DNA of 64,000 bases from contig NZ_JAJNQN010000020.1 of assembly GCF_022227845.1 (NCBI RefSeq), positions 1 to 64,000 on the forward strand, in the 5' to 3' direction. This document shows positions 1 to 64,000 of this stretch, one piece after another. The stretch is from Ectothiorhodospira lacustris. GTDB taxonomy: Bacteria; Pseudomonadota; Gammaproteobacteria; Ectothiorhodospirales; Ectothiorhodospiraceae. A model generated the notes under the pieces. That model saw only the letters and a program-made list of their open reading frames with translations, did not search any database and was not told the DNA's origin. Made by a program: the position numbers and the translations under genes. Each line of letters starts with the position of its first letter. The stretch's first letter is position 1.

Positions 1-173
1 CGTATAGCACATCCCCTCCCCCCAGGAACAAAGCACGCATTTTCTGGCACCGCTTCGGTAAATAACTGATTCAAAATGAAATCAAATCCGAACCAGTACC
101 CTGACACCAGATCAGGCTGATTCCATGCTCCCAGACGGCCAGTGCTATACAGACTCCGCATAAGCCACCTTAC

Positions 174-449
174 ACGGAATGGAACGTGACTTTCGAAGGG
201 CAATACTGGCGAGTTTCGGTCAAGCGCGAAGAGGAGGTGCGGCGCATGCTTGGCGAACTTGGGGGCGTTGCATAGATGATCGCCGCTCTGCTTTATGGGA
301 GCGGCATGAGGCTGGTGGAATGCCCACACCCCCGCGTGTCGGATGAGGAATCCGGCCGGAGATTGTGTGTGGTGCGATGCAGCGGCCCTACCCCATTCGG
401 GCCGCACGGGTTCCCTGTACTCCATGACCTTTCCAATGCATGGTCCTAG
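174..449 (+). pseudogene. Decayed integron-type tyrosine recombinase (IntI-like) remnant
   Basis: One reading frame gives a segment with REEEVRRML, then an in-frame TAG at 273-275, then [16 protein letters not shown] followed by PHPRVSDEE. In integron integrases the same block reads approximately REEVRRVL...[22 protein letters not shown], with the catalytic arginine in GMRL. The match continues across the stop and then fades, and the frame ends at 447-449. No C-terminal HxxR or tyrosine motif follows. I read it as a fragment of an inactivated integrase. The stretch upstream of about 220 does not match the family, so the remnant may be chimeric. The call rests on pattern recognition of this short block. 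Confidence 0.5.
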
Positions 450-466
450 AGTCGAGATTATCTCAT

Positions 467-490
467 TTTGTGACGCACTTCATGTTTCAG
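467..490 (+). repeat. Imperfect 24-bp direct repeat, copy 1
   Basis: This stretch begins TTTGTGAC and ends TGTTTCAG. It matches 637-660 at 21 of 24 positions, 170 bp away in the same orientation. It lies just after the integrase remnant, so it may be scar from a mobile element. No transposase or target-site duplication was identified. Confidence 0.45.
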
Positions 491-636
491 GTCAGGTTTT
501 CCGTGCTGATCGCCAGGGGCCCCCCACCGTCAGGCGGTGTGTCGATCACCGACCTGCACACCGGTAACGTTGATCTGCTTGGGCGCGATGCCGAGGCAAC
601 TGTAATGCGTAAGCGGTATCTGCGCCCATCGTGTGA

Positions 637-660
637 TTTGTGACCCATTTCCTGTTTCAG
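637..660 (+). repeat. Imperfect 24-bp direct repeat, copy 2
   Basis: Partner of the repeat at 467-490, with three mismatches. It lies about 130 bp upstream of the desaturase start. Confidence 0.45.
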
Positions 661-791
661 CTCCAACTTGCCGTCCGGTTCGGCAGGGATGCCGGCCGTT
701 TCCCGATTTTGCGTTTTTTGGGCGCCCCACTCCCCCGTTTTCTTGTATCGTGTGGCCTTTCTTCGCATCGACCAGAGATTCGGATAACCCC

Positions 792-2279
792 ATGACGAAC
801 AAGAAGAAGATCACCATCATCGGTGCCGGCTTTTCCGGCATGGCGGCGGCGGCCACCCTGGCCCGGGAAGGGATGGACGTGACCGTGATCGAACGCCACG
901 ACATCCCCGGCGGACGGGGGCGGCAGTTCTCGGCGCAAGGGTTCACCTTCGACATGGGACCCAGCTGGTACTGGATGCCCGATGTGATCGATGACTTCTT
1001 CGCCCGCTTCGACCGTCGGGTATCGGACTATTTCGAGCTCAAACGGCTGGACCCGTCCTATCGGATCTATTTCGGCAAGGAGGATTACGTGGAGATCCCC
1101 GCCAGCATGGAAGAAGCAGAAGCCCTGTTCGAGGGCATCGAACCCGGCGCCGGGGCGCAGCTGCGGGCCTTCATGAAGGAGGCCGAGGTGAAGTACACCG
1201 TGGGCATCGGCGAGTTCGCCAACAAGCCCTGTCTGTCCATCATGGAGTTCGCCCAGCTGCGGCTGCTCAAGTATCTGTTTTCCATGCACCTGCTGCGCTC
1301 CTTCCGCAGCCACATCAGCCGCTACTTCAAGAGCCCCCGCATCCAGCGCATGCTGGAGTTCCCCATCCTGTTCCTGGGGGGGACGGGCCGCACCACCCCG
1401 GCCCTGTACAGCATGATGAACTACGGTGATATCAAGCTGGGCACCTGGTATCCCATGGGGGGCATGCACCAGCTGGCCCGGGCCATGCACCGGCTGGCGG
1501 AGGAACAGGGGGTGACGTTCCACTTCAGTACCGAGGCCACCCGCATCGACACCCGGGACGGCAAGGCGGTGGCGGTGGAGACGAACCAGGGGCGGTTCGA
1601 GGCGGATTTCGTCATCGCCTCCGGCGACTATCACCACATGGAACAGGTCCTGCTGCCCCGGGAGGCCCGCACCTACGACCAGGCCTACTGGGATAAGCGA
1701 GTCATGTCCCCCTCCTCCCTGATCTTCTACATGGGGGTGAACAGGAAGCTGGAGGGACTGTTGCACCACACCTTGCTGTTCGATGCGGATTTTGAGGCCC
1801 ATGCGGCGCAAATCTATGAAGATCCTCAGTGGCCCACGGAACCCTCCCTGTACATCAATGTCACTTCCCAGACCGACCCTTCCGTGGCACCGGAAGGCCA
1901 GGAAAACCTCATGGTCCTGATCCCGGTGGCCCCGGGGCTGGAGGATACCCCGGCCGTGCGCGATCGGTACTACACCCTCGTCATGGACCGTATAGAGGCT
2001 ATCACCGGCCAGTCCATCCGCGAGCATGTGGTGTATTGCCGCAGTTATGCCCACAATGACTTCACCGAGGATTATCATGCCTTCAAGGGGAACGCCTACG
2101 GCCTGGCCAATACCCTGATGCAGACCGCCTTCCTCAAGCCCCGCATGCAGAGCCGCAAGCTGGACAATCTGTACTTTGCCGGCCAGCTCACCGTGCCGGG
2201 ACCGGGGGTGCCCCCCACCATTCTGTCCGGGACCATCGCCGCCGGCGAGATCCTGGGCCGTTGCCGGAGCCAGTCATGA
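792..2279 (+). CDS. Phytoene desaturase (CrtI/CrtN-type) family FAD oxidoreductase
   Basis: This 495-residue protein opens with a dinucleotide-binding fold (IIGAGFSGMAAAATLAREG, residues about 8-26), then the IERHDIPGGRGRQF segment and DMGPSWYWMPDV. These are typical of carotenoid desaturases and amine-oxidase-like FAD enzymes. The C-terminus carries the second FAD-contact motif, NLYFAGQLTVPGPGVPP. Length is normal for CrtI/CrtN (about 490-510). I chose the ATG at 792 because the fold starts right after it; the open frame extends further upstream but looks non-coding, and no strong ribosome-binding site is visible. No crtB, crtE or crtY lies nearby, so a role in carotenoid synthesis is inferred from family only. 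Another substrate in the desaturase/isomerase group is possible. Its stop overlaps the pdxH start. Confidence 0.85.
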   Translation: MTNKKKITIIGAGFSGMAAAATLAREGMDVTVIERHDIPGGRGRQFSAQGFTFDMGPSWYWMPDVIDDFFARFDRRVSDYFELKRLDPSYRIYFGKEDYVEIPASMEEAEALFEGIEPGAGAQLRAFMKEAEVKYTVGIGEFANKPCLSIMEFAQLRLLKYLFSMHLLRSFRSHISRYFKSPRIQRMLEFPILFLGGTGRTTPALYSMMNYGDIKLGTWYPMGGMHQLARAMHRLAEEQGVTFHFSTEATRIDTRDGKAVAVETNQGRFEADFVIASGDYHHMEQVLLPREARTYDQAYWDKRVMSPSSLIFYMGVNRKLEGLLHHTLLFDADFEAHAAQIYEDPQWPTEPSLYINVTSQTDPSVAPEGQENLMVLIPVAPGLEDTPAVRDRYYTLVMDRIEAITGQSIREHVVYCRSYAHNDFTEDYHAFKGNAYGLANTLMQTAFLKPRMQSRKLDNLYFAGQLTVPGPGVPPTILSGTIAAGEILGRCRSQS

Positions 2280-2914
2280 CCGAGATCGACCACCGACAGA
2301 CCCGTCGTGACTACAGCCGGGGCAGCCTGCGCCGGGCGGACCTGGCCGCCGATCCGTTCGCGCAACTGGGCCGCTGGCTGGCGGATGCGGAGAACCAGCC
2401 CGATGCCACCGCCATGGCCCTGGCCACGGTGAATGACCACGGCCAGCCTTCGCAACGCATGGTCCTGCTCAAGCATCTGGATACCCGGGGGCTGTGCTGG
2501 TACTCCGATACCCGCAGCCAGAAGGGGCGGGAGCTGGCCCATAATCCCCGCGGCTGTCTGCTGTTCTACTGGGCGCCGCTGGAACGGCAGATCCGGGTGG
2601 AGGGAATCGTGGAGCGGTTGCCCGTGGCGGAGGCGGAGGACTATTTCCATAGCCGTCCGCTGGGTAGCCGGCTGGCGGCGGCGGCCTCGCACCAGAGCGC
2701 CCCCATCACCGGCCGGGATGAACTGGAGGCCCGGCTCAAGGCGGTGCAGGAACGCCATCCGGACGGGGACGTGCCCAGACCGGAGAGCTGGATCGGTTTC
2801 CGGCTGGTGCCGGAGGCCTTCGAGTTCTGGCAGGGCCGGGATAACCGGCTCCATGACCGGTTCCGCTACCACCGGGATGAGGCGGGCTGGGGGCTGACCC
2901 GGCTGATGCCGTAA
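2276..2914 (+). CDS. pdxH: Pyridoxamine/pyridoxine 5'-phosphate oxidase
   Basis: PdxH is an FMN enzyme that oxidises pyridoxine or pyridoxamine 5'-phosphate to pyridoxal 5'-phosphate in the cytoplasm. The 212-residue protein has the usual features: RRDYSRGSL near the N-terminus, DPFAQLGRWLADA, PSQRMVLLK, YSDTRSQKGREL, the FYWAPLERQIRVEG block, SHQSAPI, and ESWIGFRLVPEAFEFWQG with a C-terminal RFRY segment. I chose the ATG at 2276, which overlaps the desaturase stop (ATGA), over a TTG five codons upstream. The overlap suggests translational coupling of two functionally unrelated genes. Confidence 0.95.
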   Translation: MTEIDHRQTRRDYSRGSLRRADLAADPFAQLGRWLADAENQPDATAMALATVNDHGQPSQRMVLLKHLDTRGLCWYSDTRSQKGRELAHNPRGCLLFYWAPLERQIRVEGIVERLPVAEAEDYFHSRPLGSRLAAAASHQSAPITGRDELEARLKAVQERHPDGDVPRPESWIGFRLVPEAFEFWQGRDNRLHDRFRYHRDEAGWGLTRLMP

Positions 2915-2917
2915 GCC

Positions 2918-4270
2918 TCAGTCGGTCAGCACCAGCCGGGTGCCGAAGGGAGGCTCGGCGTCCTGAAAGGCCGCCGAGACCACCCACAACACGGGCCAGC
3001 CGGGCCGAAACTCGGCCGGCCCCTGCAGGTCCGTGAGCACCACGCCCATGTCCGGTCGATAGCGGTCCGCAGCCTGCAGCAAGGGGGTGAAGTCCGTGCC
3101 CCCGCCCCCTTCGAAGACGATGTCCCGCAGGTTGGATACCCCCGGCTCCAGCTCTTCCACCGCCCGCACCCGGGTATCGCCGATGACTACCACCAGGCGG
3201 GATTCCGTGCGCCGGGTGATGGCCTCGATCTCGGTGGCGAAACGGCCCAGCAAGGCCTCGTCGATGGAGCCGGACACGTCCACCACCAGCACCAGCCGTG
3301 GCACCGAGGCGGCGGTGACCATGCCCGGTTCCCAGGGCATGCGTCGCCCTCCCGGTGCCCGCCCCCGATTGGCCAGGTAGGACCGGGAGGGCCGGGACCA
3401 GGACACTTCCGGTCGGCGGGCCAGTCCCCGGCTGACCCGGGTACGCAGCACCTGTTCCCAGGGCACCTTCACCCGGGGCAGATCGGCGATGAGGCCCCGC
3501 AGCATGGAAAAGTCCCCGTCCCCGGCGTGGGCTCGGGTGATGCGCTGCGCCCATTCCCGGCTCTGCTCTGCCACAGTTTCCGGTTTGAGGGCATCCTCAT
3601 CGGAGGGCAGCAGGTCCCTCAGAATATCCGCCCCCAGCTGACGGGCACGGGCCGCCCGGGGGCCGTCTTCCATGGCCTGGGCCTGACCGCCCTGCCCTTC
3701 CCGGGCAGGGCCCGAGCCGCCGTCACCCTCCCGGGATGACTGACTGGATTGCCGGGAAGACGAATCACTACTGGGCCGGCGGTCGTCGATCTGGCGATAG
3801 AGGCGTTCCACGTCCCATTCCAGCAAGGATTTTTCCTCGCTCTGCTGGATCTGCAGCACATCGTCCAGCAGGCTGGACAGGGTGACGGAGCCCTTGGGCA
3901 GGGCCATCCAGGTGAGGTGCCCGAGGCTGCTGTTGACGATGGCGTCGGCGCAGATGTTGAAGAGGGCCGGATCCACGCTGCCCCTCAGACGGGCGATGGC
4001 CTGCATACGCTGGGGGTGGCGCAGGGCCACGTGCAGCACTTGGTGGGCCACTAGGCCCACCTGCTGGGGATGAGGCAGTCGTTCGAAGGCGGGGCCGTAG
4101 AAGATGGTGTGGCCGTCGTTGGCGACGGTCAGGGCCTCCCGCCCGTCCGGCAGGTCACGGTGCTGCACCCACAGGGCCAGGCCGCCCGTGGACGGGGCGA
4201 ATTCCACCAGGGTCTGGATGGCGCGGGTGCCCCGGTGGGTGGGGCCGGTGGTGAAGGTGGGGGTGTTCAT
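2918..4270 (-). CDS. VWA-like / DUF2201 putative metallopeptidase-domain protein
   Basis: The 450-residue protein has an N-terminal domain containing HQVLHVALRH (about residue 85), which resembles the HExxH-like helix of DUF2201 proteins. A low-complexity Ser/Gly/Gln linker follows. The C-terminal von Willebrand A-like domain has the metal-site start LVLVVDVSGSID and the later GGGGTDF motif. The start overlaps the stop of the upstream MoxR-type ATPase (ATGA). MoxR ATPase plus VWA protein pairs commonly act together in chaperone-like assembly or activation of enzyme complexes; the client here is unknown. The first motif lacks the Glu of a true HExxH, so peptidase activity is doubtful. Confidence 0.8.
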   Translation of the reverse strand: MNTPTFTTGPTHRGTRAIQTLVEFAPSTGGLALWVQHRDLPDGREALTVANDGHTIFYGPAFERLPHPQQVGLVAHQVLHVALRHPQRMQAIARLRGSVDPALFNICADAIVNSSLGHLTWMALPKGSVTLSSLLDDVLQIQQSEEKSLLEWDVERLYRQIDDRRPSSDSSSRQSSQSSREGDGGSGPAREGQGGQAQAMEDGPRAARARQLGADILRDLLPSDEDALKPETVAEQSREWAQRITRAHAGDGDFSMLRGLIADLPRVKVPWEQVLRTRVSRGLARRPEVSWSRPSRSYLANRGRAPGGRRMPWEPGMVTAASVPRLVLVVDVSGSIDEALLGRFATEIEAITRRTESRLVVVIGDTRVRAVEELEPGVSNLRDIVFEGGGGTDFTPLLQAADRYRPDMGVVLTDLQGPAEFRPGWPVLWVVSAAFQDAEPPFGTRLVLTD

Positions 4271-5346
4271 TCCCCACGCTGTTCCATGTAGCGCCCGTAG
4301 ACCGGACTGCCCAGCACGGCATTCTCCAGCCCCAGGGACAGGGCCCGGTGCATGAGCAGTTCCATGGTGAGGGTCTGGGCTTCGCGGATGGGCAGGGGCA
4401 CGTCGCCGCGGATGTCCGGATACTGCTCCACGATCTCCAGGGCCCGGGCCATGCCGTGCTCCCCGGTCACCGCCGCCAAAAGGCCATAGATCATGCCGTA
4501 CAGGCCGTCCAGGGTGCGGGGCAGCAGGGCCGCCGTCTCCTTGCCGGGGGCGGCTTCGAGCAGACGGGTGACGTCCACCCCGGCCTGGATCTCCCGCAAC
4601 ACACCGAAGAATTCCGCCGCGTTGGCGGCGCCGATGCGCCCCTGAACGAACAGGCGCTTGGCACTGTCGGACATGCCCGACTTGAGCACGTTGGAGATAT
4701 CCTCCCAGCCCCGAGGGCTGGCGCCGATCAGGTAGTCGTTGGCCAGCTGGGTCTGGGTGTCGTCCAATTTGTCGGCACGCACCTTGAGGTAGGCCATGAC
4801 CTCGGGGGCGAATCCCCGCGCCAGGGCATGTTCCAGAAAGGCGTCGATCACCGTCTGCACGTTGAAATGGAACATGCGGTCCGCCAGGGCCGTGCCCATG
4901 TCGTGGCTCACGGCGCCGTGGAAACGGGCATTGCCGGCCGCCACCACCATCCAGCCTTCGGGAAGGTGGTAGTGGCCGACGCGGCGGTCCAGGATCAGGG
5001 AATAAGCGGAGATCTGCAGGCGCTGGTCCGCGGCAGTCAGTTCGTCCAGGAACAGGATTCCTTCCGGGGTGTCGGCCTCGGGCAGGAATTCCGGTGGGAA
5101 CCAAACGGTGCGGGACTGCTGTTCATCGGCGTAGATGGCGCCGCGAATGTCCACCGGTTCGATGGTGGTCAGACGCAGGTCCACCAAGGGAACGTCGTAG
5201 TGCCTCGCCAGCTGAGCGACGATGGAGGATTTCCCCACCCCCCGGGTCCCCCACAGCATGGAGGCCCGGCGCCGTAGCACCGGATCGGCATATTGCTCGA
5301 TCAGGGCCTGCTTGGCGGCGGCAATGGATACTGCGGGGATGTTCAT
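4267..5346 (-). CDS. MoxR-type AAA+ ATPase
   Basis: The 359-residue AAA+ protein has Walker A GTRGVGKS (about residue 37), Walker B ILFLDEL, a sensor-1-like VVAAGN and an arginine-rich ADRMFHF segment. This arrangement is typical of MoxR/CbbQ-like ATPases paired with VWA proteins. I chose the ATG at 5346 because an AAGG lies seven bases before it; an ATG five codons upstream is possible. It is the first gene of a two-gene coupled unit with the VWA/DUF2201 protein. It probably remodels a client complex using ATP. The client cannot be deduced from the neighbours. Confidence 0.85.
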   Translation of the reverse strand: MNIPAVSIAAAKQALIEQYADPVLRRRASMLWGTRGVGKSSIVAQLARHYDVPLVDLRLTTIEPVDIRGAIYADEQQSRTVWFPPEFLPEADTPEGILFLDELTAADQRLQISAYSLILDRRVGHYHLPEGWMVVAAGNARFHGAVSHDMGTALADRMFHFNVQTVIDAFLEHALARGFAPEVMAYLKVRADKLDDTQTQLANDYLIGASPRGWEDISNVLKSGMSDSAKRLFVQGRIGAANAAEFFGVLREIQAGVDVTRLLEAAPGKETAALLPRTLDGLYGMIYGLLAAVTGEHGMARALEIVEQYPDIRGDVPLPIREAQTLTMELLMHRALSLGLENAVLGSPVYGRYMEQRGE

Positions 5347-5383
5347 GGGGTTGCCTTGCATGCTTTAAATCCATCCTCTTGGT

Positions 5384-6463
5384 TCAAGAATCGGTGTCAC
5401 GGACCCAGGCCGACAGATCCAGGGGTTTGGGCAGAGGTGGGATCTCCAGCACTGGAACTTCCCGCGACCAGCTCCAGAAGACCGCCAGCAACAGAACCGG
5501 CGGGATGCCGGTGGTCCACAGAGGCAAGGGCTCTTCGCGACCCAGGCCCAGCAGGTAAAGCACCGGTACCAGAGCCAGGATGCCCAATACCCCCTGGACC
5601 GGGAGGCTGCGGCGAAAGACCACCTGCCAGCGCCGACGCAGGAAGTGAGCATGAAAGTCCTCAGGGGGGTGGGAGAAGACCGCCACCAGATGGGAAATGG
5701 TCCGGGCAAACTTGCTTTCGGCATCCTCAGAACGCTCCGGCTCTCGATGGGCCAGTTTGATCGTGGACTTCCATCCGCTGTCCGTCGCCTGCAAGGCCCG
5801 CCAGGCGCGGCCGCGCACGGCCAACAGGTCGGCGGGCAAAGCCACCTCCCCTGCAGACGGCTTTTCCAGCACCAGCTTGGCCGGCAGACCTTCCACCTGG
5901 CGGGCGTCCAGACACAGGCGGCGACCGGCCACCACGGCCTCGCCGCCCGCAAACCGCATGGGCCAGATCTCACCGCCCTGCAGCCGACGCCGAACCACCC
6001 GGCGGACGCGATAGTCCAGAGCCGCCAGTACCCCGTCCACCCGCATGAACTGCTGCGCCGGCGCCACCTTGGTGAGTTGCCGGTAGACCCCTTCCACCGT
6101 AGGTCCTTCCACCTCAAGCCTGGCCTTGAGTCCCGAGGGATGGGCCAGGGTACGGACCAGGCGGAACTGGTCGGCCTTCGGGTTTTCCAGGGTGAGGGTT
6201 TCCGTCAGGGTCAGGCCGGCCAGACCCACGGACTCATGCTCGACGGGCTGAAAGACCAGGGTTCGTGCCTGCCGGTCCGTGGCCGCCAGGTCCACCCGGC
6301 GGCCGTCCCGTGAAAAGGGCGCCACCAGTTTGAGGATTTCGTGATGGGTCAGCGGGATCACCGTCCCTCCTGGGGTCTTTTCCGGGTTTTGCTCCGGTGG
6401 TGGATTGACGCCCATCATCCAGCGCACCGTGGCGCCGAGGGGCATGGCTTTTCTGACTGCCAT
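5384..6463 (-). CDS. Uncharacterised protein with C-terminal membrane segments
   Basis: I do not recognise this 359-residue protein. The first 260 residues look soluble and mixed alpha/beta, with several basic stretches around residue 155. Two hydrophobic segments follow near residues 290-330 (VLGILALVPVLYLLGLG and PVLLLAVFWSW), then a short proline-rich tail. It lies 37 bp upstream of the MoxR-type ATPase on the same strand, so it may belong to that unit. No good ribosome-binding site precedes the ATG at 6463; internal ATG codons at residues 7 and about 16 are alternatives. Confidence 0.65.
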   Translation of the reverse strand: MAVRKAMPLGATVRWMMGVNPPPEQNPEKTPGGTVIPLTHHEILKLVAPFSRDGRRVDLAATDRQARTLVFQPVEHESVGLAGLTLTETLTLENPKADQFRLVRTLAHPSGLKARLEVEGPTVEGVYRQLTKVAPAQQFMRVDGVLAALDYRVRRVVRRRLQGGEIWPMRFAGGEAVVAGRRLCLDARQVEGLPAKLVLEKPSAGEVALPADLLAVRGRAWRALQATDSGWKSTIKLAHREPERSEDAESKFARTISHLVAVFSHPPEDFHAHFLRRRWQVVFRRSLPVQGVLGILALVPVLYLLGLGREEPLPLWTTGIPPVLLLAVFWSWSREVPVLEIPPLPKPLDLSAWVRDTDS

Positions 6464-6540
6464 AATATGAAATGTTTCCCCATGAATTTGCCGAAGGACG
6501 AGATGAGAAGGCCCCAGCCTGCACCGTCACTCCCGGTCGC

Positions 6541-6650
6541 CCTTGCCGTCACTCCCGATCGCCCTTGCCGTCACTCCCGCGAAAGCGGGAGCCCAGGGGA
6601 TCCTGCACGTCAATGGATTCCCGCTTGCGCGGGAATGACGTATTCAGAAT
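6541..6650 (+). repeat. 110-bp palindrome-bearing repeat, copy 1
   Basis: This unit is almost identical to 6671-6780, with only a few differences. It contains two hairpins: CTCCCGCGAAAGCGGGAG and ATTCCCGCTTGCGCGGGAAT. These resemble the short palindromic intergenic repeats (dRS3/REP-like) dispersed in many proteobacteria. The 400-bp stretch 6464-6862 holds no gene beyond these repeats. Confidence 0.85.
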
Positions 6651-6670
6651 ACCCCTTGAAGCCCCCCCCT

Positions 6671-6780
6671 CCTTGCCGTCACTCCCGATCGCCCTTGCCG
6701 TCACTCCCGCGAAAGCGGGAGCCCAGGGGGTCCTGCACGTCAATGGATTCCCGCTTGCACGGGAATGGCTTATTCAGAAT
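6671..6780 (+). repeat. 110-bp palindrome-bearing repeat, copy 2
   Basis: Near-identical second copy, 130 bp downstream of the first and in the same orientation. It carries the same two hairpins, the second slightly decayed (TTGCACGGGAAT). It ends about 80 bp before the start of the DUF5610-like gene. Confidence 0.85.
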
Positions 6781-6862
6781 ATCTCCAATCTCATTCAAAA
6801 GCCTAAAGTCATTCAAGAGACTGCCGATACAAGCAGCATACCCATCATTCCCGGAGTTCACC

Positions 6863-8023
6863 GTGGTCAAGATCAACACACCCGTCACGGTCCTTCCCAG
6901 CACCCCCGACTTCAAGACCAGAAACCAGGGGATGTCCCAAGCTGGTGGCCGTACCGACAACGACAGCACTCGCGCGCTCTCGAACCTCCAGAACCGCATC
7001 CTGGAGGCCCTGGCCAAGCATACGCCCGGTCTGAACGCCGCCGGTTTCAAGCAGCTAAAGGCAGAGGATTACACCCCGGAAAAGGTCTCGGACCGGATCA
7101 CCCAGTTCGTGGAAATGGGCCTGGCCAATGCCCGCGCCCGCGGGGCTTCCGAAGAACAGCTGCAGTCCATGTACGACAGCGCCATGAAAGGTGTGGAACG
7201 GGGTTTCAAGGAAGCTCGCGAGATCCTGGAAGGCCTCAACCTGCTCAATGGCCGTATCGCCGAACAGGTGGATGAGACGGAGCGGCTCACCTTAGAAGGT
7301 CTGACGGCCCTGGCACCCAATGGTCAGGGACAGTCCCTGTCGTCCCTGACCAATCTGTCGGTGATGCAGCGTTACAGCCGCGCCGAGAGCCTGGAACTAA
7401 CCCTGACCACCCGCGAAGGCGACAAGGTGACCGTCCAGTTCCAGAGTGCCACGGACATCCAGGCACGCGGCGGGATGAGCCGCGACGGTGACCAGTCCAT
7501 GCAGTGGCTGGATGTGAGCCGAGCCAAGCAGAGCGGCTACCGGTTCTCGGTTCAAGGTGATCTCAATGCCCAGGAGCTGGAGGCCATCGAGAACCTGGTG
7601 CGGGACGTGAGTGGCCTGGCCAATGAGTTCTTCAACGGAGATGTGCAAAAAGCCTTCGAGATGGTCCCTGATCTGCGCTTTGACAGCAGCCAATTGGCTT
7701 CCATGGATCTGAGCATGACCCGGGTGGAGCAGTATTCCGCCACGGCGCGATATCAGCAGACCCAGCAGATCGAGGAAGGCGAGCGTGCCCGGCCCGGCCT
7801 GCGTCTTGGACAGCTCATGCGGGAGATGCAGGAGCAGTTCAACCGTTCCGTGCTGGCGTTCCTGGATCGTCCGCAGGAAGAGGCGGGGCGGATCATGTCC
7901 GCGCTGGTGCAGCAGGATGTGCGGTTCCTTGAGGCCGGTGAGTCGCAGCAGGCCCGTTTCAGAGAGAATCTGGAGCGTCTGCTGGGCGCCCTACCCCGGC
8001 AGGAAGTTGATGGAGACGTTTGA
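6863..8023 (+). CDS. DUF5610-like helical protein
   Basis: The 386-residue protein is rich in charged and Gln/Ala residues and is probably mostly helical. The N-terminal third (YTPEKVSDRITQFVEMGL, then a YDSAMKGVERGF helix) resembles DUF5610 proteins, which have no defined biochemical role. There is no signal peptide or membrane segment. I chose the GTG at 6863 because GGAG lies seven bases upstream. The open frame runs much further upstream, but that part crosses the palindromic repeats. Repeat clusters on either side are in opposite orientation. The assignment to DUF5610 is from memory of the motif and needs a profile search. Confidence 0.7.
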   Translation: MVKINTPVTVLPSTPDFKTRNQGMSQAGGRTDNDSTRALSNLQNRILEALAKHTPGLNAAGFKQLKAEDYTPEKVSDRITQFVEMGLANARARGASEEQLQSMYDSAMKGVERGFKEAREILEGLNLLNGRIAEQVDETERLTLEGLTALAPNGQGQSLSSLTNLSVMQRYSRAESLELTLTTREGDKVTVQFQSATDIQARGGMSRDGDQSMQWLDVSRAKQSGYRFSVQGDLNAQELEAIENLVRDVSGLANEFFNGDVQKAFEMVPDLRFDSSQLASMDLSMTRVEQYSATARYQQTQQIEEGERARPGLRLGQLMREMQEQFNRSVLAFLDRPQEEAGRIMSALVQQDVRFLEAGESQQARFRENLERLLGALPRQEVDGDV

Positions 8024-8131
8024 TTACCAAACCGGCAATTAAACAAGCATGATCATTTTCAACTTTAAACGATTGAAATCAATAGCTTGAGATTTTAAGT
8101 CAAAGACTTTTGATTGCCGGGTTAATAGTAT

Positions 8132-8345
8132 GTCATTCCCGCGTAGGCGGGAATCCAGTGTGTGCAAAAACCCCTGGGCTCCCGCTTTCGCGGGAGTGAC
8201 CGATCTCGGCACGGGCGCATATTGAGGCCGAGGCCTGGGCTCCCGCCTTCGCGGGAGTGACGGGAAGGGAAGCGGGAGTGACGGGAAGGGAAGCGGGAGT
8301 GAGGGGAAGGGGGATCGGGAGTGAAGGCGGCAACTTGGGAGTGAC
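8132..8345 (+). repeat. Cluster of palindromic repeats and degenerate tandem repeats
   Basis: Three hairpin units occur here: one near 8132-8157 (ATTCCCGCGTAGGCGGGAAT), one near 8173-8200 and one near 8233-8261 (CTCCCGCTTTCGCGGGAG and a variant). The second is the reverse complement of the palindrome in the 6541-6780 repeats, so the two clusters face each other across the DUF5610-like gene. From about 8262 a 21-bp unit starting GGGAAGGGAAGCGGGAGTGA repeats and then decays. The AT-rich stretch 8024-8131 holds nothing I recognise. Confidence 0.8.
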
Positions 8346-8365
8346 GCCAGAGGCCGCCGGGGACT

Positions 8366-8785
8366 TCATGGCCGCCGGCTGCGCCCCAGGCCGGACAGCG
8401 GATCCACGTCCCGCCACCCCATGAACAGCAGGGTGAACAGTCCGCCATGGAAGAACAGCGACGCCGCCCCCAGATGCGACAACTGCCAGACCATGGCCGT
8501 GGCCCCGGCCATGGCCGTCACCGCCAGGGTGTAACCCAGTAGGTAGCGGCGGTCCACGGGTCTCAAAAGACGCCAGCTCACGAGTGTCAGCGCGCCCAGG
8601 GTCAGCGCCGTTTTGAGGCCGGCAAATCCGCTCAGCAGGGCGGCCGTGTCGGCTTCGACGGCCTGCGACGCAGCCGGATCACGCAATGCCAGCACCAGCA
8701 GCACGGCCAGCAGGGCTCCGCCCCAAGGCAGCACCATGCGCCCATGGAGGGCTGCCTTGGGGTGTTCGGCGATGATGGATTTCAT
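8366..8785 (-). CDS. Small integral membrane protein, unknown function
   Basis: The 139-residue protein has about four hydrophobic segments: GALLAVLLVLAL, a stretch around TALTLGALTLVSW, YTLAVTAMAGATAMVW and LFFHGGLFTLLFMGW. A basic/proline tail (GRSRRP) follows. I see no catalytic motif or family I can name. It stands between the repeat cluster and a small cysteine-containing gene on the same strand. Confidence 0.6.
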   Translation of the reverse strand: MKSIIAEHPKAALHGRMVLPWGGALLAVLLVLALRDPAASQAVEADTAALLSGFAGLKTALTLGALTLVSWRLLRPVDRRYLLGYTLAVTAMAGATAMVWQLSHLGAASLFFHGGLFTLLFMGWRDVDPLSGLGRSRRP

Positions 8786-8937
8786 GGCCCTTCCTCATCA
8801 GCAAATGATGAGATTGGACCGCGGACACCGGGGAAAGTGGCATTTCCGGTCCGGGGGGCATCAGTAATCGTTTTATCTAACCCGATACTGGATTGGATGA
8901 GGCTTCGGTCACCCCATCGCGGCACTGAAGTGTACCG

Positions 8938-9159
8938 TCAGTGACCGCCGTCCCTGTCCTGGCCCGGCAGCGGCCGGCGGTGCAGGTCCTCGTAGTGACG
9001 GCCGGCGCAGTAGTCGATCTTCCAAAAATACAGCAGGTTGATCAGGCGTCGCAGCAGGCACCAGCGTCTGTCGCCTTCGGTACAGAGGCGATAGGCCTTG
9101 CCCGGTAGGGATTCCGGCAGGTCCTGGTGTGATGGGTCAACCTTCGGGGATTCCGTCAT
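8938..9159 (-). CDS. Small hypothetical protein
   Basis: The open frame encodes 73 residues with three cysteines and an amphipathic, basic middle (RRLINLLYFWKIDYCAGRHY). It is unlike the shadow frames around it and fills an otherwise empty 490-bp gap between a membrane protein and trpB on the same strand. There is only a weak ribosome-binding site. The family is unknown. Confidence 0.45.
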   Translation of the reverse strand: MTESPKVDPSHQDLPESLPGKAYRLCTEGDRRWCLLRRLINLLYFWKIDYCAGRHYEDLHRRPLPGQDRDGGH

Positions 9160-9232
9160 GGCTCGGGATCGTCCTGATGGACAAAGCGGTCAGGAGAGCA
9201 GGCTACTGCGTGGCTTTTTCAGGGTCAAGCAG

Positions 9233-9269
9233 CCGCTCCTGTACAGGAAATTGCCCCTGCACAGGAGCG
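9233..9269. other. Inverted repeat downstream of the TrpB-like gene
   Basis: CGCTCCTGT at the left pairs with ACAGGAGCG at the right around an 18-base loop. It lies just past the end of the reverse-strand trpB-like gene. No T-run follows on that strand, so it is not a clear intrinsic terminator. It may serve as a weak terminator or an mRNA 3' stabiliser. Confidence 0.35.
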
Positions 9270-9279
9270 ACCCCTCCGG

Positions 9280-10509
9280 TCAGAGGCCCAGGCGCTCCGC
9301 AACAAAGTCTGCGTCCTTGTCACCGCGGCCGGACAGATTGATGAGGAAGCGGGTGCCGGGCTCGGCTTCCCGGGCGGCCTTCATCACCCAGGCCACCGCA
9401 TGGGCGGATTCCAGAGCGGGAATGATCCCTTCCAGACGGGACAAGCTCATGAAAGCATCCAGACAGGCGTCGTCGTCCTGGGCATGGTACTCGGCGCGGC
9501 CGATATCCTTGAGATAGCTGTGCTCGGGACCGACGGAGGGGTAATCCAGGCCGGAGGCAATGGAATACACCGGCTGCGGCTCACCGGCCTCATCCTGCAG
9601 CATGTAGGAGTGGAAGCCATGCATGGTGCCCGGTGTGCCGTAGGTCAGGGTGGCGGCATGGTCGCCCAGTCCCAGACCGCGTCCACACGGCTCCACGCCC
9701 ACCAGACGCACGGCCAGATCTTTCATGAAACCGGAGAACAGACCCATGGCGTTGGAACCCCCGCCCACGCAGGCCACCACATAGTCCGGCAGCTTGCCTT
9801 TGAGTGTCAGGAACTGTTCCCGGGCCTCGCGGCCGATGATGGACTGGAAGTCCCGCACCATCATGGGGAAGGGATGCGGACCCACCACGGAACCGATGGC
9901 GTAGAAGAAGTTCTCCGGGTCCTTCATGTATTCCTCGAAGGCGCTGTCCACGGCATCCTTGAGGGTGCGGGTGCCGGTCTCGACGCTGACCAGCTTGGCA
10001 CCCAGGATCTTCATCTTGGTGACGTTGGGATGTTCCTTCTCGATGTCCACGGCCCCCATGTGGATCTCGCAGGGCAGCCCTACCAGGGCACAGGCGGTGG
10101 CCATGGCCACGCCGTGCTGGCCGGCACCGGTCTCGGCGAGGACCTTGGTCTTGCCCATGTGTTTGGCCAGCAGGGCCTCTCCCAGGGCATGGTTGATCTT
10201 GTGGGCACCAGTGTGGTTGAGATCTTCGCGCTTGAGGTAGATCTCGGCCTGGCCACCGCAATGGGCGCTCAGACGCTTGGCATGGTAGATGGGGCTGGGG
10301 CGACCGACATAGTAGGTGTAGAGCTCCGCCAACTCGTTCTGATAGGCCTCGGTCTGACGAATATCCAGGAAGGCCTGACAGATGTCATCCATGATGGCCT
10401 TGAGATGAGGAGGCACCGCTTGGCCACCGTAAGGACCAAAACAGCCATTGACATCGGGGGTGGACTGTTCAAGCAGGACTTTCAGGTCGGTTGCCGGGGC
10501 TTTGTTCAT
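9280..10509 (-). CDS. trpB: Tryptophan synthase beta chain-like PLP enzyme (solitary)
   Basis: The 409-residue fold-type II PLP enzyme has the TrpB hallmarks. These are [16 protein letters not shown] with the PLP lysine, the catalytic glutamate in [10 protein letters not shown], the phosphate-binding loop GGGSNAMG, and LSGRGDKD near the C-terminus. Known TrpB enzymes condense indole and serine to tryptophan using indole from TrpA. Here no trpA, trpF or trpC gene is adjacent, and the N-terminal segment reads [11 protein letters not shown] rather than the usual FGGxYVPE. I chose the internal ATG at 10509 over an ATG 13 codons upstream. It may be a genuine TrpB encoded apart from trpA, or a divergent paralogue that salvages indole. 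Confidence 0.85.
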
Positions 10510-10726
10510 GGATCTCGACTCTCGTTTCAAAATCAGCGGTGGACTCAAACATCGATCAGGCTGTCAATAACCCGTAATGCTAACCGCCCTGCCCCAACCT
10601 GAACAGTGCCCGCGGCAATACCGGGTTTTAGCCCCATTACCTTGCTAATAAACAGGCATTTACTTATGGCAAATTCAAAACATGCTATGCTGCGCCGCTA
10701 CATGACCGTCTGAATGAGCCTGCGCC

Positions 10727-11821
10727 ATGCCGCAACATCGCCCATTGCTCGAAGATGACGTTCAGGACAAGGTCCTGGACGCGGCCCAGGAACAGGCCTG
10801 GCAGCACCTGCAGCGTATCCGTGATGACCTGCTCGCCGCCCCGCCCCGCCCCGCCCGCAGCCATGCCTTCACCCGCTGGCTCCGCCGCGCACCAACACCT
10901 GCCGAACCCGTCCGCGGCCTCTACCTCTGGGGCGACGTGGGTCGCGGCAAGACCTTTCTGGTGGACCGGTTCTTCGAGGCACTGCCCCTGGAAGACAAGC
11001 TGCGGCTGCATTTTCACCGCTTCATGCAGAGGGTCCATGCCGAACTCAAGACCCTCAAGGACCAGCCCGACCCCATCCGCATCGTCAGCCACCGGCTGGC
11101 CACGGCGCGGGTGCTGTGCCTGGACGAGTTCTTCGTCTCCGACATCACCGATGCCGTGCTCCTGCACCGCCTGCTGGCGGGCCTGATGGAAAACGGGGTG
11201 ACCCTGATCACCACCTCCAACATCCCGCCCCGGGCGCTGTACAAGGACGGCCTGCAGCGGGAACTGTTCCTGCCCGCCATCGACATCCTGCAACGTCATC
11301 TGGAGGTGGTACATCTGGATGGGGCTGTGGACTATCGGCTGCGCGCCCTGGAACAGGCGGAAATCTACCATGCCCCGCTGGATGACGAAGCCGGGGTCCG
11401 TCTCAACGAGGCCTTTCAGTCCCTGGCGCCGGAGCCCGGTACCCAAGGCGGTGCTCTGGCGGTGGAAGGACGACAGATCCCGGTGCAAAGACTGGCCGAC
11501 GGGGTGGTCTGGTTCCACTTCAAGGATATCTGCGACGGCCCCCGCAGCCAGCTGGATTATGTGGAAATCGCCCGGGAATTCCATACCGTGCTGATCTCCG
11601 GGCTGCCGGTCATGGATGCGGCCATGGAAAATGCGGCACGGCGGTTCCTGGCCCTGGTGGACGAATTCTACGACCGCAAGGTCAAGCTGATCATCTCGGC
11701 CGAGGCCCGTCCCGAGCAGATCTACCAGGGACAGCGACTGCGGTTCGAATACCAGCGCTGTGTCAGCCGCCTGCTGGAGATGCAGTCACGGGCGTACCTG
11801 GCCAGTCCCCACCTACCCTGA
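10727..11821 (+). CDS. zapE: Cell division protein ZapE (AFG1-like ATPase)
   Basis: The 364-residue protein matches the ZapE/AFG1/LACE1 family in length and motifs. It has Walker A GDVGRGKT after GLYLW (about residue 68), Walker B VLCLDEFFVSD, sensor LITTSNIPP and the RFEYQRCVSRLLEMQS C-terminus. In E. coli ZapE associates with the constricting Z-ring and modulates FtsZ bundling in an ATP-dependent way. It diverges from the trpB-like gene across a 217-bp promoter region, in which I see no convincing operator. Confidence 0.95.
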   Translation: MPQHRPLLEDDVQDKVLDAAQEQAWQHLQRIRDDLLAAPPRPARSHAFTRWLRRAPTPAEPVRGLYLWGDVGRGKTFLVDRFFEALPLEDKLRLHFHRFMQRVHAELKTLKDQPDPIRIVSHRLATARVLCLDEFFVSDITDAVLLHRLLAGLMENGVTLITTSNIPPRALYKDGLQRELFLPAIDILQRHLEVVHLDGAVDYRLRALEQAEIYHAPLDDEAGVRLNEAFQSLAPEPGTQGGALAVEGRQIPVQRLADGVVWFHFKDICDGPRSQLDYVEIAREFHTVLISGLPVMDAAMENAARRFLALVDEFYDRKVKLIISAEARPEQIYQGQRLRFEYQRCVSRLLEMQSRAYLASPHLP

Positions 11822-11981
11822 CGGGTGTCATTTGATCCCGGCGGGACAATAATTTAATGTCGCCGTATTATCCGGACTGAACGCAGGGATTCCCGCCGGT
11901 CCCGGGCGTGAATCCCTGACCATGGAATAACCGATCGACCGTCCAGCCGGGACTCATCCACAGCGGCCAAGGCGTTTCACC

Positions 11982-13133
11982 ATGCTGATCAAGCACCCCG
12001 ACGACCATTCCCATCATGCAGAAGCACTCCACGAACTGATGGAGTCCTATCCCGGGCAGTCGGCCGAGATTCATCGGGAGTTGCTGCGGCTGCAGTTGCG
12101 CGAATCCATCCACATGTTCGCGGAACTGCTGGAAATGCAGATGGATCCCCTCGACGAGACTGTGGTGCTCCTGCATGACCTGCGCCTTGAGCACGAAGGC
12201 CGTGTCGTGGAGATCGATCACCTGCTCATCAACCGCAACCTGCAGATCACCTTGGTGGACTCCGTTCTTATCGGCTGCGGATCCTTGCGAGTCACCGCGA
12301 CCGGTGAAAGCCTCATCTGCCCCGAGGGCAATAGCCGCTGGCTGACGGCCGTCAGGCAGCCGTTCCCGGAACTGGAGGAAAAGGCGCAGATCCTGGGACG
12401 GATCCTGGACGCAGGGTGGTGGCCCAAACGCATGGGTATCCCCCTGGCGCATCCCATCGAGACCTGCCTGGTGGTGGACGATCACGACAGGATTGTCCTG
12501 GATGATCCGGCCATCTATGCATCCCGCGTCATCAAACTGGGGGATTTCCTGCCCTGGTACGCCAAACAGCGGATGAAGACCCCACTGACCCAGGGCGTGA
12601 AGGCACTCGTGCGCAGGGCCACCAACCGGGTGGACTTGAACACCCTGGAGCGGATCGGCTTCGATCTGATGGACCGGCACCAGCCTGCCCCGATGGACTA
12701 TGAAGAACGCCTGGATCTGGATCAACCGGAACCGGTATCTCCGGAAGAGATCGAAGACGGCGAGATGGAGAGGGGCCAAGACATCGCCGTGCAGGATGAG
12801 GAGGCGCCGCCGGAACCCACCCCACAGCCGTCCGGAGAAGAGGCAGCCGACACGCCGCTACCGAATGACACCCGCGCTGCGGAGGACGATCGTCAGCCCT
12901 CTTCCCGCATCGCCGCGGCACTGAAGATGAAGACGCCTGAATTCCTCGCCGAAATGGAATCCAAAGGCATGCTGAAAAGGAATCAAAAGGATCAACTGGA
13001 GTTGACCCCGGCCGGACGCAAACTCGGCGGAAAGGTCAGGGGGCGCGGCGGCAATCGCTCGTTCTCATGGCTTAAATCCGCGATTGAGCCCCTGTTCAAG
13101 GACCCGGGACCGGACCAGCAAAAACAGACCTGA
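11982..13133 (+). CDS. NERD (nuclease-related) domain protein
   Basis: The 383-residue protein carries a nuclease-related (NERD) core near residues 60-130, around LEHEGRVVEIDHLLINR and VDSVL, with the conserved Glu/Asp pattern of restriction-like nucleases. An acidic, proline-rich low-complexity linker (residues about 240-305) joins it to a small C-terminal domain ending in a basic segment (GGKVRGRGGNRSF) that could contact nucleic acid. AAGGCG precedes the ATG. NERD proteins are seen with DNA-processing and stress genes, but most are uncharacterised. The activity here is inference. Confidence 0.75.
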   Translation: MLIKHPDDHSHHAEALHELMESYPGQSAEIHRELLRLQLRESIHMFAELLEMQMDPLDETVVLLHDLRLEHEGRVVEIDHLLINRNLQITLVDSVLIGCGSLRVTATGESLICPEGNSRWLTAVRQPFPELEEKAQILGRILDAGWWPKRMGIPLAHPIETCLVVDDHDRIVLDDPAIYASRVIKLGDFLPWYAKQRMKTPLTQGVKALVRRATNRVDLNTLERIGFDLMDRHQPAPMDYEERLDLDQPEPVSPEEIEDGEMERGQDIAVQDEEAPPEPTPQPSGEEAADTPLPNDTRAAEDDRQPSSRIAAALKMKTPEFLAEMESKGMLKRNQKDQLELTPAGRKLGGKVRGRGGNRSFSWLKSAIEPLFKDPGPDQQKQT

Positions 13134-13218
13134 GGCAATCCAAACGCCGATAGCGCGGACCGATTCTGATGATCACCGGTATACTCTAAGCTCAGACGTA
13201 GCCACAGAGCCCGGTAAT

Positions 13219-14310
13219 GTGGACAAGCTCACCGTCCTGATCGTCGATGACGAACCCGTCAACCTGTCCCTGCTGACAGAGTTGCTGCGTGCCGATTATC
13301 GGGTCAGGGCGGCCGGTTCGGGCCGCCATGCACTCAAGGCAGCGGCCTCCAACCCCCCTCCGGATCTCATCCTGCTGGATGTCATGATGCCGGAGATCGA
13401 TGGCTACACCGTCCTGGAAACCCTGCGTACCCACCCCGACACCCGGGATATCCCGGTGATTTTTCTCACCGCCCTGAGCGATGCCGTCGACGAGGAACGG
13501 GGCCTGGAATGCGGCGCCAACGATTACATCACCAAACCCATCAAACCCGCCGTGCTGCGTGCTCGGGTCCGCACCCAGCTGGATGTGAAGCAGGCCCGTG
13601 ACTTTCTGCAGAACAAGAATGCCTTTCTGGAAGCCGAGATCGCGCGCCGGATGGTGGATCACGAAATCGCCCAGCAGGTCGGCATCCGCGCCCTGGCCCA
13701 CCTTGCAGAAACCCGTGACCCCGAAACCGGCAACCACATCCTGCGCACCCAGGTCTATGTGAGACTGCTGGCTGAAAAACTCAGGGACCACCCCCGTTTC
13801 GTGTCCCACCTCACACCCGCCAACATCGAACTCCTGACCAAGTCGGCCCCCCTGCATGACATCGGCAAGGTAGGCATCCCGGACAGTATCCTGCTCAAGC
13901 CCGGGCCACTGACCGATGATGAATGGCGCATCATGAAGACCCATGCCCGGCTCGGCTTTGATGCCATTGAGCGGGCGGAGGCCGATGTGGAACGCCCGGT
14001 TCCTTTTCTCATCCTGGCCAAGGAGATCGCCCGCTGGCACCACGAAAAATGGGACGGCAGCGGTTATCCGGATGGTCTGACCGGGGACGCCATTCCCGTC
14101 TCGGCCCGGATCATGGCGGCGGCGGACGTCTTCGATGCCATGACCTCGCCCCGGGTCTACAAACCGGCCCTGCCCATGAGTCAGGCCCGCCACTTCATCG
14201 GCGATGCCCGTGGACGCCATTTTGATCCCGACGTGACGGATGCCTTCATGGCTGTCTACGATGAATTCGCACGCGTCGCCCATCACCATCCCGACGCTGA
14301 AACCGCATGA
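13219..14310 (+). CDS. Response regulator with HD-GYP c-di-GMP phosphodiesterase domain
   Basis: The N-terminal receiver domain starts [10 protein letters not shown] and has the phosphoacceptor aspartate in LILLDVMMP (about D54). The C-terminal HD-GYP domain carries the HD pair in [11 protein letters not shown] (about H213-D214), then [15 protein letters not shown] with the GYP motif and AAADVFDAM. All are intact, so c-di-GMP hydrolysis controlled by phosphorylation is likely. I chose the GTG at 13219, which directly precedes the receiver fold; the ribosome-binding site is weak, and the frame is open upstream. It overlaps the hybrid kinase gene by ATGA, so that kinase is its probable phosphodonor. 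Confidence 0.85.
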
Positions 14311-17300
14311 ACCATGAATCCCTGCTGCCGGATGCAGGCGGAGAGCTTTCCTGGCTCATCGTGACCATCATGGTCGTCCTGATGATCCTCCTTGTCGCCA
14401 CGGCCACGGCCATGCTCCTGAATCAGCGCCGTCGGCTGCAACTGGAGCAGGCCATCAGCCGGGAGAAAGCAGAGCGCCTGGCCGTGGCCGAACAGCACCA
14501 GCAACAGCTCCAGGCCTCGGAGGCGCGCCTGCGGGAACGCGAAGAACTGCTACAGCAGTTCATCGAGCACGCCCCTGCGGCCCTGGCCATGTTCGATCGG
14601 GACATGCGCTACCTGGCCACCAGCCGCCGCTGGCGGGACATCTATGGCCGCGGCGAAAGGGAAGTAACCGGTGCCAGCCATTACGACGTCTTTCCCGAGA
14701 TCGGCGAGACCTGGAAAGCCGTCCACCGGCGCGGCCTTGCCGGCGAGATCATCCATGCCGAAGAGGATCGCTTCGAGCATGCCGACGGCATGGTGCAATG
14801 GCTACGCTGGGAGGTACGCCCATGGCTCCATGACGACGGCGACGTGGGCGGCATCATGATCCTGTCAGAGGACATCACCGAACGTCACCACCAGTCATGG
14901 ACCCTGCGCCTGCTGGCGCGGCGGGCGGAGGCCCTGCTCGAGTTGCCCAAGGCCGCCGAGGTCCTGGAGGAGACCGCTTTTTTGCAACATACCCTGACCA
15001 TTGCAGAGGACCTGACCGACAGCCGGGTCGGTTTCATCCACTTCGTGCATGAAGACGGCGACCAGGTTGAAATGATCGCCTGGTCAGAACGGACCCTGGC
15101 TGATGCCTGCCGTGCGGGTCAGACCCCCCCCCATTATCCCCTGGCGCAGGCCGGCATATGGGCCGATGCCGCACGCCGGAAAATGCCGCTGATCATCAAT
15201 GACTATGCCGGCCGGCCGGACAGGAAGGGACTACCGCAAGGTCACTGTCCCCTGACACGGGTTCTGGCCGTGCCGGTGATCGAACAGGGCCGCGTGGTCA
15301 TGGTGGCCGGGGTGGGTAACAAACCGTCCGATTACACCGATACCGATACGGAAACCCTGCGACTGATCGCTGAACAGACCTGGCACCGGGTGCAGCGTCA
15401 GCAGTCCGAAAACCACCTGCGCCAACTTTCCCTGGCCATCGAGCAAAGCCCCGACAGTATCGTCATCACCGATCTGCAGGCACGGATACTGTACGTCAAT
15501 GAGGCGTTTCTGCAGATCACGGGATATAGCCGCAATGAAGTCCTGGGGCAGAACCCGCGCTTCCTGCAGTCCGGCAACACCCCGCCGACGCACTACCAAC
15601 GCATGTGGAAGAAACTGACGCAGGGAAAGCCCTGGAAGGGTGAGTTCTACAACCGGCGCAAGGACGGCACTGAATACATCGAATTCGGCCATGTCGCCCC
15701 GCTGCGACAGCCGGACGGCGACATTACCCACTACGTCGCGGTCAAGGAAGACATCACCGAAAAGAAACGCACCGCGGCGGAACTCGATCGTCACAGACAC
15801 CAGCTGGAAACCCTGGTGGCCGACCGCACGGCACAGCTGGAAGATGCCCGCCGACGAGCCGACTCCGCCAATCAGGCCAAAAGCGCCTTTCTCGCCAACA
15901 TGACCCACGAAATCCGCACTCCGCTTAATGCCATCGTGGGCCTGGTGCACCTGCTGCGTACGGGGAACGCCACCCCCGCGCAACGGGAAAGGCTGAACAA
16001 GGTGGACAGTGCCGCCCATCACCTGCTCTCCATCATCAGCGACATCCTGGACATTTCCAAGATCGAGGCCGGCAAGTTCACCCTGGATCAGCAGGATTTC
16101 CACCTCTCCGCAATCCTGGATCATGTGCGCTCGGTGATCTCCGAGACGGCGCGCGCCAAGGGTCTCACCCTGACGACCGACACCGACACCGACACCGATA
16201 CGATCCCCGTCTGGCTGCGGGGCGATCCGGCCCGGCTACGCCAGGCCCTGCTCAATCTGGCGGGCAACGCGGTGAAGTTTACGGAACAGGGGACGATCAC
16301 CTTGCGTGCCCGACGACTGTCGGGCCGGGGAGACACGGTGCGGATCCGCTTCGAGGTGGAAGATACCGGCATCGGAATCGAGGCAAGCCGCCTGGACCTG
16401 CTGTTCCAGCCCTTCGAACAGGCGGATACTTCCATCACGCGCAAGTATGGTGGAACCGGCCTGGGACTGGTGGTCACGCGTCGACTGGCGGAGCTCATGG
16501 GCGGCGGCGCCGGCGCCCGCAGTGAACCCGGCAAGGGCAGCCTGTTCTGGTTTGACGTCAGGCTCAACCAAGGCCGCGCCCCCGGATCCGTCGCTGACGG
16601 CATGCGGAACGAGGCCATCCCCGCCACGGAGCGTATCAAGCAACATGCCGGCAAGCGAGTGCTGCTGGTGGAGGATAACCCCATCAATCAGGAGGTGGCC
16701 GCGGAGCTTCTGCAGCGGGTCGGCCTGTCGGTGGACAGCGCACGGGACGGGGGGGAGGCCTTGCACATGGCAACGACGGCGGACTATGACCTGATCCTGA
16801 TGGATGTACACATGCCCGGCATGGATGGACTGACCGCCACACGACACATCCGCGCCCTGCCCGGCCGGGACCGGACCCCCATCCTGGCCATGACCGCCAA
16901 TGTGTTCGAGGAAGACCGGCGTGCCGCCCTGGCGGCGGGGATGAATGACTTCATTCCCAAACCCGTGGAACCGGAATTGCTCTACCGGGCCATCGCACGT
17001 CGGCTGAACCCGGGCACGGTAGAGACCGTAGAAACCGTAGAGACCGTCGGTTCGGGAACAGAGCAGGCAGCGGGTCAGGATCGGGGGCATGCCGCGCCCC
17101 GAGGATTACCCACCGGCGTCGGCTACCACGAACAATATCGGGCACTCATCCCCCGCTTTCTGCAGCATCACGATGAAGACCCCGCCCTGTTCAGGGATCT
17201 GGCCGACCAGGGCGAGTGGGAGGCATTGAGCCGACGCGCCCACGCCCTCAAGGGGGCGTCCGCCAATCTGGGTGCCGAGACCATTGCCGTCATTGCCCGG

Positions 17301-17660
17301 GAGCTGGAAGGGCTGGGACGCGATGCACAGGACACGAAAATGCTGAACACCTTGTGTGAACAACTGCGACACACCCTGGATAACCTGAGGACCGGCTTCC
17401 CGACCGCAAGTGAAGCCCCCCACCCTCCCGAGTCCGTCGACAATGACATCCCTTCCATTGCGCCTGAGGATGGGCGGCGCCTGCTGGATCAGATGGAAGT
17501 CCTGCTGGACGGTGACGATACCGACATCGTCGATGTTTACGAGGCACACCGGGACTGGCTGCACAGGACCCTGGGCCCGGAAGCCCAGGCGCTGCAGCGG
17601 CATATCGACCACTTCGACTACCCCGCAGCCCTGGAGCTTCTCAGACGCCTGCGCCGCTAG
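14307..17660 (+). CDS. Hybrid sensor histidine kinase (PAS-GAF-PAS-HisKA-HATPase-REC-HPt)
   Basis: The 1117-residue protein has one N-terminal membrane segment (about 15-40) and a short coiled coil. A PAS domain (about 80-195), a GAF domain (about 200-365) and a second PAS (about 370-490) follow. The kinase core has the phosphorylated histidine in [12 protein letters not shown] (H534), the N-box [15 protein letters not shown], and the G-boxes DTGIGI and GGTGLGL. A receiver domain has its aspartate in LILMDVHMP (D833), and an HPt domain has its histidine in [13 protein letters not shown] (H979). A further helical segment ends the protein. Short DNA tandem repeats encode TDTDTDTD (about 626-633) and [10 protein letters not shown] before the HPt. 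It is co-translated with the HD-GYP regulator. The signal is unknown. Confidence 0.9.
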
Positions 17661-18952
17661 GCGCAGGCAACGGCGCGGACCGCATCTCCACGGGGGTCAC
17701 TCCCGGTCAGACGCAGGTCAAACCGTTCCTGCAACACTTGAAACACGTCGGGGGTAATGAAGGCCGGCGGATTCGGCCCCAGCGTGATCCCCTTCACCCC
17801 CAGACTCAGCAGGGTCAGCAGTACCGCCACCGCCTTCTGCTCGAACCAGCTGATCACCAGGGTCAGCGGCAGTTCGTTGATCCCGCAGTTCATGGCCTGG
17901 GCCAGGGCGGTGGCCACCCGGATGGCGCCGTAGGCGTCATTGCACTGCCCCATGTCCAGCAGACGGGGGAAGCCCAGGTGTTCGCCGTAGTCATGGTCGC
18001 GGATACGGTATTTGCCGCAGCCCAGGGTGAGGATGAAGGTATCCCGGGGCGTGGCCTCGGCATAGTCGCTGAAGTAGTTGCGGCCCTTGGCCGCCCCGTC
18101 GCAACCGCCGATGACGAAGAAGCGCCGGATCTGACCGGCCTTCACCGCGTCGAGTAGGGTCTCGGCGTGGGCCAGCAGCACGCTGTGATGGAAACCCACC
18201 ATCGACTCACCGGTCACGGCGGCGGGGCAAGGCGCGCAACGCCGGGCGGCCTCGATCACGGCCGAGAAATCATCACCCTCGATGCACTGCCCCTGAGGCA
18301 CCGCCGTGGCCCGGGTGGTGAACAGGCGATCCCGATAACTTTCCGGCGGGATCAACACGCAGTTGGTAGTGGCCAGGATGGCACCGGGGAACTGGGCAAA
18401 CTCCCGCTTCTGATCCTGCCAGGCACCGCCGAAGTTGCCGGCCAGGTTCGGATGCCGATGAAGCTTGGGATACATGTGAGCCGGCAGCATCTCGCCGTGG
18501 GTGTAAACCATGATGTCGGTGCCTTCCACCTGCTTGAGCAGGTGCCACAGATCCAGCAGGTCATGGCCGGTTACCAGGATGCCGGGGCCGGCCACCGTAC
18601 CGTGTCTGACGGTGGCCGGGGCGGGCTGGCCGAAGGTCTCCACATGGCCCCGGTCCAGCATCTCCATCACCTTCAGGTTCATCTGTCCGCAGCGCAGGCA
18701 CAGCGCCAGCAGGCTCTCCATGTCGAAATTGACGTTGGTCATGGTGGCGAACAGGGCCTCCTCCATGAAGGCGGCCACCTCCGGATCGGACTGACCCAGA
18801 CGGCGGGCATGGTGGGCATAGGCGGCCATGCCCTTGAGGCCGTAGAGCAGCAACTCCTGCAGGGAATGCATGTTCTCATCCTTGCCGCAGGTGCCTGGCG
18901 AGCTGACACAGGCGGTCTGGCGGAAGGTCTGTTCGCACTGGTTGCAATTCAT
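17657..18952 (-). CDS. hcp: Hybrid cluster protein (hydroxylamine/NO reductase), short class III-like form
   Basis: The protein begins [10 protein letters not shown] with cysteines spaced CX2CX8CX6C for the cubane cluster. It keeps the hybrid-cluster ligand segments: [53 protein letters not shown] and the glutamate in WFEQKAV. At 431 residues it is about 110 shorter than typical E. coli or Desulfovibrio HCP. The gap falls between the N-terminal helices and VTGHDL, where class III HCPs lack one helical bundle. HCP reduces nitric oxide or hydroxylamine and is linked to protein S-nitrosylation. AGGAG lies seven bases before the ATG. No hcr reductase gene is adjacent. An FNR/DNR-type box lies upstream. 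Confidence 0.9.
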
Positions 18953-18989
18953 GACTGCGCTCCTGGAGGGATCTGAAAATGTGGTCGCA

Positions 18990-19031
18990 GTATGGGTAGC
19001 AGGCCGACGGCCCGGCCTTGACTCGCATCAA
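18990..19031 (-). promoter_or_regulatory. FNR/DNR-type box and class II promoter for hcp
   Basis: TTGACTCGCATCAA at 19018-19031 matches the palindrome TTGAT-N4-ATCAA at nine of its ten conserved positions. On the reverse strand a -10-like CATACT (18990-18995) sits where +1 would place the box centre near -41.5, the geometry of FNR-activated class II promoters. The hcp start follows 40 bp further on. This predicts induction by anoxia or nitric oxide. The wider stretch 18953-19223 holds no other feature I recognise. Confidence 0.65.
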
Positions 19032-19223
19032 GGCGAAAACAGCCACGTTGCCGAGCCTGCAGCACCGTCCGATAGCGTGCCGCAGCTCCGCTCCCGGCAA
19101 GCCGTCCTGGCAAGTCTCAGGCGGGTTGACTATAAGCATGCTATGGCCGGCCCTCGTGCCGGGCGACTTTCCGGCCATCATCTGTAGTACTCAGCGCTGG
19201 CCTTGCCCCTGCCGGAGACGGAT

Positions 19224-19685
19224 ATGGAACTGACGGCCATTCATCAGACCTTCGATCACTGGGTGGCTCAGCTGCAGCAGCAGGGTCTGCCGGCCCGCCT
19301 GAGCAGCCGCCTGGATGCCATCGATCCGGCGCTGACCGTCGCCGCCACCCTGCTGGGCATCGCGCCTGAACCCCGCCGCCGGGCACAGGCCTCGCCCCGG
19401 CGGCGGGGCATGGTGCGCCCCGTTGCCAGGGCCGGCTACCTGGTTTCCGTGGGCGGTGATGACGATCGGCAGACGGCCCACGCCCTGCTCCAGCTCCTGG
19501 CATGGGCCGAACTGGAACCCGATTTCACGGTATCGGACGCCAGCCCGGCTCCGGTCTGGTGGCTGGCCCAGGGGGCCAGGCCACGCCCCGGCTTTCAGCT
19601 GGAAGCCTGCATCACGTGTCATGAGGACTTCCAGGCAGCACCGCCCGTCAGAGTCCGGGAAGTCCATCTACAGACGCGAAACTGA
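19224..19685 (+). CDS. DUF4255/Pvc16-like protein of a contractile injection system
   Basis: The 153-residue protein is the first gene of the CIS cluster. Its middle (ARAGYLVSVGGDD, then a helix ending in a PEL-like PDFTVSD region, and PVWWLAQGARPRPGFQLEA) resembles the DUF4255/Pvc16 N-terminal domain. In extracellular CIS loci that domain caps the terminal end of the tube. GGAG precedes the ATG at 19224; a TTG seven codons upstream is less likely. The match is by pattern and by position next to the sheath gene, so a profile search is needed. Confidence 0.6.
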   Translation: MELTAIHQTFDHWVAQLQQQGLPARLSSRLDAIDPALTVAATLLGIAPEPRRRAQASPRRRGMVRPVARAGYLVSVGGDDDRQTAHALLQLLAWAELEPDFTVSDASPAPVWWLAQGARPRPGFQLEACITCHEDFQAAPPVRVREVHLQTRN

Positions 19686-19746
19686 CACCCCATCCGGCCC
19701 CCTGCGGCCGGTCCATCTTGGGCACCAACGTCACAGGAGCTGCGCA

Positions 19747-20979
19747 ATGGGTAAATATCTGGCACCCGGGGTGTATGTGGAAGAGGTGCCCTCCGGTGCC
19801 CGCCCCATTCAGGCGGTGGGCACCAGCACGGCGGGCTTCGTGGGCATCGCTCCACTACCCTCGGCGCACCCCCAGGAGGCAGTCGGCATCAGCAATTGGA
19901 CCCAGTTTCTGCGGGAATTCGTGTCCAATGGAGGCGATCACGTCGGCAATCATCTGGCACAGGCCGTCTATGGGTTTTTTCTCAACGGTGGCAGCCGCTG
20001 CTACGTGGTCAATTGCCAGAGCGAGGACCAGCTCACCGGCAGCCACCAGGGTGTGAATGTCCTGGAGACGGTGGACGAGGTGGCCATCGTGGCCGCCCCC
20101 GGCATGACCGGTGCATCCGCTTATGATGCCGTCCTGAGCCACTGCGAGCTGATGGAAAATCGTGTGGCCATCCTCGACGGTGCACCCGAGGCCCCCTCCA
20201 TGCAGGCGCTGATCCAGGTAGCCACCGAGGGGGGCCGACGCCGCCAAGCCGGGAGTCCGGAAGCAGAGGCGGAGCCTGCCGCAAACCCCAAGCAGGTACA
20301 GGGGCTGCGACCGCGGAATTCCGACCAGGGCTACGGTGCCGTCTACTTCCCATGGATCGTCTGTGCCGATCCCTTCCGTCCGGGCCATCCCCTGTTCACC
20401 CCCCCCTCCGGTCATCTGGCGGGGATCTATGCCCGTTGTGACGCCCGGCGCGGGGTACACAAGGCCCCGGCCAACGAGAGCATCCGGGGCGCCCTGGACG
20501 TGCGCTACCGGCTCACGCGGCAGGAACAGGCGGAACTCAATCCCCAGGGCGTCAACTGTATCCGTTTCTTTCCCGGTGAGGGCATTCGTGTCTGGGGCGC
20601 ACGGACCCTGGCCCCGGCCGCCGGCGAATGGCGCTATATCAACGTGCGCAGGCTGTTCAACATGGTGAAGGAGTCCATTGCGCTGAGTACCCGCTGGGTG
20701 GTGTTCGAACCGAATGACGAATACCTGTGGAAGGCCATCGTGCGGGACGTCTCCGCCTTCCTCACCCTACTCTGGCGCCAGGGTGCCCTCCAGGGGGGCA
20801 CCCCTGAAGAGGCCTTTTTCGTCCAGTGTGATGCCGTTACCAATCCCCAGGAAGTGATTGACGCCGGCCGGGTCGTCACCCGTATCGGCCTGGCCCCGGT
20901 GAAGCCGGCCGAGTTCGTCATCTTCCAGATCGGACAGGGGTCTGGGGGCGTGGAGCGGGAAGCTCCGGCCGGCGGCTGA
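19747..20979 (+). CDS. Contractile tail sheath protein
   Basis: The 410-residue protein starts with the sheath signature YLAPGVYVEEVPSGARPI, followed by GTSTAGFVGIAP. The C-terminal half has NCIRFFPGEGIRVWGARTL, INVRRLFNMVKESI and ALQGGTPEEAFFVQCD, all typical of phage-like and CIS sheath subunits. It assembles into the outer contractile sleeve that drives the inner tube. A strong AGGAG lies seven bases before the ATG. It is the only sheath gene in the cluster; many extracellular CIS carry two or three paralogues. A small variable insertion with EAEAEPAANPKQ lies near residue 175. Confidence 0.93.
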   Translation: MGKYLAPGVYVEEVPSGARPIQAVGTSTAGFVGIAPLPSAHPQEAVGISNWTQFLREFVSNGGDHVGNHLAQAVYGFFLNGGSRCYVVNCQSEDQLTGSHQGVNVLETVDEVAIVAAPGMTGASAYDAVLSHCELMENRVAILDGAPEAPSMQALIQVATEGGRRRQAGSPEAEAEPAANPKQVQGLRPRNSDQGYGAVYFPWIVCADPFRPGHPLFTPPSGHLAGIYARCDARRGVHKAPANESIRGALDVRYRLTRQEQAELNPQGVNCIRFFPGEGIRVWGARTLAPAAGEWRYINVRRLFNMVKESIALSTRWVVFEPNDEYLWKAIVRDVSAFLTLLWRQGALQGGTPEEAFFVQCDAVTNPQEVIDAGRVVTRIGLAPVKPAEFVIFQIGQGSGGVEREAPAGG

Positions 20980-21035
20980 TCACCCACAGCCCATGACGGC
21001 CCTTGCAGTCGCACTGAAAAACTCGGGAGACAGAC

Positions 21036-21524
21036 ATGGCGAAAAACCAGAACAACCCCGGTGCGGGCGCCACCGGCGAATGGACCGATCCCTACACCTC
21101 GTTTCATTTCGCCATCGATATCAACGGCGTGACCGAAGCCCGCTTTGTGGAATGCAGCAGCATCAGCGTGGACGTGGAGGCCATCCGCTACCGCCAGGCC
21201 GGTGCCCATGAGATCGTTCACCGTCTGCCCGGGCGGGTGGAGTATTCCGACCTCACCCTGCGCTACGGAATGACTTCTTCCACCCAGTTATGGGAATGGA
21301 TGGAGTCTTCCATTGCCGGCAACGTGGATCGTCGCCATGTCTCGGTGATTCTGTACGGTCATGACGGTGCCACCGAAGTGACTCGATGGAACCTTCGCAA
21401 CGCCTGGCCTCGTTCCTGGCGCGGCACCCCCCTGGACGCGCTGGGTAATCAGGTGGCGGTGGAGAGCCTGGTGCTGGTATTCGAAGAGTTCGAGCGCGTG
21501 GTGGCCGCAGGAGGGGGTGGGTGA
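21036..21524 (+). CDS. Inner tube protein (phage tail tube / gp19-like)
   Basis: The 162-residue protein has the tube-family pattern: DPYTSFHFAIDINGV, FVECSSISVDVEAIRYR, VHRLPGRVEYSDLTLRYG, and the C-terminal block RNAWPRSWRGTPLDALGNQV with VESLVLVFEEFE. It would stack as hexameric rings inside the sheath. GGGAGA precedes the ATG. Only one tube gene is found here, whereas Pvc/Afp systems have up to three. The C-terminus ends in a glycine run. The next gene starts within its stop codon. Confidence 0.9.
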   Translation: MAKNQNNPGAGATGEWTDPYTSFHFAIDINGVTEARFVECSSISVDVEAIRYRQAGAHEIVHRLPGRVEYSDLTLRYGMTSSTQLWEWMESSIAGNVDRRHVSVILYGHDGATEVTRWNLRNAWPRSWRGTPLDALGNQVAVESLVLVFEEFERVVAAGGGG

Positions 21525-22603
21525 TGACACCGGCACGCCCGCTTGCGGTCATCAAGGCCTGGTGGCGGCGCTGGTCGGCCTCCTTCAGGCGCTTCCGCCC
21601 CCACGCCGGGACGGTGCGTCCCTCAACCCCGGGACCGCTGGCCATGAGCCTGGCCCGGGAGCGGGGCCGCCAGGCCTGGCTCAGGCTGGTGGGTACCAGT
21701 ATCCACGGCTCGGTCCTGGGACAGACGCGGCCCGCACGGCCCATGCAACCCACGCCGTTCATCACGAGACATGAGGCCGACCGACAGGAGCGCACCGCGA
21801 GGACGCCCGCCGGCCCCTCGATTGCCCGGCGCCCGTCTCAGGACCGCACTGGCCCGTCCCTGGGTTTTCAGGCCCATGATCGGCCGGCAACTCGAATACC
21901 ATCCGTTACCCGGCCCACCGATGAAGTCGCGGGGTCTTCCGGGGTCGTCGTCTGTATGCCCGAATCTCAAGCCCAGGCATTGAACCTGACCTCAAGACCC
22001 CATCGTGCAGCCTTCCCTGACCATCGTACAGCCTTCCCTGAGAAGACCGAGCCCTTCCCTGGATCCGGTGAAAAGAGAATCCTCATCGCCCCACGGGCGG
22101 GGACTATGGGTCCCGGGCATCTGGAGCAAGTCCCGATACCTCGCCCCGAAAGGTCAAGCGAGCGGGCACACCCCGTAGCGAGGTCCATCCCGTGCAGCAG
22201 GATACCCCCAAATCCACCGGCCATCGCTGGCACAAACCTTTCTAAATCCGCCCTGCACCTGCCCCAGAGGCAACCGCGACAACGGGGCGTGAGTGTAGGC
22301 ATGGAAGGCTTGCTATCACTTGAAGGGCGGCCATTGCCGGCCCCCGCCCATCTCGTTGACCTCTCGAAACGCTCAGGGGCCAGCCCGGAAGATGACCGCT
22401 CCGGCTGGACGGAACCCGAGACCACCGACCGGAGACCATTCACCGCCGCACCGGTCCGGGAGCACGAGCTGGTCCCTGACGCCCTCGGGGAGGATCGGTG
22501 GCCGTCACTACCACCGGAACCTGATCCGGAGACGGCAGGGCCGGCACCGGGGCAGGATGCTGCCCATCTGCAACGACTGGCCCGGGAACAGATGGGCTGG
22601 TGA
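21524..22603 (+). CDS. Proline/arginine-rich orphan protein in the CIS cluster
   Basis: I do not recognise this 359-residue protein. After a basic, tryptophan-containing N-terminus (residues 10-25) it is rich in Pro, Arg, Ser, Glu and Thr, with no obvious fold, and is probably largely disordered. A loose internal repeat (HRAAFPDHRTAFPEKTEPFP) lies near residue 165. The acidic C-terminus ends HLQRLAREQMGW. The ATG overlaps the tube stop by one base. GGAGG lies nearby, so it is probably translated. Phage tails encode tape-measure or chaperone proteins at this position, but no coiled coil is evident. It may be a linker, cargo or length-control factor. Confidence 0.65.
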   Translation: MTPARPLAVIKAWWRRWSASFRRFRPHAGTVRPSTPGPLAMSLARERGRQAWLRLVGTSIHGSVLGQTRPARPMQPTPFITRHEADRQERTARTPAGPSIARRPSQDRTGPSLGFQAHDRPATRIPSVTRPTDEVAGSSGVVVCMPESQAQALNLTSRPHRAAFPDHRTAFPEKTEPFPGSGEKRILIAPRAGTMGPGHLEQVPIPRPERSSERAHPVARSIPCSRIPPNPPAIAGTNLSKSALHLPQRQPRQRGVSVGMEGLLSLEGRPLPAPAHLVDLSKRSGASPEDDRSGWTEPETTDRRPFTAAPVREHELVPDALGEDRWPSLPPEPDPETAGPAPGQDAAHLQRLAREQMGW

Positions 22604-22624
22604 ACCGATGCGGGGAGAGGGATC

Positions 22625-23170
22625 ATGGAAAAGGTGATATTGCTCGTTGAACACACCGGCGATCAGATTCGCTGCCTGATGAATCCCGAACGCCTGGAGA
22701 TCCGGCGCAGCGCCGGGGTCGTTCCCCGACACTCACGCTCCGGTCTCATCGGCCAGTCCGACCTGAGCGATGACCCGGTGCTCTACACCGGAGGCGGCCG
22801 CACCGAGATTGTCCTGGAGCTGCTGTTTGACCTGTCCCTGCATTACCAGCCCCTTGGTACCCCGCCACTGGACGATGTCCGCCAGCTCACACGGCCGCTC
22901 TGGGGCCTGGTGGAGAACCGGCATGAGAGTGGTCGAGGCCGGCCGCCCCTCGTGCGCCTGCTATGGGGTACCGGGTGCAACATCCCCGGCATCATCAGCG
23001 CGGCAGCGGAACGCCTGGAGCAATTCACCCCGGACGGCAGACCACGCCGGTCCTGGTTGCGGCTGCGGTTCCTGCGGGTGAACGACGTCGAGCCGGAATC
23101 GGTCCCCGCCACCGGTCCGCCCCAGGATATGGAGGCGCTCAGCCGGCGCCTGATGGGATTTACCCCATGA
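22625..23170 (+). CDS. CIS tube/baseplate adaptor (Pvc7 or gp53-like N-terminal domain)
   Basis: The 181-residue protein shows the start typical of this family. There is a short beta strand (VILLVEHTGDQIRCLMNPERLEIRRSA), then SGLIGQSDLSDDPVLYTGGGRTEIVLELLFDLS, and the RPPLVRLLWGTG segment. In Pvc/Afp systems the corresponding protein links tube to baseplate and carries a C-terminal LysM domain. Here the protein ends without a LysM. It is coupled by ATGA to the VgrG-like spike. Confidence 0.75.
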   Translation: MEKVILLVEHTGDQIRCLMNPERLEIRRSAGVVPRHSRSGLIGQSDLSDDPVLYTGGGRTEIVLELLFDLSLHYQPLGTPPLDDVRQLTRPLWGLVENRHESGRGRPPLVRLLWGTGCNIPGIISAAAERLEQFTPDGRPRRSWLRLRFLRVNDVEPESVPATGPPQDMEALSRRLMGFTP

Positions 23171-24672
23171 AGCCGGCCCAGTCGCTGCCACGCATCACTC
23201 TGGAAGGCGTGCAGCTGCCGGACGGATTCTGCCTGGCCACGCTTCGACTGGTGCAGCGCCTGGATGCCCCCAGCCAGTGCGAACTCTGCTGGTCGACACC
23301 CTGGCCCGATCCGGACCAGAGGGATCAACCTGACTTTCCCGCCATCGGCCGCCTGCTGACGGTGGCGTTGGCATCCCACCCCCTGTTCAGTGGTGAGATC
23401 ACGGCCCTGGAATACCTTCACGAGCCCTCCGGTGGTTTTACCCTGCGCCTGCGGGCCTATGACGCCCTGGCTCGGCTGCAACGCCGACAGAGCCTCAGTA
23501 CCCATGTGGAGGTGACCACCGCGGAACTGCTCCGTACCCTGTGCACCGCGGCAGACATGACGGTGGAAGAGGCGGTGGAGGAAGAAGGCCCCTTGTGGCC
23601 TCGCATCATCCCCCGATTCCCTCACGATCTGGCCCTGTTGCGCCATTACTGCGGCCGCAGTGGACTGCATTTTCATCTGCGCGAGGGGGCGGTGTGCCTC
23701 TTCACACCCACGCCACCGACCGCCGCGGACAGGGAGCTGGTCCTGGGCAAGGACCTTTTCGAGGCCGCGATCGAGGACAATCGGCTCCGCCAGGTGGACG
23801 CAGTGCAGGTCCTGGGCTGGGATCCCCATACCGGCGTGGCCCGGCAGGGCATCACCCCCCTCCCGTTCCGGTCTGATCCCGACCCAGGCCCGGCCCTGGC
23901 CCGCACCCTGCCGGGACGCCCGCTGGCCGGCGAGGCCGAGGCCCTGGCCCTGGCCCGCAGCGAGGCCGTACGGCTGCGCCATGAAGGCCTGACCTTTGAA
24001 GGCGTGGCCGAAGGCGACGCCCAGCTGCGGCCAGGCATGTGGGTCACCCCGCGAGGCTTGGCCACAGGTGGGCTGCCCCCGTTTCTGCTCACCGCGGTGG
24101 TGCATTCGGTGGATACCCGGCAAGGTTATCAGTGCGAGCTGAGCAGCCGCCCGCAGCCACAGGACCCACCTTCACCCATGCAGACACTGGTGCTGGGCGA
24201 GGTCTGCGACGTGGCTGACCCGGAGTCCCGAGGCCGGGTGCAGGTTTTGCTGGACAGCTACGCAGAGGCAGTGAGTCCCTGGCTGCTGGTCACACAACCC
24301 GGCGCGGGCAGGGACAAGGGCCTGGTGGCCTTGCCCGAGGTCGGTGACCAGGTGGTGGTGGCGCTGCCGGAGGGGGATCCCGCCAGGGGCATCGTGCTGG
24401 GGGGGATCTATGGCGGCGAAGGCCCCCCGAGGGGCCTGGGTCGGACCCGTCGCGGCCGCTCCCAGCGCCCCTACCTTCTGACGACACGAGGTGGTCAGCG
24501 CATCGAGTTCAACGATGGGGACGGTTCCATCCGGCTGCAGAACCGCAGTGGCAGCTACCTACATCTGACCCCGGAGGGTATCGTGCTTCACGCCGCCGGC
24601 ACCCTGGTGCTGGAAAGCCCTGGAGAGCCCCTGACACTGCGTGCCCGGACCATCGATATGGAGCAGGCATGA
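23167..24672 (+). CDS. VgrG/Pvc8-like spike protein (gp27-gp5 type)
   Basis: The 501-residue protein has an N-terminal gp27/phage late control D-like half. An OB-fold gp5/baseplate V-like domain follows (LVLGEVCDVADPESRGRVQV, then LVTQPGAGRDKGLVALPEVGDQVVV and GIVLGGIYGG). The C-terminus (RGGQRIEFNDGDGSIRLQNRSGS, then LVLES) looks like the start of a beta-helical needle. It would form the trimeric central spike. No effector extension is present after the needle. The start overlaps the upstream stop (ATGA), and its stop overlaps the PAAR-like gene. Confidence 0.88.
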   Translation: MKPAQSLPRITLEGVQLPDGFCLATLRLVQRLDAPSQCELCWSTPWPDPDQRDQPDFPAIGRLLTVALASHPLFSGEITALEYLHEPSGGFTLRLRAYDALARLQRRQSLSTHVEVTTAELLRTLCTAADMTVEEAVEEEGPLWPRIIPRFPHDLALLRHYCGRSGLHFHLREGAVCLFTPTPPTAADRELVLGKDLFEAAIEDNRLRQVDAVQVLGWDPHTGVARQGITPLPFRSDPDPGPALARTLPGRPLAGEAEALALARSEAVRLRHEGLTFEGVAEGDAQLRPGMWVTPRGLATGGLPPFLLTAVVHSVDTRQGYQCELSSRPQPQDPPSPMQTLVLGEVCDVADPESRGRVQVLLDSYAEAVSPWLLVTQPGAGRDKGLVALPEVGDQVVVALPEGDPARGIVLGGIYGGEGPPRGLGRTRRGRSQRPYLLTTRGGQRIEFNDGDGSIRLQNRSGSYLHLTPEGIVLHAAGTLVLESPGEPLTLRARTIDMEQA

Positions 24673-25013
24673 CCATGGAATTTCTCACCCGAAACGCGGA
24701 CCTTCGCTGTGCCCACGAACTGGGCCGGATCACCGTCAAGGCCAGCCAGCACTGGGTGCGTATTCAGGATGACCCCATACTGGTGGCGGGCGATCCCCCC
24801 GGCAACCCCGTGCGTGGTTGCCCCAATCTGGGGCCGAGCATCAAGCCCTGTCAGACCACCCTCGGCGTCATGGGAGGGTATTCGTCGTTCATCAGGATCG
24901 AAGGACGCGCGGTCTGTCTTGACACCCTGACGGGCATCACCGACGGCACCCCGCCCGGTCATGTGCAGTACCGGGTGCGCGACAGCGGCCAACACCTTGT
25001 GAGGCAGCGATGA
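24669..25013 (+). CDS. PAAR-like spike tip protein
   Basis: The 114-residue protein has the cysteine/histidine pattern of the PAAR-like family found next to VgrG genes in CIS loci: RCAHELGRI near the start, RGCPNLGPSIKPCQTT in the middle, and VCLDTLTGITDGTPPG. These residues would bind one metal ion and sharpen the spike tip. It is translationally coupled on both sides. A second ATG at 24675 is an equally plausible start. No toxin domain is fused. Confidence 0.8.
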   Translation: MTMEFLTRNADLRCAHELGRITVKASQHWVRIQDDPILVAGDPPGNPVRGCPNLGPSIKPCQTTLGVMGGYSSFIRIEGRAVCLDTLTGITDGTPPGHVQYRVRDSGQHLVRQR

Positions 25014-25495
25014 AAAGACCCACGGATCGTGCCTGGTGGTTCGCGCTGCCGATGGACGCGGCCGCCACCGACCCCGTCGGACCCGCCACGGGTCCGAGGC
25101 TGACCAGCGGCGGCGGTATCGCCATGATCGAGGAAGAGCAGGCCGTGCGCCAGTCCGTTCTCCTGTTGCTCAGCACCTGTCCCGGGGAGCGGGTCATGCG
25201 TCCCGATTACGGCTGCCGGCTGCATCGCCTGGTCTTTGCTCCCAACGATACGGGCACCGCGGGCCTGGCCATTCACTATGTGGGGGAAGCCATTCGACGG
25301 TGGGAACCCCGCGCCGTGATCATCCGCCTTGAGGCGGGTTCCGATCTGCATCACACCGGCAACCCCGCCATCCTGGACATCGTGCTGCACTACCGCCTGC
25401 GAGACAGCGGCGAAGAGGGAGAGCTGGCTCTGGGGTTCGACCTGCGTCAGGGCGGTCTGCACGATATCGGTGGGCACGAGACACCACCGCCATGA
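25010..25495 (+). CDS. Baseplate wedge protein, GPW/gp25-like
   Basis: The 161-residue protein contains the gp25 core: AVRQSVLLLLSTCPGERVMRP, DYGCRLHRLVFAPND, and YVGEAIRRWEPRAVI. The Glu-Pro-Arg of the last motif is conserved in the family. Residues 1-40 form an unusual extension relative to T4 gp25. It would join the sheath-baseplate interface. ATGA overlaps link it to both neighbours. Confidence 0.88.
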   Translation: MKRPTDRAWWFALPMDAAATDPVGPATGPRLTSGGGIAMIEEEQAVRQSVLLLLSTCPGERVMRPDYGCRLHRLVFAPNDTGTAGLAIHYVGEAIRRWEPRAVIIRLEAGSDLHHTGNPAILDIVLHYRLRDSGEEGELALGFDLRQGGLHDIGGHETPPP

Positions 25496-28071
25496 CCCTA
25501 CCCTCCCCCAGGCTGGATGATCGCAGCTTTGATGACCTGCTGGCCGAGGCCAAACGCCTGGTGCTGGCACGGTGCCCGGCATGGACGGACCTCAGTCCCG
25601 GGGATCCCGGCACCACCTTGCTGGAACTCTATGCCTTTCTCACCCAGGTCATGCTGTACCGCATCAACCGAATCCCGGAAAAGGCCCAGGTGGAGTTCCT
25701 GCGGCTGATGGGTGTCAGGCTGGCACCACCCGGCGCCGCCCGGGTGACCTTGCTGTTTTCTCGGACGGAAGGCAGTACCCGCCCCGTCACGATTCCCCGG
25801 GGGACACGGGTCACCGTCACCAGAACCGCCCCCGGCGAAGCCCCTCCCGTGTTTGCCACCGCACAGGCGGTGGCGCTCCCTCCCGAGGTCGATGAGATCG
25901 CCGTCACGGCCTTTCACTGCGAAGCCGTGGAAGGTGAGTGCCTGGGCCTTTCCAGCGGCCTTCCCGGACAGAGTTTTCGGCTGCACCGGCCGCCGGTCAT
26001 CGCCCCCACCGGCGACCCCCTGGATCTGGTGGTGGCGGTGGAATCGGAGGCACCCCTGGACGCCCGCGTCCCCGCCCTCGTTCACCAGGGTCGACAGTAC
26101 CGGATCTGGAACGAGGTCGAACACTTCGGCCGAACCCGTGCGGACAGCATCGCCTATGTGGTGGACCGGACCCATGGCATCGTCAGCTTTGCCCCCGCGG
26201 TCCACCTGGCGGACGGCGTCCAGCCCGCTGCCGGCCCCCCGCGGGCACCCCAGGCACTGGCCGCCATCCCCGCGGCCGGTCGACAGATACTGGCCTGGTA
26301 TCGCCGGGGGGGTGGTCTTGCCGGTAATGTGGCGGCGCAGACCCTGGTCGTGCTCAAGGATCCCATCGCCGGACTGAGGGTGTGCAATCCGGAAGCCGCC
26401 GTGGGCGGCAGCGAGGTTGAAACCCTGGACAATGCGATGCTACGCGGCCCGCGGGAGCTGCACAGCTTGCACCGGGCCGTGACGGCCCGGGATTTCGAGG
26501 CTGTGGCCCTGCGTGAAGGCAGCGTGGGCCGTGCCCAGGCGACGGCTCAGGCCGATCACTGGCAATATGCCTCGCCAGGCACCGTGCAGTTGCTGCTGGT
26601 ACCGGCCCTGACCGGCGGCACCGGCGGCTGCCACCGGCGGCAGGATCTGGAGCAGGCCCAGACCCGGGAGGCCCTGGCCCGGGTGCAACAGGCCGTTGAC
26701 CAGCGTCGGCCTCTGGGCACGGTCTGCCGTGTGGACTGGTTCGGCTACAAGCCCGTCACCGTCAGCGCACGGCTGATCCTGCATGCCCAGGAGTCGCCCG
26801 AGGCGGTCAGGCGGCGGGTGATCGGTCGACTGCACAAGATGATCAATCCCCTGGGCACCCATGCCCTGCGACGCCGGCTGCACGTCTCCGACGTCTATCA
26901 CAGCATCCTTGGCGAACCCGGGGTCATCTATGCCGAACGGGTCCGTTTCCTGGTGGAACAGGCCCCCGACCGGGATGTGGCGGCCCTGGCGGCGGACCCC
27001 TTTCATCAGGGGCTTTGGTTGGCCGGGGCCGGGGGCGCCCTGTTCCGCTCCACCGATAACGGCACCGGCTGGGAACACCTGACTGAATTCCCTGCGGAAA
27101 TCATCCGCTGCATCACCTGCTCGCCCCATGTGCCCGGCCTGACGGCCCTCATCACCCAGGCACCGGCGGCAGGTCGCAACGGCAGCAACGTTCGCCTGAG
27201 CCGGGATTGCGGCCGTCACTGGACTGACACCCACAATCTCGGTTTCACCATCCATGATGCCGCCTGGTATCGACGCAGCGGTGAAGCCATCCTGCTGCTG
27301 GCCACCGACGAGGGGCTGTTTCAGCTCCCTCCCGGGGGCGGACCCATGCCGGTGCTGGTGGATGCGACCGCTCAGGCCATGCCCCTGTATGCAGTCACCA
27401 CCGTGGAAGCACCGCGTATCGGCACCCAGATCGCCGTGGCCGCGCGCGCCACCGGCGGCGTTTACCTGTGCAACGACGAACGTATTCAGAGCTTTCGTCA
27501 CATCGGCCTCAAGGGTCGGGATGTAAGAGTCCTGCGGATTCAGACCGTGGGGCCTCGCCATTACCTCTGGGCCGGGCTGGCGGCGGTGGGTGGCGAGGAA
27601 GGAGACGGCTGCCTGTACTGGGAGCTGCGCCGTGATCCGGAAGATGCTGAGGGCTGGCGTGCCATGGCACGGAAGTGGCGCGGCGGCTCCTGTCGCGCTC
27701 TGGCCTTCGACGGTGAGCACGTGCATGCCGCCACATTTCACGCCGGCATTGCCACCCTGGACAGTGCCGCCAAAGACGCCCTCTGGCAACTGCCGCGACT
27801 GGACAGCGGCCTGCCCCTGAGGGATACCGAACGCCTGCTGCACCGACTGGATGCCCTGGCCATCGCCCCCCGGCACCACCGGGTCGACCGGCCGCCGACC
27901 CTGCTTTGCGGCGGTCCGCTGGGGATTTTTGCGGGCACCCGCGGGGAGGAAGGCTTCATCCCTGCCTCCCGGCTGGAATATCCCGACGTGGTAACGGCGG
28001 GAGAGGGTTTCCTGTTCTGCAGCGGCGATCATGTCATCGAGGTCCGTCACGATGCGGCGCCGGGAGATTGA
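25492..28071 (+). CDS. Baseplate J-like protein fused to a predicted beta-propeller
   Basis: The first part of this 859-residue protein is baseplate J/gp47-like: DRSFDDLLAEAKRLVL, DLSPGDPGTTLLELYAFLTQ, YRINRIPEKAQVEFLRL, and ARDFEAVALREGSVGRAQA. Its wedge-type end carries INPLGTHALRRRLHVSDVY. From about residue 490 the protein changes character. It has a run of beta-rich repeats, including BNR/sortilin-like FRSTDNGTGWEHL (about 517-529) and VRLSRDCGRHWTD (about 565-577), then several LWLA- and YLWAG-type blades up to the end. This extra domain of about 370 residues may bind a partner or receptor. No fibre gene is present in the cluster, so it could serve that role. Confidence 0.85.
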   Translation: MTLPSPRLDDRSFDDLLAEAKRLVLARCPAWTDLSPGDPGTTLLELYAFLTQVMLYRINRIPEKAQVEFLRLMGVRLAPPGAARVTLLFSRTEGSTRPVTIPRGTRVTVTRTAPGEAPPVFATAQAVALPPEVDEIAVTAFHCEAVEGECLGLSSGLPGQSFRLHRPPVIAPTGDPLDLVVAVESEAPLDARVPALVHQGRQYRIWNEVEHFGRTRADSIAYVVDRTHGIVSFAPAVHLADGVQPAAGPPRAPQALAAIPAAGRQILAWYRRGGGLAGNVAAQTLVVLKDPIAGLRVCNPEAAVGGSEVETLDNAMLRGPRELHSLHRAVTARDFEAVALREGSVGRAQATAQADHWQYASPGTVQLLLVPALTGGTGGCHRRQDLEQAQTREALARVQQAVDQRRPLGTVCRVDWFGYKPVTVSARLILHAQESPEAVRRRVIGRLHKMINPLGTHALRRRLHVSDVYHSILGEPGVIYAERVRFLVEQAPDRDVAALAADPFHQGLWLAGAGGALFRSTDNGTGWEHLTEFPAEIIRCITCSPHVPGLTALITQAPAAGRNGSNVRLSRDCGRHWTDTHNLGFTIHDAAWYRRSGEAILLLATDEGLFQLPPGGGPMPVLVDATAQAMPLYAVTTVEAPRIGTQIAVAARATGGVYLCNDERIQSFRHIGLKGRDVRVLRIQTVGPRHYLWAGLAAVGGEEGDGCLYWELRRDPEDAEGWRAMARKWRGGSCRALAFDGEHVHAATFHAGIATLDSAAKDALWQLPRLDSGLPLRDTERLLHRLDALAIAPRHHRVDRPPTLLCGGPLGIFAGTRGEEGFIPASRLEYPDVVTAGEGFLFCSGDHVIEVRHDAAPGD

Positions 28072-28588
28072 AGCCCTGTTGCCCGCGGTCTACCAGGCGG
28101 CCATCCGGCCGGGTTCCCCCCTGGATGCGATCCTGGAGGTGGCGGCCCGGCTACCCCAACCCAGCGAGGAACTGTTGGCCCGGATGGACAGCCTGTTTGA
28201 CCCCCGACGGACACCGGAAGCCATGGTCCCGTTCCTGGCCCGCTGGGTGGACCTGGACCGTTTTCTGCCCCGTCTGGCCGATGACGGCGCTGGTGGGATG
28301 CTGCCCAGCGGGCTGGGTCGCCTGCGGGAACTGTGCTGTGCCGCGGCCGACCTGTCGCGCCTGCGTGGCACCCCCCGGGGCCTGATCCGGTTTCTGGAGA
28401 TCGCCACCGGCCATACAGGCTTCGAACTCCACGAGAACCTGGATCGGGAAGGCCGACACCGTCCCTTTCATCTGCGGGTCACGGCACCGGCGGCGGCCGC
28501 TCCCCATGAGGCACTGATCCACACCATCATCGAGAGCGAGAAGCCTGCCTACGTGACCTACGACCGCAAAGAGTTGCAGTTCCGATAA
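28052..28588 (+). CDS. Baseplate protein, phage tail protein I (Pvc12)-like
   Basis: The 178-residue protein has the gpI-like pattern: REIEALLPAVYQ, LDAILEVAARLPQPSEELLARMDSLFDPRRTPEAMVPFLARWVDLD, and LRGTPRGLIRFLEIATG. In CIS baseplates it contacts the J protein and often carries fibres. I chose the ATG at 28052, preceded by GAGG; an ATG seven codons upstream is possible. It overlaps the J gene by 20 bases. It is the last recognisable baseplate gene here. Confidence 0.82.
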   Translation: MRRREIEALLPAVYQAAIRPGSPLDAILEVAARLPQPSEELLARMDSLFDPRRTPEAMVPFLARWVDLDRFLPRLADDGAGGMLPSGLGRLRELCCAAADLSRLRGTPRGLIRFLEIATGHTGFELHENLDREGRHRPFHLRVTAPAAAAPHEALIHTIIESEKPAYVTYDRKELQFR

Positions 28589-28604
28589 CAAGGGGGTAAG
28601 CACA

Positions 28605-29531
28605 ATGCCGAATTATTACGAAATCACCCCGACCGATGACCGCCTGACGCTGACCGGCGGCAAGGGCGAGGCCAGCTTCGGGGTACGTTACGTGGGTGGC
28701 CGCAGCGTCGAGGCGCGGGCCCGGGCGGTTCCTCTGGAAGGGACGCTGCCCACCTGGCTGAGACTGGAATCACCGGATCAACGGGCGATGCAACCGGGTC
28801 AGACCCAGACCTTCCGGGTACATGTCACGATCCCGCCGGGTACCCTGCCGGGGCGTTACGGGATGCGCCTGGATCTGATGTCCGTGGACAATACCGACGA
28901 GGAATACGATCAGGGCCCCATGATCACCTTTGAGGTGACCGAACCGGCCCCGGCGGCTGCCGCGGGCTTTCCCTGGTGGGTCATCATCGTACTCGCCCTG
29001 GTACTGACGGTCGGCGTCGGGGGGCTGACCTGGTGGATGAACTCTAGAGATAAGCCGGTCGAAGTGCCGCCGCTGAAAGACCTGATGCCGGCACAGGCCA
29101 TCCTCGACCTGGAGGCAGCCGGACTCCGGGCGGGAGCACAAACCCCTGAACATGATGGCGAGATTACGGCAGGTCGGGTAATCCGCGGCGAACCCGAGTC
29201 AGGGGTGCGCGTCAGCGCCGGGAGCCAGGTCGATCTGATCGTATCCAGCGGGCCTCAACTGATACGGATTCCTGACGTGGAGAACCAGAGGATCGCTGCA
29301 GCCAGACAGGCCATTCGTGAAGCGGGACTGGAAGTCGGCATGGCCTTTGCCCAGGGCAGGACTTGCCTGGGACCCTTCTGGGACGTGGAGCGGACCCATC
29401 CCGCCACCGGCACCCCGGTGCCGATCGGTTCCGAAGTCGATCTTTACCTGAAATGCGGACGGCCCGGGGGAATAACTCCCATCCCATTAAGGGATCCCAT
29501 CATCATAAATCCCGCCAATCCCCAACGTTGA
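28605..29531 (+). CDS. Membrane protein with N-terminal Ig-like domain and PASTA repeats
   Basis: The 308-residue protein has an N-terminal beta-sandwich-like domain (to about residue 115; RLTLTGGKGEASFGVRYVGG, then VHVTIPPGTLPGRYGMRLDL). A single membrane segment (about 125-145; WWVIIVLALVLTVGVGG) follows. Two PASTA-like units begin at PPLKDLMPAQAILDLEAAGL and IRIPDVENQRIAAARQAIREAGL. The tail is rich in Pro and Ile. PASTA domains bind muropeptides or mediate extracytoplasmic contacts in other proteins. There is a good GGGGG-type ribosome-binding site 16 bases after the gpI stop. It may anchor the CIS to the inner membrane. Confidence 0.75.
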   Translation: MPNYYEITPTDDRLTLTGGKGEASFGVRYVGGRSVEARARAVPLEGTLPTWLRLESPDQRAMQPGQTQTFRVHVTIPPGTLPGRYGMRLDLMSVDNTDEEYDQGPMITFEVTEPAPAAAAGFPWWVIIVLALVLTVGVGGLTWWMNSRDKPVEVPPLKDLMPAQAILDLEAAGLRAGAQTPEHDGEITAGRVIRGEPESGVRVSAGSQVDLIVSSGPQLIRIPDVENQRIAAARQAIREAGLEVGMAFAQGRTCLGPFWDVERTHPATGTPVPIGSEVDLYLKCGRPGGITPIPLRDPIIINPANPQR

Positions 29532-29568
29532 AGGACGGATCTGCACAACGGCCGTCAGGAGAACGGAC

Positions 29569-30051
29569 ATGCCCCCCAAGGTACTACAACTCCTGCTTGT
29601 GCTGGCAGCCGTGTTGTGCACGGTGGGGATTACCTGGATGCTGGCTCGGGGATCATCACCGGGCATGCCGGATACATTCGAGCCTCCGGGATGGATTTCC
29701 ACCCTGAGGGGGCTGGCCGGCGGACCCGGCGTGCAGGCGACGGATCTGCGCCGGGACGGAGCGGGCTTTCCCCAGGTGCTGCATCTGAGCGGCAACCAGA
29801 CGGTGGTCTACGAAGTACTGCCGGCACCGGGTACCCGGACCCGACGACTTGTCCTCGCGGTGGAAGGACAGGTCCGCATCCGCTATGAACCGGTTCAGGG
29901 CCAGCGGATCGGAGATGAATCCGTCCAACCCCAGATCTGGCCGGACGATTACCCCCGTGGGGACCCGCCGGCTTTCATCATCTACGACCAGGGCGGGCAA
30001 CTGCGTCTGGAAAACCGACAGGGCAACAGCCGGGTACGGTGGCCGGAATGA
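29569..30051 (+). CDS. CIS-linked protein with N-terminal membrane anchor
   Basis: The 160-residue protein starts with a hydrophobic segment (VLQLLLVLAAVLCTVGITWML, residues about 5-25). This is a signal anchor or uncleaved signal. The remaining beta-rich domain (QVLHLSGNQTVVYEV, RRLVLAVEGQVRIRYEP, AFIIYDQGGQLRLENRQG) would lie outside the cytoplasm. I do not recognise the family. It is coupled by ATGA to the multi-pass protein that follows. Confidence 0.6.
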   Translation: MPPKVLQLLLVLAAVLCTVGITWMLARGSSPGMPDTFEPPGWISTLRGLAGGPGVQATDLRRDGAGFPQVLHLSGNQTVVYEVLPAPGTRTRRLVLAVEGQVRIRYEPVQGQRIGDESVQPQIWPDDYPRGDPPAFIIYDQGGQLRLENRQGNSRVRWPE

Positions 30052-30728
30052 AGCCCCGTCCGCTGTATCGTCCCCTCTTTGTGCTGGCGGTGGCCCTCCT
30101 GGGCCTGGTGCTGCTGATCGAACTGGGCACGGCGATCAGCGCCCTCTTTCCGGCACTGCCCGCCGGCACCGTGGGCTGGGGAATACCGTCACTGGCCCTG
30201 CTGGATGCTCAGCTTCTGTTCACCGCCCTGCTCATGACCGCCCCCCTGCTGCTGCCGGAGCGGGTCACGGGACGCATCCAGGGGGTGCTGACCCTGATCT
30301 TCAGTTTTCTGGTCCTGATTGCCTGTCTGATGACCGGGTTTGCCGCCTTCACCCTGCTGATGCTGCTCGTCGGCCTGCTGCTGGCCGTACCCTTCGGACC
30401 GGTGGCCTACGCGGCTCTGGGCTATGCCGGATTTCCCACCGCCGGCGCCGCCGTCGTCCTCGGTCTGCTCATGACCTGCAAGTTGGTCTGCATCGGCGTG
30501 CTGGTGACCGCCCATCCCCGCTTCCTGGAAAACAGGGGCCTGATGCTGCTGGTCCTGAGTTCCCTGCTGGCGACCCTCATCGTCACCTTTCTGCATGCCC
30601 TGGTCCCGGGCATGCTGGTCAGCGTCACCGACCTGATCGCCGCCGTTATTGTCGCCATCATTGCGGGGATATGGGCGGTGATCGGCCTCGTGTGCGCCTT
30701 GGTCGCCATGATCAGGGCCGTGGCCTGA
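30048..30728 (+). CDS. Multi-pass membrane protein at end of CIS cluster
   Basis: The 226-residue protein is almost wholly hydrophobic, with about seven predicted membrane helices. Examples are FVLAVALLGLVLLIELGT, LLFTALLMTAPLLLP, VLGLLMTCKLVCIGVLV and LIAAVIVAIIAGIWAVIGLV. No transporter or enzyme motif is visible. The ATG overlaps the upstream stop (ATGA). It converges on and overlaps by 17 bases the reverse-strand J-domain gene. Family unknown. Confidence 0.65.
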   Translation: MKPRPLYRPLFVLAVALLGLVLLIELGTAISALFPALPAGTVGWGIPSLALLDAQLLFTALLMTAPLLLPERVTGRIQGVLTLIFSFLVLIACLMTGFAAFTLLMLLVGLLLAVPFGPVAYAALGYAGFPTAGAAVVLGLLMTCKLVCIGVLVTAHPRFLENRGLMLLVLSSLLATLIVTFLHALVPGMLVSVTDLIAAVIVAIIAGIWAVIGLVCALVAMIRAVA

Positions 30729-32157
30729 GCGGGCCTGAGTCCCCCACCCGCTTGAAATCCCCCGCCGACGCCAGGGGCGGGGGTGCCACCCGCAGGAACA
30801 GGCGGTACAGATCCGCCGCGCTCTCCCCCTGACCCATGGTCTCCCGGAGCAGTCCCAGTACCAGGAACATAAGGATGGTGCGTTCGGGCAGGGCGCTGAA
30901 ACCCTCGTCCCCCAATCCTTCCACATAATCGGTCATCAGGGCCTCCGCGCGGGCAAAATCCCGACTCCAGATCAGCAGTACCAGCAGGTCGTATAGCACC
31001 CCCAGCTGGGCGGCCTGGTCATATTCATCCAGGCCGGACAGGAGCTCGTAGGCCTCCAGCAGGGTCTCCCGAGCCTGAGGCAACCGGTCGGTGGATTTCT
31101 GCAGGGCGGCCAGGTCCACCAGCGTGTGGAACACCTCCATGTGGGCATAGCCGTATGTCTGCTGTTTCTGCTCCAGTACCTTGAGCAGCCAACCTTCCGC
31201 CGCCGTATGATCCCGTGCCTCGAAACAGGTCACCGCCAGGTCACGCAGGATGACCGTGAGATTGTCGGTCTCCACCCGTCCCGGTTCCGCCGACAGTTTC
31301 AATGCCGCCTCCAGGTGCTCCATGGCCTTGTCGAAGGCGCGCCGGTTCATACACTCCCGGGCCATCTGATGCAGCAGTTCGACCAGCATGGCCGGGTCGG
31401 GTCCTCGCACCCAGCGCAGTCGGCCAAAGGGCTCGTCGGTGTCACTGGAGGAATTGTCCGTAGTCAGGGAGACGACCCGGGGCCGGTTCTCGTAGAGCCA
31501 GGGGTTATCGTAGAGGGTCCAGTAAGGCGCCTTGTAATCCCGGGAAAAAACGGACTCGTCCAGACCCCGCCGAAATGAGATCAAGCTGCGGGCATAGAGG
31601 GATTTGAGTTCCTTCTTGTTGGGAATGCGCCAGTCCCGAAACCCCGCGTGCCCGTTGCTGTTGAAGTGTTGCAGACGAACCATGGCCGACTCGGCGGAAA
31701 AGACATCGGGGCTACCGTACACCGTGCCGCCGAGCCAGGATTCCCCCACCGAGTGAACAAACCACTGCAGGCCCGTCTTCAGATCCATCACGGTGCCGTC
31801 GGCCAGATCGATGAAACGCTCGCCACGCCCGACCGCTGCGGGCGTCAGGGCGTAGGAATACTGATAGGCATACCGGCGGGCGCTGCTGGGCCGGGCCGCC
31901 GGTTCCGGCTGCTGGAATCCGCGGGCGTAACGCTGATTGGCGATCCACGTATCATGCTCACGGCGCCGCTCAGGGTCGGACAGCACCGTGTAGGCATCGT
32001 TGATGATCTTGGTGATCCGCTCCGCCTTCTCCCGCTGATGCTGGTTCTTGTCCGGGTGCCACTTCTGGGACAGGAACTTGTAGGCACCCCGGATGACTTC
32101 AGGACTCGCGTTCTCGGTGACCTGCAGGTTTTCGTAGTGAGTTCTTAGCCGCTTCAT
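30712..32157 (-). CDS. J-domain / DUF1566 (Lcl) / TPR fusion protein
   Basis: Residues 1-70 form a J domain with the DnaK-activating HPD in KWHPDKNQ. A middle domain (about 110-250) has the DUF1566/Lcl pattern: FIDLADGTVMDLKTGLQWF, NGHAGFRDWRIPNKKELKSL and APYWTLYD. The C-terminal 230 residues look like TPR helices (AMEHLEAALKLS and similar). Total length is 481 residues. Such a fusion suggests a co-chaperone that recruits Hsp70 to a partner. It ends head-on against the CIS cluster, so a functional link is possible but not shown. The start at 32157 lies four bases past the MuiA-like stop. Confidence 0.8.
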   Translation of the reverse strand: MKRLRTHYENLQVTENASPEVIRGAYKFLSQKWHPDKNQHQREKAERITKIINDAYTVLSDPERRREHDTWIANQRYARGFQQPEPAARPSSARRYAYQYSYALTPAAVGRGERFIDLADGTVMDLKTGLQWFVHSVGESWLGGTVYGSPDVFSAESAMVRLQHFNSNGHAGFRDWRIPNKKELKSLYARSLISFRRGLDESVFSRDYKAPYWTLYDNPWLYENRPRVVSLTTDNSSSDTDEPFGRLRWVRGPDPAMLVELLHQMARECMNRRAFDKAMEHLEAALKLSAEPGRVETDNLTVILRDLAVTCFEARDHTAAEGWLLKVLEQKQQTYGYAHMEVFHTLVDLAALQKSTDRLPQARETLLEAYELLSGLDEYDQAAQLGVLYDLLVLLIWSRDFARAEALMTDYVEGLGDEGFSALPERTILMFLVLGLLRETMGQGESAADLYRLFLRVAPPPLASAGDFKRVGDSGPLRPRP

Positions 32158-32160
32158 GGG

Positions 32161-33756
32161 TCAGCGCAGTCCAATGATGTCCTCCACGTCCTCAGGCCAG
32201 GTCAGGGTATAGGCGAAGCGGATCCGGGTCCGGGCATCCGCCTCCAGGGACTGGTGCCAGGCCAGCACTCCCTGCTTGCCGTCCACGTCCCGCTCAGTGG
32301 GCGGTGTGCTCCGGCTGTCCAGTTCCACCTTGATGCGTTCGTCGCGGGCCACCGGGAGCTGATCCAGTACGGTGACATCCACGGGACGCGGATGAGCATT
32401 ATGCACCGAGATCAGGTACGCCCGCTCCAGCCGCTGCTGGCGGCGGATCAGCCCCTCCTGACCGCGGCTGTCCCGGTCCAATTCGTAGCGGATGCCGATG
32501 CGCTCATCCACCCCGAAGGACAGACGCAGGGGACTGCCGGGCTGCAGGGACGGGAACGGTACCCCTCCCACCAGGCTACCGTCCTGGAACAGGCTCACCT
32601 GTCCGGCCGGGAGCGGCGCCGCCCCCTCGAAGGTGGTTTCCGCAAACAGGTAGGCGTGGGGCATCAGCCGGGGCACGGCCCGGGCCGACAGGCTAGCCTC
32701 CAGACGATGCTCCGCCAGGGTATGACGATGGGGCTGGTTGTCCGAAGGGATGCTGACCTGCCCCGCGATCCGGTACAGGGCACTGAACTCCGCTGCCTCC
32801 AGGTCAGCCATCTGCTCACCGGCCTTCATCTCCGGCGCCGGTGCCATGGACATCAGGGCATCCATGGTCACCTCCTGGGAACGTCGTGCCGTGGGTGCCG
32901 GCGTCGGCCTGGCCACGTCCACATACCAGGGCTGCAGTTCCGGCAGCCGACCGCCCAGTTCGGGACGGGCGGTGGACAGTCGCAGGATCACATCATTCCA
33001 GTCCTGACCGGTATTCTGACGCAGCTCTGCCCGCTGCACCAGCCGCAGCTCACCGGTGGCGGTATCCAGGCGGGCCTCGTAGAGGGGGCGCCAGCCGGCA
33101 TGGCGGACCCGATATTCCAGGGTCAGGACGGCTTCTCCCGCCACCGGGCTTTGATAATGCACCCGCGCCTCCAGGGTATCCCGACGGCCTCGTTGCAGGG
33201 TCTCCAGTTCGTCACGGATGCGCTGGATATCCGCCTCCACTTCACGCAGGGACTGCTCGTGGTTCTGGATGGTGCGCAGGATGTCCAGGGCACCCTCCCC
33301 CACCACCTGCCAGGCCCGGGGCCACTGGTCCGGGCTCAGGCCCGATTCCGCCGGCGACGCGGCCTGTCCCATCCGCTCCACCAGACGCAGCTGGATCTCA
33401 CCGGCACGAATCTCATCGGTGATCCCCCGCTGCTGATCCTCCAGCGCCTGCAGTCTTTCCGTCAGGGCCTGCTCCGTGGGATGGGCCAGATCACGACCAT
33501 GCACCACCCGGGTCTCCAGGGTGCCCAGTATCAATCCCTCGGGGCCTCGGGCACTGACCCGAAGGCCGGCCGTGTCCAGATCGGCGGGTAGCCGGTCCAC
33601 GGTGATCACCCCCTGACCGGCACTCAAGGTGGCCGTCTGTTCCATCACCACGCCGGCCTGACCGGGAAACAGGGTGACTTCCACCACCTGACCCGCCCAG
33701 GCGGTGCCGGACAGCCCGGCAACCAGCAAAGACAACGGCACCCTGAACTTGTACAT
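32161..33756 (-). CDS. Secreted DUF4139/DUF4140 (mucoidy inhibitor MuiA-like) protein
   Basis: The 531-residue protein has a clear signal peptide (MYKFRVPLSLLVAGLSGTAWA, cleaved before GQVVEV). A DUF4140-type N-terminal domain, a long coiled coil (about 100-190; ERLQALEDQQRGITDEIRAGE) and a beta-rich DUF4139 domain follow. The latter contains YRVRHAGWRPLYEARLDT and TGQDWNDVILRLST. This is the organisation of the MuiA family, first linked to capsule overproduction in Pantoea; its mechanism is unknown. GGGAGG eight bases before the ATG at 33756 supports this start over one 13 codons upstream. It is probably co-transcribed with the J-domain gene. Confidence 0.85.
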   Translation of the reverse strand: MYKFRVPLSLLVAGLSGTAWAGQVVEVTLFPGQAGVVMEQTATLSAGQGVITVDRLPADLDTAGLRVSARGPEGLILGTLETRVVHGRDLAHPTEQALTERLQALEDQQRGITDEIRAGEIQLRLVERMGQAASPAESGLSPDQWPRAWQVVGEGALDILRTIQNHEQSLREVEADIQRIRDELETLQRGRRDTLEARVHYQSPVAGEAVLTLEYRVRHAGWRPLYEARLDTATGELRLVQRAELRQNTGQDWNDVILRLSTARPELGGRLPELQPWYVDVARPTPAPTARRSQEVTMDALMSMAPAPEMKAGEQMADLEAAEFSALYRIAGQVSIPSDNQPHRHTLAEHRLEASLSARAVPRLMPHAYLFAETTFEGAAPLPAGQVSLFQDGSLVGGVPFPSLQPGSPLRLSFGVDERIGIRYELDRDSRGQEGLIRRQQRLERAYLISVHNAHPRPVDVTVLDQLPVARDERIKVELDSRSTPPTERDVDGKQGVLAWHQSLEADARTRIRFAYTLTWPEDVEDIIGLR

Positions 33757-33901
33757 GCGAAGAACCTCCCAGGAAACGGTGCATCGGTGACACAACCTTG
33801 GATTCAGGCGATACCATATGCCAGATCCGGGTGCGTTGCACCATTACTCAATAACCCACTCAACTATCCGGCCAGGGCAGGCACGGCAACTGGAGTTCTT
33901 C

Positions 33902-34975
33902 ATGTCACATTCAATCGCCGTCATCCCCGGCGACGGTATCGGCAATGAGGTCATGCCCGAGGGCCTGCGCGCCCTGGAGGCCGCGGCCCGGCGCTTCGGC
34001 ATCGACCTGCAATACACCCATTTCGACTTCGCCTGTTGCGACTACTACCTGGCCCACGGCCGCATGCTGCCCGAGGACTGGTTCGAGCGGCTCAAGGGCT
34101 TTGACGCCATCTTCTTCGGTGCCGTGGGCGACCCGGCGCGGGTGCCGGACCATATTTCCCTGTGGGGTTCCCTGCTCCAGTTCCGGCGCGCCTTCGACCA
34201 GTACATCAACCTGCGCCCCTGCAAGCTGCTGCCCGGCATCCGCAGCCCCCTGGCGGGACGCAGCCCCGGTGACATGGATTTCTACGTGGTGCGGGAAAAT
34301 ACCGAAGGCGAGTATTCCAGCATCGGCGGCCGCATGTTCGAAGGCACCGAGCGGGAGGTGGTGATCCAGGAGACGGTGATGACCCGGATCGGGGTCGACC
34401 GGGTGCTGCAGTATGCCTTTGAACTGGCCGATCGCCGCCCCCGTCGCAAACTGACCTCCGCCACCAAGTCCAACGGGATTTCCATCACCATGCCCTACTG
34501 GGACGAGCGGGTGAAGGCCATGGCCGAGCGCTATCCGCAGGTGGCGGTGGACCAGTATCACATCGACATCCTCACGGCCAATTTCGTGCTTCACCCCGAC
34601 TGGTTCGACGTGGTGGTGGCCAGCAATCTGTTCGGCGACATCCTCTCCGACCTGGGACCGGCCTGTGCCGGCACCATCGGCGTGGCCCCGTCGGCCAACA
34701 TCAATCCCGACGGCACCTTCCCCAGCCTGTTCGAACCCGTACACGGCAGTGCCCCGGACATTGCCGGCCGGGGGATCGCCAACCCCATCGGCCAGATCTG
34801 GTCGGCGGCGATGATGCTGGAACACCTGGGCCACCAGGCGGCGGCCCAGGCCATCGTGACGGCGTTTGAAGGGGTGCTGACCGAGGGAGATTCCCGGGTG
34901 CTGACCCCCGACATCGGCGGACAAGGCAACACCCGTACCCTGGGCGAAGCGATCGCCGCCCGGATCGAAGGCTGA
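33902..34975 (+). CDS. Tartrate/D-malate dehydrogenase-type NAD enzyme (IPMDH superfamily)
   Basis: The 357-residue protein belongs to the isopropylmalate/isocitrate dehydrogenase superfamily. It has the start IAVIPGDGIGNEVMPEG, the substrate arginines in INLRPCKLLPG, VRENTEGEYSSIGG and the metal-binding DVVVASNLFGDILSDL. HGSAPDIAGRGIANP follows in the cofactor region. HISLWGSLLQFRRAFDQY is characteristic of the TtuC/DmlA subgroup, which decarboxylates tartrate or D-malate, rather than LeuB. An isopropylmalate role is unlikely, as no leuC/leuD is near. It converges on the ETF-QO gene. Confidence 0.85.
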   Translation: MSHSIAVIPGDGIGNEVMPEGLRALEAAARRFGIDLQYTHFDFACCDYYLAHGRMLPEDWFERLKGFDAIFFGAVGDPARVPDHISLWGSLLQFRRAFDQYINLRPCKLLPGIRSPLAGRSPGDMDFYVVRENTEGEYSSIGGRMFEGTEREVVIQETVMTRIGVDRVLQYAFELADRRPRRKLTSATKSNGISITMPYWDERVKAMAERYPQVAVDQYHIDILTANFVLHPDWFDVVVASNLFGDILSDLGPACAGTIGVAPSANINPDGTFPSLFEPVHGSAPDIAGRGIANPIGQIWSAAMMLEHLGHQAAAQAIVTAFEGVLTEGDSRVLTPDIGGQGNTRTLGEAIAARIEG

Positions 34976-34992
34976 TCCGGCCCGAGATGGCC

Positions 34993-36630
34993 CTACATGG
35001 CAGGATAGTTAGGGCCATCCCCCCCTTGGGGCGCCACCCAGTTGATGTTCTGGCCCGGGTCCTTGATGTCGCAGGTCTTGCAGTGCACACAGTTCTGGGC
35101 GTTGATCTGCAGGCGCGCACCCGAACCGTTCTTTTGCACGTATTCATAGACCCCCGCAGGGCAGTAGCGGGTTTCGGGACCGGCGAAGCGGGCATGGTTC
35201 AGTGACAGGGGCAGCGCCGGGTCCCGCAGTTGCAGGTGGACCGGCTGGCCTTCCTCGTGGTGGGTGTTGGACAGAAACACCGAGGAAAGCCGGTCGAAGG
35301 TGAGCGTGCCGTCGGGCTTGGGATACTCGACGGGGGTCGAGGATGCCGCCGGCTGCAGGGCGGCATGGTCCGGATGATGGTGAAGGGTCCAAGGCGCCCT
35401 GCCCTTGAGCACGTAGGTTTCCAGGGCGGCATGGGCTAGACCACCCCACAGGCCCCAACGAAAACCGGGACGGATGTTGCGAGCCGCATGCAACTCCTGC
35501 ATCACCCAGGTCTGATCCAGACGCTGCCGGTAATCGACGGCCTCGCCCCGCCGCCCGGCCCCGTCGGCCGGCAGATCGAACACTGCCTCGGCCGCCGTCA
35601 TGCCGCTCTTCATGGCGTTGTGGCTACCCTTGATGCGGGGCACATCCAGAAAACCGGCGGCGTCTCCGGCCAACAGGCCACCCGGGAAGCTGAGACGGGG
35701 AATGCTCTGCCAGCCGCCCTCCACCAGGGCCCTGGCCCCGAAGGCAATGCGGCGCCCGCCCTCCAGCACCTCGCGGATGGCGGGATGGGTCTTGAACCGC
35801 TGCATCTCCTCGAAGGGGCTCAGATAGGGGTTGCGATAATCCAGTCCGACGATGAAACCCACCGCCACCTGATGGTCTTCCAGGTGATAGAGGAATCCAC
35901 CGCCGTAGGTGCCGTGGTCCAGCGGCCAGCCGATGGTGTGGCGAACGGTGCCGGGCCGGTGCCGGGCCGGGTCCACCTCCCAGAGTTCCTTGATCCCCAG
36001 GCCGTAGGTCTGAGGATCAACGCCATCCCGAAGATCAAAGTGTGCCATCAGCTGTTTGGTCAGTGAACCGTGGCAGCCCTCGGTGAACAGGGTCTGGCGG
36101 GCGTGGAGTTCCACCCCCGGCTCGAACTGGGGGCCTTCGCTGCCATCGGCCAGGCGGCCCATGTCGGCGGTAGCCACGCCCATCACCGCGCCCTGATCAT
36201 CAAACAGGATCTGCGCCGCCGGGAAACCGGGCAGGACCTCCACCCCCAGATCCTCGGCCTGTTGGGCCAGCCAGCGGCAGAGATTGCCCAGGCTGATGAT
36301 GTAATTGCCCTGGTTGTGCATCTGGGGCGGCAACGGCAGTTTGACCGACCGTTCCCGGCCCAACCACAGGAAGGCATCCTCGGTGGCCGGCGTGTGCAGG
36401 GGTGCCCCCCGCGCCTGCCAATCGGGAATGAGTTCGTTCAGAGCCCGGGGGTCGAACACGGCCCCGGAGAGGATATGGGCACCCACCTCGGAGCCCTTTT
36501 CCAGGACGCAGACCGACAGCTCCCGACCGGCAGCCGCGGCCAGTTGCCGTAGACGAATCGCCGCCGCCAGGCCGGCCGGGCCAGCGCCGACGATGACCAC
36601 ATCAAATTCCATGCTTTCACGTTCCGACAT
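34993..36630 (-). CDS. Electron transfer flavoprotein-ubiquinone oxidoreductase
   Basis: ETF-QO takes electrons from reduced ETF and passes them to ubiquinone at the inner membrane. The 545-residue protein has the FAD-binding start [37 protein letters not shown], and [20 protein letters not shown]. The C-terminal [4Fe-4S] domain has [10 protein letters not shown] followed by [13 protein letters not shown]. Length matches the family. It is the last gene of the liv-etf operon, after etfA. It gives acyl-CoA dehydrogenases such as LiuA their route to the respiratory chain. Start chosen at the ATG encoding MSERES; a short frame extends upstream. Confidence 0.95.
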
Positions 36631-36659
36631 GGCGGGTTTCTCCGGGTGAGGGTGGTGGG

Positions 36660-37601
36660 TCAGGCCTTCATCTGTCTGAGTCCGTCCCGCAGCGACGGCA
36701 GGATCTCCAGCAGATCCCCCACCAGGGCATAGTCGGCGGTCTGCACCATGGGGCACTCCTCGTCCTTGTTGATGGCCACTACCACCTTGCTGTCCTTCAT
36801 GCCGGCCCAGTGCTGGATGGCGCCGGAGATGCCCACGGCGATGTACAGCTCCGGGGCGACGATCTTGCCGGTCTGGCCTACCTGATAGTCGTTGGGCACG
36901 AACCCCGCGTCCACCGCCGCTCGGGAGGCACCGATGGCGGCGCCCAGTTCATCGGCCACCGCCTCCAGCAATCCAAAGCCCTCCGCGCTACCGACGCCCC
37001 GCCCACCGGAGATCACCACCCGGGCCGCGCCCAGTTCGGGCCGTTCGCTGCGGGTCATGGCGTCCTCCACGAACCGGGACACTCCCGGATCGGGGCCGGC
37101 CGCGATGGTCGTGATCTCTGCCTGCCCACCTTCTGCGGCCGGGGCAAAGGCCGTGGTGCGGATGGTCAGCACCCGGATGCGCTCCTCGCAACAGACCCGG
37201 GCCATGACATTGCCTGCATAGATGGGACGCTGGAAGACGGTGGGGCTTTCGATCGCGGTGATGTCCGATACCTGCCCCACGTCCAGCAGGCCCGCCACCC
37301 GGGGCATCACGTCCTTGCCGTGACTGGTGGCGGCGGCCACCACCGCCTGATGGTCGGCAGCCAGGGCGGCGATCAGTACCGCCAGGGGTTCCGCCAGCTG
37401 GTGTTCATACAGCGGGTCATCACACAGCAGTACCTGTGTTACACCCTGCAGCCGTGCCGCGGCCTCGGCCACGGCACGGCAGTGGTGACCGGCCACCAGA
37501 ACCCGGATGTCTTCCCCCAGGGCCGTCGCCGCCGCCACCGCCCGTCGACCGGCATCGGAAAGGATTTTATGATCGTGTTCCGCCACTACCAGGACTGTCA
37601 T
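36660..37601 (-). CDS. etfA: Electron transfer flavoprotein alpha subunit
   Basis: The 313-residue protein has the ETF alpha signature: [13 protein letters not shown] for FAD binding, [27 protein letters not shown], and [17 protein letters not shown]. It forms a heterodimer with EtfB and carries electrons from acyl-CoA dehydrogenases to ETF-QO. It lies 14 bases after etfB and 29 bases before the ETF-QO gene on the same strand. Confidence 0.96.
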
Positions 37602-37615
37602 GGTTGTTCTCCTTT

Positions 37616-38368
37616 TCAGATCACCTGGGCATCGTGCTTGAGCCGATGGAGCAATTCTTCCACGCTCTCCACCCGCACCCCGGGCTTGCGTGCCGGCGGT
37701 TCCGACACGCCCAGACAGCGGATGTCGGTGGACGTATTCACGCCCAGGCTGTCAAGGGGCTTGATGTCCAGTGGTTTTTTCTTGGCCTTCATGATGTTGG
37801 GCAGTTTCAGGTAGCGGGGTTCATTGAGCCGCAGGTCGGTGCTGACCACCGCCGGCAACGGCAGAGCCACGGTACGGGTACCGCCATCCACTTCCCGGCT
37901 GACCCGGGCCTCGCCGTCCGCCAACACCAGCCTGCAGGCAAAGGTGCCCTGCCCCCAGCCCAGACGGGCCGCCAGCATCTGGGCGGTCTGATTGCAGTCG
38001 TCATCGATGGCCTGCTTGCCCATGAGCACCAGCTGCGGCGCTTCTTCATCGACGATGGCCTTGAGGATGCGACTGACCACCACCGGCTCCAGGGCGGCTT
38101 CCGGGGTCTTGACCAGGATGGCCCGGTCGGCGCCGAAGGCCAGGGCAGTGCGCAGCACGTCCTGACAGGCATCGGTGCCGATGCTCACCGCCACCACATC
38201 GCTCACCTGCCCCGCCTCCTTCAGGCGCACGGCCGCTTCCATGGCGATCTCGTCAAAGGGGTTCATGGACATTTTCAGATTGGCCAGGTCCACACCGGAA
38301 CCATCCGAGCGGGCACGCACCCGCACGTTGTAATCGACGACCCGTTTCACCGGTACCAGTACCTTCAT
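37616..38368 (-). CDS. etfB: Electron transfer flavoprotein beta subunit
   Basis: The 250-residue protein starts MKVLVPVKRVVDYNVRVR. It contains MNPFDEIAMEAAVRLKE, the recognition-loop region DDCNQTAQMLAARL, and ADLRLNEPRYLKLPN-like STDLRLNEPRYLKLPNIMKA, all typical of EtfB. It supplies the AMP-binding half of the ETF heterodimer. It follows the UspA-type gene after 13 bases within the same operon. Confidence 0.96.
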   Translation of the reverse strand: MKVLVPVKRVVDYNVRVRARSDGSGVDLANLKMSMNPFDEIAMEAAVRLKEAGQVSDVVAVSIGTDACQDVLRTALAFGADRAILVKTPEAALEPVVVSRILKAIVDEEAPQLVLMGKQAIDDDCNQTAQMLAARLGWGQGTFACRLVLADGEARVSREVDGGTRTVALPLPAVVSTDLRLNEPRYLKLPNIMKAKKKPLDIKPLDSLGVNTSTDIRCLGVSEPPARKPGVRVESVEELLHRLKHDAQVI

Positions 38369-38381
38369 GGGGCATTCTCCT

Positions 38382-39194
38382 TCAGGATTTGTCTTCGGGA
38401 CGCATCACCAGCACCGGCGAGCGGGCGGCGCGGACCACCTCGCGGGCGAAGCTGCCCATGAGTGCCCGCTGCAGGCCGGTTCGCCCGTGGGTGGTCATGG
38501 CGATCACGGCGCCCTTGATGAGGGCGGAATAGTCCACCACCGCCTGGGCCACGTCCTTGCCGTGAAGGACATCCCAGTTGACGGACATGCCGTACAGATC
38601 CGGCACGTGATCGGCCACCCGACGCAGGTAGACCCATTCACCGGAGTCGGCCCCGCCACCCCCGCCGAAAGACGGCTTGAGCACCTGGATCAAACGGATG
38701 TCGGCGCCGATGGCGCGGGCAAAGGAGACGGCCTCCGGCAGCATGGCCTCGGACAGGGGCGAACCATCCAGGCAGACCAGCAGGGTGCGGATGGGGCCGG
38801 TCCAGTCCTCGGCAAACTCCGGCCCGGTGAACAGCAGGGGCCGGTGGGTGTGCCTGACCATGTGACTGGCCACGCTGCCGGCCACGGCCTCCCCCACCAG
38901 GCCGCGGGCATGGGTGGACATGACCACCGGCGAGTCCGGGTCCCGGCCGATGAGTTCCATCACCCCGTCGGTGACCGAGGCATGGGTGATCACTTCCACC
39001 AGGCCATCATTGAGTCCCCGGGCCGCCAGGATACTCTGCAACAGGGCCTTGCGTTCGCCGGCATCCTGGTCCCGGGACACCACTGAGGCCAGACGGACCC
39101 GCAGGCCCAGTTGACCGGCCAGTGACAGCCCCGGCCGCAGGGCCGCCTGGGAGCGGACGCTTGAATCCAGCGGAATGGTGACGGCAGCAGACAT
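38382..39194 (-). CDS. Tandem universal stress protein (UspA-type)
   Basis: The 270-residue protein has two Usp halves. The first (VTIPLDSSVRSQAALRPG; VMSTHARGLVGEAVAGSVASH) is followed by a second (LLVCLDGSPLSEAMLPEAV; IAMTTHGRTGLQRALMGS), with the G-2x-G-9x-G-type nucleotide loop best kept in the second. AAGGAG seven bases upstream supports the ATG at 39194. It sits between livF and etfB in the operon. Its role there is unknown; Usp proteins often bind ATP and affect stress survival. Confidence 0.88.
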   Translation of the reverse strand: MSAAVTIPLDSSVRSQAALRPGLSLAGQLGLRVRLASVVSRDQDAGERKALLQSILAARGLNDGLVEVITHASVTDGVMELIGRDPDSPVVMSTHARGLVGEAVAGSVASHMVRHTHRPLLFTGPEFAEDWTGPIRTLLVCLDGSPLSEAMLPEAVSFARAIGADIRLIQVLKPSFGGGGGADSGEWVYLRRVADHVPDLYGMSVNWDVLHGKDVAQAVVDYSALIKGAVIAMTTHGRTGLQRALMGSFAREVVRAARSPVLVMRPEDKS

Positions 39195-39226
39195 GACATG
39201 GCTCCTTGTTAAGGACGTTGCGCGAC

Positions 39227-40063
<837 letters not shown>

Positions 40064-40106
40064 GGGAACACCGTTTTCCTGTCTGTGGTGGAAGGTTCCG
40101 GGGAGT

Positions 40107-40132
40107 GCCACCCCAGGCAGCACCGGGGTGGC
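40107..40132. other. Stable hairpin between substrate-binding protein and livF
   Basis: GCCACCCC pairs with GGGGTGGC around a 10-base loop. No T-run follows, so it is probably not a terminator. Hairpins at this position often stabilise the upstream mRNA and raise binding-protein expression over ATPase expression. Confidence 0.45.
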
Positions 40133-40142
40133 CGATCACGCA

Positions 40143-41390
40143 CTAGCGGCCGTCCCTGAAACCCTGGGCATCCTTCTCGATTTCGTGCCAGACGATCTCC
40201 TGGAAGGCGTTGCTCCAGTCGGTCAGGGGTTCCCAGGTCTGGCCGTTCCACTGGGAGACACGACCATAACCGCCGCCCTGATGGTCGGCGGCGGTGAGAG
40301 TCACCGGGGGCATCAAACCACGGGCATCGAAGCCATCGATCATCTCAAAGCCGCGCCGCAGGGTGTCACCGGTCAGGGGGGCTCCGAACTCACGAATGGC
40401 CAGGCGGGCGGCCTCTACCGCCACCGCCATGGTGGCCACGCCGATGTTGTAGTAGCTCGAACCCACATTGGCGGCGGAACCGGCACCCAGGCCCGGCTCG
40501 ACCACGTGGGTGACGATGTCCTGGATCACCGCCGGCTCCCGGCCGGAGGCCACCGCCTCGAAGCGCTTGACGCCGTTCATGTGGTTGCCCCCCACGTTGC
40601 GGGCGTCGGTCTCGGACAGCCACACCACGGAGAGGATGTTCTGGGGACGGATGCCGTTGCGAATGGCCTCGCGCACGGACACCTGCTGACCGCCGCCGGC
40701 ACCCCAGATGATCACGTGGTCGGGTCGGTAACGGCGCACATCGGACCAGGTGGCGGACTGTTCGGCGCCCGGGCTGGGATAACCGAAGCTGCGCAGCTGG
40801 AAGCCCTTCTGCTGGGCCAGCTCCTGCAGCACCGGCAACGGTTCACGACCAAAGGGCGAGTCGATGTGTACCAGGGCGATGCGCTTGTTGGTCAGGCCGC
40901 CCTGATGGCGCTCGATGTAGTCCGCCAGCAGCGTGGCCTGGGACCAGTAGGTGGCCATCATGGGAAAGACGAAGGGGAAGGTCTCGCCGTCGGAGGCATC
41001 GCCGCGCCCGTGCAGGGCGGTGATCATCACCACTTCATCCCGCAGCACCCGATTCACCGCCGCCCGGGATACCGGCGTGCTGAAGAAGTCCACCAGCACG
41101 GCGCCCTCGCGCCGGGCCCGGTTGTAGGCCTCCAGACCCCGCTGGGGCTCGTTGGCGGTATCACGGATGATGGTCTCGATGGGGTGACCCTCGACGCCGC
41201 CGGTCTCGTTGATCAGGCGCAGGTAGTCCTGCTGGCCCTGGTTGTACTCGCTGGAGACGAAGGTGTAGACGGCGGTGAAGTCCTGCAACAGGGCGAACTT
41301 GATCGGTTCCTTGTCGGCACTGGCGGTCCCTCCCACCGCCAGGGCCACGGCACCGGCCACCCCGGCCAGCCCTTTGAGCAATGTCTTCAT
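40143..41390 (-). CDS. ABC transporter substrate-binding protein, LivK/Peripla_BP_6-type
   Basis: The 415-residue protein has a signal peptide (LLKGLAGVAGAVALAVGGTASA) and a type I periplasmic binding fold with KFALLQDFTAVYTFVSSEY, INETGGVEGHPIE and RIALVHIDSPFGREP. It belongs to the branched-chain amino acid-type binding proteins, but the family also binds aromatic acids, short-chain acids and other ligands. The surrounding acyl-CoA synthetase genes make a carboxylic acid ligand plausible. The specific substrate cannot be read from sequence. Confidence 0.88.
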   Translation of the reverse strand: MKTLLKGLAGVAGAVALAVGGTASADKEPIKFALLQDFTAVYTFVSSEYNQGQQDYLRLINETGGVEGHPIETIIRDTANEPQRGLEAYNRARREGAVLVDFFSTPVSRAAVNRVLRDEVVMITALHGRGDASDGETFPFVFPMMATYWSQATLLADYIERHQGGLTNKRIALVHIDSPFGREPLPVLQELAQQKGFQLRSFGYPSPGAEQSATWSDVRRYRPDHVIIWGAGGGQQVSVREAIRNGIRPQNILSVVWLSETDARNVGGNHMNGVKRFEAVASGREPAVIQDIVTHVVEPGLGAGSAANVGSSYYNIGVATMAVAVEAARLAIREFGAPLTGDTLRRGFEMIDGFDARGLMPPVTLTAADHQGGGYGRVSQWNGQTWEPLTDWSNAFQEIVWHEIEKDAQGFRDGR

Positions 41391-41438
41391 GGCATACTCC
41401 TCATTATGATCATCTGGCCCGATGGGGCCTGGTTGATA

Positions 41439-42512
41439 TCAGCTCTGGGTATGACGGAACGGCCAGACCAGGAAGTATTTGCGGATGTTGTCGTAGATCT
41501 TGGCCAGTCCCAGGGGCTCGAACAGAATCACACCGATGATCAGTGCCCCGTAGACCATCAATGGAATGTGCGACAGCAGGTTGAAGGAGATGGGAATCAG
41601 GTCGAACTGGGCCACGAAGGCCAGCAGGTTGGTGAGCACAATGGGCAGCAGCAGGACAAACCCGGCCCCCAGATAGGCGCCGATGACGCTGCCAAGCCCC
41701 CCCACCAGCACCATCGCCACCAGCTGGATGGAGACGTTGAACCCGAACTGCTCCGGGGTCACCGCCTGGTAGTAGCAAAATGCCAGCACCGCACCGGTCA
41801 CGCCGCCCAGGAAGGAGCTGGCGAAGAAGGCCAGCAGCTTGTACCTGAGCGGGTTGACGCCGATCACCGAGGCGGCAAAATCCTTGTCCCGCACCGCCAC
41901 CAGGGCACGCCCGAAGCTGCTGCGCTTGATGTTCATGATCAGCAGCGTCACCACCACCGTCCACAGCAGGGCCGTGTAGTAGAGGGCACCATCGCTCTGC
42001 AGCGGGACGAACAGGAAGGTCACGTCGGGAGTGCTCAGGGTGGCCTGGGCACCGCCGGAGATGGCCGGCACGTTGATGATGGTCCACTCCACCAGGTACT
42101 GCATGGCCAGGGTGGCCATCACCAGGTACAGCCCCTTCACCCGCAGGGCCGCCGCCCCGAACAGGCAACCGATCAGGGCCGCCATCAGGCCGGCACCCAG
42201 CAAGGCCAGTTCGAAGGGCACCCCGGCTCGTGTCAGATGAATGCTGGTATAGGCCCCGATGGCCATCACTGCGGCAAAGCCGAAGTGCAGCTGGCCGGCA
42301 ATGCCCATCAGCAAGGTCAGGGACAGGGCCGCCGCGGTCCAGATCAGCCAGGGCAGCATGTAGCTGGTCAGGTAGAGGTCGGAGAGCAGGAACGGGGCCG
42401 CCAGTGCCAGCAGCAACAGTCCCTGGATGATCCGCCGGTCGGCGGTCACGGGCCAGAGGGCACGCGCCGACTCGTAACGGGTATGGTGAATGCCGGACAG
42501 TCGATAGAACAT
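41439..42512 (-). CDS. livM: ABC transporter permease, LivM-type
   Basis: The 357-residue multi-pass protein has about ten hydrophobic segments and the LivM coupling region SSFGRALVAVRDKDFAASVIG, followed by GVTGAVLAFCYY and MVLVGGLGSVIGAYLGA. It pairs with LivH to form the transmembrane channel. It starts five bases after the livH stop. Confidence 0.93.
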   Translation of the reverse strand: MFYRLSGIHHTRYESARALWPVTADRRIIQGLLLLALAAPFLLSDLYLTSYMLPWLIWTAAALSLTLLMGIAGQLHFGFAAVMAIGAYTSIHLTRAGVPFELALLGAGLMAALIGCLFGAAALRVKGLYLVMATLAMQYLVEWTIINVPAISGGAQATLSTPDVTFLFVPLQSDGALYYTALLWTVVVTLLIMNIKRSSFGRALVAVRDKDFAASVIGVNPLRYKLLAFFASSFLGGVTGAVLAFCYYQAVTPEQFGFNVSIQLVAMVLVGGLGSVIGAYLGAGFVLLLPIVLTNLLAFVAQFDLIPISFNLLSHIPLMVYGALIIGVILFEPLGLAKIYDNIRKYFLVWPFRHTQS

Positions 42513-42517
42513 GGCGC

Positions 42518-43405
42518 TTAGACCCTCTCGATGTCTTCACGGCCGAAGATGCCGTGGGGACGGAACATGATGGTGAGCAGGATGATCAGGGAGGTGACCA
42601 CGTCGCGGGTGCCGCCACCCACCAGCGGGTCCACGTAACCAGGGATCACGCTGCCCAGGATGCCGACGATGAGACCGGCGACGAGAACGCCGTAGATGCT
42701 GTCCAGACCGCCCAGGATGACCACGGCCACGGCCGGGAACAGCAAGGCCGTCAGGGTCCAGTCGACCCCCTGTACCGAGCCCCACATGGCCCCGGCGGCC
42801 ACCGCGGAGATCCCTGCCAGCCCCCAGGAGACGGCCACCGCCCGCTCCACGGAGATGCCCACGGACCAGCTGGAGATGTGGTTGTCGGACACCGCCCGCA
42901 GCTTGGTGCCCAGGCGGGTGCGGAAGAACAGCAGGGACAGGCCCACCATGGCCGCGCCGATGAGGCCGCCCACCAGATACTCCCGGTTGATGAACACGTC
43001 ACCGATGATGATGGGCATCATGTCCAGGCCCAGGTCCAGGCTCTTGGGCGCCGCCCCCAGCAGGCCGGGGCCGATGCCCCGCAACAGGCTCTCCAGACCC
43101 AGGGTGAGCATGACCACCATGATGATGGGCTGACCCACCATCTTGCGCAGCAAGAAGCGCTCGGTGAGCATGCCGAACAGGAACATGCCCACCAGGGCCA
43201 GGAAAACGGCCACCAGAATGGGCGTGCCCAGCAGGCCGGCAAAGATCCACACCAGATAGGCGGCGATCATCACCATGGCCCCCTGGGCCAGGTTGGGCAC
43301 CCCGGAAGACTTGTAGATGAGCACAATGCCCAGGGCCACCAGGCTGTACATGAGCCCGGTCAGCGCCCCGTTGATGGTCAATTCGATTAGAAACTGGAAA
43401 TCCAT
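42518..43405 (-). CDS. livH: ABC transporter permease, LivH-type
   Basis: The 295-residue membrane protein has the LivH pattern: INGALTGLMYSLVALGIVLIYKSSGVPNLAQGAMVM, and the coupling segment LGTKLRAVSDNHISSWSVGI. VVILGGLDSIYGVLVAGLIVG follows near the end. GGAGG eight bases before the ATG supports the start. It follows the acyl-CoA synthetase gene by three bases, so import and CoA activation are probably coupled. Confidence 0.93.
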   Translation of the reverse strand: MDFQFLIELTINGALTGLMYSLVALGIVLIYKSSGVPNLAQGAMVMIAAYLVWIFAGLLGTPILVAVFLALVGMFLFGMLTERFLLRKMVGQPIIMVVMLTLGLESLLRGIGPGLLGAAPKSLDLGLDMMPIIIGDVFINREYLVGGLIGAAMVGLSLLFFRTRLGTKLRAVSDNHISSWSVGISVERAVAVSWGLAGISAVAAGAMWGSVQGVDWTLTALLFPAVAVVILGGLDSIYGVLVAGLIVGILGSVIPGYVDPLVGGGTRDVVTSLIILLTIMFRPHGIFGREDIERV

Positions 43406-43408
43406 GGA

Positions 43409-45388
43409 TCACACCTCCTCCGCCAGCCGGGCACCGACCACGTCCGCCACCGCCAGGTGGCGCTTGAGGATGCCGGACTCGCCGGTTTCGTAACTGATTC
43501 TTGCCTCGAACTCGATGGCGCTGCGGCCGTCGTAGAGGGACTCAATGATGGGGGCGTAATGGGCGTCGATGACCTTGCGCCGCAGCTTGCGGGTTCGGGT
43601 CACCTCGCCGTCGTCCGGGTCGAACTCCTTGTGCAGGTTGACGAAGCGCCGAATCTCCAGGGCATCGGGCAGTACCGCGTTCACATGGGCCACTTCCTTG
43701 CGCACCAGTTCGTAGACCTGAGGCTTCTGGGACAGGTCGGCAAAGGAGGTGTAGGCCACCCCGTTCTCCTCCGCCCAGTGCCCCACCGCGTCGATGTCGA
43801 TGACGATCAGGGCGGCCAGATAGTCACGATCCTTGCCCAGGATGCAGGCATCCTTGATGTAGTGACTGAACTTGAGACGGTTCTCCACGTAGGTGGGGAT
43901 GAACCGCTCGCCGGCCCGGGTATGGACCACCTCGGACACCCGGCCCAGTACCACCAGCTGCCCGTCCTCCTCCAGATAACCCGCATCTCCGGTATGCATC
44001 CAGCCGTCCTGGAGGGTCTCGGCGGTAGCCTCGGGGTTGTTGAAGTAACCATCAAAGATGTTGTCGGAACGCACCAGGATCTCGCCGTCGTCGCTGATCT
44101 TCAGCGCCACCCCCGGGAAAGGCCGCCCCGCAGTGTGCAGGCTGATGGAATCCAGTGGCTGGGCCACGCACAGGGCACAGTTCTCGGTCTGGCCGTAGAA
44201 CTGGCGCAGGTTGAGGCCCAGGGCGCGGAAGAACAGGAACACGTCCTCCCCCATGGCCTCGCCGGCGGTATAGGGTCGCTCCACCCGGGCCAGTCCCAAC
44301 TGATCCTTGAGGGGTCCGAAGATCAGCACTTCCCCCACGGCGCGCCAGAAACGCTCGGCCGCCGTGGGCGCCTGACCGGCCAGCCGACGCCGTTCCAGTT
44401 CCACCGCAAAGGGCATGAAATGGTGATAGAGGCGACGCTTGAGACCGGTGGATTCATTGATGCCCACCTGGATGCGGGTCAGCATGTTGGACCAGGCCCG
44501 GGGCGAACCGAAGTACAGGGTGGGGGCGATTTCCCGCAGATCGTGCAGGGCGGTTTCCTGACGCTCGGGGATGTTGACGCAGAACCGTAATACCAGGGCG
44601 GCACCGATGGTAAAGATGAAGTCACCCACCCAGGCCATGGGCAGGTAGGCCATGTGCACCTCGCCTTCGCGGAAATAGCCGGCCTGCGAGGCATTGCGCA
44701 CCCCCGAGAGGATATGACCATGCTTGAGGGGAATGCCCTTGGGGGCGCCGGTGGTACCCGAGGAATGCAGCAGTACCGCCGTGTCATGGACCGAGGGCCG
44801 GGACTGCAGGTCCTGGGCCAGGTTCGACTCCCGTTCCAGCCGGGCACGCCCCCGGGCCAGCAGATCTCCCAGGGCCAGCGCCCCTCGAGGTTCCTTGTCC
44901 TTGAGCCCCCGGGGATCATCGAACAGGATGTGATCCAGATGGCCGTAGCCGGCAACGCGGATACCCAGCAGCTTGTCCACCTGCTCCTGGTCCTCCACCA
45001 GGGCGCAGCGGATGGACTCCGCCTCCATCTGGGCCTGGATTTCCTGCGGATTGGTGTCCGGATAGGCCGGGGACGGCACGGCCCGCAGGGTCACCGCCGC
45101 CAGCATGCCGAAATACAGTGCCGGCCGGTTGTCACCCACCACCAGGATTCGATCCCCCGGACCCACCCCCAGTGTCTCCAGACCCGCGGCCAGAGCCATG
45201 ACCCGTTCCAGGTAATCCCGCCAGGTATACTCCTGCCAGATGCCCCGGTCCCGCTCCCGCAGGGCGATCTGGTCGGCATGGTCACGGGCATTGTTCACCA
45301 ATTGCCGGATCAGGTGGTCCTTATCCTGCCAGCCGGGGTGCATGGCCCTGGAGGTCTCCAGGTTCTGATGTATCTTTTCAGGCAGCAT
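43409..45388 (-). CDS. AMP-forming acyl-CoA synthetase in liv-type operon
   Basis: The 659-residue adenylating enzyme has an intact P-loop (LLHSSGTTGAPKGIPL), the YGQTEN motif, HTGDAGYLEEDG and GRVSEVVHTRAGERFIP. It resembles long-chain acyl-CoA synthetases of the FadD15/FACS type. The ATG at 45388 overlaps the livG stop by 11 bases. Genes of this kind sit between livG and livH in several proteobacterial liv clusters, which suggests a vectorial system where the imported acid is thioesterified on entry. Substrate unknown. Confidence 0.9.
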   Translation of the reverse strand: MLPEKIHQNLETSRAMHPGWQDKDHLIRQLVNNARDHADQIALRERDRGIWQEYTWRDYLERVMALAAGLETLGVGPGDRILVVGDNRPALYFGMLAAVTLRAVPSPAYPDTNPQEIQAQMEAESIRCALVEDQEQVDKLLGIRVAGYGHLDHILFDDPRGLKDKEPRGALALGDLLARGRARLERESNLAQDLQSRPSVHDTAVLLHSSGTTGAPKGIPLKHGHILSGVRNASQAGYFREGEVHMAYLPMAWVGDFIFTIGAALVLRFCVNIPERQETALHDLREIAPTLYFGSPRAWSNMLTRIQVGINESTGLKRRLYHHFMPFAVELERRRLAGQAPTAAERFWRAVGEVLIFGPLKDQLGLARVERPYTAGEAMGEDVFLFFRALGLNLRQFYGQTENCALCVAQPLDSISLHTAGRPFPGVALKISDDGEILVRSDNIFDGYFNNPEATAETLQDGWMHTGDAGYLEEDGQLVVLGRVSEVVHTRAGERFIPTYVENRLKFSHYIKDACILGKDRDYLAALIVIDIDAVGHWAEENGVAYTSFADLSQKPQVYELVRKEVAHVNAVLPDALEIRRFVNLHKEFDPDDGEVTRTRKLRRKVIDAHYAPIIESLYDGRSAIEFEARISYETGESGILKRHLAVADVVGARLAEEV

Positions 45389-46181
45389 CTTTGACCTTCC
45401 CGATATAGGCCGTGACGACGGCAGGATCATTGATGGCTTCGCGGGTGGGGCCTTCGGCGATCTTCTCGCCGTTGTTGAGCACCACGGCCCGGTTGCAGAT
45501 GGCGGTGACCACGTCCATGTGGTGCTCGATCAGCAGCATGGTGGTGCCCATGGCCTCCCGGGCATCCAGGATGAAGCGCACCATGTATTCCTTTTCCTCT
45601 TGGTTCATGCCGGCCATGGGTTCGTCCAGCACCAGGAAACGGGGCTCGGCACAGAGGGCACGAGCCAGCTCCACCCGCTTCTGCATCCCCAGGGGGATCA
45701 CATCCACGGGCTCGTCCCGCACACTCTCCAGCTGCAGCAGGTCGATGATTTCCTCCACCTTGACCCGGTGCGCCACCTCCTCCTTCTGGGCCCACCACCA
45801 GTAGAACAGGGAGGCCATGACGCTGGGGCGCATGAAGATGTGACGGCCCAGCAGGATGTTGTCCAGCACGCTCAGGCCTCGGAACAGGGCCACGTTCTGA
45901 AAGGTGCGGGCGATGCCCTTCCGGGCGATGCAATGGGGCTTGAGCCCGTTGATGGGTTCACCCATAAATCGGATCCGGCCCTGCTGGGGCGGATAGAAGC
46001 CGGTGATGGCATTGACCAGGGTGGTCTTGCCCGAGCCGTTGGGGCCGACCAGCCCGAAGATCTCTCCCCGGCGTACCGACAGGGAGATGCCCTTGAGTGC
46101 CTGAAGACCGCCGAACCAGCGATTCACCTGGTCGCATTCCAGTACGATGTCCTGGTCGGCGTCATGCTGAGTCTGTGTCAC
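45378..46181 (-). CDS. livG: ABC transporter ATPase, LivG-type
   Basis: The 267-residue ATPase has Walker A GPNGSGKTTL, followed by ITGFYPPQQGRI and a LivG-type RTFQNVALFRGLSVLDN region. The signature motif is altered (VIPLGMQKRVELARAL rather than LSGGQ), as also seen in some homologues in similar clusters. Walker B is FLVLDEPMAGM and the H-loop is LLIEHHMD. It is the partner of LivF. It begins 167 bases after the first operon gene. That gap holds GC-rich sequence without a recognisable promoter. Confidence 0.9.
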   Translation of the reverse strand: MTQTQHDADQDIVLECDQVNRWFGGLQALKGISLSVRRGEIFGLVGPNGSGKTTLVNAITGFYPPQQGRIRFMGEPINGLKPHCIARKGIARTFQNVALFRGLSVLDNILLGRHIFMRPSVMASLFYWWWAQKEEVAHRVKVEEIIDLLQLESVRDEPVDVIPLGMQKRVELARALCAEPRFLVLDEPMAGMNQEEKEYMVRFILDAREAMGTTMLLIEHHMDVVTAICNRAVVLNNGEKIAEGPTREAINDPAVVTAYIGKVKDAA

Positions 46182-46348
46182 GCCTTAACCCTCCCGATGC
46201 CTGGTGATCTTGACTGCCGGCGGCCAGGCTGCCGGCGGTGTGTTGCGTTGATGGGCCGCAGCCGGCCCGTGGCCGCCGGGGCGGCTCGGTACCGGTCACT
46301 GTTTCCGTGATCAGCCCCTTGCATGCCTGCGGCGGGGCCGGACCGCCT

Positions 46349-48043
46349 TCAGGTCGCCGGCGGAGCGTGAATGCCCAGCGCCGCCAGGGCTTCGTCACGA
46401 AGCATGAACTTGAGCGCACGCCCCGTACTGCGGGGAAACGCCTCATAGAGGCGCACGTGCAGGGGAATCTTGAAATGGGCGATCTGACCCTTGCAGAAGT
46501 CCTTGACCGCCGCCTCCGTCAGCGACGTTCCTGCTCCGAGTTCCACGCAGGCGCAGACCACCTCCCCCAGACGGTCGTCGGGAATGCCCACGACCACCGC
46601 ATCCCGGATCTGCGGATGGGTGCGCAGGAAATCCTCCAGTTCCCGGGGATAGATGTTCTCGCCGCCGCGAATGATCATGTCCTTGACCCCGCCGACGATG
46701 CGGCAGTAACCCGCCCCGTCGATCTGCGCCAGGTCGCCGGTATGCAGCCAGCCGGCGGCATCCACCACCCGCCGGCTCAGCTCCGGATCGTCCCAGTACC
46801 CGCGCATGACGTTGTACCCCCGCACGCACAGCTCACCGGTAACCCCTCTGGGGACGATGCGGCCCTCGCTGTCGATGACCTTGGCCTCCACATGGGGACG
46901 GATGGTGCCGACGGTGTTGAGGCGCCGTTCCACCGGGTCGTTCACATCGCTCATGAAGGAGATGGGGGACGATTCGGTCATGCCGTAGCCGATGGTGACC
47001 TGCGCCATGTGCATCAGGCGCATCACCTGATCCATGGTTTCCGGCGGACAGGGGGCACCGGCCATGATGCCGGTGCGCAAGGAAGCGAGGTCAAAATCAG
47101 AGAACCGTTCATGGTCGAGCATGGCCTTGAACATGGCGGGCACCCCGTAGAGGGCGGTGCACCGTTGACCGGCCACGGCCTTGAGGGTATCCAGCGGGTC
47201 GAAGGCCTCGCCGGGATAGACCATGGCGGCCCCATGTCCCAGGCAGGCCATGTTGCCCATCACCATGCCGAAGCAGTGGAACAGGGGGACCGGGATGCAG
47301 ACCCGGTCATCGGCACCCAGGCACAGGCTCTGCCCGACCATGTGGCCGTTGTTGAGGATATTGTGATGGGTCAGGGTGGTGCCGGCGGGCTCGCCGCCCA
47401 TGGCGTTGCTGAACTGGATGTTCACCGGGTCGTCCATCTCCACCCGGGCGGCCATTTCGGCCACCCGGGCCAGGGCCTGCGGGGTACATTCGGCCTGCAT
47501 CAGGCGGGAGAAATTGAGCGTGCCCGGGGTTTCCGCCTCCCCCACACGGATCACTCGCTGCAGTGACGGGATGGCGGCTGCGCTCAGGATGCCGTTTTCA
47601 GCGTCGGCAAGTTCCGGCAACAGTTCCTGTAACATCTGGATGTAGTCGCTGGTCTTGAAGACATCCTGGGTCACCAGTGCCCGTACCTGTACCAAGTTCA
47701 GGAAACGCTGCAGTTCCGCCTTGCGCGCCCCGGGATTGATGTTCACCGAGATCATGCCCAGGCGCGCCGCAGCCAGCTGGGTCAGGGTCCATTCGCTGCG
47801 GTTCATCATCCAGATGGCGATGCGGTCCCCCGGCTCCAGCCCCAGCGCCAGGAAGGCAACGGCCAGCCGGTCCACCGCGGCATCCAGTTCCCGCCAACTC
47901 AGGCACACATCATGGGTGCAATCCACCACTGCCAGGTCCTCCGGCCGGGTGGACGCCTGACGGCGCAGACAGTCACCCACGGTGGTGCCCTGCAGCGGCT
48001 CTGCGCCCGCGCCGTGCACATAACTGTAATCAGGATGGCTCAT
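46349..48043 (-). CDS. Acyl-CoA synthetase homologue with altered catalytic motifs
   Basis: The 564-residue protein is clearly an acyl-CoA synthetase by fold and length: PLFHCFGMVMGN, YGMTESSPISF, GWLHTGDLAQID and KDMIIRGGENIYPRELE. Yet the P-loop, normally TSGTTGxPKG, reads SNAMGGEPAG. The conserved arginine before KDMI (GR) is glycine, and the C-terminal catalytic lysine (TGK) is arginine (STGRALKF). It has no frameshift and a normal ribosome-binding site (GGAGGAAGGAG). It may be a pseudoenzyme or have a changed reaction. It is the first gene of the liv/etf operon under a predicted LiuR-controlled promoter, divergent from liuR. Confidence 0.85.
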   Translation of the reverse strand: MSHPDYSYVHGAGAEPLQGTTVGDCLRRQASTRPEDLAVVDCTHDVCLSWRELDAAVDRLAVAFLALGLEPGDRIAIWMMNRSEWTLTQLAAARLGMISVNINPGARKAELQRFLNLVQVRALVTQDVFKTSDYIQMLQELLPELADAENGILSAAAIPSLQRVIRVGEAETPGTLNFSRLMQAECTPQALARVAEMAARVEMDDPVNIQFSNAMGGEPAGTTLTHHNILNNGHMVGQSLCLGADDRVCIPVPLFHCFGMVMGNMACLGHGAAMVYPGEAFDPLDTLKAVAGQRCTALYGVPAMFKAMLDHERFSDFDLASLRTGIMAGAPCPPETMDQVMRLMHMAQVTIGYGMTESSPISFMSDVNDPVERRLNTVGTIRPHVEAKVIDSEGRIVPRGVTGELCVRGYNVMRGYWDDPELSRRVVDAAGWLHTGDLAQIDGAGYCRIVGGVKDMIIRGGENIYPRELEDFLRTHPQIRDAVVVGIPDDRLGEVVCACVELGAGTSLTEAAVKDFCKGQIAHFKIPLHVRLYEAFPRSTGRALKFMLRDEALAALGIHAPPAT

Positions 48044-48106
48044 GTTCTCCTTCCTCCGGAGCGCCGACGTTCCGAATGATGCCAGTCTGGTTATGAAGTT
48101 ATGGCC

Positions 48107-48135
48107 AATTTATTTACCGTTTACGTCCACGTCAA
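48107..48135 (-). promoter_or_regulatory. Predicted promoter and LiuR box for the liv/etf operon
   Basis: On the reverse strand TTGACG (48130-48135), a 17-base spacer and TAAATT (48107-48112) form a credible sigma-70 promoter. The same TTGACG is the left end of an imperfect LiuR-type palindrome, TTTACGTCCACGTCAA on the forward strand (48120-48135). The regulator would cover the -35 and spacer. The first gene starts 63 bases downstream of the -10. Confidence 0.6.
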
Positions 48136-48217
48136 CTATTTTTTTCCATGTATACACCAGGGTTTCTGTGTGCAGCGCACAAAACCCATGCAGGGCAGAC
48201 ATTGATTGCGTAAAATG

Positions 48218-48231
48218 TTCCGTTAACGGAA
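48218..48231. promoter_or_regulatory. Perfect 14-bp palindrome upstream of liuR
   Basis: TTCCGTTAACGGAA lies about 95 bases before the liuR start in the divergent region. It differs from the LiuR boxes in its core and could be a site for a second regulator or a variant autoregulatory site. Confidence 0.35.
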
Positions 48232-48323
48232 ACCTGCCCGATTCCAGCAGGTCCAAACCCAGGCCTGACCGGCATAGAGCGTCATCACTATCCGGAAGTA
48301 TCGATAGCCAACAGGAAACCACC

Positions 48324-48821
48324 ATGAGCGATCCCCTGCCGACGATTCGGGAACACGACCTCAACGGCACCACCTACACCATTGGAGAACTGGCCAAGGA
48401 ATTCGACATCACCACCCGCGCCATCCGCTTCTACGAAGATGAGGGCCTGATCAGCCCGGTACGCATCGGTTCCAAGCGTCTGTATCGCCGCCGTGACCGG
48501 GCCAGACTCAAACTCATCCTGCGGGGCAAGCGCCTCGGCTTCACCCTGGCGGAGATCCGCGAGACCTTCAATCTGTACGACGAGGCTCATGGCGAGGCCC
48601 ACCAGCTGCGCTATTACCTGTCGGTGCTTGAGGAAAAGCGCCAGCACCTGATCCGCCAGCGGGAAGATCTGGAAGAAACCCTGCGTGAACTGGATCACTC
48701 CTACGCCCATTGCGAGCAACTGCTGGCGCAGCAGGAACAGCACAAGGTGAAGGACCACGGCACTGCCGCCGCGTCCCGTCAGGCGCGTCCCTCACCCGCC
48801 GCCACCCGGATGGAAGACTGA
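48324..48821 (+). CDS. liuR: MerR-family regulator of leucine/isovalerate degradation
   Basis: The 165-residue protein has a MerR-type winged helix (YTIGELAKEFDITTRAIRFYEDEGLISPVRIGSKRLY, residues 17-53), then a dimerising helical region and an Ala/Ser-rich tail. There are no ligand-binding cysteines of the metal type. It sits directly upstream of liuA and matches LiuR, which represses leucine degradation genes in many Proteobacteria. AGGAA precedes the ATG at 48324. LiuR-type palindromes occur near three divergently or downstream-oriented operons in this window. Confidence 0.88.
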   Translation: MSDPLPTIREHDLNGTTYTIGELAKEFDITTRAIRFYEDEGLISPVRIGSKRLYRRRDRARLKLILRGKRLGFTLAEIRETFNLYDEAHGEAHQLRYYLSVLEEKRQHLIRQREDLEETLRELDHSYAHCEQLLAQQEQHKVKDHGTAAASRQARPSPAATRMED

Positions 48822-48961
48822 CGGCAGGGGCGCGTCCCGCGTCCCGCTTCCACGCCGACATGCCGCCCTGATGGCCGCATCGGGTCGGCATGATCCCGCA
48901 CCCCGCGCCCCTCTCTAAAAGCAAAAGTTTGACCATTCCGTAAAATAAGCACGCCCAAATA

Positions 48962-48977
48962 TTGACGTTTACGTCAA
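48962..48977 (+). promoter_or_regulatory. LiuR box upstream of liuA
   Basis: TTGACGTTTACGTCAA is a palindrome apart from its two central bases. Its left half, TTGACG, could be the -35 element of the liu promoter, with a weak -10 near 48983-48990. It lies 46 bases before the liuA start. The rest of 48822-49023 shows nothing else clear. Confidence 0.75.
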
Positions 48978-49023
48978 CGGAATTTAAGCTCCATCTCAAC
49001 CACCCAACACAGAGGGACTTTCC

Positions 49024-50190
49024 ATGAGCCATTTCCCTACCCTGGACTTTGCCCTGGGCAACGAGATCAACATGCTGCGGGATGCGGTGGCCGAGTTCGC
49101 CGCCGCCGAGATCGCCCCGCGGGCGGCGGATATCGACCGGGAGAACCAGTTCCCCCAGGATCTGTGGCCCAAGTTGGGGGAAATGGGCCTTTTGGGCATC
49201 ACGGTGGGCGAGGAGTACGGCGGTACCGGCATGGGGTACCTGGCGCACATGGTCGCCATGGAGGAGATCTCCCGGGCCTCGGCCTCGGTGGCCCTGTCCT
49301 ACGGCGCCCATTCCAATCTGTGCGTGAACCAAATCAAGCTCAACGGCACCGAGGCGCAAAAGCGCAAGTACCTGCCTAAACTGATGACCGGCGAGCATGT
49401 GGGCGCCCTGGCCATGTCCGAGCCGGGCGCCGGTTCCGACGTGGTCGGCATGCGCCTGCGGGCGCGCAAGGAAGGCGACTGCTACATCCTCAACGGCAAC
49501 AAGATGTGGATCACCAACGGCCCCGAGGCCGGCACCCTGGTGGTCTATGCCAAGACCGACCCCGAAGCCGGTCCTCGGGGCATCACGGCTTTCATCGTGG
49601 AACGGGGCATGGCGGGCTTTTCCACCGCGCAGAAACTGGACAAGCTGGGCATGCGCGGCTCCAACACCTGCGAACTGATTTTTGAAGACTGCGTGATCCC
49701 GGCGGACAACATCCTCGGCCAGGAAGGCGGTGGGGTGAAAGTGCTGATGTCCGGGCTGGACTATGAGCGGGCGGTGCTGGCCGCCGGTCCCCTGGGGATC
49801 ATGGCCGCCTGCATGGACGTGGTCATCCCCTACGTGCATGAACGCAAGCAGTTCGGGCAGGCCATCGGCGAGTTCCAACTCATGCAGGCCAAGCTGGCGG
49901 ACATGTACACCGGCCTCAACGCCTCCCGGGCCTATGTCTATGCCGTGGGCCGGGCCTGCGACCGGGGCGAGACCACCCGCAAGGATGCCGCCGGCGCCAT
50001 CCTCTTTGCCGCCGAAAAGGCCACCTGGATGGCCCTGGAGGCGATCCAGTGCCTGGGCGGTAACGGCTATATCAATGAGTACCCCACCGGGCGCCTGCTG
50101 CGGGATGCCAAGCTCTACGAGATCGGCGCCGGCACCTCGGAGATCCGGCGCATGCTGATCGGTCGCGAACTGTTCAAGGAAACCCGCTGA
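49024..50190 (+). CDS. liuA: Isovaleryl-CoA dehydrogenase
   Basis: LiuA oxidises isovaleryl-CoA to 3-methylcrotonyl-CoA, giving electrons to ETF. The 388-residue protein has the acyl-CoA dehydrogenase pattern: [43 protein letters not shown], and [22 protein letters not shown]. The catalytic glutamate of isovaleryl-CoA dehydrogenases is in [15 protein letters not shown], not in the usual C-terminal position. First gene of the liu operon; its electron acceptor genes (etfAB, ETF-QO) are in the divergent operon. Confidence 0.96.
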
Positions 50191-50247
50191 GCCTGCTTCA
50201 GCCGGGTCACTGTCGGGGATGCCAGCACAGGGGAGTCAGGGACCACC

Positions 50248-51855
<1,608 letters not shown>

Positions 51856-51872
51856 TCGCAAGGAGCCCTTTC

Positions 51873-52676
51873 ATGCCCGACACCTCAGCCCTGACCTGCG
51901 AGATCCGGGACGACATCGCCTGGATCACCCTCAACCGTCCCGAGCGGCACAACGCCTTCGATGACGCCCTGATCCGTCACCTCACCGAGACCCTGCGCCG
52001 GGTGTCGGCGACGCCGGCGGTACGCGCCCTGGTGCTGGCAGGCGCCGGCAAGAGCTTTTCCGCCGGCGCCGACATCGGCTGGATGAAGCGCATGGCCGGC
52101 TACACCGAGGCGGAAAACCTGGCAGATGCACAGGCCCTGGGGGAACTCATGGACACCCTCTATCGCCTGAACCAGCCCACCATCGCCCGGGTCCATGGTG
52201 CCGCCCTGGGCGGCGGCGTGGGCCTGGTGGCCGCCTGCGACCTGGCCCTGGCCACGGAGCAGGCCCATTTCTGCCTCTCGGAGGTCCGCCTGGGCCTGAT
52301 CCCGGCCACCATTTCCCCCTACGTGATTGAGGCCATGGGGGCACGTCAGGCGCGGCGCTACTTCACCACCGCCGAGCGCATTGATGCCCAAGAGGCCATG
52401 CGCATCGGCCTGATCCATCAGGTGCTGGCGGACGAGGCCGCCCTGGATGCACAGATCCTCCAGACCCTGAACCAGATCCGTCGCAACGGCCCCGAGGCCA
52501 TGACCGCCGCCAAGGCCCTGGTCCGGGACGTGAGCCATCGCCCCGTCGACGCTGCCCTGGTGACCGAGACCGCCGGGCGCATCGCACGTATCCGGGCCGG
52601 TCGGGAAGCCCAGGAGGGCCTGGGTGCCTTCCAGGAAAAACGGCAGCCCGCCTGGTGCCCCTCCGAGCCGGCCTGA
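51873..52676 (+). CDS. liuC: Methylglutaconyl-CoA hydratase
   Basis: The 267-residue crotonase-family protein contains GKSFSAGADIGWMKRMAGY, ARVHGAALGGGVGLVAACDLA and LSEVRLGLIPATISPYV. The last is typical of 3-methylglutaconyl-CoA hydratases, which form HMG-CoA. The oxyanion hole residues are in AGAD and GGGVG. It follows liuB after 17 bases. Confidence 0.94.
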   Translation: MPDTSALTCEIRDDIAWITLNRPERHNAFDDALIRHLTETLRRVSATPAVRALVLAGAGKSFSAGADIGWMKRMAGYTEAENLADAQALGELMDTLYRLNQPTIARVHGAALGGGVGLVAACDLALATEQAHFCLSEVRLGLIPATISPYVIEAMGARQARRYFTTAERIDAQEAMRIGLIHQVLADEAALDAQILQTLNQIRRNGPEAMTAAKALVRDVSHRPVDAALVTETAGRIARIRAGREAQEGLGAFQEKRQPAWCPSEPA

Positions 52677-52702
52677 TGGCCCCCAACCGCAGGGAATCGA
52701 GC

Positions 52703-54709
52703 ATGTTCCACAAGATACTGATTGCCAACCGGGGCGAGATCGCCTGCCGCATTGCCCGCACCTGCCGCGAGCTGGGGATTCGTACCGTGGCCGTCTATTC
52801 GGAGGCGGACCGGGAGGCCATGCACGTCAAGGCCTGCGACGAGGCCTGGCCCATCGGCCCGGCACCGGCCCGGGATAGCTACCTGAACATCCCCCGCATC
52901 CTGGAGGCGGCCCGACGCAGCGGCGCCCAGGCGATCCACCCCGGCTATGGGTTTTTGTCCGAGAACGCCGATTTTGCCCGCGCCTGCGACGAGGCCGGCA
53001 TCGTCTTCATCGGTCCCCCGGTGGGGGCCATCGAGGCCATGGGCTCCAAGAGTGCCGCCAAGGCGATCATGGAAGCCGCCGGCGTGCCCCTGGTACCGGG
53101 GTACCACGGCGACGATCAGTCCCCCGCCCTGCTGGCCGACGTGGCCGCCCGGATCGGCTATCCGGTCCTGATCAAGGCCTCCGCCGGTGGCGGCGGCAAG
53201 GGGATGCGACGGGTGGATGATCCGGCCCGGTTCCGCGAGGCCCTGGAAGCGGCCCGGCGCGAGGCCCGCTCCGCCTTCGGCGATGATCGGGTGCTGGTGG
53301 AAAAGTACCTGCTCCAGCCCCGCCACGTGGAAGTCCAGGTCTTTGCGGACAGCCAGGGCCGGGTGGTCCACCTGTTCGAGCGGGACTGCTCGGTGCAGCG
53401 GCGCCATCAGAAGGTCATCGAGGAAGCGCCCGCCCCCGGCCTGGACCAGGACCGTCGGCACCAGCTGGGCGAGGCGGCCATTGCCGCCGCCCGTGCCATC
53501 GGCTACGTGGGCGCCGGCACCGTGGAATTCATCATGGACAGTCGCGGCGAATTCTATTTCATGGAAATGAACACCCGCCTGCAGGTGGAGCACCCGGTCA
53601 CCGAGATGATCACCGGTCAGGACCTGGTGGCCTGGCAGCTCCGGGTGGCCGCCGGCCACCCCCTGCCCTGCGAACAGGCGGACTTGGCCATCCGGGGTCA
53701 CGCCTTCGAGGCCCGCATCTATGCCGAGGACGCAGACCGGGACTTCCTGCCCGCCACCGGCACCATCGGCCACCTGCGGACCCCGCCGCCGAGCCGGCAC
53801 GTGCGCATCGATACCGGCGTACAGGAAGGTGACGAGATCAGCGTCCACTATGACCCCATGATCGCCAAGCTGGTGGTCTGGGATCAGGACCGGACCACCG
53901 CCCTGCGCCGCCTGGCGACGGCCCTGGAATCCTTCATCGTCGTCGGCACCACCACCAATGTGGGTTTTTTGTCCCGACTGGCCCGCCACCCGGCCTTTGC
54001 CGAGGCACGGATCGATACCGGCTTCATCGACATCCACCGGGCCGACCTGCTGCCGCCGGTACCACCGATCACTGACGGACAGCTTTGTGCCGCCACCCTG
54101 CATGAGCTGCTGCGGGTGGAACAGGCAGCCCGGGCACGGGCGCAGCAGTCCGGCGATACCACCTCTCCCTGGCATGCCACCACCGGCTGGCGCCTGAACA
54201 CCGACAGCCATCGCTCCCTGCATTTTTTCGACTCGGCTCAGGACCGGGATCTCAAGGTCGCGGCCCATTATCTGGATACGGGCTTTCGCCTGGACCTGGG
54301 GCATGGCGAACACTGGGTCCAGGGCCATCTGCAGCCCGACGGTCGCCTGCGTATGCAGGTGGACGGCGTGCATCAGGATGCCTGGGTGCTGCAGGAGGGG
54401 CGCCGCCTCAGTGTCTTCATGGCAGGTCACACCCGTGACCTGGTGATCCATGATCCCCTGGCGGCAGGCATGGACGACGAGATCCAGGAAGGCAGCCTGA
54501 TGGCCCCCATGCCGGGCCTGGTGGTCGCCGTCCATGTGAAGGAAGGTGACGTGGTGCAGGAAGGCGATCCCCTCATGGTGCTGGAGGCCATGAAGATGGA
54601 GTATCAGATCAGCGCCCTCACCGACGGCATCGTCGACAGCGTGAACTACAGTGAAGGCGAACAGGTGACCGAAGGCGCCCAGCTCCTGACCATTCGCCAG
54701 GGAGAATGA
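52703..54709 (+). CDS. liuD: Methylcrotonyl-CoA carboxylase, alpha (biotin carboxylase/carrier) subunit
   Basis: The 668-residue protein has a biotin carboxylase N-terminus: FHKILIANRGEIACRIARTC, ATP-grasp KASAGGGGKGMRRV, and FMEMNTRLQVEHPVTEM. A linker follows, then a C-terminal biotinyl domain with the attachment lysine in LEAMKMEYQI. I chose the ATG at 52703, which begins the family N-terminus; the frame is open 16 codons further upstream. It acts with LiuB. Confidence 0.96.
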   Translation: MFHKILIANRGEIACRIARTCRELGIRTVAVYSEADREAMHVKACDEAWPIGPAPARDSYLNIPRILEAARRSGAQAIHPGYGFLSENADFARACDEAGIVFIGPPVGAIEAMGSKSAAKAIMEAAGVPLVPGYHGDDQSPALLADVAARIGYPVLIKASAGGGGKGMRRVDDPARFREALEAARREARSAFGDDRVLVEKYLLQPRHVEVQVFADSQGRVVHLFERDCSVQRRHQKVIEEAPAPGLDQDRRHQLGEAAIAAARAIGYVGAGTVEFIMDSRGEFYFMEMNTRLQVEHPVTEMITGQDLVAWQLRVAAGHPLPCEQADLAIRGHAFEARIYAEDADRDFLPATGTIGHLRTPPPSRHVRIDTGVQEGDEISVHYDPMIAKLVVWDQDRTTALRRLATALESFIVVGTTTNVGFLSRLARHPAFAEARIDTGFIDIHRADLLPPVPPITDGQLCAATLHELLRVEQAARARAQQSGDTTSPWHATTGWRLNTDSHRSLHFFDSAQDRDLKVAAHYLDTGFRLDLGHGEHWVQGHLQPDGRLRMQVDGVHQDAWVLQEGRRLSVFMAGHTRDLVIHDPLAAGMDDEIQEGSLMAPMPGLVVAVHVKEGDVVQEGDPLMVLEAMKMEYQISALTDGIVDSVNYSEGEQVTEGAQLLTIRQGE

Positions 54710-54712
54710 GCC

Positions 54713-55186
54713 ATGGCACACATCACGACCCCCTATTACCTGGAAGACCTGAGTCCCGGCATGTGCTTCGAGACCGAGGCCACCACCATGACCGAAGCGG
54801 ACATCATCCGCTTCGGCCGGGAATTCGACCCCCAGCCCCACCACGTGGACCCGGAGGCCGCCCGTCACACCCTGTTCGGCGGTCTGGTGGCCAGTGGCTG
54901 GCACACCATCGGCGTCATGACCGCCCTGGCGGTGCGCTCCGGCATGCCCCTGGCGGAAGGTCAGATCGGCGTGGGCGTGGAAGGGATCCGCTTCGCCAAG
55001 CCGGTTCGCCCCGGTGACCGCATCCGGCTGCACCTGGAGATTCTGGAGGCCCGCCCGCGGGAATCCCGGCCCGGCTGGGGGGTGGTGCGGGTGCAGTGGA
55101 CCGGTATCAACCAACATGACGAAGTGGTGGTCGAACTCCAGCCCAGTGTGCTGGTGCGCGCCCGCGACGGGGAGATCGCCGGATGA
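54713..55186 (+). CDS. MaoC-type hotdog hydratase in the liu operon
   Basis: The 157-residue hotdog-fold protein has the MaoC pattern: YYLEDLSPGMCFETEATTMTEADIIRFGREFDPQPHHVD, with the aspartate and histidine of the hydratase site, and LFGGLVASGWHTIGVM. It starts three bases after liuD and overlaps liuE by ATGA. It is not part of the classical liuRABCDE set. It may hydrate an enoyl-CoA intermediate or one derived from the imported acid. Confidence 0.88.
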   Translation: MAHITTPYYLEDLSPGMCFETEATTMTEADIIRFGREFDPQPHHVDPEAARHTLFGGLVASGWHTIGVMTALAVRSGMPLAEGQIGVGVEGIRFAKPVRPGDRIRLHLEILEARPRESRPGWGVVRVQWTGINQHDEVVVELQPSVLVRARDGEIAG

Positions 55187-56091
55187 ACCTGCCCGGATCT
55201 TCCGTGCGTCTGGTGGAGGTCGGCCCCCGGGACGGTCTGCAGAACGAACCGGGCACCATTCCCACGGCCGTCAAATTGGGTCTTATCGAGCGCCTGGCCG
55301 ACACGGGCCTGACCTGGATCGAGGCCACCGCCTTCGTTTCCCCAAAATGGGTGCCCCAGATGGCGGACCATGGAGAGATCATGACCGTCCTGGCGCCCCG
55401 ACCCGGGGTGCGCTATCCGGTGCTCACGCCTAACCTCAAGGGCCTGGAGGCCGCCGTGGCCGCGGGCGCCAGGGACGTTGCGGTCTTTGCCGCGGCCTCG
55501 GAAAGCTTTTCCCGCAAGAACATCAACTGCGGCATCGACGACAGTCTGGACCGTTTTGCCCCGCTGATGGAACGGGCCAGGGCGCTGGACATCCCGGTAC
55601 GGGGCTATGTCTCCTGCACCCTGGGCTGTCCCTACGAAGGCGAGATCCCGCCGGAGGCCGTAGCCCGGGTAGCGGCACGACTTCATGCCATGGGCTGCCA
55701 TGAGATCTCCCTGGGAGACACCATCGGCACCGGTACGCCCCTCAAGGCCCGGCGCATGGTGGAGCGGGTGGCCGAGGTCGTGCCCATGGCACAACTGGCG
55801 GCCCATTTCCATGACACCTACGGCCAGGCCCTGGCCAATCTCTATGCCGTCATGGAACTGGGCATCCGCACCATCGACACCTCGGTGGCGGGCCTGGGGG
55901 GCTGTCCCTATGCCCGGGGCGCCTCGGGCAACGTGGCCACCGAAGACGTGGTCTACATGCTGCACGGCATGGGTATCGACACCGGCGTGGACCTGGCGGC
56001 CCTGGTGGAAACAGCCCACTGGATCTGCGGACAGTTGGGGCGGCCCGTGAACTCGCGGGTGGCCCGGGCCATGGCGCCTTGTGATACCTGA
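55183..56091 (+). CDS. liuE: Hydroxymethylglutaryl-CoA lyase
   Basis: HMG-CoA lyase splits HMG-CoA to acetyl-CoA and acetoacetate, the end of leucine degradation. The 302-residue TIM-barrel protein has VRLVEVGPRDGLQNEP, VSCTLGCPYEGE, HFHDTYGQALAN, and the C-terminal GLGGCPYARGASGNVATED with the active-site cysteine. It is coupled to the MaoC gene by ATGA. Acetoacetate can then be used by the nearby acetoacetyl-CoA synthetase. Confidence 0.96.
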   Translation: MNLPGSSVRLVEVGPRDGLQNEPGTIPTAVKLGLIERLADTGLTWIEATAFVSPKWVPQMADHGEIMTVLAPRPGVRYPVLTPNLKGLEAAVAAGARDVAVFAAASESFSRKNINCGIDDSLDRFAPLMERARALDIPVRGYVSCTLGCPYEGEIPPEAVARVAARLHAMGCHEISLGDTIGTGTPLKARRMVERVAEVVPMAQLAAHFHDTYGQALANLYAVMELGIRTIDTSVAGLGGCPYARGASGNVATEDVVYMLHGMGIDTGVDLAALVETAHWICGQLGRPVNSRVARAMAPCDT

Positions 56092-56098
56092 AGACTGG

Positions 56099-56947
56099 TC
56101 AGCCGGCGCGCTCCCACCCGCCCTGAATGATCCGTATCCGACCGGCGGCCAGGTTTTCCATCACGTTGCGACCCATCACGAAGAAGCGCTCACCAAAGAT
56201 CAATGACGGGTTCAGCGCCCCGGACTCGCCCCGGGCCTCACGGCCGGTGTGCTTGCGGCGCCATTGCAGCGCCTGCTCGCTGATATCCTCCATGAACAGG
56301 GGACGCAGTCCGATCGTCTCCAGCCGCACTTTCAGGGTTGCCAGGTCCGGCAGATGGCTGTGCCGGGGCAGGTCCGCCCAGGGTACGGGTAACTGCAACG
56401 CCCCCTCCCCCGACCCTGCCACCACTTCATGGATCAGCAGTCGCCCGCCGGGGCGCAGCACCCGGACGATCTCATCCAGTGCTTGCGGCAGGTCCGGCAC
56501 GTTCAGGAACACATGCTGTGCCCAGACCGCATCAAAGGTAGCCGTGGCAAAGGGCAGGCATTGGGCATCGCCGTGAACAAAATCAGTCCTGGCGGCCAGC
56601 CCGGTGGCGCGACTGAGCCACCGGCCGGTGGACACGAAATCCGGCGTGATATCCAGGCCGGTGACCCGTAGCCCATGGTCATGGGCCAGCAGACGGGTCG
56701 CGCCCCCGGTGCCGCAGCCCAGATCCAGCACCCGCTCAGCGTGGGAAAAACCCGCCCGACCCGCCAGCCGTCGGCTGGCCGCCCGTCCGCCCAAATGGAG
56801 TTGGTCGATGGCGGCGACATCATCGCAGGCAAGTCGATCCGGGTTCAGCCCCACTTGGATCAGGGCCTGACGCAGGATCTGTTCAAGCCCCGACGGGGCG
56901 TAGCGTGAGGCAAGGGAGCCGGCAGGGTCCGGTGGTTGCAAGTCCAT
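56099..56947 (-). CDS. Class I SAM-dependent methyltransferase
   Basis: The 282-residue protein has motif I RVLDLGCGTGGATRLLA, LRVTGLDITPDFV, motif II region LPFATATFDAVWAQHVFLNV and post-II LRPGGRLLIHEVV. The C-terminal half has an AADLPRHSHLPDLATLK-like stretch and ends with FFVMGRNVMENLAAGR, which is seen in methyltransferases acting on small amines or quinone-like compounds. The substrate is unknown. The ATG at 56947 is preferred over a TTG three codons upstream. It faces liuE. Confidence 0.8.
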   Translation of the reverse strand: MDLQPPDPAGSLASRYAPSGLEQILRQALIQVGLNPDRLACDDVAAIDQLHLGGRAASRRLAGRAGFSHAERVLDLGCGTGGATRLLAHDHGLRVTGLDITPDFVSTGRWLSRATGLAARTDFVHGDAQCLPFATATFDAVWAQHVFLNVPDLPQALDEIVRVLRPGGRLLIHEVVAGSGEGALQLPVPWADLPRHSHLPDLATLKVRLETIGLRPLFMEDISEQALQWRRKHTGREARGESGALNPSLIFGERFFVMGRNVMENLAAGRIRIIQGGWERAG

Positions 56948-56966
56948 CTCTATCAAATCCGTTACG

Positions 56967-56992
56967 AAAAAAGGGGAGCCATTCGGCTCCCC
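56967..56992 (-). terminator. Intrinsic terminator of the porin gene
   Basis: On the reverse strand GGGGAGCC, a four-base loop and GGCTCCCC are followed by six T residues. It begins about 20 bases past the porin stop and lies just upstream of the methyltransferase start. Confidence 0.85.
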
Positions 56993-57008
56993 GAAGGATG
57001 GCTCGCGA

Positions 57009-58265
57009 TCAGAATCGCGTCTGCAGATTGAGGCTCACCGCGTTGACGCTGTCCCGCTCGGGCAGCAGATCAGCGGTATCGGCAAAGCCGTAAGTGGCCC
57101 AAAGACGGGTGGACTGGGTGACGTTGTAGTGAAGCTGGATGTCACCGAACACCACGTCCTCGGATTGGTTCAGATCCCGTGCCAGACCGTCATACTGCAC
57201 CCAACCGGCGGCCAGCTTGAGCTGCCAGCTGTCGCGGGGACTGAAAGTGCCCCGGACCGCGATCAGATGACGGTCGAAATCCTGTCGCACGTTCGCAAAC
57301 TCCCTGGCTCCCTTGCCCAGTCCGGTCATGCTCAGGGCGTCGATCCGGGTGGCCGTGGCATCGTGGCGGGGACTGCTTTGAATCAGGCTGGAGAAGCTGT
57401 CGAACCCGGGCTCGATCAGTGAGCCGTTGAGGTTAAAGAAGTACTGGCCTTCCAGCTTGAAGGCGGGGGTGACGTCAAAACCGCCGCGCACAAATCCTGC
57501 ATAGGTGTCATTGGTGAACAGGGCATCCCCGCCGCCCAGATAGTGGGCACCGGCCGTCAGTTCCACCTCGCCCACCTTGCCCTGGACCCAGGGGGAGATC
57601 AGGGTGCCGCCGCGCACGTTATAGAACCGATCCGATTCGTAGTCCCCTGTGGCATCCTTCTCATCATCCCCCAGGTAGTAGCCCAGCAAGGCCCCCCAGG
57701 CCCAGCCGCTGTTCCTGCCGGTCAGTCCGGTATAGAGCAGGTAGCCGTCGTCCTTGTTGTCATCCAGGGACACCTTGCGGCGCTGGTCAGCCCCCACCAG
57801 GAAGGTCACCCCGCCGGCCACAGGACCCAGCAGGATGATGCGGTCACGGCGGTCGTCCGCCACGGTGATGCCGAAGTTCCAGTTGGCGATCTGTCGGCCC
57901 GCCCGCAACTGCCAGCCCTCCCCCAACGGCACGCTGACATAGCCGTAATCCAAGGTCACGGTGCGGTGATCCCGGCCGTCGGTAAAGGGCTTGCTCTGCT
58001 GAAGTCCGTTCAGATCACCTGAAGCATCTCCGCGCCAGGTGTCGTTGATCAGGTTGACGCCCGCATGCACGCTCACCCCGTCCTGGATGCGGATGTCCGT
58101 GCGCAGGCGCAGGCGCTGCTCAAAGCCGTTCTGGTTGCCGCCGGCGGCCATGCTGCGATCAAAGCCGCGAACGTCGATATCGCCGTTGAACTTGTATTCC
58201 ACGGCCTGGGCGCCGGGCACGGCCAAAAGGCCGGCCAACGCAAGGTGGCTGGGTCTGATACCCAT
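57009..58265 (-). CDS. Outer membrane porin-like beta-barrel protein
   Basis: The 418-residue protein has a signal peptide ending AVPGAQA before VEYKFNGDIDVRGF. Alternating beta strands such as YGYVSVPLGEGWQLRAGRQ and GGFDVTPAFKLEGQYFF follow, and the C-terminus ends in phenylalanine (SLNLQTRF) as in BamA-inserted barrels. GGGAGGAG precedes the ATG at 58265. Its promoter overlaps a LiuR-type palindrome, so it may be the uptake channel for a substrate of the liu or liv pathway. It resembles short-chain acid or maltoporin-type porins only in general form. Confidence 0.8.
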   Translation of the reverse strand: MGIRPSHLALAGLLAVPGAQAVEYKFNGDIDVRGFDRSMAAGGNQNGFEQRLRLRTDIRIQDGVSVHAGVNLINDTWRGDASGDLNGLQQSKPFTDGRDHRTVTLDYGYVSVPLGEGWQLRAGRQIANWNFGITVADDRRDRIILLGPVAGGVTFLVGADQRRKVSLDDNKDDGYLLYTGLTGRNSGWAWGALLGYYLGDDEKDATGDYESDRFYNVRGGTLISPWVQGKVGEVELTAGAHYLGGGDALFTNDTYAGFVRGGFDVTPAFKLEGQYFFNLNGSLIEPGFDSFSSLIQSSPRHDATATRIDALSMTGLGKGAREFANVRQDFDRHLIAVRGTFSPRDSWQLKLAAGWVQYDGLARDLNQSEDVVFGDIQLHYNVTQSTRLWATYGFADTADLLPERDSVNAVSLNLQTRF

Positions 58266-58344
58266 CGTTGACTCCTCCCATAGCTCTCTTTGGTGGTGCT
58301 TCTTGTCTGGGTGCGCCGATCTGCCGAGACCAGGCACGGGCTAA

Positions 58345-58373
58345 AAACTAGATTACGTTTACGCTAACGTCAA
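58345..58373 (-). promoter_or_regulatory. LiuR box overlapping the porin promoter
   Basis: TTTACGCTAACGTCAA (58358-58373) is an imperfect LiuR palindrome. On the reverse strand its TTGACG could be the porin -35, with TAGTTT (58345-58350) at 17-base spacing as a weak -10. Confidence 0.55.
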
Positions 58374-58385
58374 TATTTATTTTCC

Positions 58386-58401
58386 TTAACGTAAACGGTA
58401 A
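58386..58401 (+). promoter_or_regulatory. LiuR-type box upstream of acetoacetyl-CoA synthetase
   Basis: TTAACGTAAACGGTAA resembles the other three LiuR-type boxes in this window. It lies 52 bases before the acetoacetyl-CoA synthetase start, so the enzyme is probably in the LiuR regulon. Confidence 0.55.
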
Positions 58402-58453
58402 TCTTGATGCAAACCCATGCACGCCCATCAAACAAGGTCCGCGGAGAGACATC

Positions 58454-60436
58454 ATGGCGACTCAGGCTGAAATCCTCTGGCAACCGGGAACACGAGCATT
58501 GAAGGACAGCGGGATGGCCCACTACCGGGCCTGGCTCGCTCAGGCAGGTTACGGCCGTTTCGCGGACTACGCCGAACTGCATCGTTGGTCCGTGGAACAC
58601 CTGGAGGCCTTCTGGGAGAGTATCTGGCGCTTCACCCGGGTCCGCGCCGGCCAACCTTACAAGAGCGTCCTTGAGCACCCGGCCATGCCCGGCACCCGCT
58701 GGTTTCCGGGGGCACGGCTGAATTTTGCCGAAAACCTGTTGCGCCACGTCATCGACCAGCCGGATGACCGGGAAGCGATCACCGAGGTCAGCGAATCCCG
58801 CTCGCCTCTGCGGCTGAGCCGGGCCGGACTGCTGGCACGGGTGGCCGCCCTGCAGGCAGGCCTGAGATCCCTGGGGGTCGAACCGGGGGACCGGGTTGCC
58901 GGCGTGGTCGCCAATACCCATGAGTCTCTGGTGGGGATGCTGGCGGCCACCGGCATGGGGGCGATCTGGAGTTCCGCTTCCCCCGACTTCGGTACTGCGG
59001 CCATCCTGGATCGCTTCGGCCAGATCGAACCCAAGGTGCTCCTGGCCGCCAATGGCTACCGTTACAACGGCAAGTGCTTTGATCGCAGGCAACAGAACCT
59101 GGACCTGGCCGCGGGGTTGCCGACCCTGGCCGGCGTGATTTCCCTGCCCATCGTGTCGGAGTTGGGCCATCCGGAGGATGCCCGCTTCCTGAGTTGGGAG
59201 GAGATCATGGCCGTCCATGCCGACGCCGAGCCGGTGTTCGTGCAGGGACCGTCTGATCAGCCGGTCTATATCCTGTATTCATCCGGCACCACCGGCGTGC
59301 CCAAATGCATCGTGCACGGTGCCGCCGGGATGCTGCTCAATCACAGCAAGGAACTGCTGCTGCACGGGGACATCGGCCCCGATGACTGTTTTTTCTATTT
59401 CACCACCACCGGCTGGATGATGTGGAACTGGCTCGCCTCCGGCCTGTTGACCGGCGCCAGGCTGGTGCTGTTCGACGGCTCACCCGGCCACCCCGACATG
59501 AACCGGCTGTGGGATCTGGTGGCCGAGGAAGGCGTCACCCACTTCGGCACCAGCGCCAGATTCCTGGGCAACTGCCGCAAGCTGGAACTCACTCCCGGCA
59601 GGAGCCACGATCTGTCCGCCTTGCGGGTGATCTTCTCCACCGGCTCCCCCCTGTCGGCAGAGGACTTCGACTGGGTCTACCACGGTGTCAAGAAGGATTT
59701 GATGCTGGCTTCCATCTCCGGCGGCACGGATATTTGCGGCTGCTTTGTGGGCGGCAACCCCCTGCTGCCGGTGCGCCGGGGCGAGATCCAGTGCGCGCAA
59801 CTGGGAGTGGATGCCCATGCCTTTCTCCCGGACGGCAGTGATGCCGGCCCGGAACGGGGGGAACTGGTCTGCCTCAAGCCCCTGCCCTGCATGCCGGTGG
59901 GATTCTGGAACGATCCCGACGGCAGTCGTTACCGGGGCGCCTATTTCGAGCAGTTCCCCGGTGTCTGGGCCCACGGGGACTTCATCCAGTTCACCGCCCA
60001 CGGCGGCGCCATCATTCACGGCCGCTCCGATGCCACCCTCAACCCCGGCGGGGTCCGGATCGGCACGGCGGAGATCTACCGTCAGGTGGAGACCATCCCG
60101 GAAATACTGGACAGTCTGGTGGTGGGGGCGCCGGATCAGGAGGGAGACGTGCAGGTCATCCTGTTCGTGGTCATGGCCGCGGACCAGATCCTGACGGCGG
60201 AACTGGAGCGGACCATTCGCACCCGTATCCGCTCCAGCGCCAGCCCCCGGCACGTTCCGGCGCGGATCCTGGGCGTGCCCCAGATCCCCTACACCCGCAG
60301 CGGCAAGAAGGTGGAACTGGCGGTAGCAAGGATGCTCCAAAAGGCATCCATGAGTGAGAACACCAGCGCGCTGGCCAATCCGGAGTCACTGGAACAGATT
60401 GCGCAGGTACTCAGGGAGGCGGGGCTGCCGGCCTAG
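58454..60436 (+). CDS. aacS: Acetoacetyl-CoA synthetase
   Basis: AacS ligates acetoacetate to CoA with ATP. The 660-residue protein has the synthetase N-terminus (FWESIWRFTRVRAG, PGTRWFPGARLNFAENLLRH), an intact P-loop YSSGTTGVPKCIVHG, TTTGWMMWNWLASGLL, and the C-terminal catalytic lysine in IPYTRSGKKVELAV. GGAGAG precedes the ATG. It uses acetoacetate, the product of LiuE, and shares LiuR-type sites with that operon. Confidence 0.95.
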   Translation: MATQAEILWQPGTRALKDSGMAHYRAWLAQAGYGRFADYAELHRWSVEHLEAFWESIWRFTRVRAGQPYKSVLEHPAMPGTRWFPGARLNFAENLLRHVIDQPDDREAITEVSESRSPLRLSRAGLLARVAALQAGLRSLGVEPGDRVAGVVANTHESLVGMLAATGMGAIWSSASPDFGTAAILDRFGQIEPKVLLAANGYRYNGKCFDRRQQNLDLAAGLPTLAGVISLPIVSELGHPEDARFLSWEEIMAVHADAEPVFVQGPSDQPVYILYSSGTTGVPKCIVHGAAGMLLNHSKELLLHGDIGPDDCFFYFTTTGWMMWNWLASGLLTGARLVLFDGSPGHPDMNRLWDLVAEEGVTHFGTSARFLGNCRKLELTPGRSHDLSALRVIFSTGSPLSAEDFDWVYHGVKKDLMLASISGGTDICGCFVGGNPLLPVRRGEIQCAQLGVDAHAFLPDGSDAGPERGELVCLKPLPCMPVGFWNDPDGSRYRGAYFEQFPGVWAHGDFIQFTAHGGAIIHGRSDATLNPGGVRIGTAEIYRQVETIPEILDSLVVGAPDQEGDVQVILFVVMAADQILTAELERTIRTRIRSSASPRHVPARILGVPQIPYTRSGKKVELAVARMLQKASMSENTSALANPESLEQIAQVLREAGLPA

Positions 60437-60442
60437 CCTCTA

Positions 60443-60471
60443 CAGGCCCCCGGCACCGGGTTGGGGGCCTG
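60443..60471. terminator. Possible bidirectional terminator hairpin
   Basis: CAGGCCCCC and GGGGGCCTG pair around an 11-base loop in the short gap between the convergent acetoacetyl-CoA synthetase and GGDEF-EAL genes. No T-run is present on either strand, so termination efficiency is uncertain. Confidence 0.45.
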
Positions 60472-60481
60472 CATGGTGAAT

Positions 60482-63400
60482 TCAGGGATTGCCGCGCAGG
60501 AACGCAGACAGATGCGAGAGCATGGCTTTGCTCTTTCTCACCAGGACCCCATAGGTGGCCCGCGAGGTCTCCGGGTTCGGGGCCGACACCATGTCCCGTG
60601 CCAGCCGATGAATCTCATCGTGCATGATCCGCGCCGCCGCCAGCGGCGTATCCGATGCTTCGGGCCCGCGCGGATCCATTTCATCCAGCCAGCGACAGAA
60701 AAAACAGACATCCAGCTCCGCCGGGTCCGGCACGGCACGGTGGCCCTCCAGCATGTCTTCCAGCGCCATGATCCAGGCCCGATGCTCCACCATGGCATAG
60801 ACCACCAGACGCAGGTCTCCCACCAGTGGCACAGCGGCCCGCCATACCGACGGTGGCCGCCACCGGCGTATCCAGTCGACCACCCGGGTCGCGGGCATGG
60901 GTCGGGCGATGCAGTATCCCTGTCCCAGCTCGCAACCCAGCTGCAGCAGAAGCTCCCCGTGGGCCTCCGATTCCACACCTTCAGCGATCGGCGTGCGCTT
61001 GAATGCCTGGGCCAGACCGAGGATACCCTCCAGAATGGCCAGGTCATCGGTATCGTGGAGCATGTCGCGCACGAAACTCTGGTCGATCTTCACCACATCC
61101 GCCGGCACCCGCTTGAGATAGGTCAGGGATGAATAGCCGGTACCGAAATCGTCCAGCGCAAACTGAATACCCAGCGCCACGCAGGCCCCGATCGCCTGGG
61201 AGACGTGCCCCATATCCGTCAGGGCGCTGGTTTCCAGCACTTCCAGCTCCAGCAGATGGGGGGGTGCCTGGGGATGATCCGCCAGCAACGCCTTCAGGTC
61301 CTTGACGAAATCGGGATGCTGCAGATGGTAGGGCGAGACGTTGACGCTCACCGTCAGCTCAATGCCCTGTTGCCGCCAGCATTCCACCTGGACCAGCGCG
61401 GCATCCAGCACCCACCGCCCGAGCCGGGCCTCCAGCGGATGATTTTCGATCACGGACAGAAACACGAAGGGTTGCAGCAGCCCTCGTTGCGGGTGCTGCC
61501 AGCGGACCAGGGCTTCCACTCCCAGGATCTCACCGGTGCGCATGTTCACCTTGGGCTGGTAATACAGTACGAACTCGTCCCGGATGATGCCAAGGGCAAT
61601 GCGATCGTGGGTTTCGTGCAGCCCGCGCAGGGTCTTGTCCTGCTCGGCATCGAAGACATGGCACCGGTTTTTGCCCGCCAGCTTGGCCTGATACATGGCC
61701 TGATCCGCCTGCCGGATCAGCTGATCCGGATCCACTTCATCGACCTGGGGATAGGTGGTCAGCCCAACACTGCCCGTCACCTTGAGCAAGCAGCCGTCCA
61801 CAGCGACGGGTTTGGCGATGGCCGCCAGCAGACGATCCATCAGCGGCTGCTGTCCGGCACGATTCAGATCCTCGGTTTCCAGCACGGCGACAAATTCGTC
61901 TCCCCCCAGGCGGGCCAGAGTATCGCCCTCGCGCATGATAGTCTGGATATGACCGGCCACTGCACGCAGCAGGTGATCCCCCAATTCATGGCCGTAGCGG
62001 TCATTGATGCTCTTGAAACCATCCAGATCGATATAGGCCAGCGTAAAAGGATCGCCGGTACGGCGGGCGCGGGCCATGTACTGCTGCAGTCGGTCCGAAA
62101 GCAGTACCCGATTGGGCAGGTCGGTGACCGGATCATAGTGGGCCAGGTGTTCCAGACGCCGCTGATTCTCCTTTTGCTGGGTAATGTCGGAAAAGATACC
62201 GACATAGTTCCTCGTCTGCCCCGTCTTGTCATCCTGCACGGCGCTGATGGTGATCAGCCCCATGAACAGGCTGCCATCCTTGCGTTGATTGCAGATCTCT
62301 CCGTGCCAGCAGCCCTGAGTGGTCAGGGTATTCCACATCTTTCGGTAAAAGGACACATCGTGTACGCCGGACTTGAGCAGGGAGGGATTGAGGCCGATCA
62401 CGTCCTGCCGGGCATGGCCGGTGATGTCGCAGAACATCCGGTTCACATCCATGATACGGGCGTTACCGTCGGTGATGAGAATGCCCTCCCGGGCATGTTC
62501 GAACACACTGGCCGCCAGGATCAGCTGGGCCTCGATGCGCTTGCGCTCGGTGATGTCCCGGACCGTTGCCTGCAGCAGGGATTGATCGCCGATTTCCAGG
62601 CGATTGAGCAGAACATCCCCCACAAACTCGGTGCCGTCGTCCAGCCGACGATGAGTCCACTCGAACCCCACATGCCCCTGCTCCAGCGCCTGATGGACAC
62701 GGTAACGGGTCGACACCTCGGAGGACTCTCCGTCGGGCTGATATTCGGGGGAGAGGGCTTGCAGGGACCGGCCGATGATCTGGTCCGTCTCCCGTGCCCC
62801 GAACAGATGCAGCATGGCCGGGTTGCACTCGACGACGATGCCGTCATGGAGAATGAACACCGCATCGGGCGTGGATTCATACAGCGCCCGGTAACGGACT
62901 TCCGAGCGGTGCAGTTGTTCGGTTCGTTGCATGACCCTGGATTCGAGCTGTGCGTTGGCATCACGCAAGGCCCCCTCCGCCCTTTGCCAGCGCCGCCCCA
63001 GGCGCATGGCCATGACCAACCCCACCAGACTGGGCAGAATCACCAGTAAGGAGGCCAACGCCGTGGTGCGCAGAATCTGCGGCGCGATGTCCCTGCGCAC
63101 ATGGTCCCTGGTCTGAAACAGATGCAGCTGCCAGCCCAGGTCCAGCATGGTCTCAAAGTGCAGCCAATCCGCGGCATCGGGACGATGGTGCATGGATGGA
63201 TCATCGGTGAACGGAGACAGAGTCAGGAAAGGATGATCCGCCGGAGGCTGCGGCGACTCCCCTTCCAGCCAACCGAACCGGGTATCGGCAATGGGCAGGC
63301 CCTGACGATCCAGCACCGTGGCCACGGCAAATGGCGCAATCCTTTCCGGCGTCAGCAACTGGGAAAGATGCTGAAGGTGCAGCACCCCGCCCAGATGCAG

Positions 63401-63949
63401 GCGAATCCGCCCATCGGGTCCCTTGACGGGCGTATTGATGGTCACCGCCCGCAAGCCATCGGACCCCAGAAAGCTGTCGGAGACCACCTGCCGACCGGTT
63501 TGCGCCGTATCACGAAAGTAATCCCGGTCGGCCAGGTTGCTGCGTTGCAGGGGGATGGGCCAGGGATACAGCCGATGAAAGTCCCCTTCCGGTGTGAGGA
63601 TGAACACCACCGAAAACCCGCCGTGCCGATACAGCCGCTCCAGCCATTGGTCCTGGGCCGATGGCGGCACATGGGCATATTGACCGGTGGGCAGTGGATC
63701 AGGCCATAGCTCGCCCAGCTCCGGCGCCTGGGCCGCCAGCTCCAGGAGCGCGGAAGCCCGCTGGATGTCCTCGTCGATCAATCGGGCCAGTCCCGTGGCC
63801 AGCGCGGCATGATCGGACGACCAGCGCTGGACCGCCCATTCGTCCATGGTGGTGCGCAGCACCAGTCCCATCAGGACCAACGCCAGGATCGTGGGCAGGA
63901 CAATCACTGCCACGATTTGCTGTCGTCTTGTGGGCATGGACATCATCAT
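60482..63949 (-). CDS. PAS-GGDEF-EAL c-di-GMP enzyme with C-terminal CZB-like zinc domain
   Basis: This protein of about 1155 residues has two membrane segments (about 10-32 and 300-325) flanking a periplasmic Cache-like sensor, then two PAS domains. The GGDEF domain is intact (RLGGDEFVAV, near residue 682), as is EAL (GVEALVRWQHP, near 812, and DDFGTGYSSL). The last 120 residues carry VEHRAWIMALED, CFFCRWLDEMD and IMHDEIHRLARD. This is the Cys/His pattern of chemoreceptor zinc-binding (CZB) domains such as that of DgcZ. It may make or break c-di-GMP in response to zinc. Several ATG codons (63985, 63949, 63943, 63937) are possible starts. Confidence 0.9.
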   Translation of the reverse strand: MMMSMPTRRQQIVAVIVLPTILALVLMGLVLRTTMDEWAVQRWSSDHAALATGLARLIDEDIQRASALLELAAQAPELGELWPDPLPTGQYAHVPPSAQDQWLERLYRHGGFSVVFILTPEGDFHRLYPWPIPLQRSNLADRDYFRDTAQTGRQVVSDSFLGSDGLRAVTINTPVKGPDGRIRLHLGGVLHLQHLSQLLTPERIAPFAVATVLDRQGLPIADTRFGWLEGESPQPPADHPFLTLSPFTDDPSMHHRPDAADWLHFETMLDLGWQLHLFQTRDHVRRDIAPQILRTTALASLLVILPSLVGLVMAMRLGRRWQRAEGALRDANAQLESRVMQRTEQLHRSEVRYRALYESTPDAVFILHDGIVVECNPAMLHLFGARETDQIIGRSLQALSPEYQPDGESSEVSTRYRVHQALEQGHVGFEWTHRRLDDGTEFVGDVLLNRLEIGDQSLLQATVRDITERKRIEAQLILAASVFEHAREGILITDGNARIMDVNRMFCDITGHARQDVIGLNPSLLKSGVHDVSFYRKMWNTLTTQGCWHGEICNQRKDGSLFMGLITISAVQDDKTGQTRNYVGIFSDITQQKENQRRLEHLAHYDPVTDLPNRVLLSDRLQQYMARARRTGDPFTLAYIDLDGFKSINDRYGHELGDHLLRAVAGHIQTIMREGDTLARLGGDEFVAVLETEDLNRAGQQPLMDRLLAAIAKPVAVDGCLLKVTGSVGLTTYPQVDEVDPDQLIRQADQAMYQAKLAGKNRCHVFDAEQDKTLRGLHETHDRIALGIIRDEFVLYYQPKVNMRTGEILGVEALVRWQHPQRGLLQPFVFLSVIENHPLEARLGRWVLDAALVQVECWRQQGIELTVSVNVSPYHLQHPDFVKDLKALLADHPQAPPHLLELEVLETSALTDMGHVSQAIGACVALGIQFALDDFGTGYSSLTYLKRVPADVVKIDQSFVRDMLHDTDDLAILEGILGLAQAFKRTPIAEGVESEAHGELLLQLGCELGQGYCIARPMPATRVVDWIRRWRPPSVWRAAVPLVGDLRLVVYAMVEHRAWIMALEDMLEGHRAVPDPAELDVCFFCRWLDEMDPRGPEASDTPLAAARIMHDEIHRLARDMVSAPNPETSRATYGVLVRKSKAMLSHLSAFLRGNP

Positions 63950-64000
63950 TGCCGCGGAACAGGGCCTTGGGGTCAAGAAGCGCATGGATGCCGGCGCGTG

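Follow-up and report, generated by a model that had tools for sequence, protein, structure and literature searches.

Acyl-CoA ligases carry out two half-reactions in one active site, and a homologue that has lost the motifs serving one of them raises the question of what such a protein is still there to do. The question is posed by psACS, which is encoded in a 64,000-nucleotide stretch of Ectothiorhodospira lacustris DNA (the whole of this stretch is referred to below as the window). A preliminary interpretation of the letters (the sequence-only reading) had described three altered motifs in the protein, SNAMGGEPAG in the P-loop, GG for GR and TGR for TGK, together with an intact frame and the retention of other motifs, all of which is confirmed in the sequence. 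The gene and its altered elements are as follows.

46349..48043, minus strand: psACS, a PRK12583-like protein of the ANL superfamily (564 aa) that lacks the canonical P-loop, A8 Arg and A10 Lys (sequence, family and orthologue comparison)
47381..47410, minus strand: altered P-loop (motif A3), residues 212-221, SNAMGGEPAG (sequence; Lys lost in 15/15 variant and kept in 77/77 canonical proteins)
46682..46693, minus strand: altered A8 entry, residues 451-454, GGVK, canonically GRxK (sequence, 92-protein comparison)
46406..46435, minus strand: altered A10 motif, residues 537-546, PRSTGRALKF; the canonical PMTVTGKIQKF is one residue longer (orthologue comparison)

The frame is uninterrupted over its 564 codons for amino acids on the minus strand (46349-48043), and both Pfam domains, AMP-binding (PF00501, 291.9 bits) and AMP-binding_C (PF13193, 52.8 bits), are matched above their cut-offs, which places psACS with its two-domain AMP-binding fold in the ANL superfamily. 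The best curated family is the fatty acid CoA ligase family PRK12583 (NF009233), matched at 721.9 bits over residues 5-557, a score below the curated cut-off of 832 bits that leaves psACS outside the family as defined. The protein matches this family over its full length and shares its A4, A5 and A7 motifs and thiolation loop, but differs from it in the lost P-loop, A8 Arg and A10 Lys as well as in the sub-cut-off score. Residues 450-455 of psACS read VGGVKD, and HCFG, YGMTESSP, TGD and RGGENIYP are all in place. Beyond what the sequence-only reading had noted, the C-terminal motif FPRSTGRALKF carries a one-residue deletion relative to the FPMTVTGKIQKF of its relatives.

The predicted fold of psACS is intact. 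An AF2 model built from 15 alignment rows (pLDDT 87.9, pTM 0.89) superimposes on 4-coumarate:CoA ligase with AMP and CoA (5bsr) with a Z score of 47.5 and an rmsd of 2.2 over 514 residues, and the 50 PDB matches listed are all ANL proteins, judging by their titles. The fold is that of 4-coumarate:CoA ligase (5bsr, 5bst) and feruloyl-CoA synthetase (8wev) over both domains, at 28-31% identity; whereas 8weu and 8wev keep the P-loop, the A8 Arg and the A10 Lys, psACS is without all three. The thioester-forming domain arrangement of the model was considered as evidence and rejected, since a control model of a canonical Sphingobium relative (L046), made from the same 15 rows, shows the same arrangement; for the control, matches to 5bst, 5bsr and CahJ entries fall within 2.5-3.6 Å, while 5bsm, with ATP bound, is matched at 11.1 Å.

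Conservation of the altered motifs

Seven of the ten Ectothiorhodospira genomes, that of the window included, encode a psACS orthologue at 70% identity or more, and the altered motifs are found in all seven; the named orthologues (E. magna, E. shaposhnikovii, E. marina, E. mobilis and E. haloalkaliphila) are 70-88% identical. A scan of named genomes gave 16 loci, with two at 22% identity (L053, L054) dropped and five duplicate records counted once, and the proteins of L046 and of G034 (L016, 40% identity) proved canonical. The distinct variant proteins number 15: seven from Ectothiorhodospira, two from Ectothiorhodospiraceae MAGs, two from Marichromatium, three from Paenalcaligenes and one from another Alcaligenaceae MAG (L137, the same protein as L043, is left out of the count). 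Within the order, variants were confined to the genus Ectothiorhodospira (7/47 genomes). When 398 genomes of the phylum were searched with a profile built on the clade, 68 proteins other than that of the window matched at E <= 1e-150; each of them has TSGTTGxPK and the A8 Arg intact, and one, L128, lacks its C-terminal end. Searches in the class (E <= 1e-230) and in the family of G057 (E <= 1e-240) found matches in 8/369 and 3/399 genomes, respectively, the eight of the class comprising the window's own genome, G785 (the L043 record), four new genomes and two encountered before; the searches added seven canonical proteins and no new variant lineage, in draws that overlap and at strict thresholds.

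The canonical set, with L046 and L016 included, comprises 77 proteins that are 40-55% identical to psACS. In a tree of the 92 proteins, the 15 variants fall on one side of a single branch with an SH-aLRT of 100; the tree comes from a fast method, its canonical rows include several long ones, and a letter-composition warning attaches to the rows of the Alcaligenaceae and Marichromatium.

None of the 15 variants retains the P-loop Lys, the A8 Arg or the A10 Lys. At the P-loop, canonically [ST]SGTTGxPKG, the Gly at 214, the second Thr at 216 and the Lys at 220 occur in none of the variants and in all 77 relatives; at A8, the canonical Arg (77/77) is replaced by Gly in 11 variants and Asn in four. 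The A10 Lys, found in 99% of the canonical set (one protein is without this end), has become Arg in ten variants, Ser in three, Gly in one and Asn in one, and the position is therefore not basic throughout the clade, being Gly in L043 and Ser or Asn in the Alcaligenaceae. The latter are the most altered overall, with P-loops reading SSALGTFAAP or SSASGTQAAP, GN for GR and no TG(K/R) at all. HCFG, YG.TE, GD, K454 and RGGEN, on the other hand, are kept in 15/15, and the motifs on the acyl, adenine/ribose and CoA sides are thus retained in the variant clade.

The distribution of the losses can be put in numbers. The 77 canonical proteins share 123 positions of at least 95% identity, of which 85 persist in every one of the 15 variants and 12 are lost in at least 80% of them: 212, 214, 216 and 220 in the P-loop, 452 (the A8 Arg), 539, 542 and 544 in A10, and 106, 201, 255 and 303 elsewhere. 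Eight of the 12 coincide with invariant motif positions, of which the P-loop, A8 Arg and A10 together have 13 (hypergeometric p ~5e-7, the 13 having been taken from known ANL motifs after the changes had already been seen). The replacements S212, A214, G216 and A220 are themselves invariant in the clade, which argues that the P-loop has not merely been freed from constraint.

Published mutants show that the lost sites matter for overall ligase activity. Table 2 of the review PMC8388817 gives, for 4-chlorobenzoate:CoA ligase, losses of activity of 2,000-fold for Thr161, 1,000-fold for Gly163 and 4-fold for Lys169 in the P-loop and of 100-fold for the A8 Arg400, and the review places the A10 Lys in contact with the alpha-phosphate in the adenylation conformation and describes an interaction of the pantetheine tunnel with A8. 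For FadD13, PMC2793005 records a Km for ATP raised ~10-fold by K172A and the loss of 96% of activity by K487A.

psACS is under purifying selection, constrained yet fast-evolving. Its pairwise dN/dS against six orthologues is 0.17-0.30, compared with 0.10-0.24 for ACSL, the acyl-CoA synthetase encoded two genes downstream, and 0.02-0.24 for the Liv genes, and its dN is 1.5-3.3 times that of ACSL and approximately equal to that of the LiuR-like gene. The faster evolution of psACS relative to its operon neighbours is the one point in favour of the view that the changes are errors of sequencing, or that an ordinary ligase gene has recently decayed in this strain; as a sign of either, the sequence-only reading had named canonical residues in close relatives. 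Such residues were not found: the losses are common to 6/6 same-genus orthologues and 8/8 further members of the clade, all with intact frames, dN/dS lies well below 1 and several replacements are invariant clade-wide. The explanation was rejected and its probability is negligible.

The Liv-ACSL cassette and its surroundings

Downstream of psACS lie the genes of a Liv-type importer and ACSL, and upstream a divergent regulator and catabolic genes.

45378..46181, minus strand: LivG-like ABC ATPase of the cassette (family search, conserved place)
43409..45430, minus strand: ACSL, a FadD11-like acyl-CoA synthetase (best NCBIfam match, below its cut-off) whose P-loop (SSGTTGAPKG), A8 Arg and C-terminal Lys are all intact; the proposed partner
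42518..43405, minus strand: putative LivH-like permease, so named from its conserved place in the gene order
41439..42512, minus strand: putative LivM-like permease, again named from its conserved place in the gene order
40143..41390, minus strand: LivK-like periplasmic binding protein (neighbourhood comparison)
39227..40123, minus strand: LivF-like ABC ATPase (neighbourhood comparison)
48042..48821, plus strand: MerR-family regulator (LiuR-like), divergent to psACS; the true start probably lies within the ORF
48120..48135, no strand assigned: palindrome TTTACGTCCACGTCAA between psACS and the divergent MerR/LiuR-like gene
49024..56091, plus strand: liu (leucine/isovalerate) catabolic genes LiuA-B-C-D, a MaoC-like ORF and LiuE (conserved neighbourhood); LiuA was found by family search as an acyl-CoA dehydrogenase, and the other names are assumed from gene order

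On the minus strand of the window the order is psACS, LivG, ACSL, LivH, LivM, LivK, LivF, a double Usp protein and ETF genes. The gap between psACS and LivG is 167 bp and no terminator-like site was found in it; the psACS-Liv-ACSL genes are presumably transcribed as one unit. The position that the sequence-only reading had assigned to psACS, at the head of a transport operon, holds as gene order throughout the clade: psACS-LivG-ACSL-LivH is found in 15/15 variant loci (the window and 14 others), and LivM-LivK-LivF follow in 14 of them, L049 stopping inside LivH at a contig edge. The cassette genes are absent beside L046 and L061, two canonical loci with long flanks. Within Ectothiorhodospira seven genomes carry both psACS and this ACSL, and in the three others (G001, G002, G005) neither psACS nor any ACSL above 28% identity was found. 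In the Alcaligenaceae loci L047 and L051 the cassette sits amid unrelated genes, which makes the seven genes look like the unit. No clue to the substrate was found near the Alcaligenaceae cassette, which has ArgJ upstream in L047 and L051 and thiamine, aminotransferase and MarR genes farther up in L047. Among 36 loci of canonical PRK12583 relatives, mostly seen with ~1.5 kb of flank, liu-type neighbours are in the minority, LiuB being the commonest (5/36). A PADLOC scan returned no match.

In 9/9 loci with the divergent arrangement, psACS and the MerR gene have a palindrome, TTTACGTnnACGTCAA, between them; it was not found upstream in the four Alcaligenaceae and two MAG loci. Similar sites in the window precede liuA (48962) and an acetoacetate-CoA ligase gene (58358), and a search of the window allowing up to two mismatches gave 10 strand matches, in five overlapping or separate places, against 0.04 expected. 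We take this palindrome to be the LiuR box. Both PMC3223726 and PMC5343134 present LiuR as a repressor of the MerR family that governs the use of branched-chain amino acids, and an 'ILV box' is named in PMC7238569. In the purple bacteria the cassette probably feeds the liu pathway, and the substrate of psACS and ACSL is probably a branched-chain or short carboxylate that enters this adjacent pathway.

ACSL and a possible division of labour

The sequence-only reading had suggested a pseudoenzyme, binding protein or ligase with altered chemistry, which stands as a class of explanation, with adenylation as the step affected. Within this class we tentatively favour a psACS that is a conserved, adenylation-dead ligase homologue and a companion of ACSL, taking over the acyl group that ACSL has activated and completing or channelling the thioester in the manner of PtmA2. 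On this proposal ACSL would activate an acyl group after its uptake through the Liv-type importer; psACS, which would make no acyl-AMP from ATP at a useful rate, may still bind acyl-AMP, AMP or CoA, and would accept the ACSL-activated acyl group in order to complete or channel thioester formation. The companion role is suggested by the linkage of psACS to ACSL and the importer, and by the parallel case of PaaK-like proteins described below.

Several lines of evidence are in keeping with such a division. The three lost motifs all serve adenylation, whereas HCFG, YG.TE, GD, the A8 Lys and RGGEN persist in 15/15 proteins of a single clade (SH-aLRT 100) at a dN/dS of 0.17-0.30; the LivG-ACSL-LivH linkage is likewise 15/15, and the three Ectothiorhodospira genomes without psACS are also without this ACSL. 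There is, moreover, a precedent: PtmA1 and PtmA2 of the platensimycin pathway are mentioned in PMC6594144 as an ANL pair with separate half-reactions. PtmA2 (PDB 5upq) is a non-adenylating acyl-CoA ligase and, like psACS, an ANL protein paired with a second one; its chain 5upq_A is among the sequence matches of psACS, distantly and best over residues 195-550, and was not among the matches listed when PDB sequences were searched with the P-loop region. The two differ in setting, PtmA2 belonging to a natural-product cluster and psACS to an importer and catabolic context, and a further difference is that ACSL, the partner of psACS, looks complete in 11/15 loci. A partner ANL enzyme encoded nearby, as for PtmA2, is found for psACS in the form of ACSL in 15/15 loci. 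As for a partner deficient in thioesterification, the A8 Gly of ACSL is lost in 4/15 and kept in 11/15, and motifs alone cannot show competence. Beyond mentions of PtmA1/PtmA2, the open-access papers searched yielded nothing specific on the operon or on non-adenylating ANL proteins.

The motifs of ACSL itself bear on the choice between hand-over and other roles. Its P-loop Lys, A8 Arg and C-terminal (A10) Lys are kept in 29/29 proteins, 15 encoded with psACS and 14 without; that the ATP motifs of ACSL are intact is an observation additional to the sequence-only reading. The A8 Gly is kept in all 14 ACSLs without psACS and in 11 of the 15 with it, the window included. In the four Alcaligenaceae it has become Lys (three) or Arg (one), and these are the same loci that carry the most altered psACS, a complementary loss noticed after the fact. 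None of the other core motifs is lost in the psACS-bearing operons, and a scan for ACSL positions separating the 15 from the 14 found 12 scattered changes outside the core motifs. The loss of the A8 Gly would favour hand-over in the Alcaligenaceae branch, where it complements the losses in psACS, and has no bearing on the window, where the Gly is present.

Most psACS-linked ACSLs consequently look able to finish the reaction alone (ATP motifs 29/29, A8 Gly 11/15), which counts against a split ligase and for a different role. psACS could be a non-catalytic pseudoenzyme that binds acyl-CoA, AMP or CoA and serves as sensor, allosteric subunit or scaffold coupling the Liv-type importer to ACSL in vectorial acylation, an option we regard as possible though somewhat doubtful. 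With the ATP motifs of ACSL kept in 15/15 of these loci and the A8 Gly in 11, a second catalyst would be unneeded in most lineages; the A10 position, which is non-basic in L043 and the Alcaligenaceae, and the faster evolution of psACS than its operon neighbours are in line with this, and the occurrence elsewhere of another ANL family without a P-loop next to this type of operon would fit a structural or sensing role as well. Against it, all 15 variants retain RGGEN, the A7 Asp and both the Thr and the Glu of A5, a stricter conservation than mere binding might call for, and the loss of the A8 Gly from ACSL in four Alcaligenaceae fits hand-over better. It is on account of this loss, and of the thiolation-side residues that are kept without exception, that hand-over is placed slightly ahead of sensing or scaffolding.

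Hand-over from ACSL has difficulties of its own. The A8 Arg contacts the ribose of AMP, and its loss from psACS would weaken the binding of acyl-AMP too. Four ACSL-Liv operons, in G590 and G696, are without a second ANL gene in the stretches compared, the domain arrangement of the psACS model lends no support, being the same in the canonical control, and psACS evolves faster than its operon neighbours (the LiuR-like gene being about as fast).

A third role, in which psACS is an altered or residual ligase, activating a carboxylate at a low rate or from a different phosphate donor, or else moving CoA or acyl groups between other partners, appears improbable. The Mg-binding Glu of A5 and the Asp of A7 are kept, ten of 15 variants have a basic Arg at the A10 site, and the P-loop Lys was of small weight in one enzyme (Lys169, 4-fold; PMC8388817), all of which would permit it. 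However, the P-loop, the A8 Arg and the A10 Lys have been lost together, the Alcaligenaceae branch is without any TG(K/R), and single changes at several of these sites cost ~100- to 2,000-fold in 4-chlorobenzoate:CoA ligase, according to the mutants given in PMC8388817.

A parallel in PaaK-like proteins

A second, unrelated P-loop-less ANL companion, likewise beyond the sequence-only reading, was encountered in other genomes. Of 274 genomes of the class that were searched for ACSL, 13, that of the window included, gave a match at E <= 1e-150; long stretches were compared for 11 of the 12 others (G693 was left out). Six operons are complete through LivF and are then followed by a PaaK-like ANL protein of ~420 aa (L162, L164, L166, L167, L168, L170), three leave the contig before LivF (L163, L165, L169), and in G590 and G696, with two ACSL-Liv operons each, no second ANL gene was found in the stretches compared, which reach ~12 kb beyond the second operon. 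Where PaaK (phenylacetate-CoA ligase) has SSGTT, the PaaK-like companions read SPGPI, as aligned for L170 with 2y4o and 2y27. A profile of the six, searched in 180 genomes of the phylum, gave 16 matches at E <= 1e-90, of which 14 adjoin an ACSL-Liv operon (13 are co-directional with it and L198 is divergent); two (L203, L208) lie away from such an operon, and LivK was not detected in L204, L205 and L210. The figure of 14/16 is the unbiased measure of linkage, the first six having been found via ACSL; all told, 20/22 are in or beside ACSL-Liv operons.

The P-loop is lost in 22/22 of these proteins, S, P, G and I of the loop being invariant and the fourth position Pro in 21/22; the A8 Arg is kept, the A5 Glu has become Asp in 20/22, and the A10 Lys is present in 16/22. 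Neither the stretches around the 15 psACS genes nor, at E <= 1e-90, the window's own genome yielded a PaaK-like gene. The PaaK-like companion and psACS are alike in being P-loop-less and in standing beside ACSL-Liv operons, but the former belongs to a different ANL subfamily, is ~420 aa long and usually comes after LivF, so that it represents a parallel loss and not a psACS orthologue. The ATP-phosphate loop has thus disappeared in two distinct ANL subfamilies next to one type of operon, which makes chance or decay an unlikely source of the pattern and which, as an independent case, adds to the argument for psACS as the companion that takes over the acyl group from ACSL.

Taken more broadly, ACSL-linked Liv importers might include a split ligase in which one ANL protein adenylates and a P-loop-less second takes the acyl group. 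This arrangement would have arisen at least twice, from PRK12583-like proteins in Ectothiorhodospira, Marichromatium and Alcaligenaceae and from PaaK-like proteins in other Pseudomonadota, and would amount to a general machine of uptake and activation, with near-complete division in the Alcaligenaceae, where ACSL too is altered by the loss of its A8 Gly; in this general form we consider it rather unlikely. Matches to Pfam and NCBIfam would readily pass both companions, psACS and the PaaK-like protein, as active ligases. The motif losses of the psACS clade predate the split of the Ectothiorhodospira, Marichromatium and Alcaligenaceae branches, and the clade provides a ready test, in primary metabolism, of the splitting of half-reactions that has been reported for one antibiotic pathway.

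Substitutions in psACS and ACSL

The departures of psACS, the ANL protein without a canonical P-loop, from its 77 relatives with an intact P-loop and A8 arginine extend beyond the three altered motifs to four further positions that are invariant in those relatives and changed in the psACS clade. At residue 106 the canonical tyrosine is replaced by alanine, valine or leucine, at residue 201 leucine has become mostly valine, at residue 255 tyrosine mostly phenylalanine, and at residue 303 threonine is replaced by alanine. ACSL, the acyl-CoA synthetase encoded two genes downstream, retains the A8 glycine in 25 of the 29 proteins compared; the residue is lysine or arginine in L047, L048, L049 and L051, all four of them loci of Alcaligenaceae.

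Genes and palindromes around the cassette

Features of the window:
38382-39230, two-domain universal stress protein gene adjoining the cassette
48120-48135, palindrome before psACS/liuR
48962-48977, palindrome before liuA
54713-55186, small ORF between LiuD and LiuE
58358-58373, palindrome before the acetoacetate-CoA ligase gene

The three palindromes are probably LiuR-type, and the one before psACS is conserved in 9 loci. The small ORF, which we take to be MaoC-like, has no NCBIfam match at E <= 1e-30; 8 other loci have it in the same place, at 68% or more. Both Ectothiorhodospira and Marichromatium carry a gene for a two-domain universal stress protein next to the cassette, and in the distant operon of genome G500 a Usp gene (L162:6444-7364) directly precedes ACSL.

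ACSL-Liv operons and their PaaK-like companions

Two genomes, G590 (L160, L213) and G696 (L161, L214), each carry two tandem ACSL-Liv operons, whose ACSL is ~51-54% identical to that of the window. Within the stretches read around them there is no second ANL gene, and LivF was not seen for the second operon of either genome.

The PaaK-like ANL family (genes in L162, L164, L166, L167, L168, L170 and L197-L212) lacks the P-loop, which sequence comparison shows to be replaced by SPGPI, while YGxTE is mostly replaced by Y-A/G-T-A-D. In an NCBIfam scan of five of these proteins, both PaaK cut-offs lay far above their scores. Two of the 16 genes from the phylum profile search, L203 and L208, lie outside any ACSL-Liv operon within the stretches read. 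In many Pseudomonadota, ACSL-Liv operons are adjoined by such P-loop-less PaaK-like genes.
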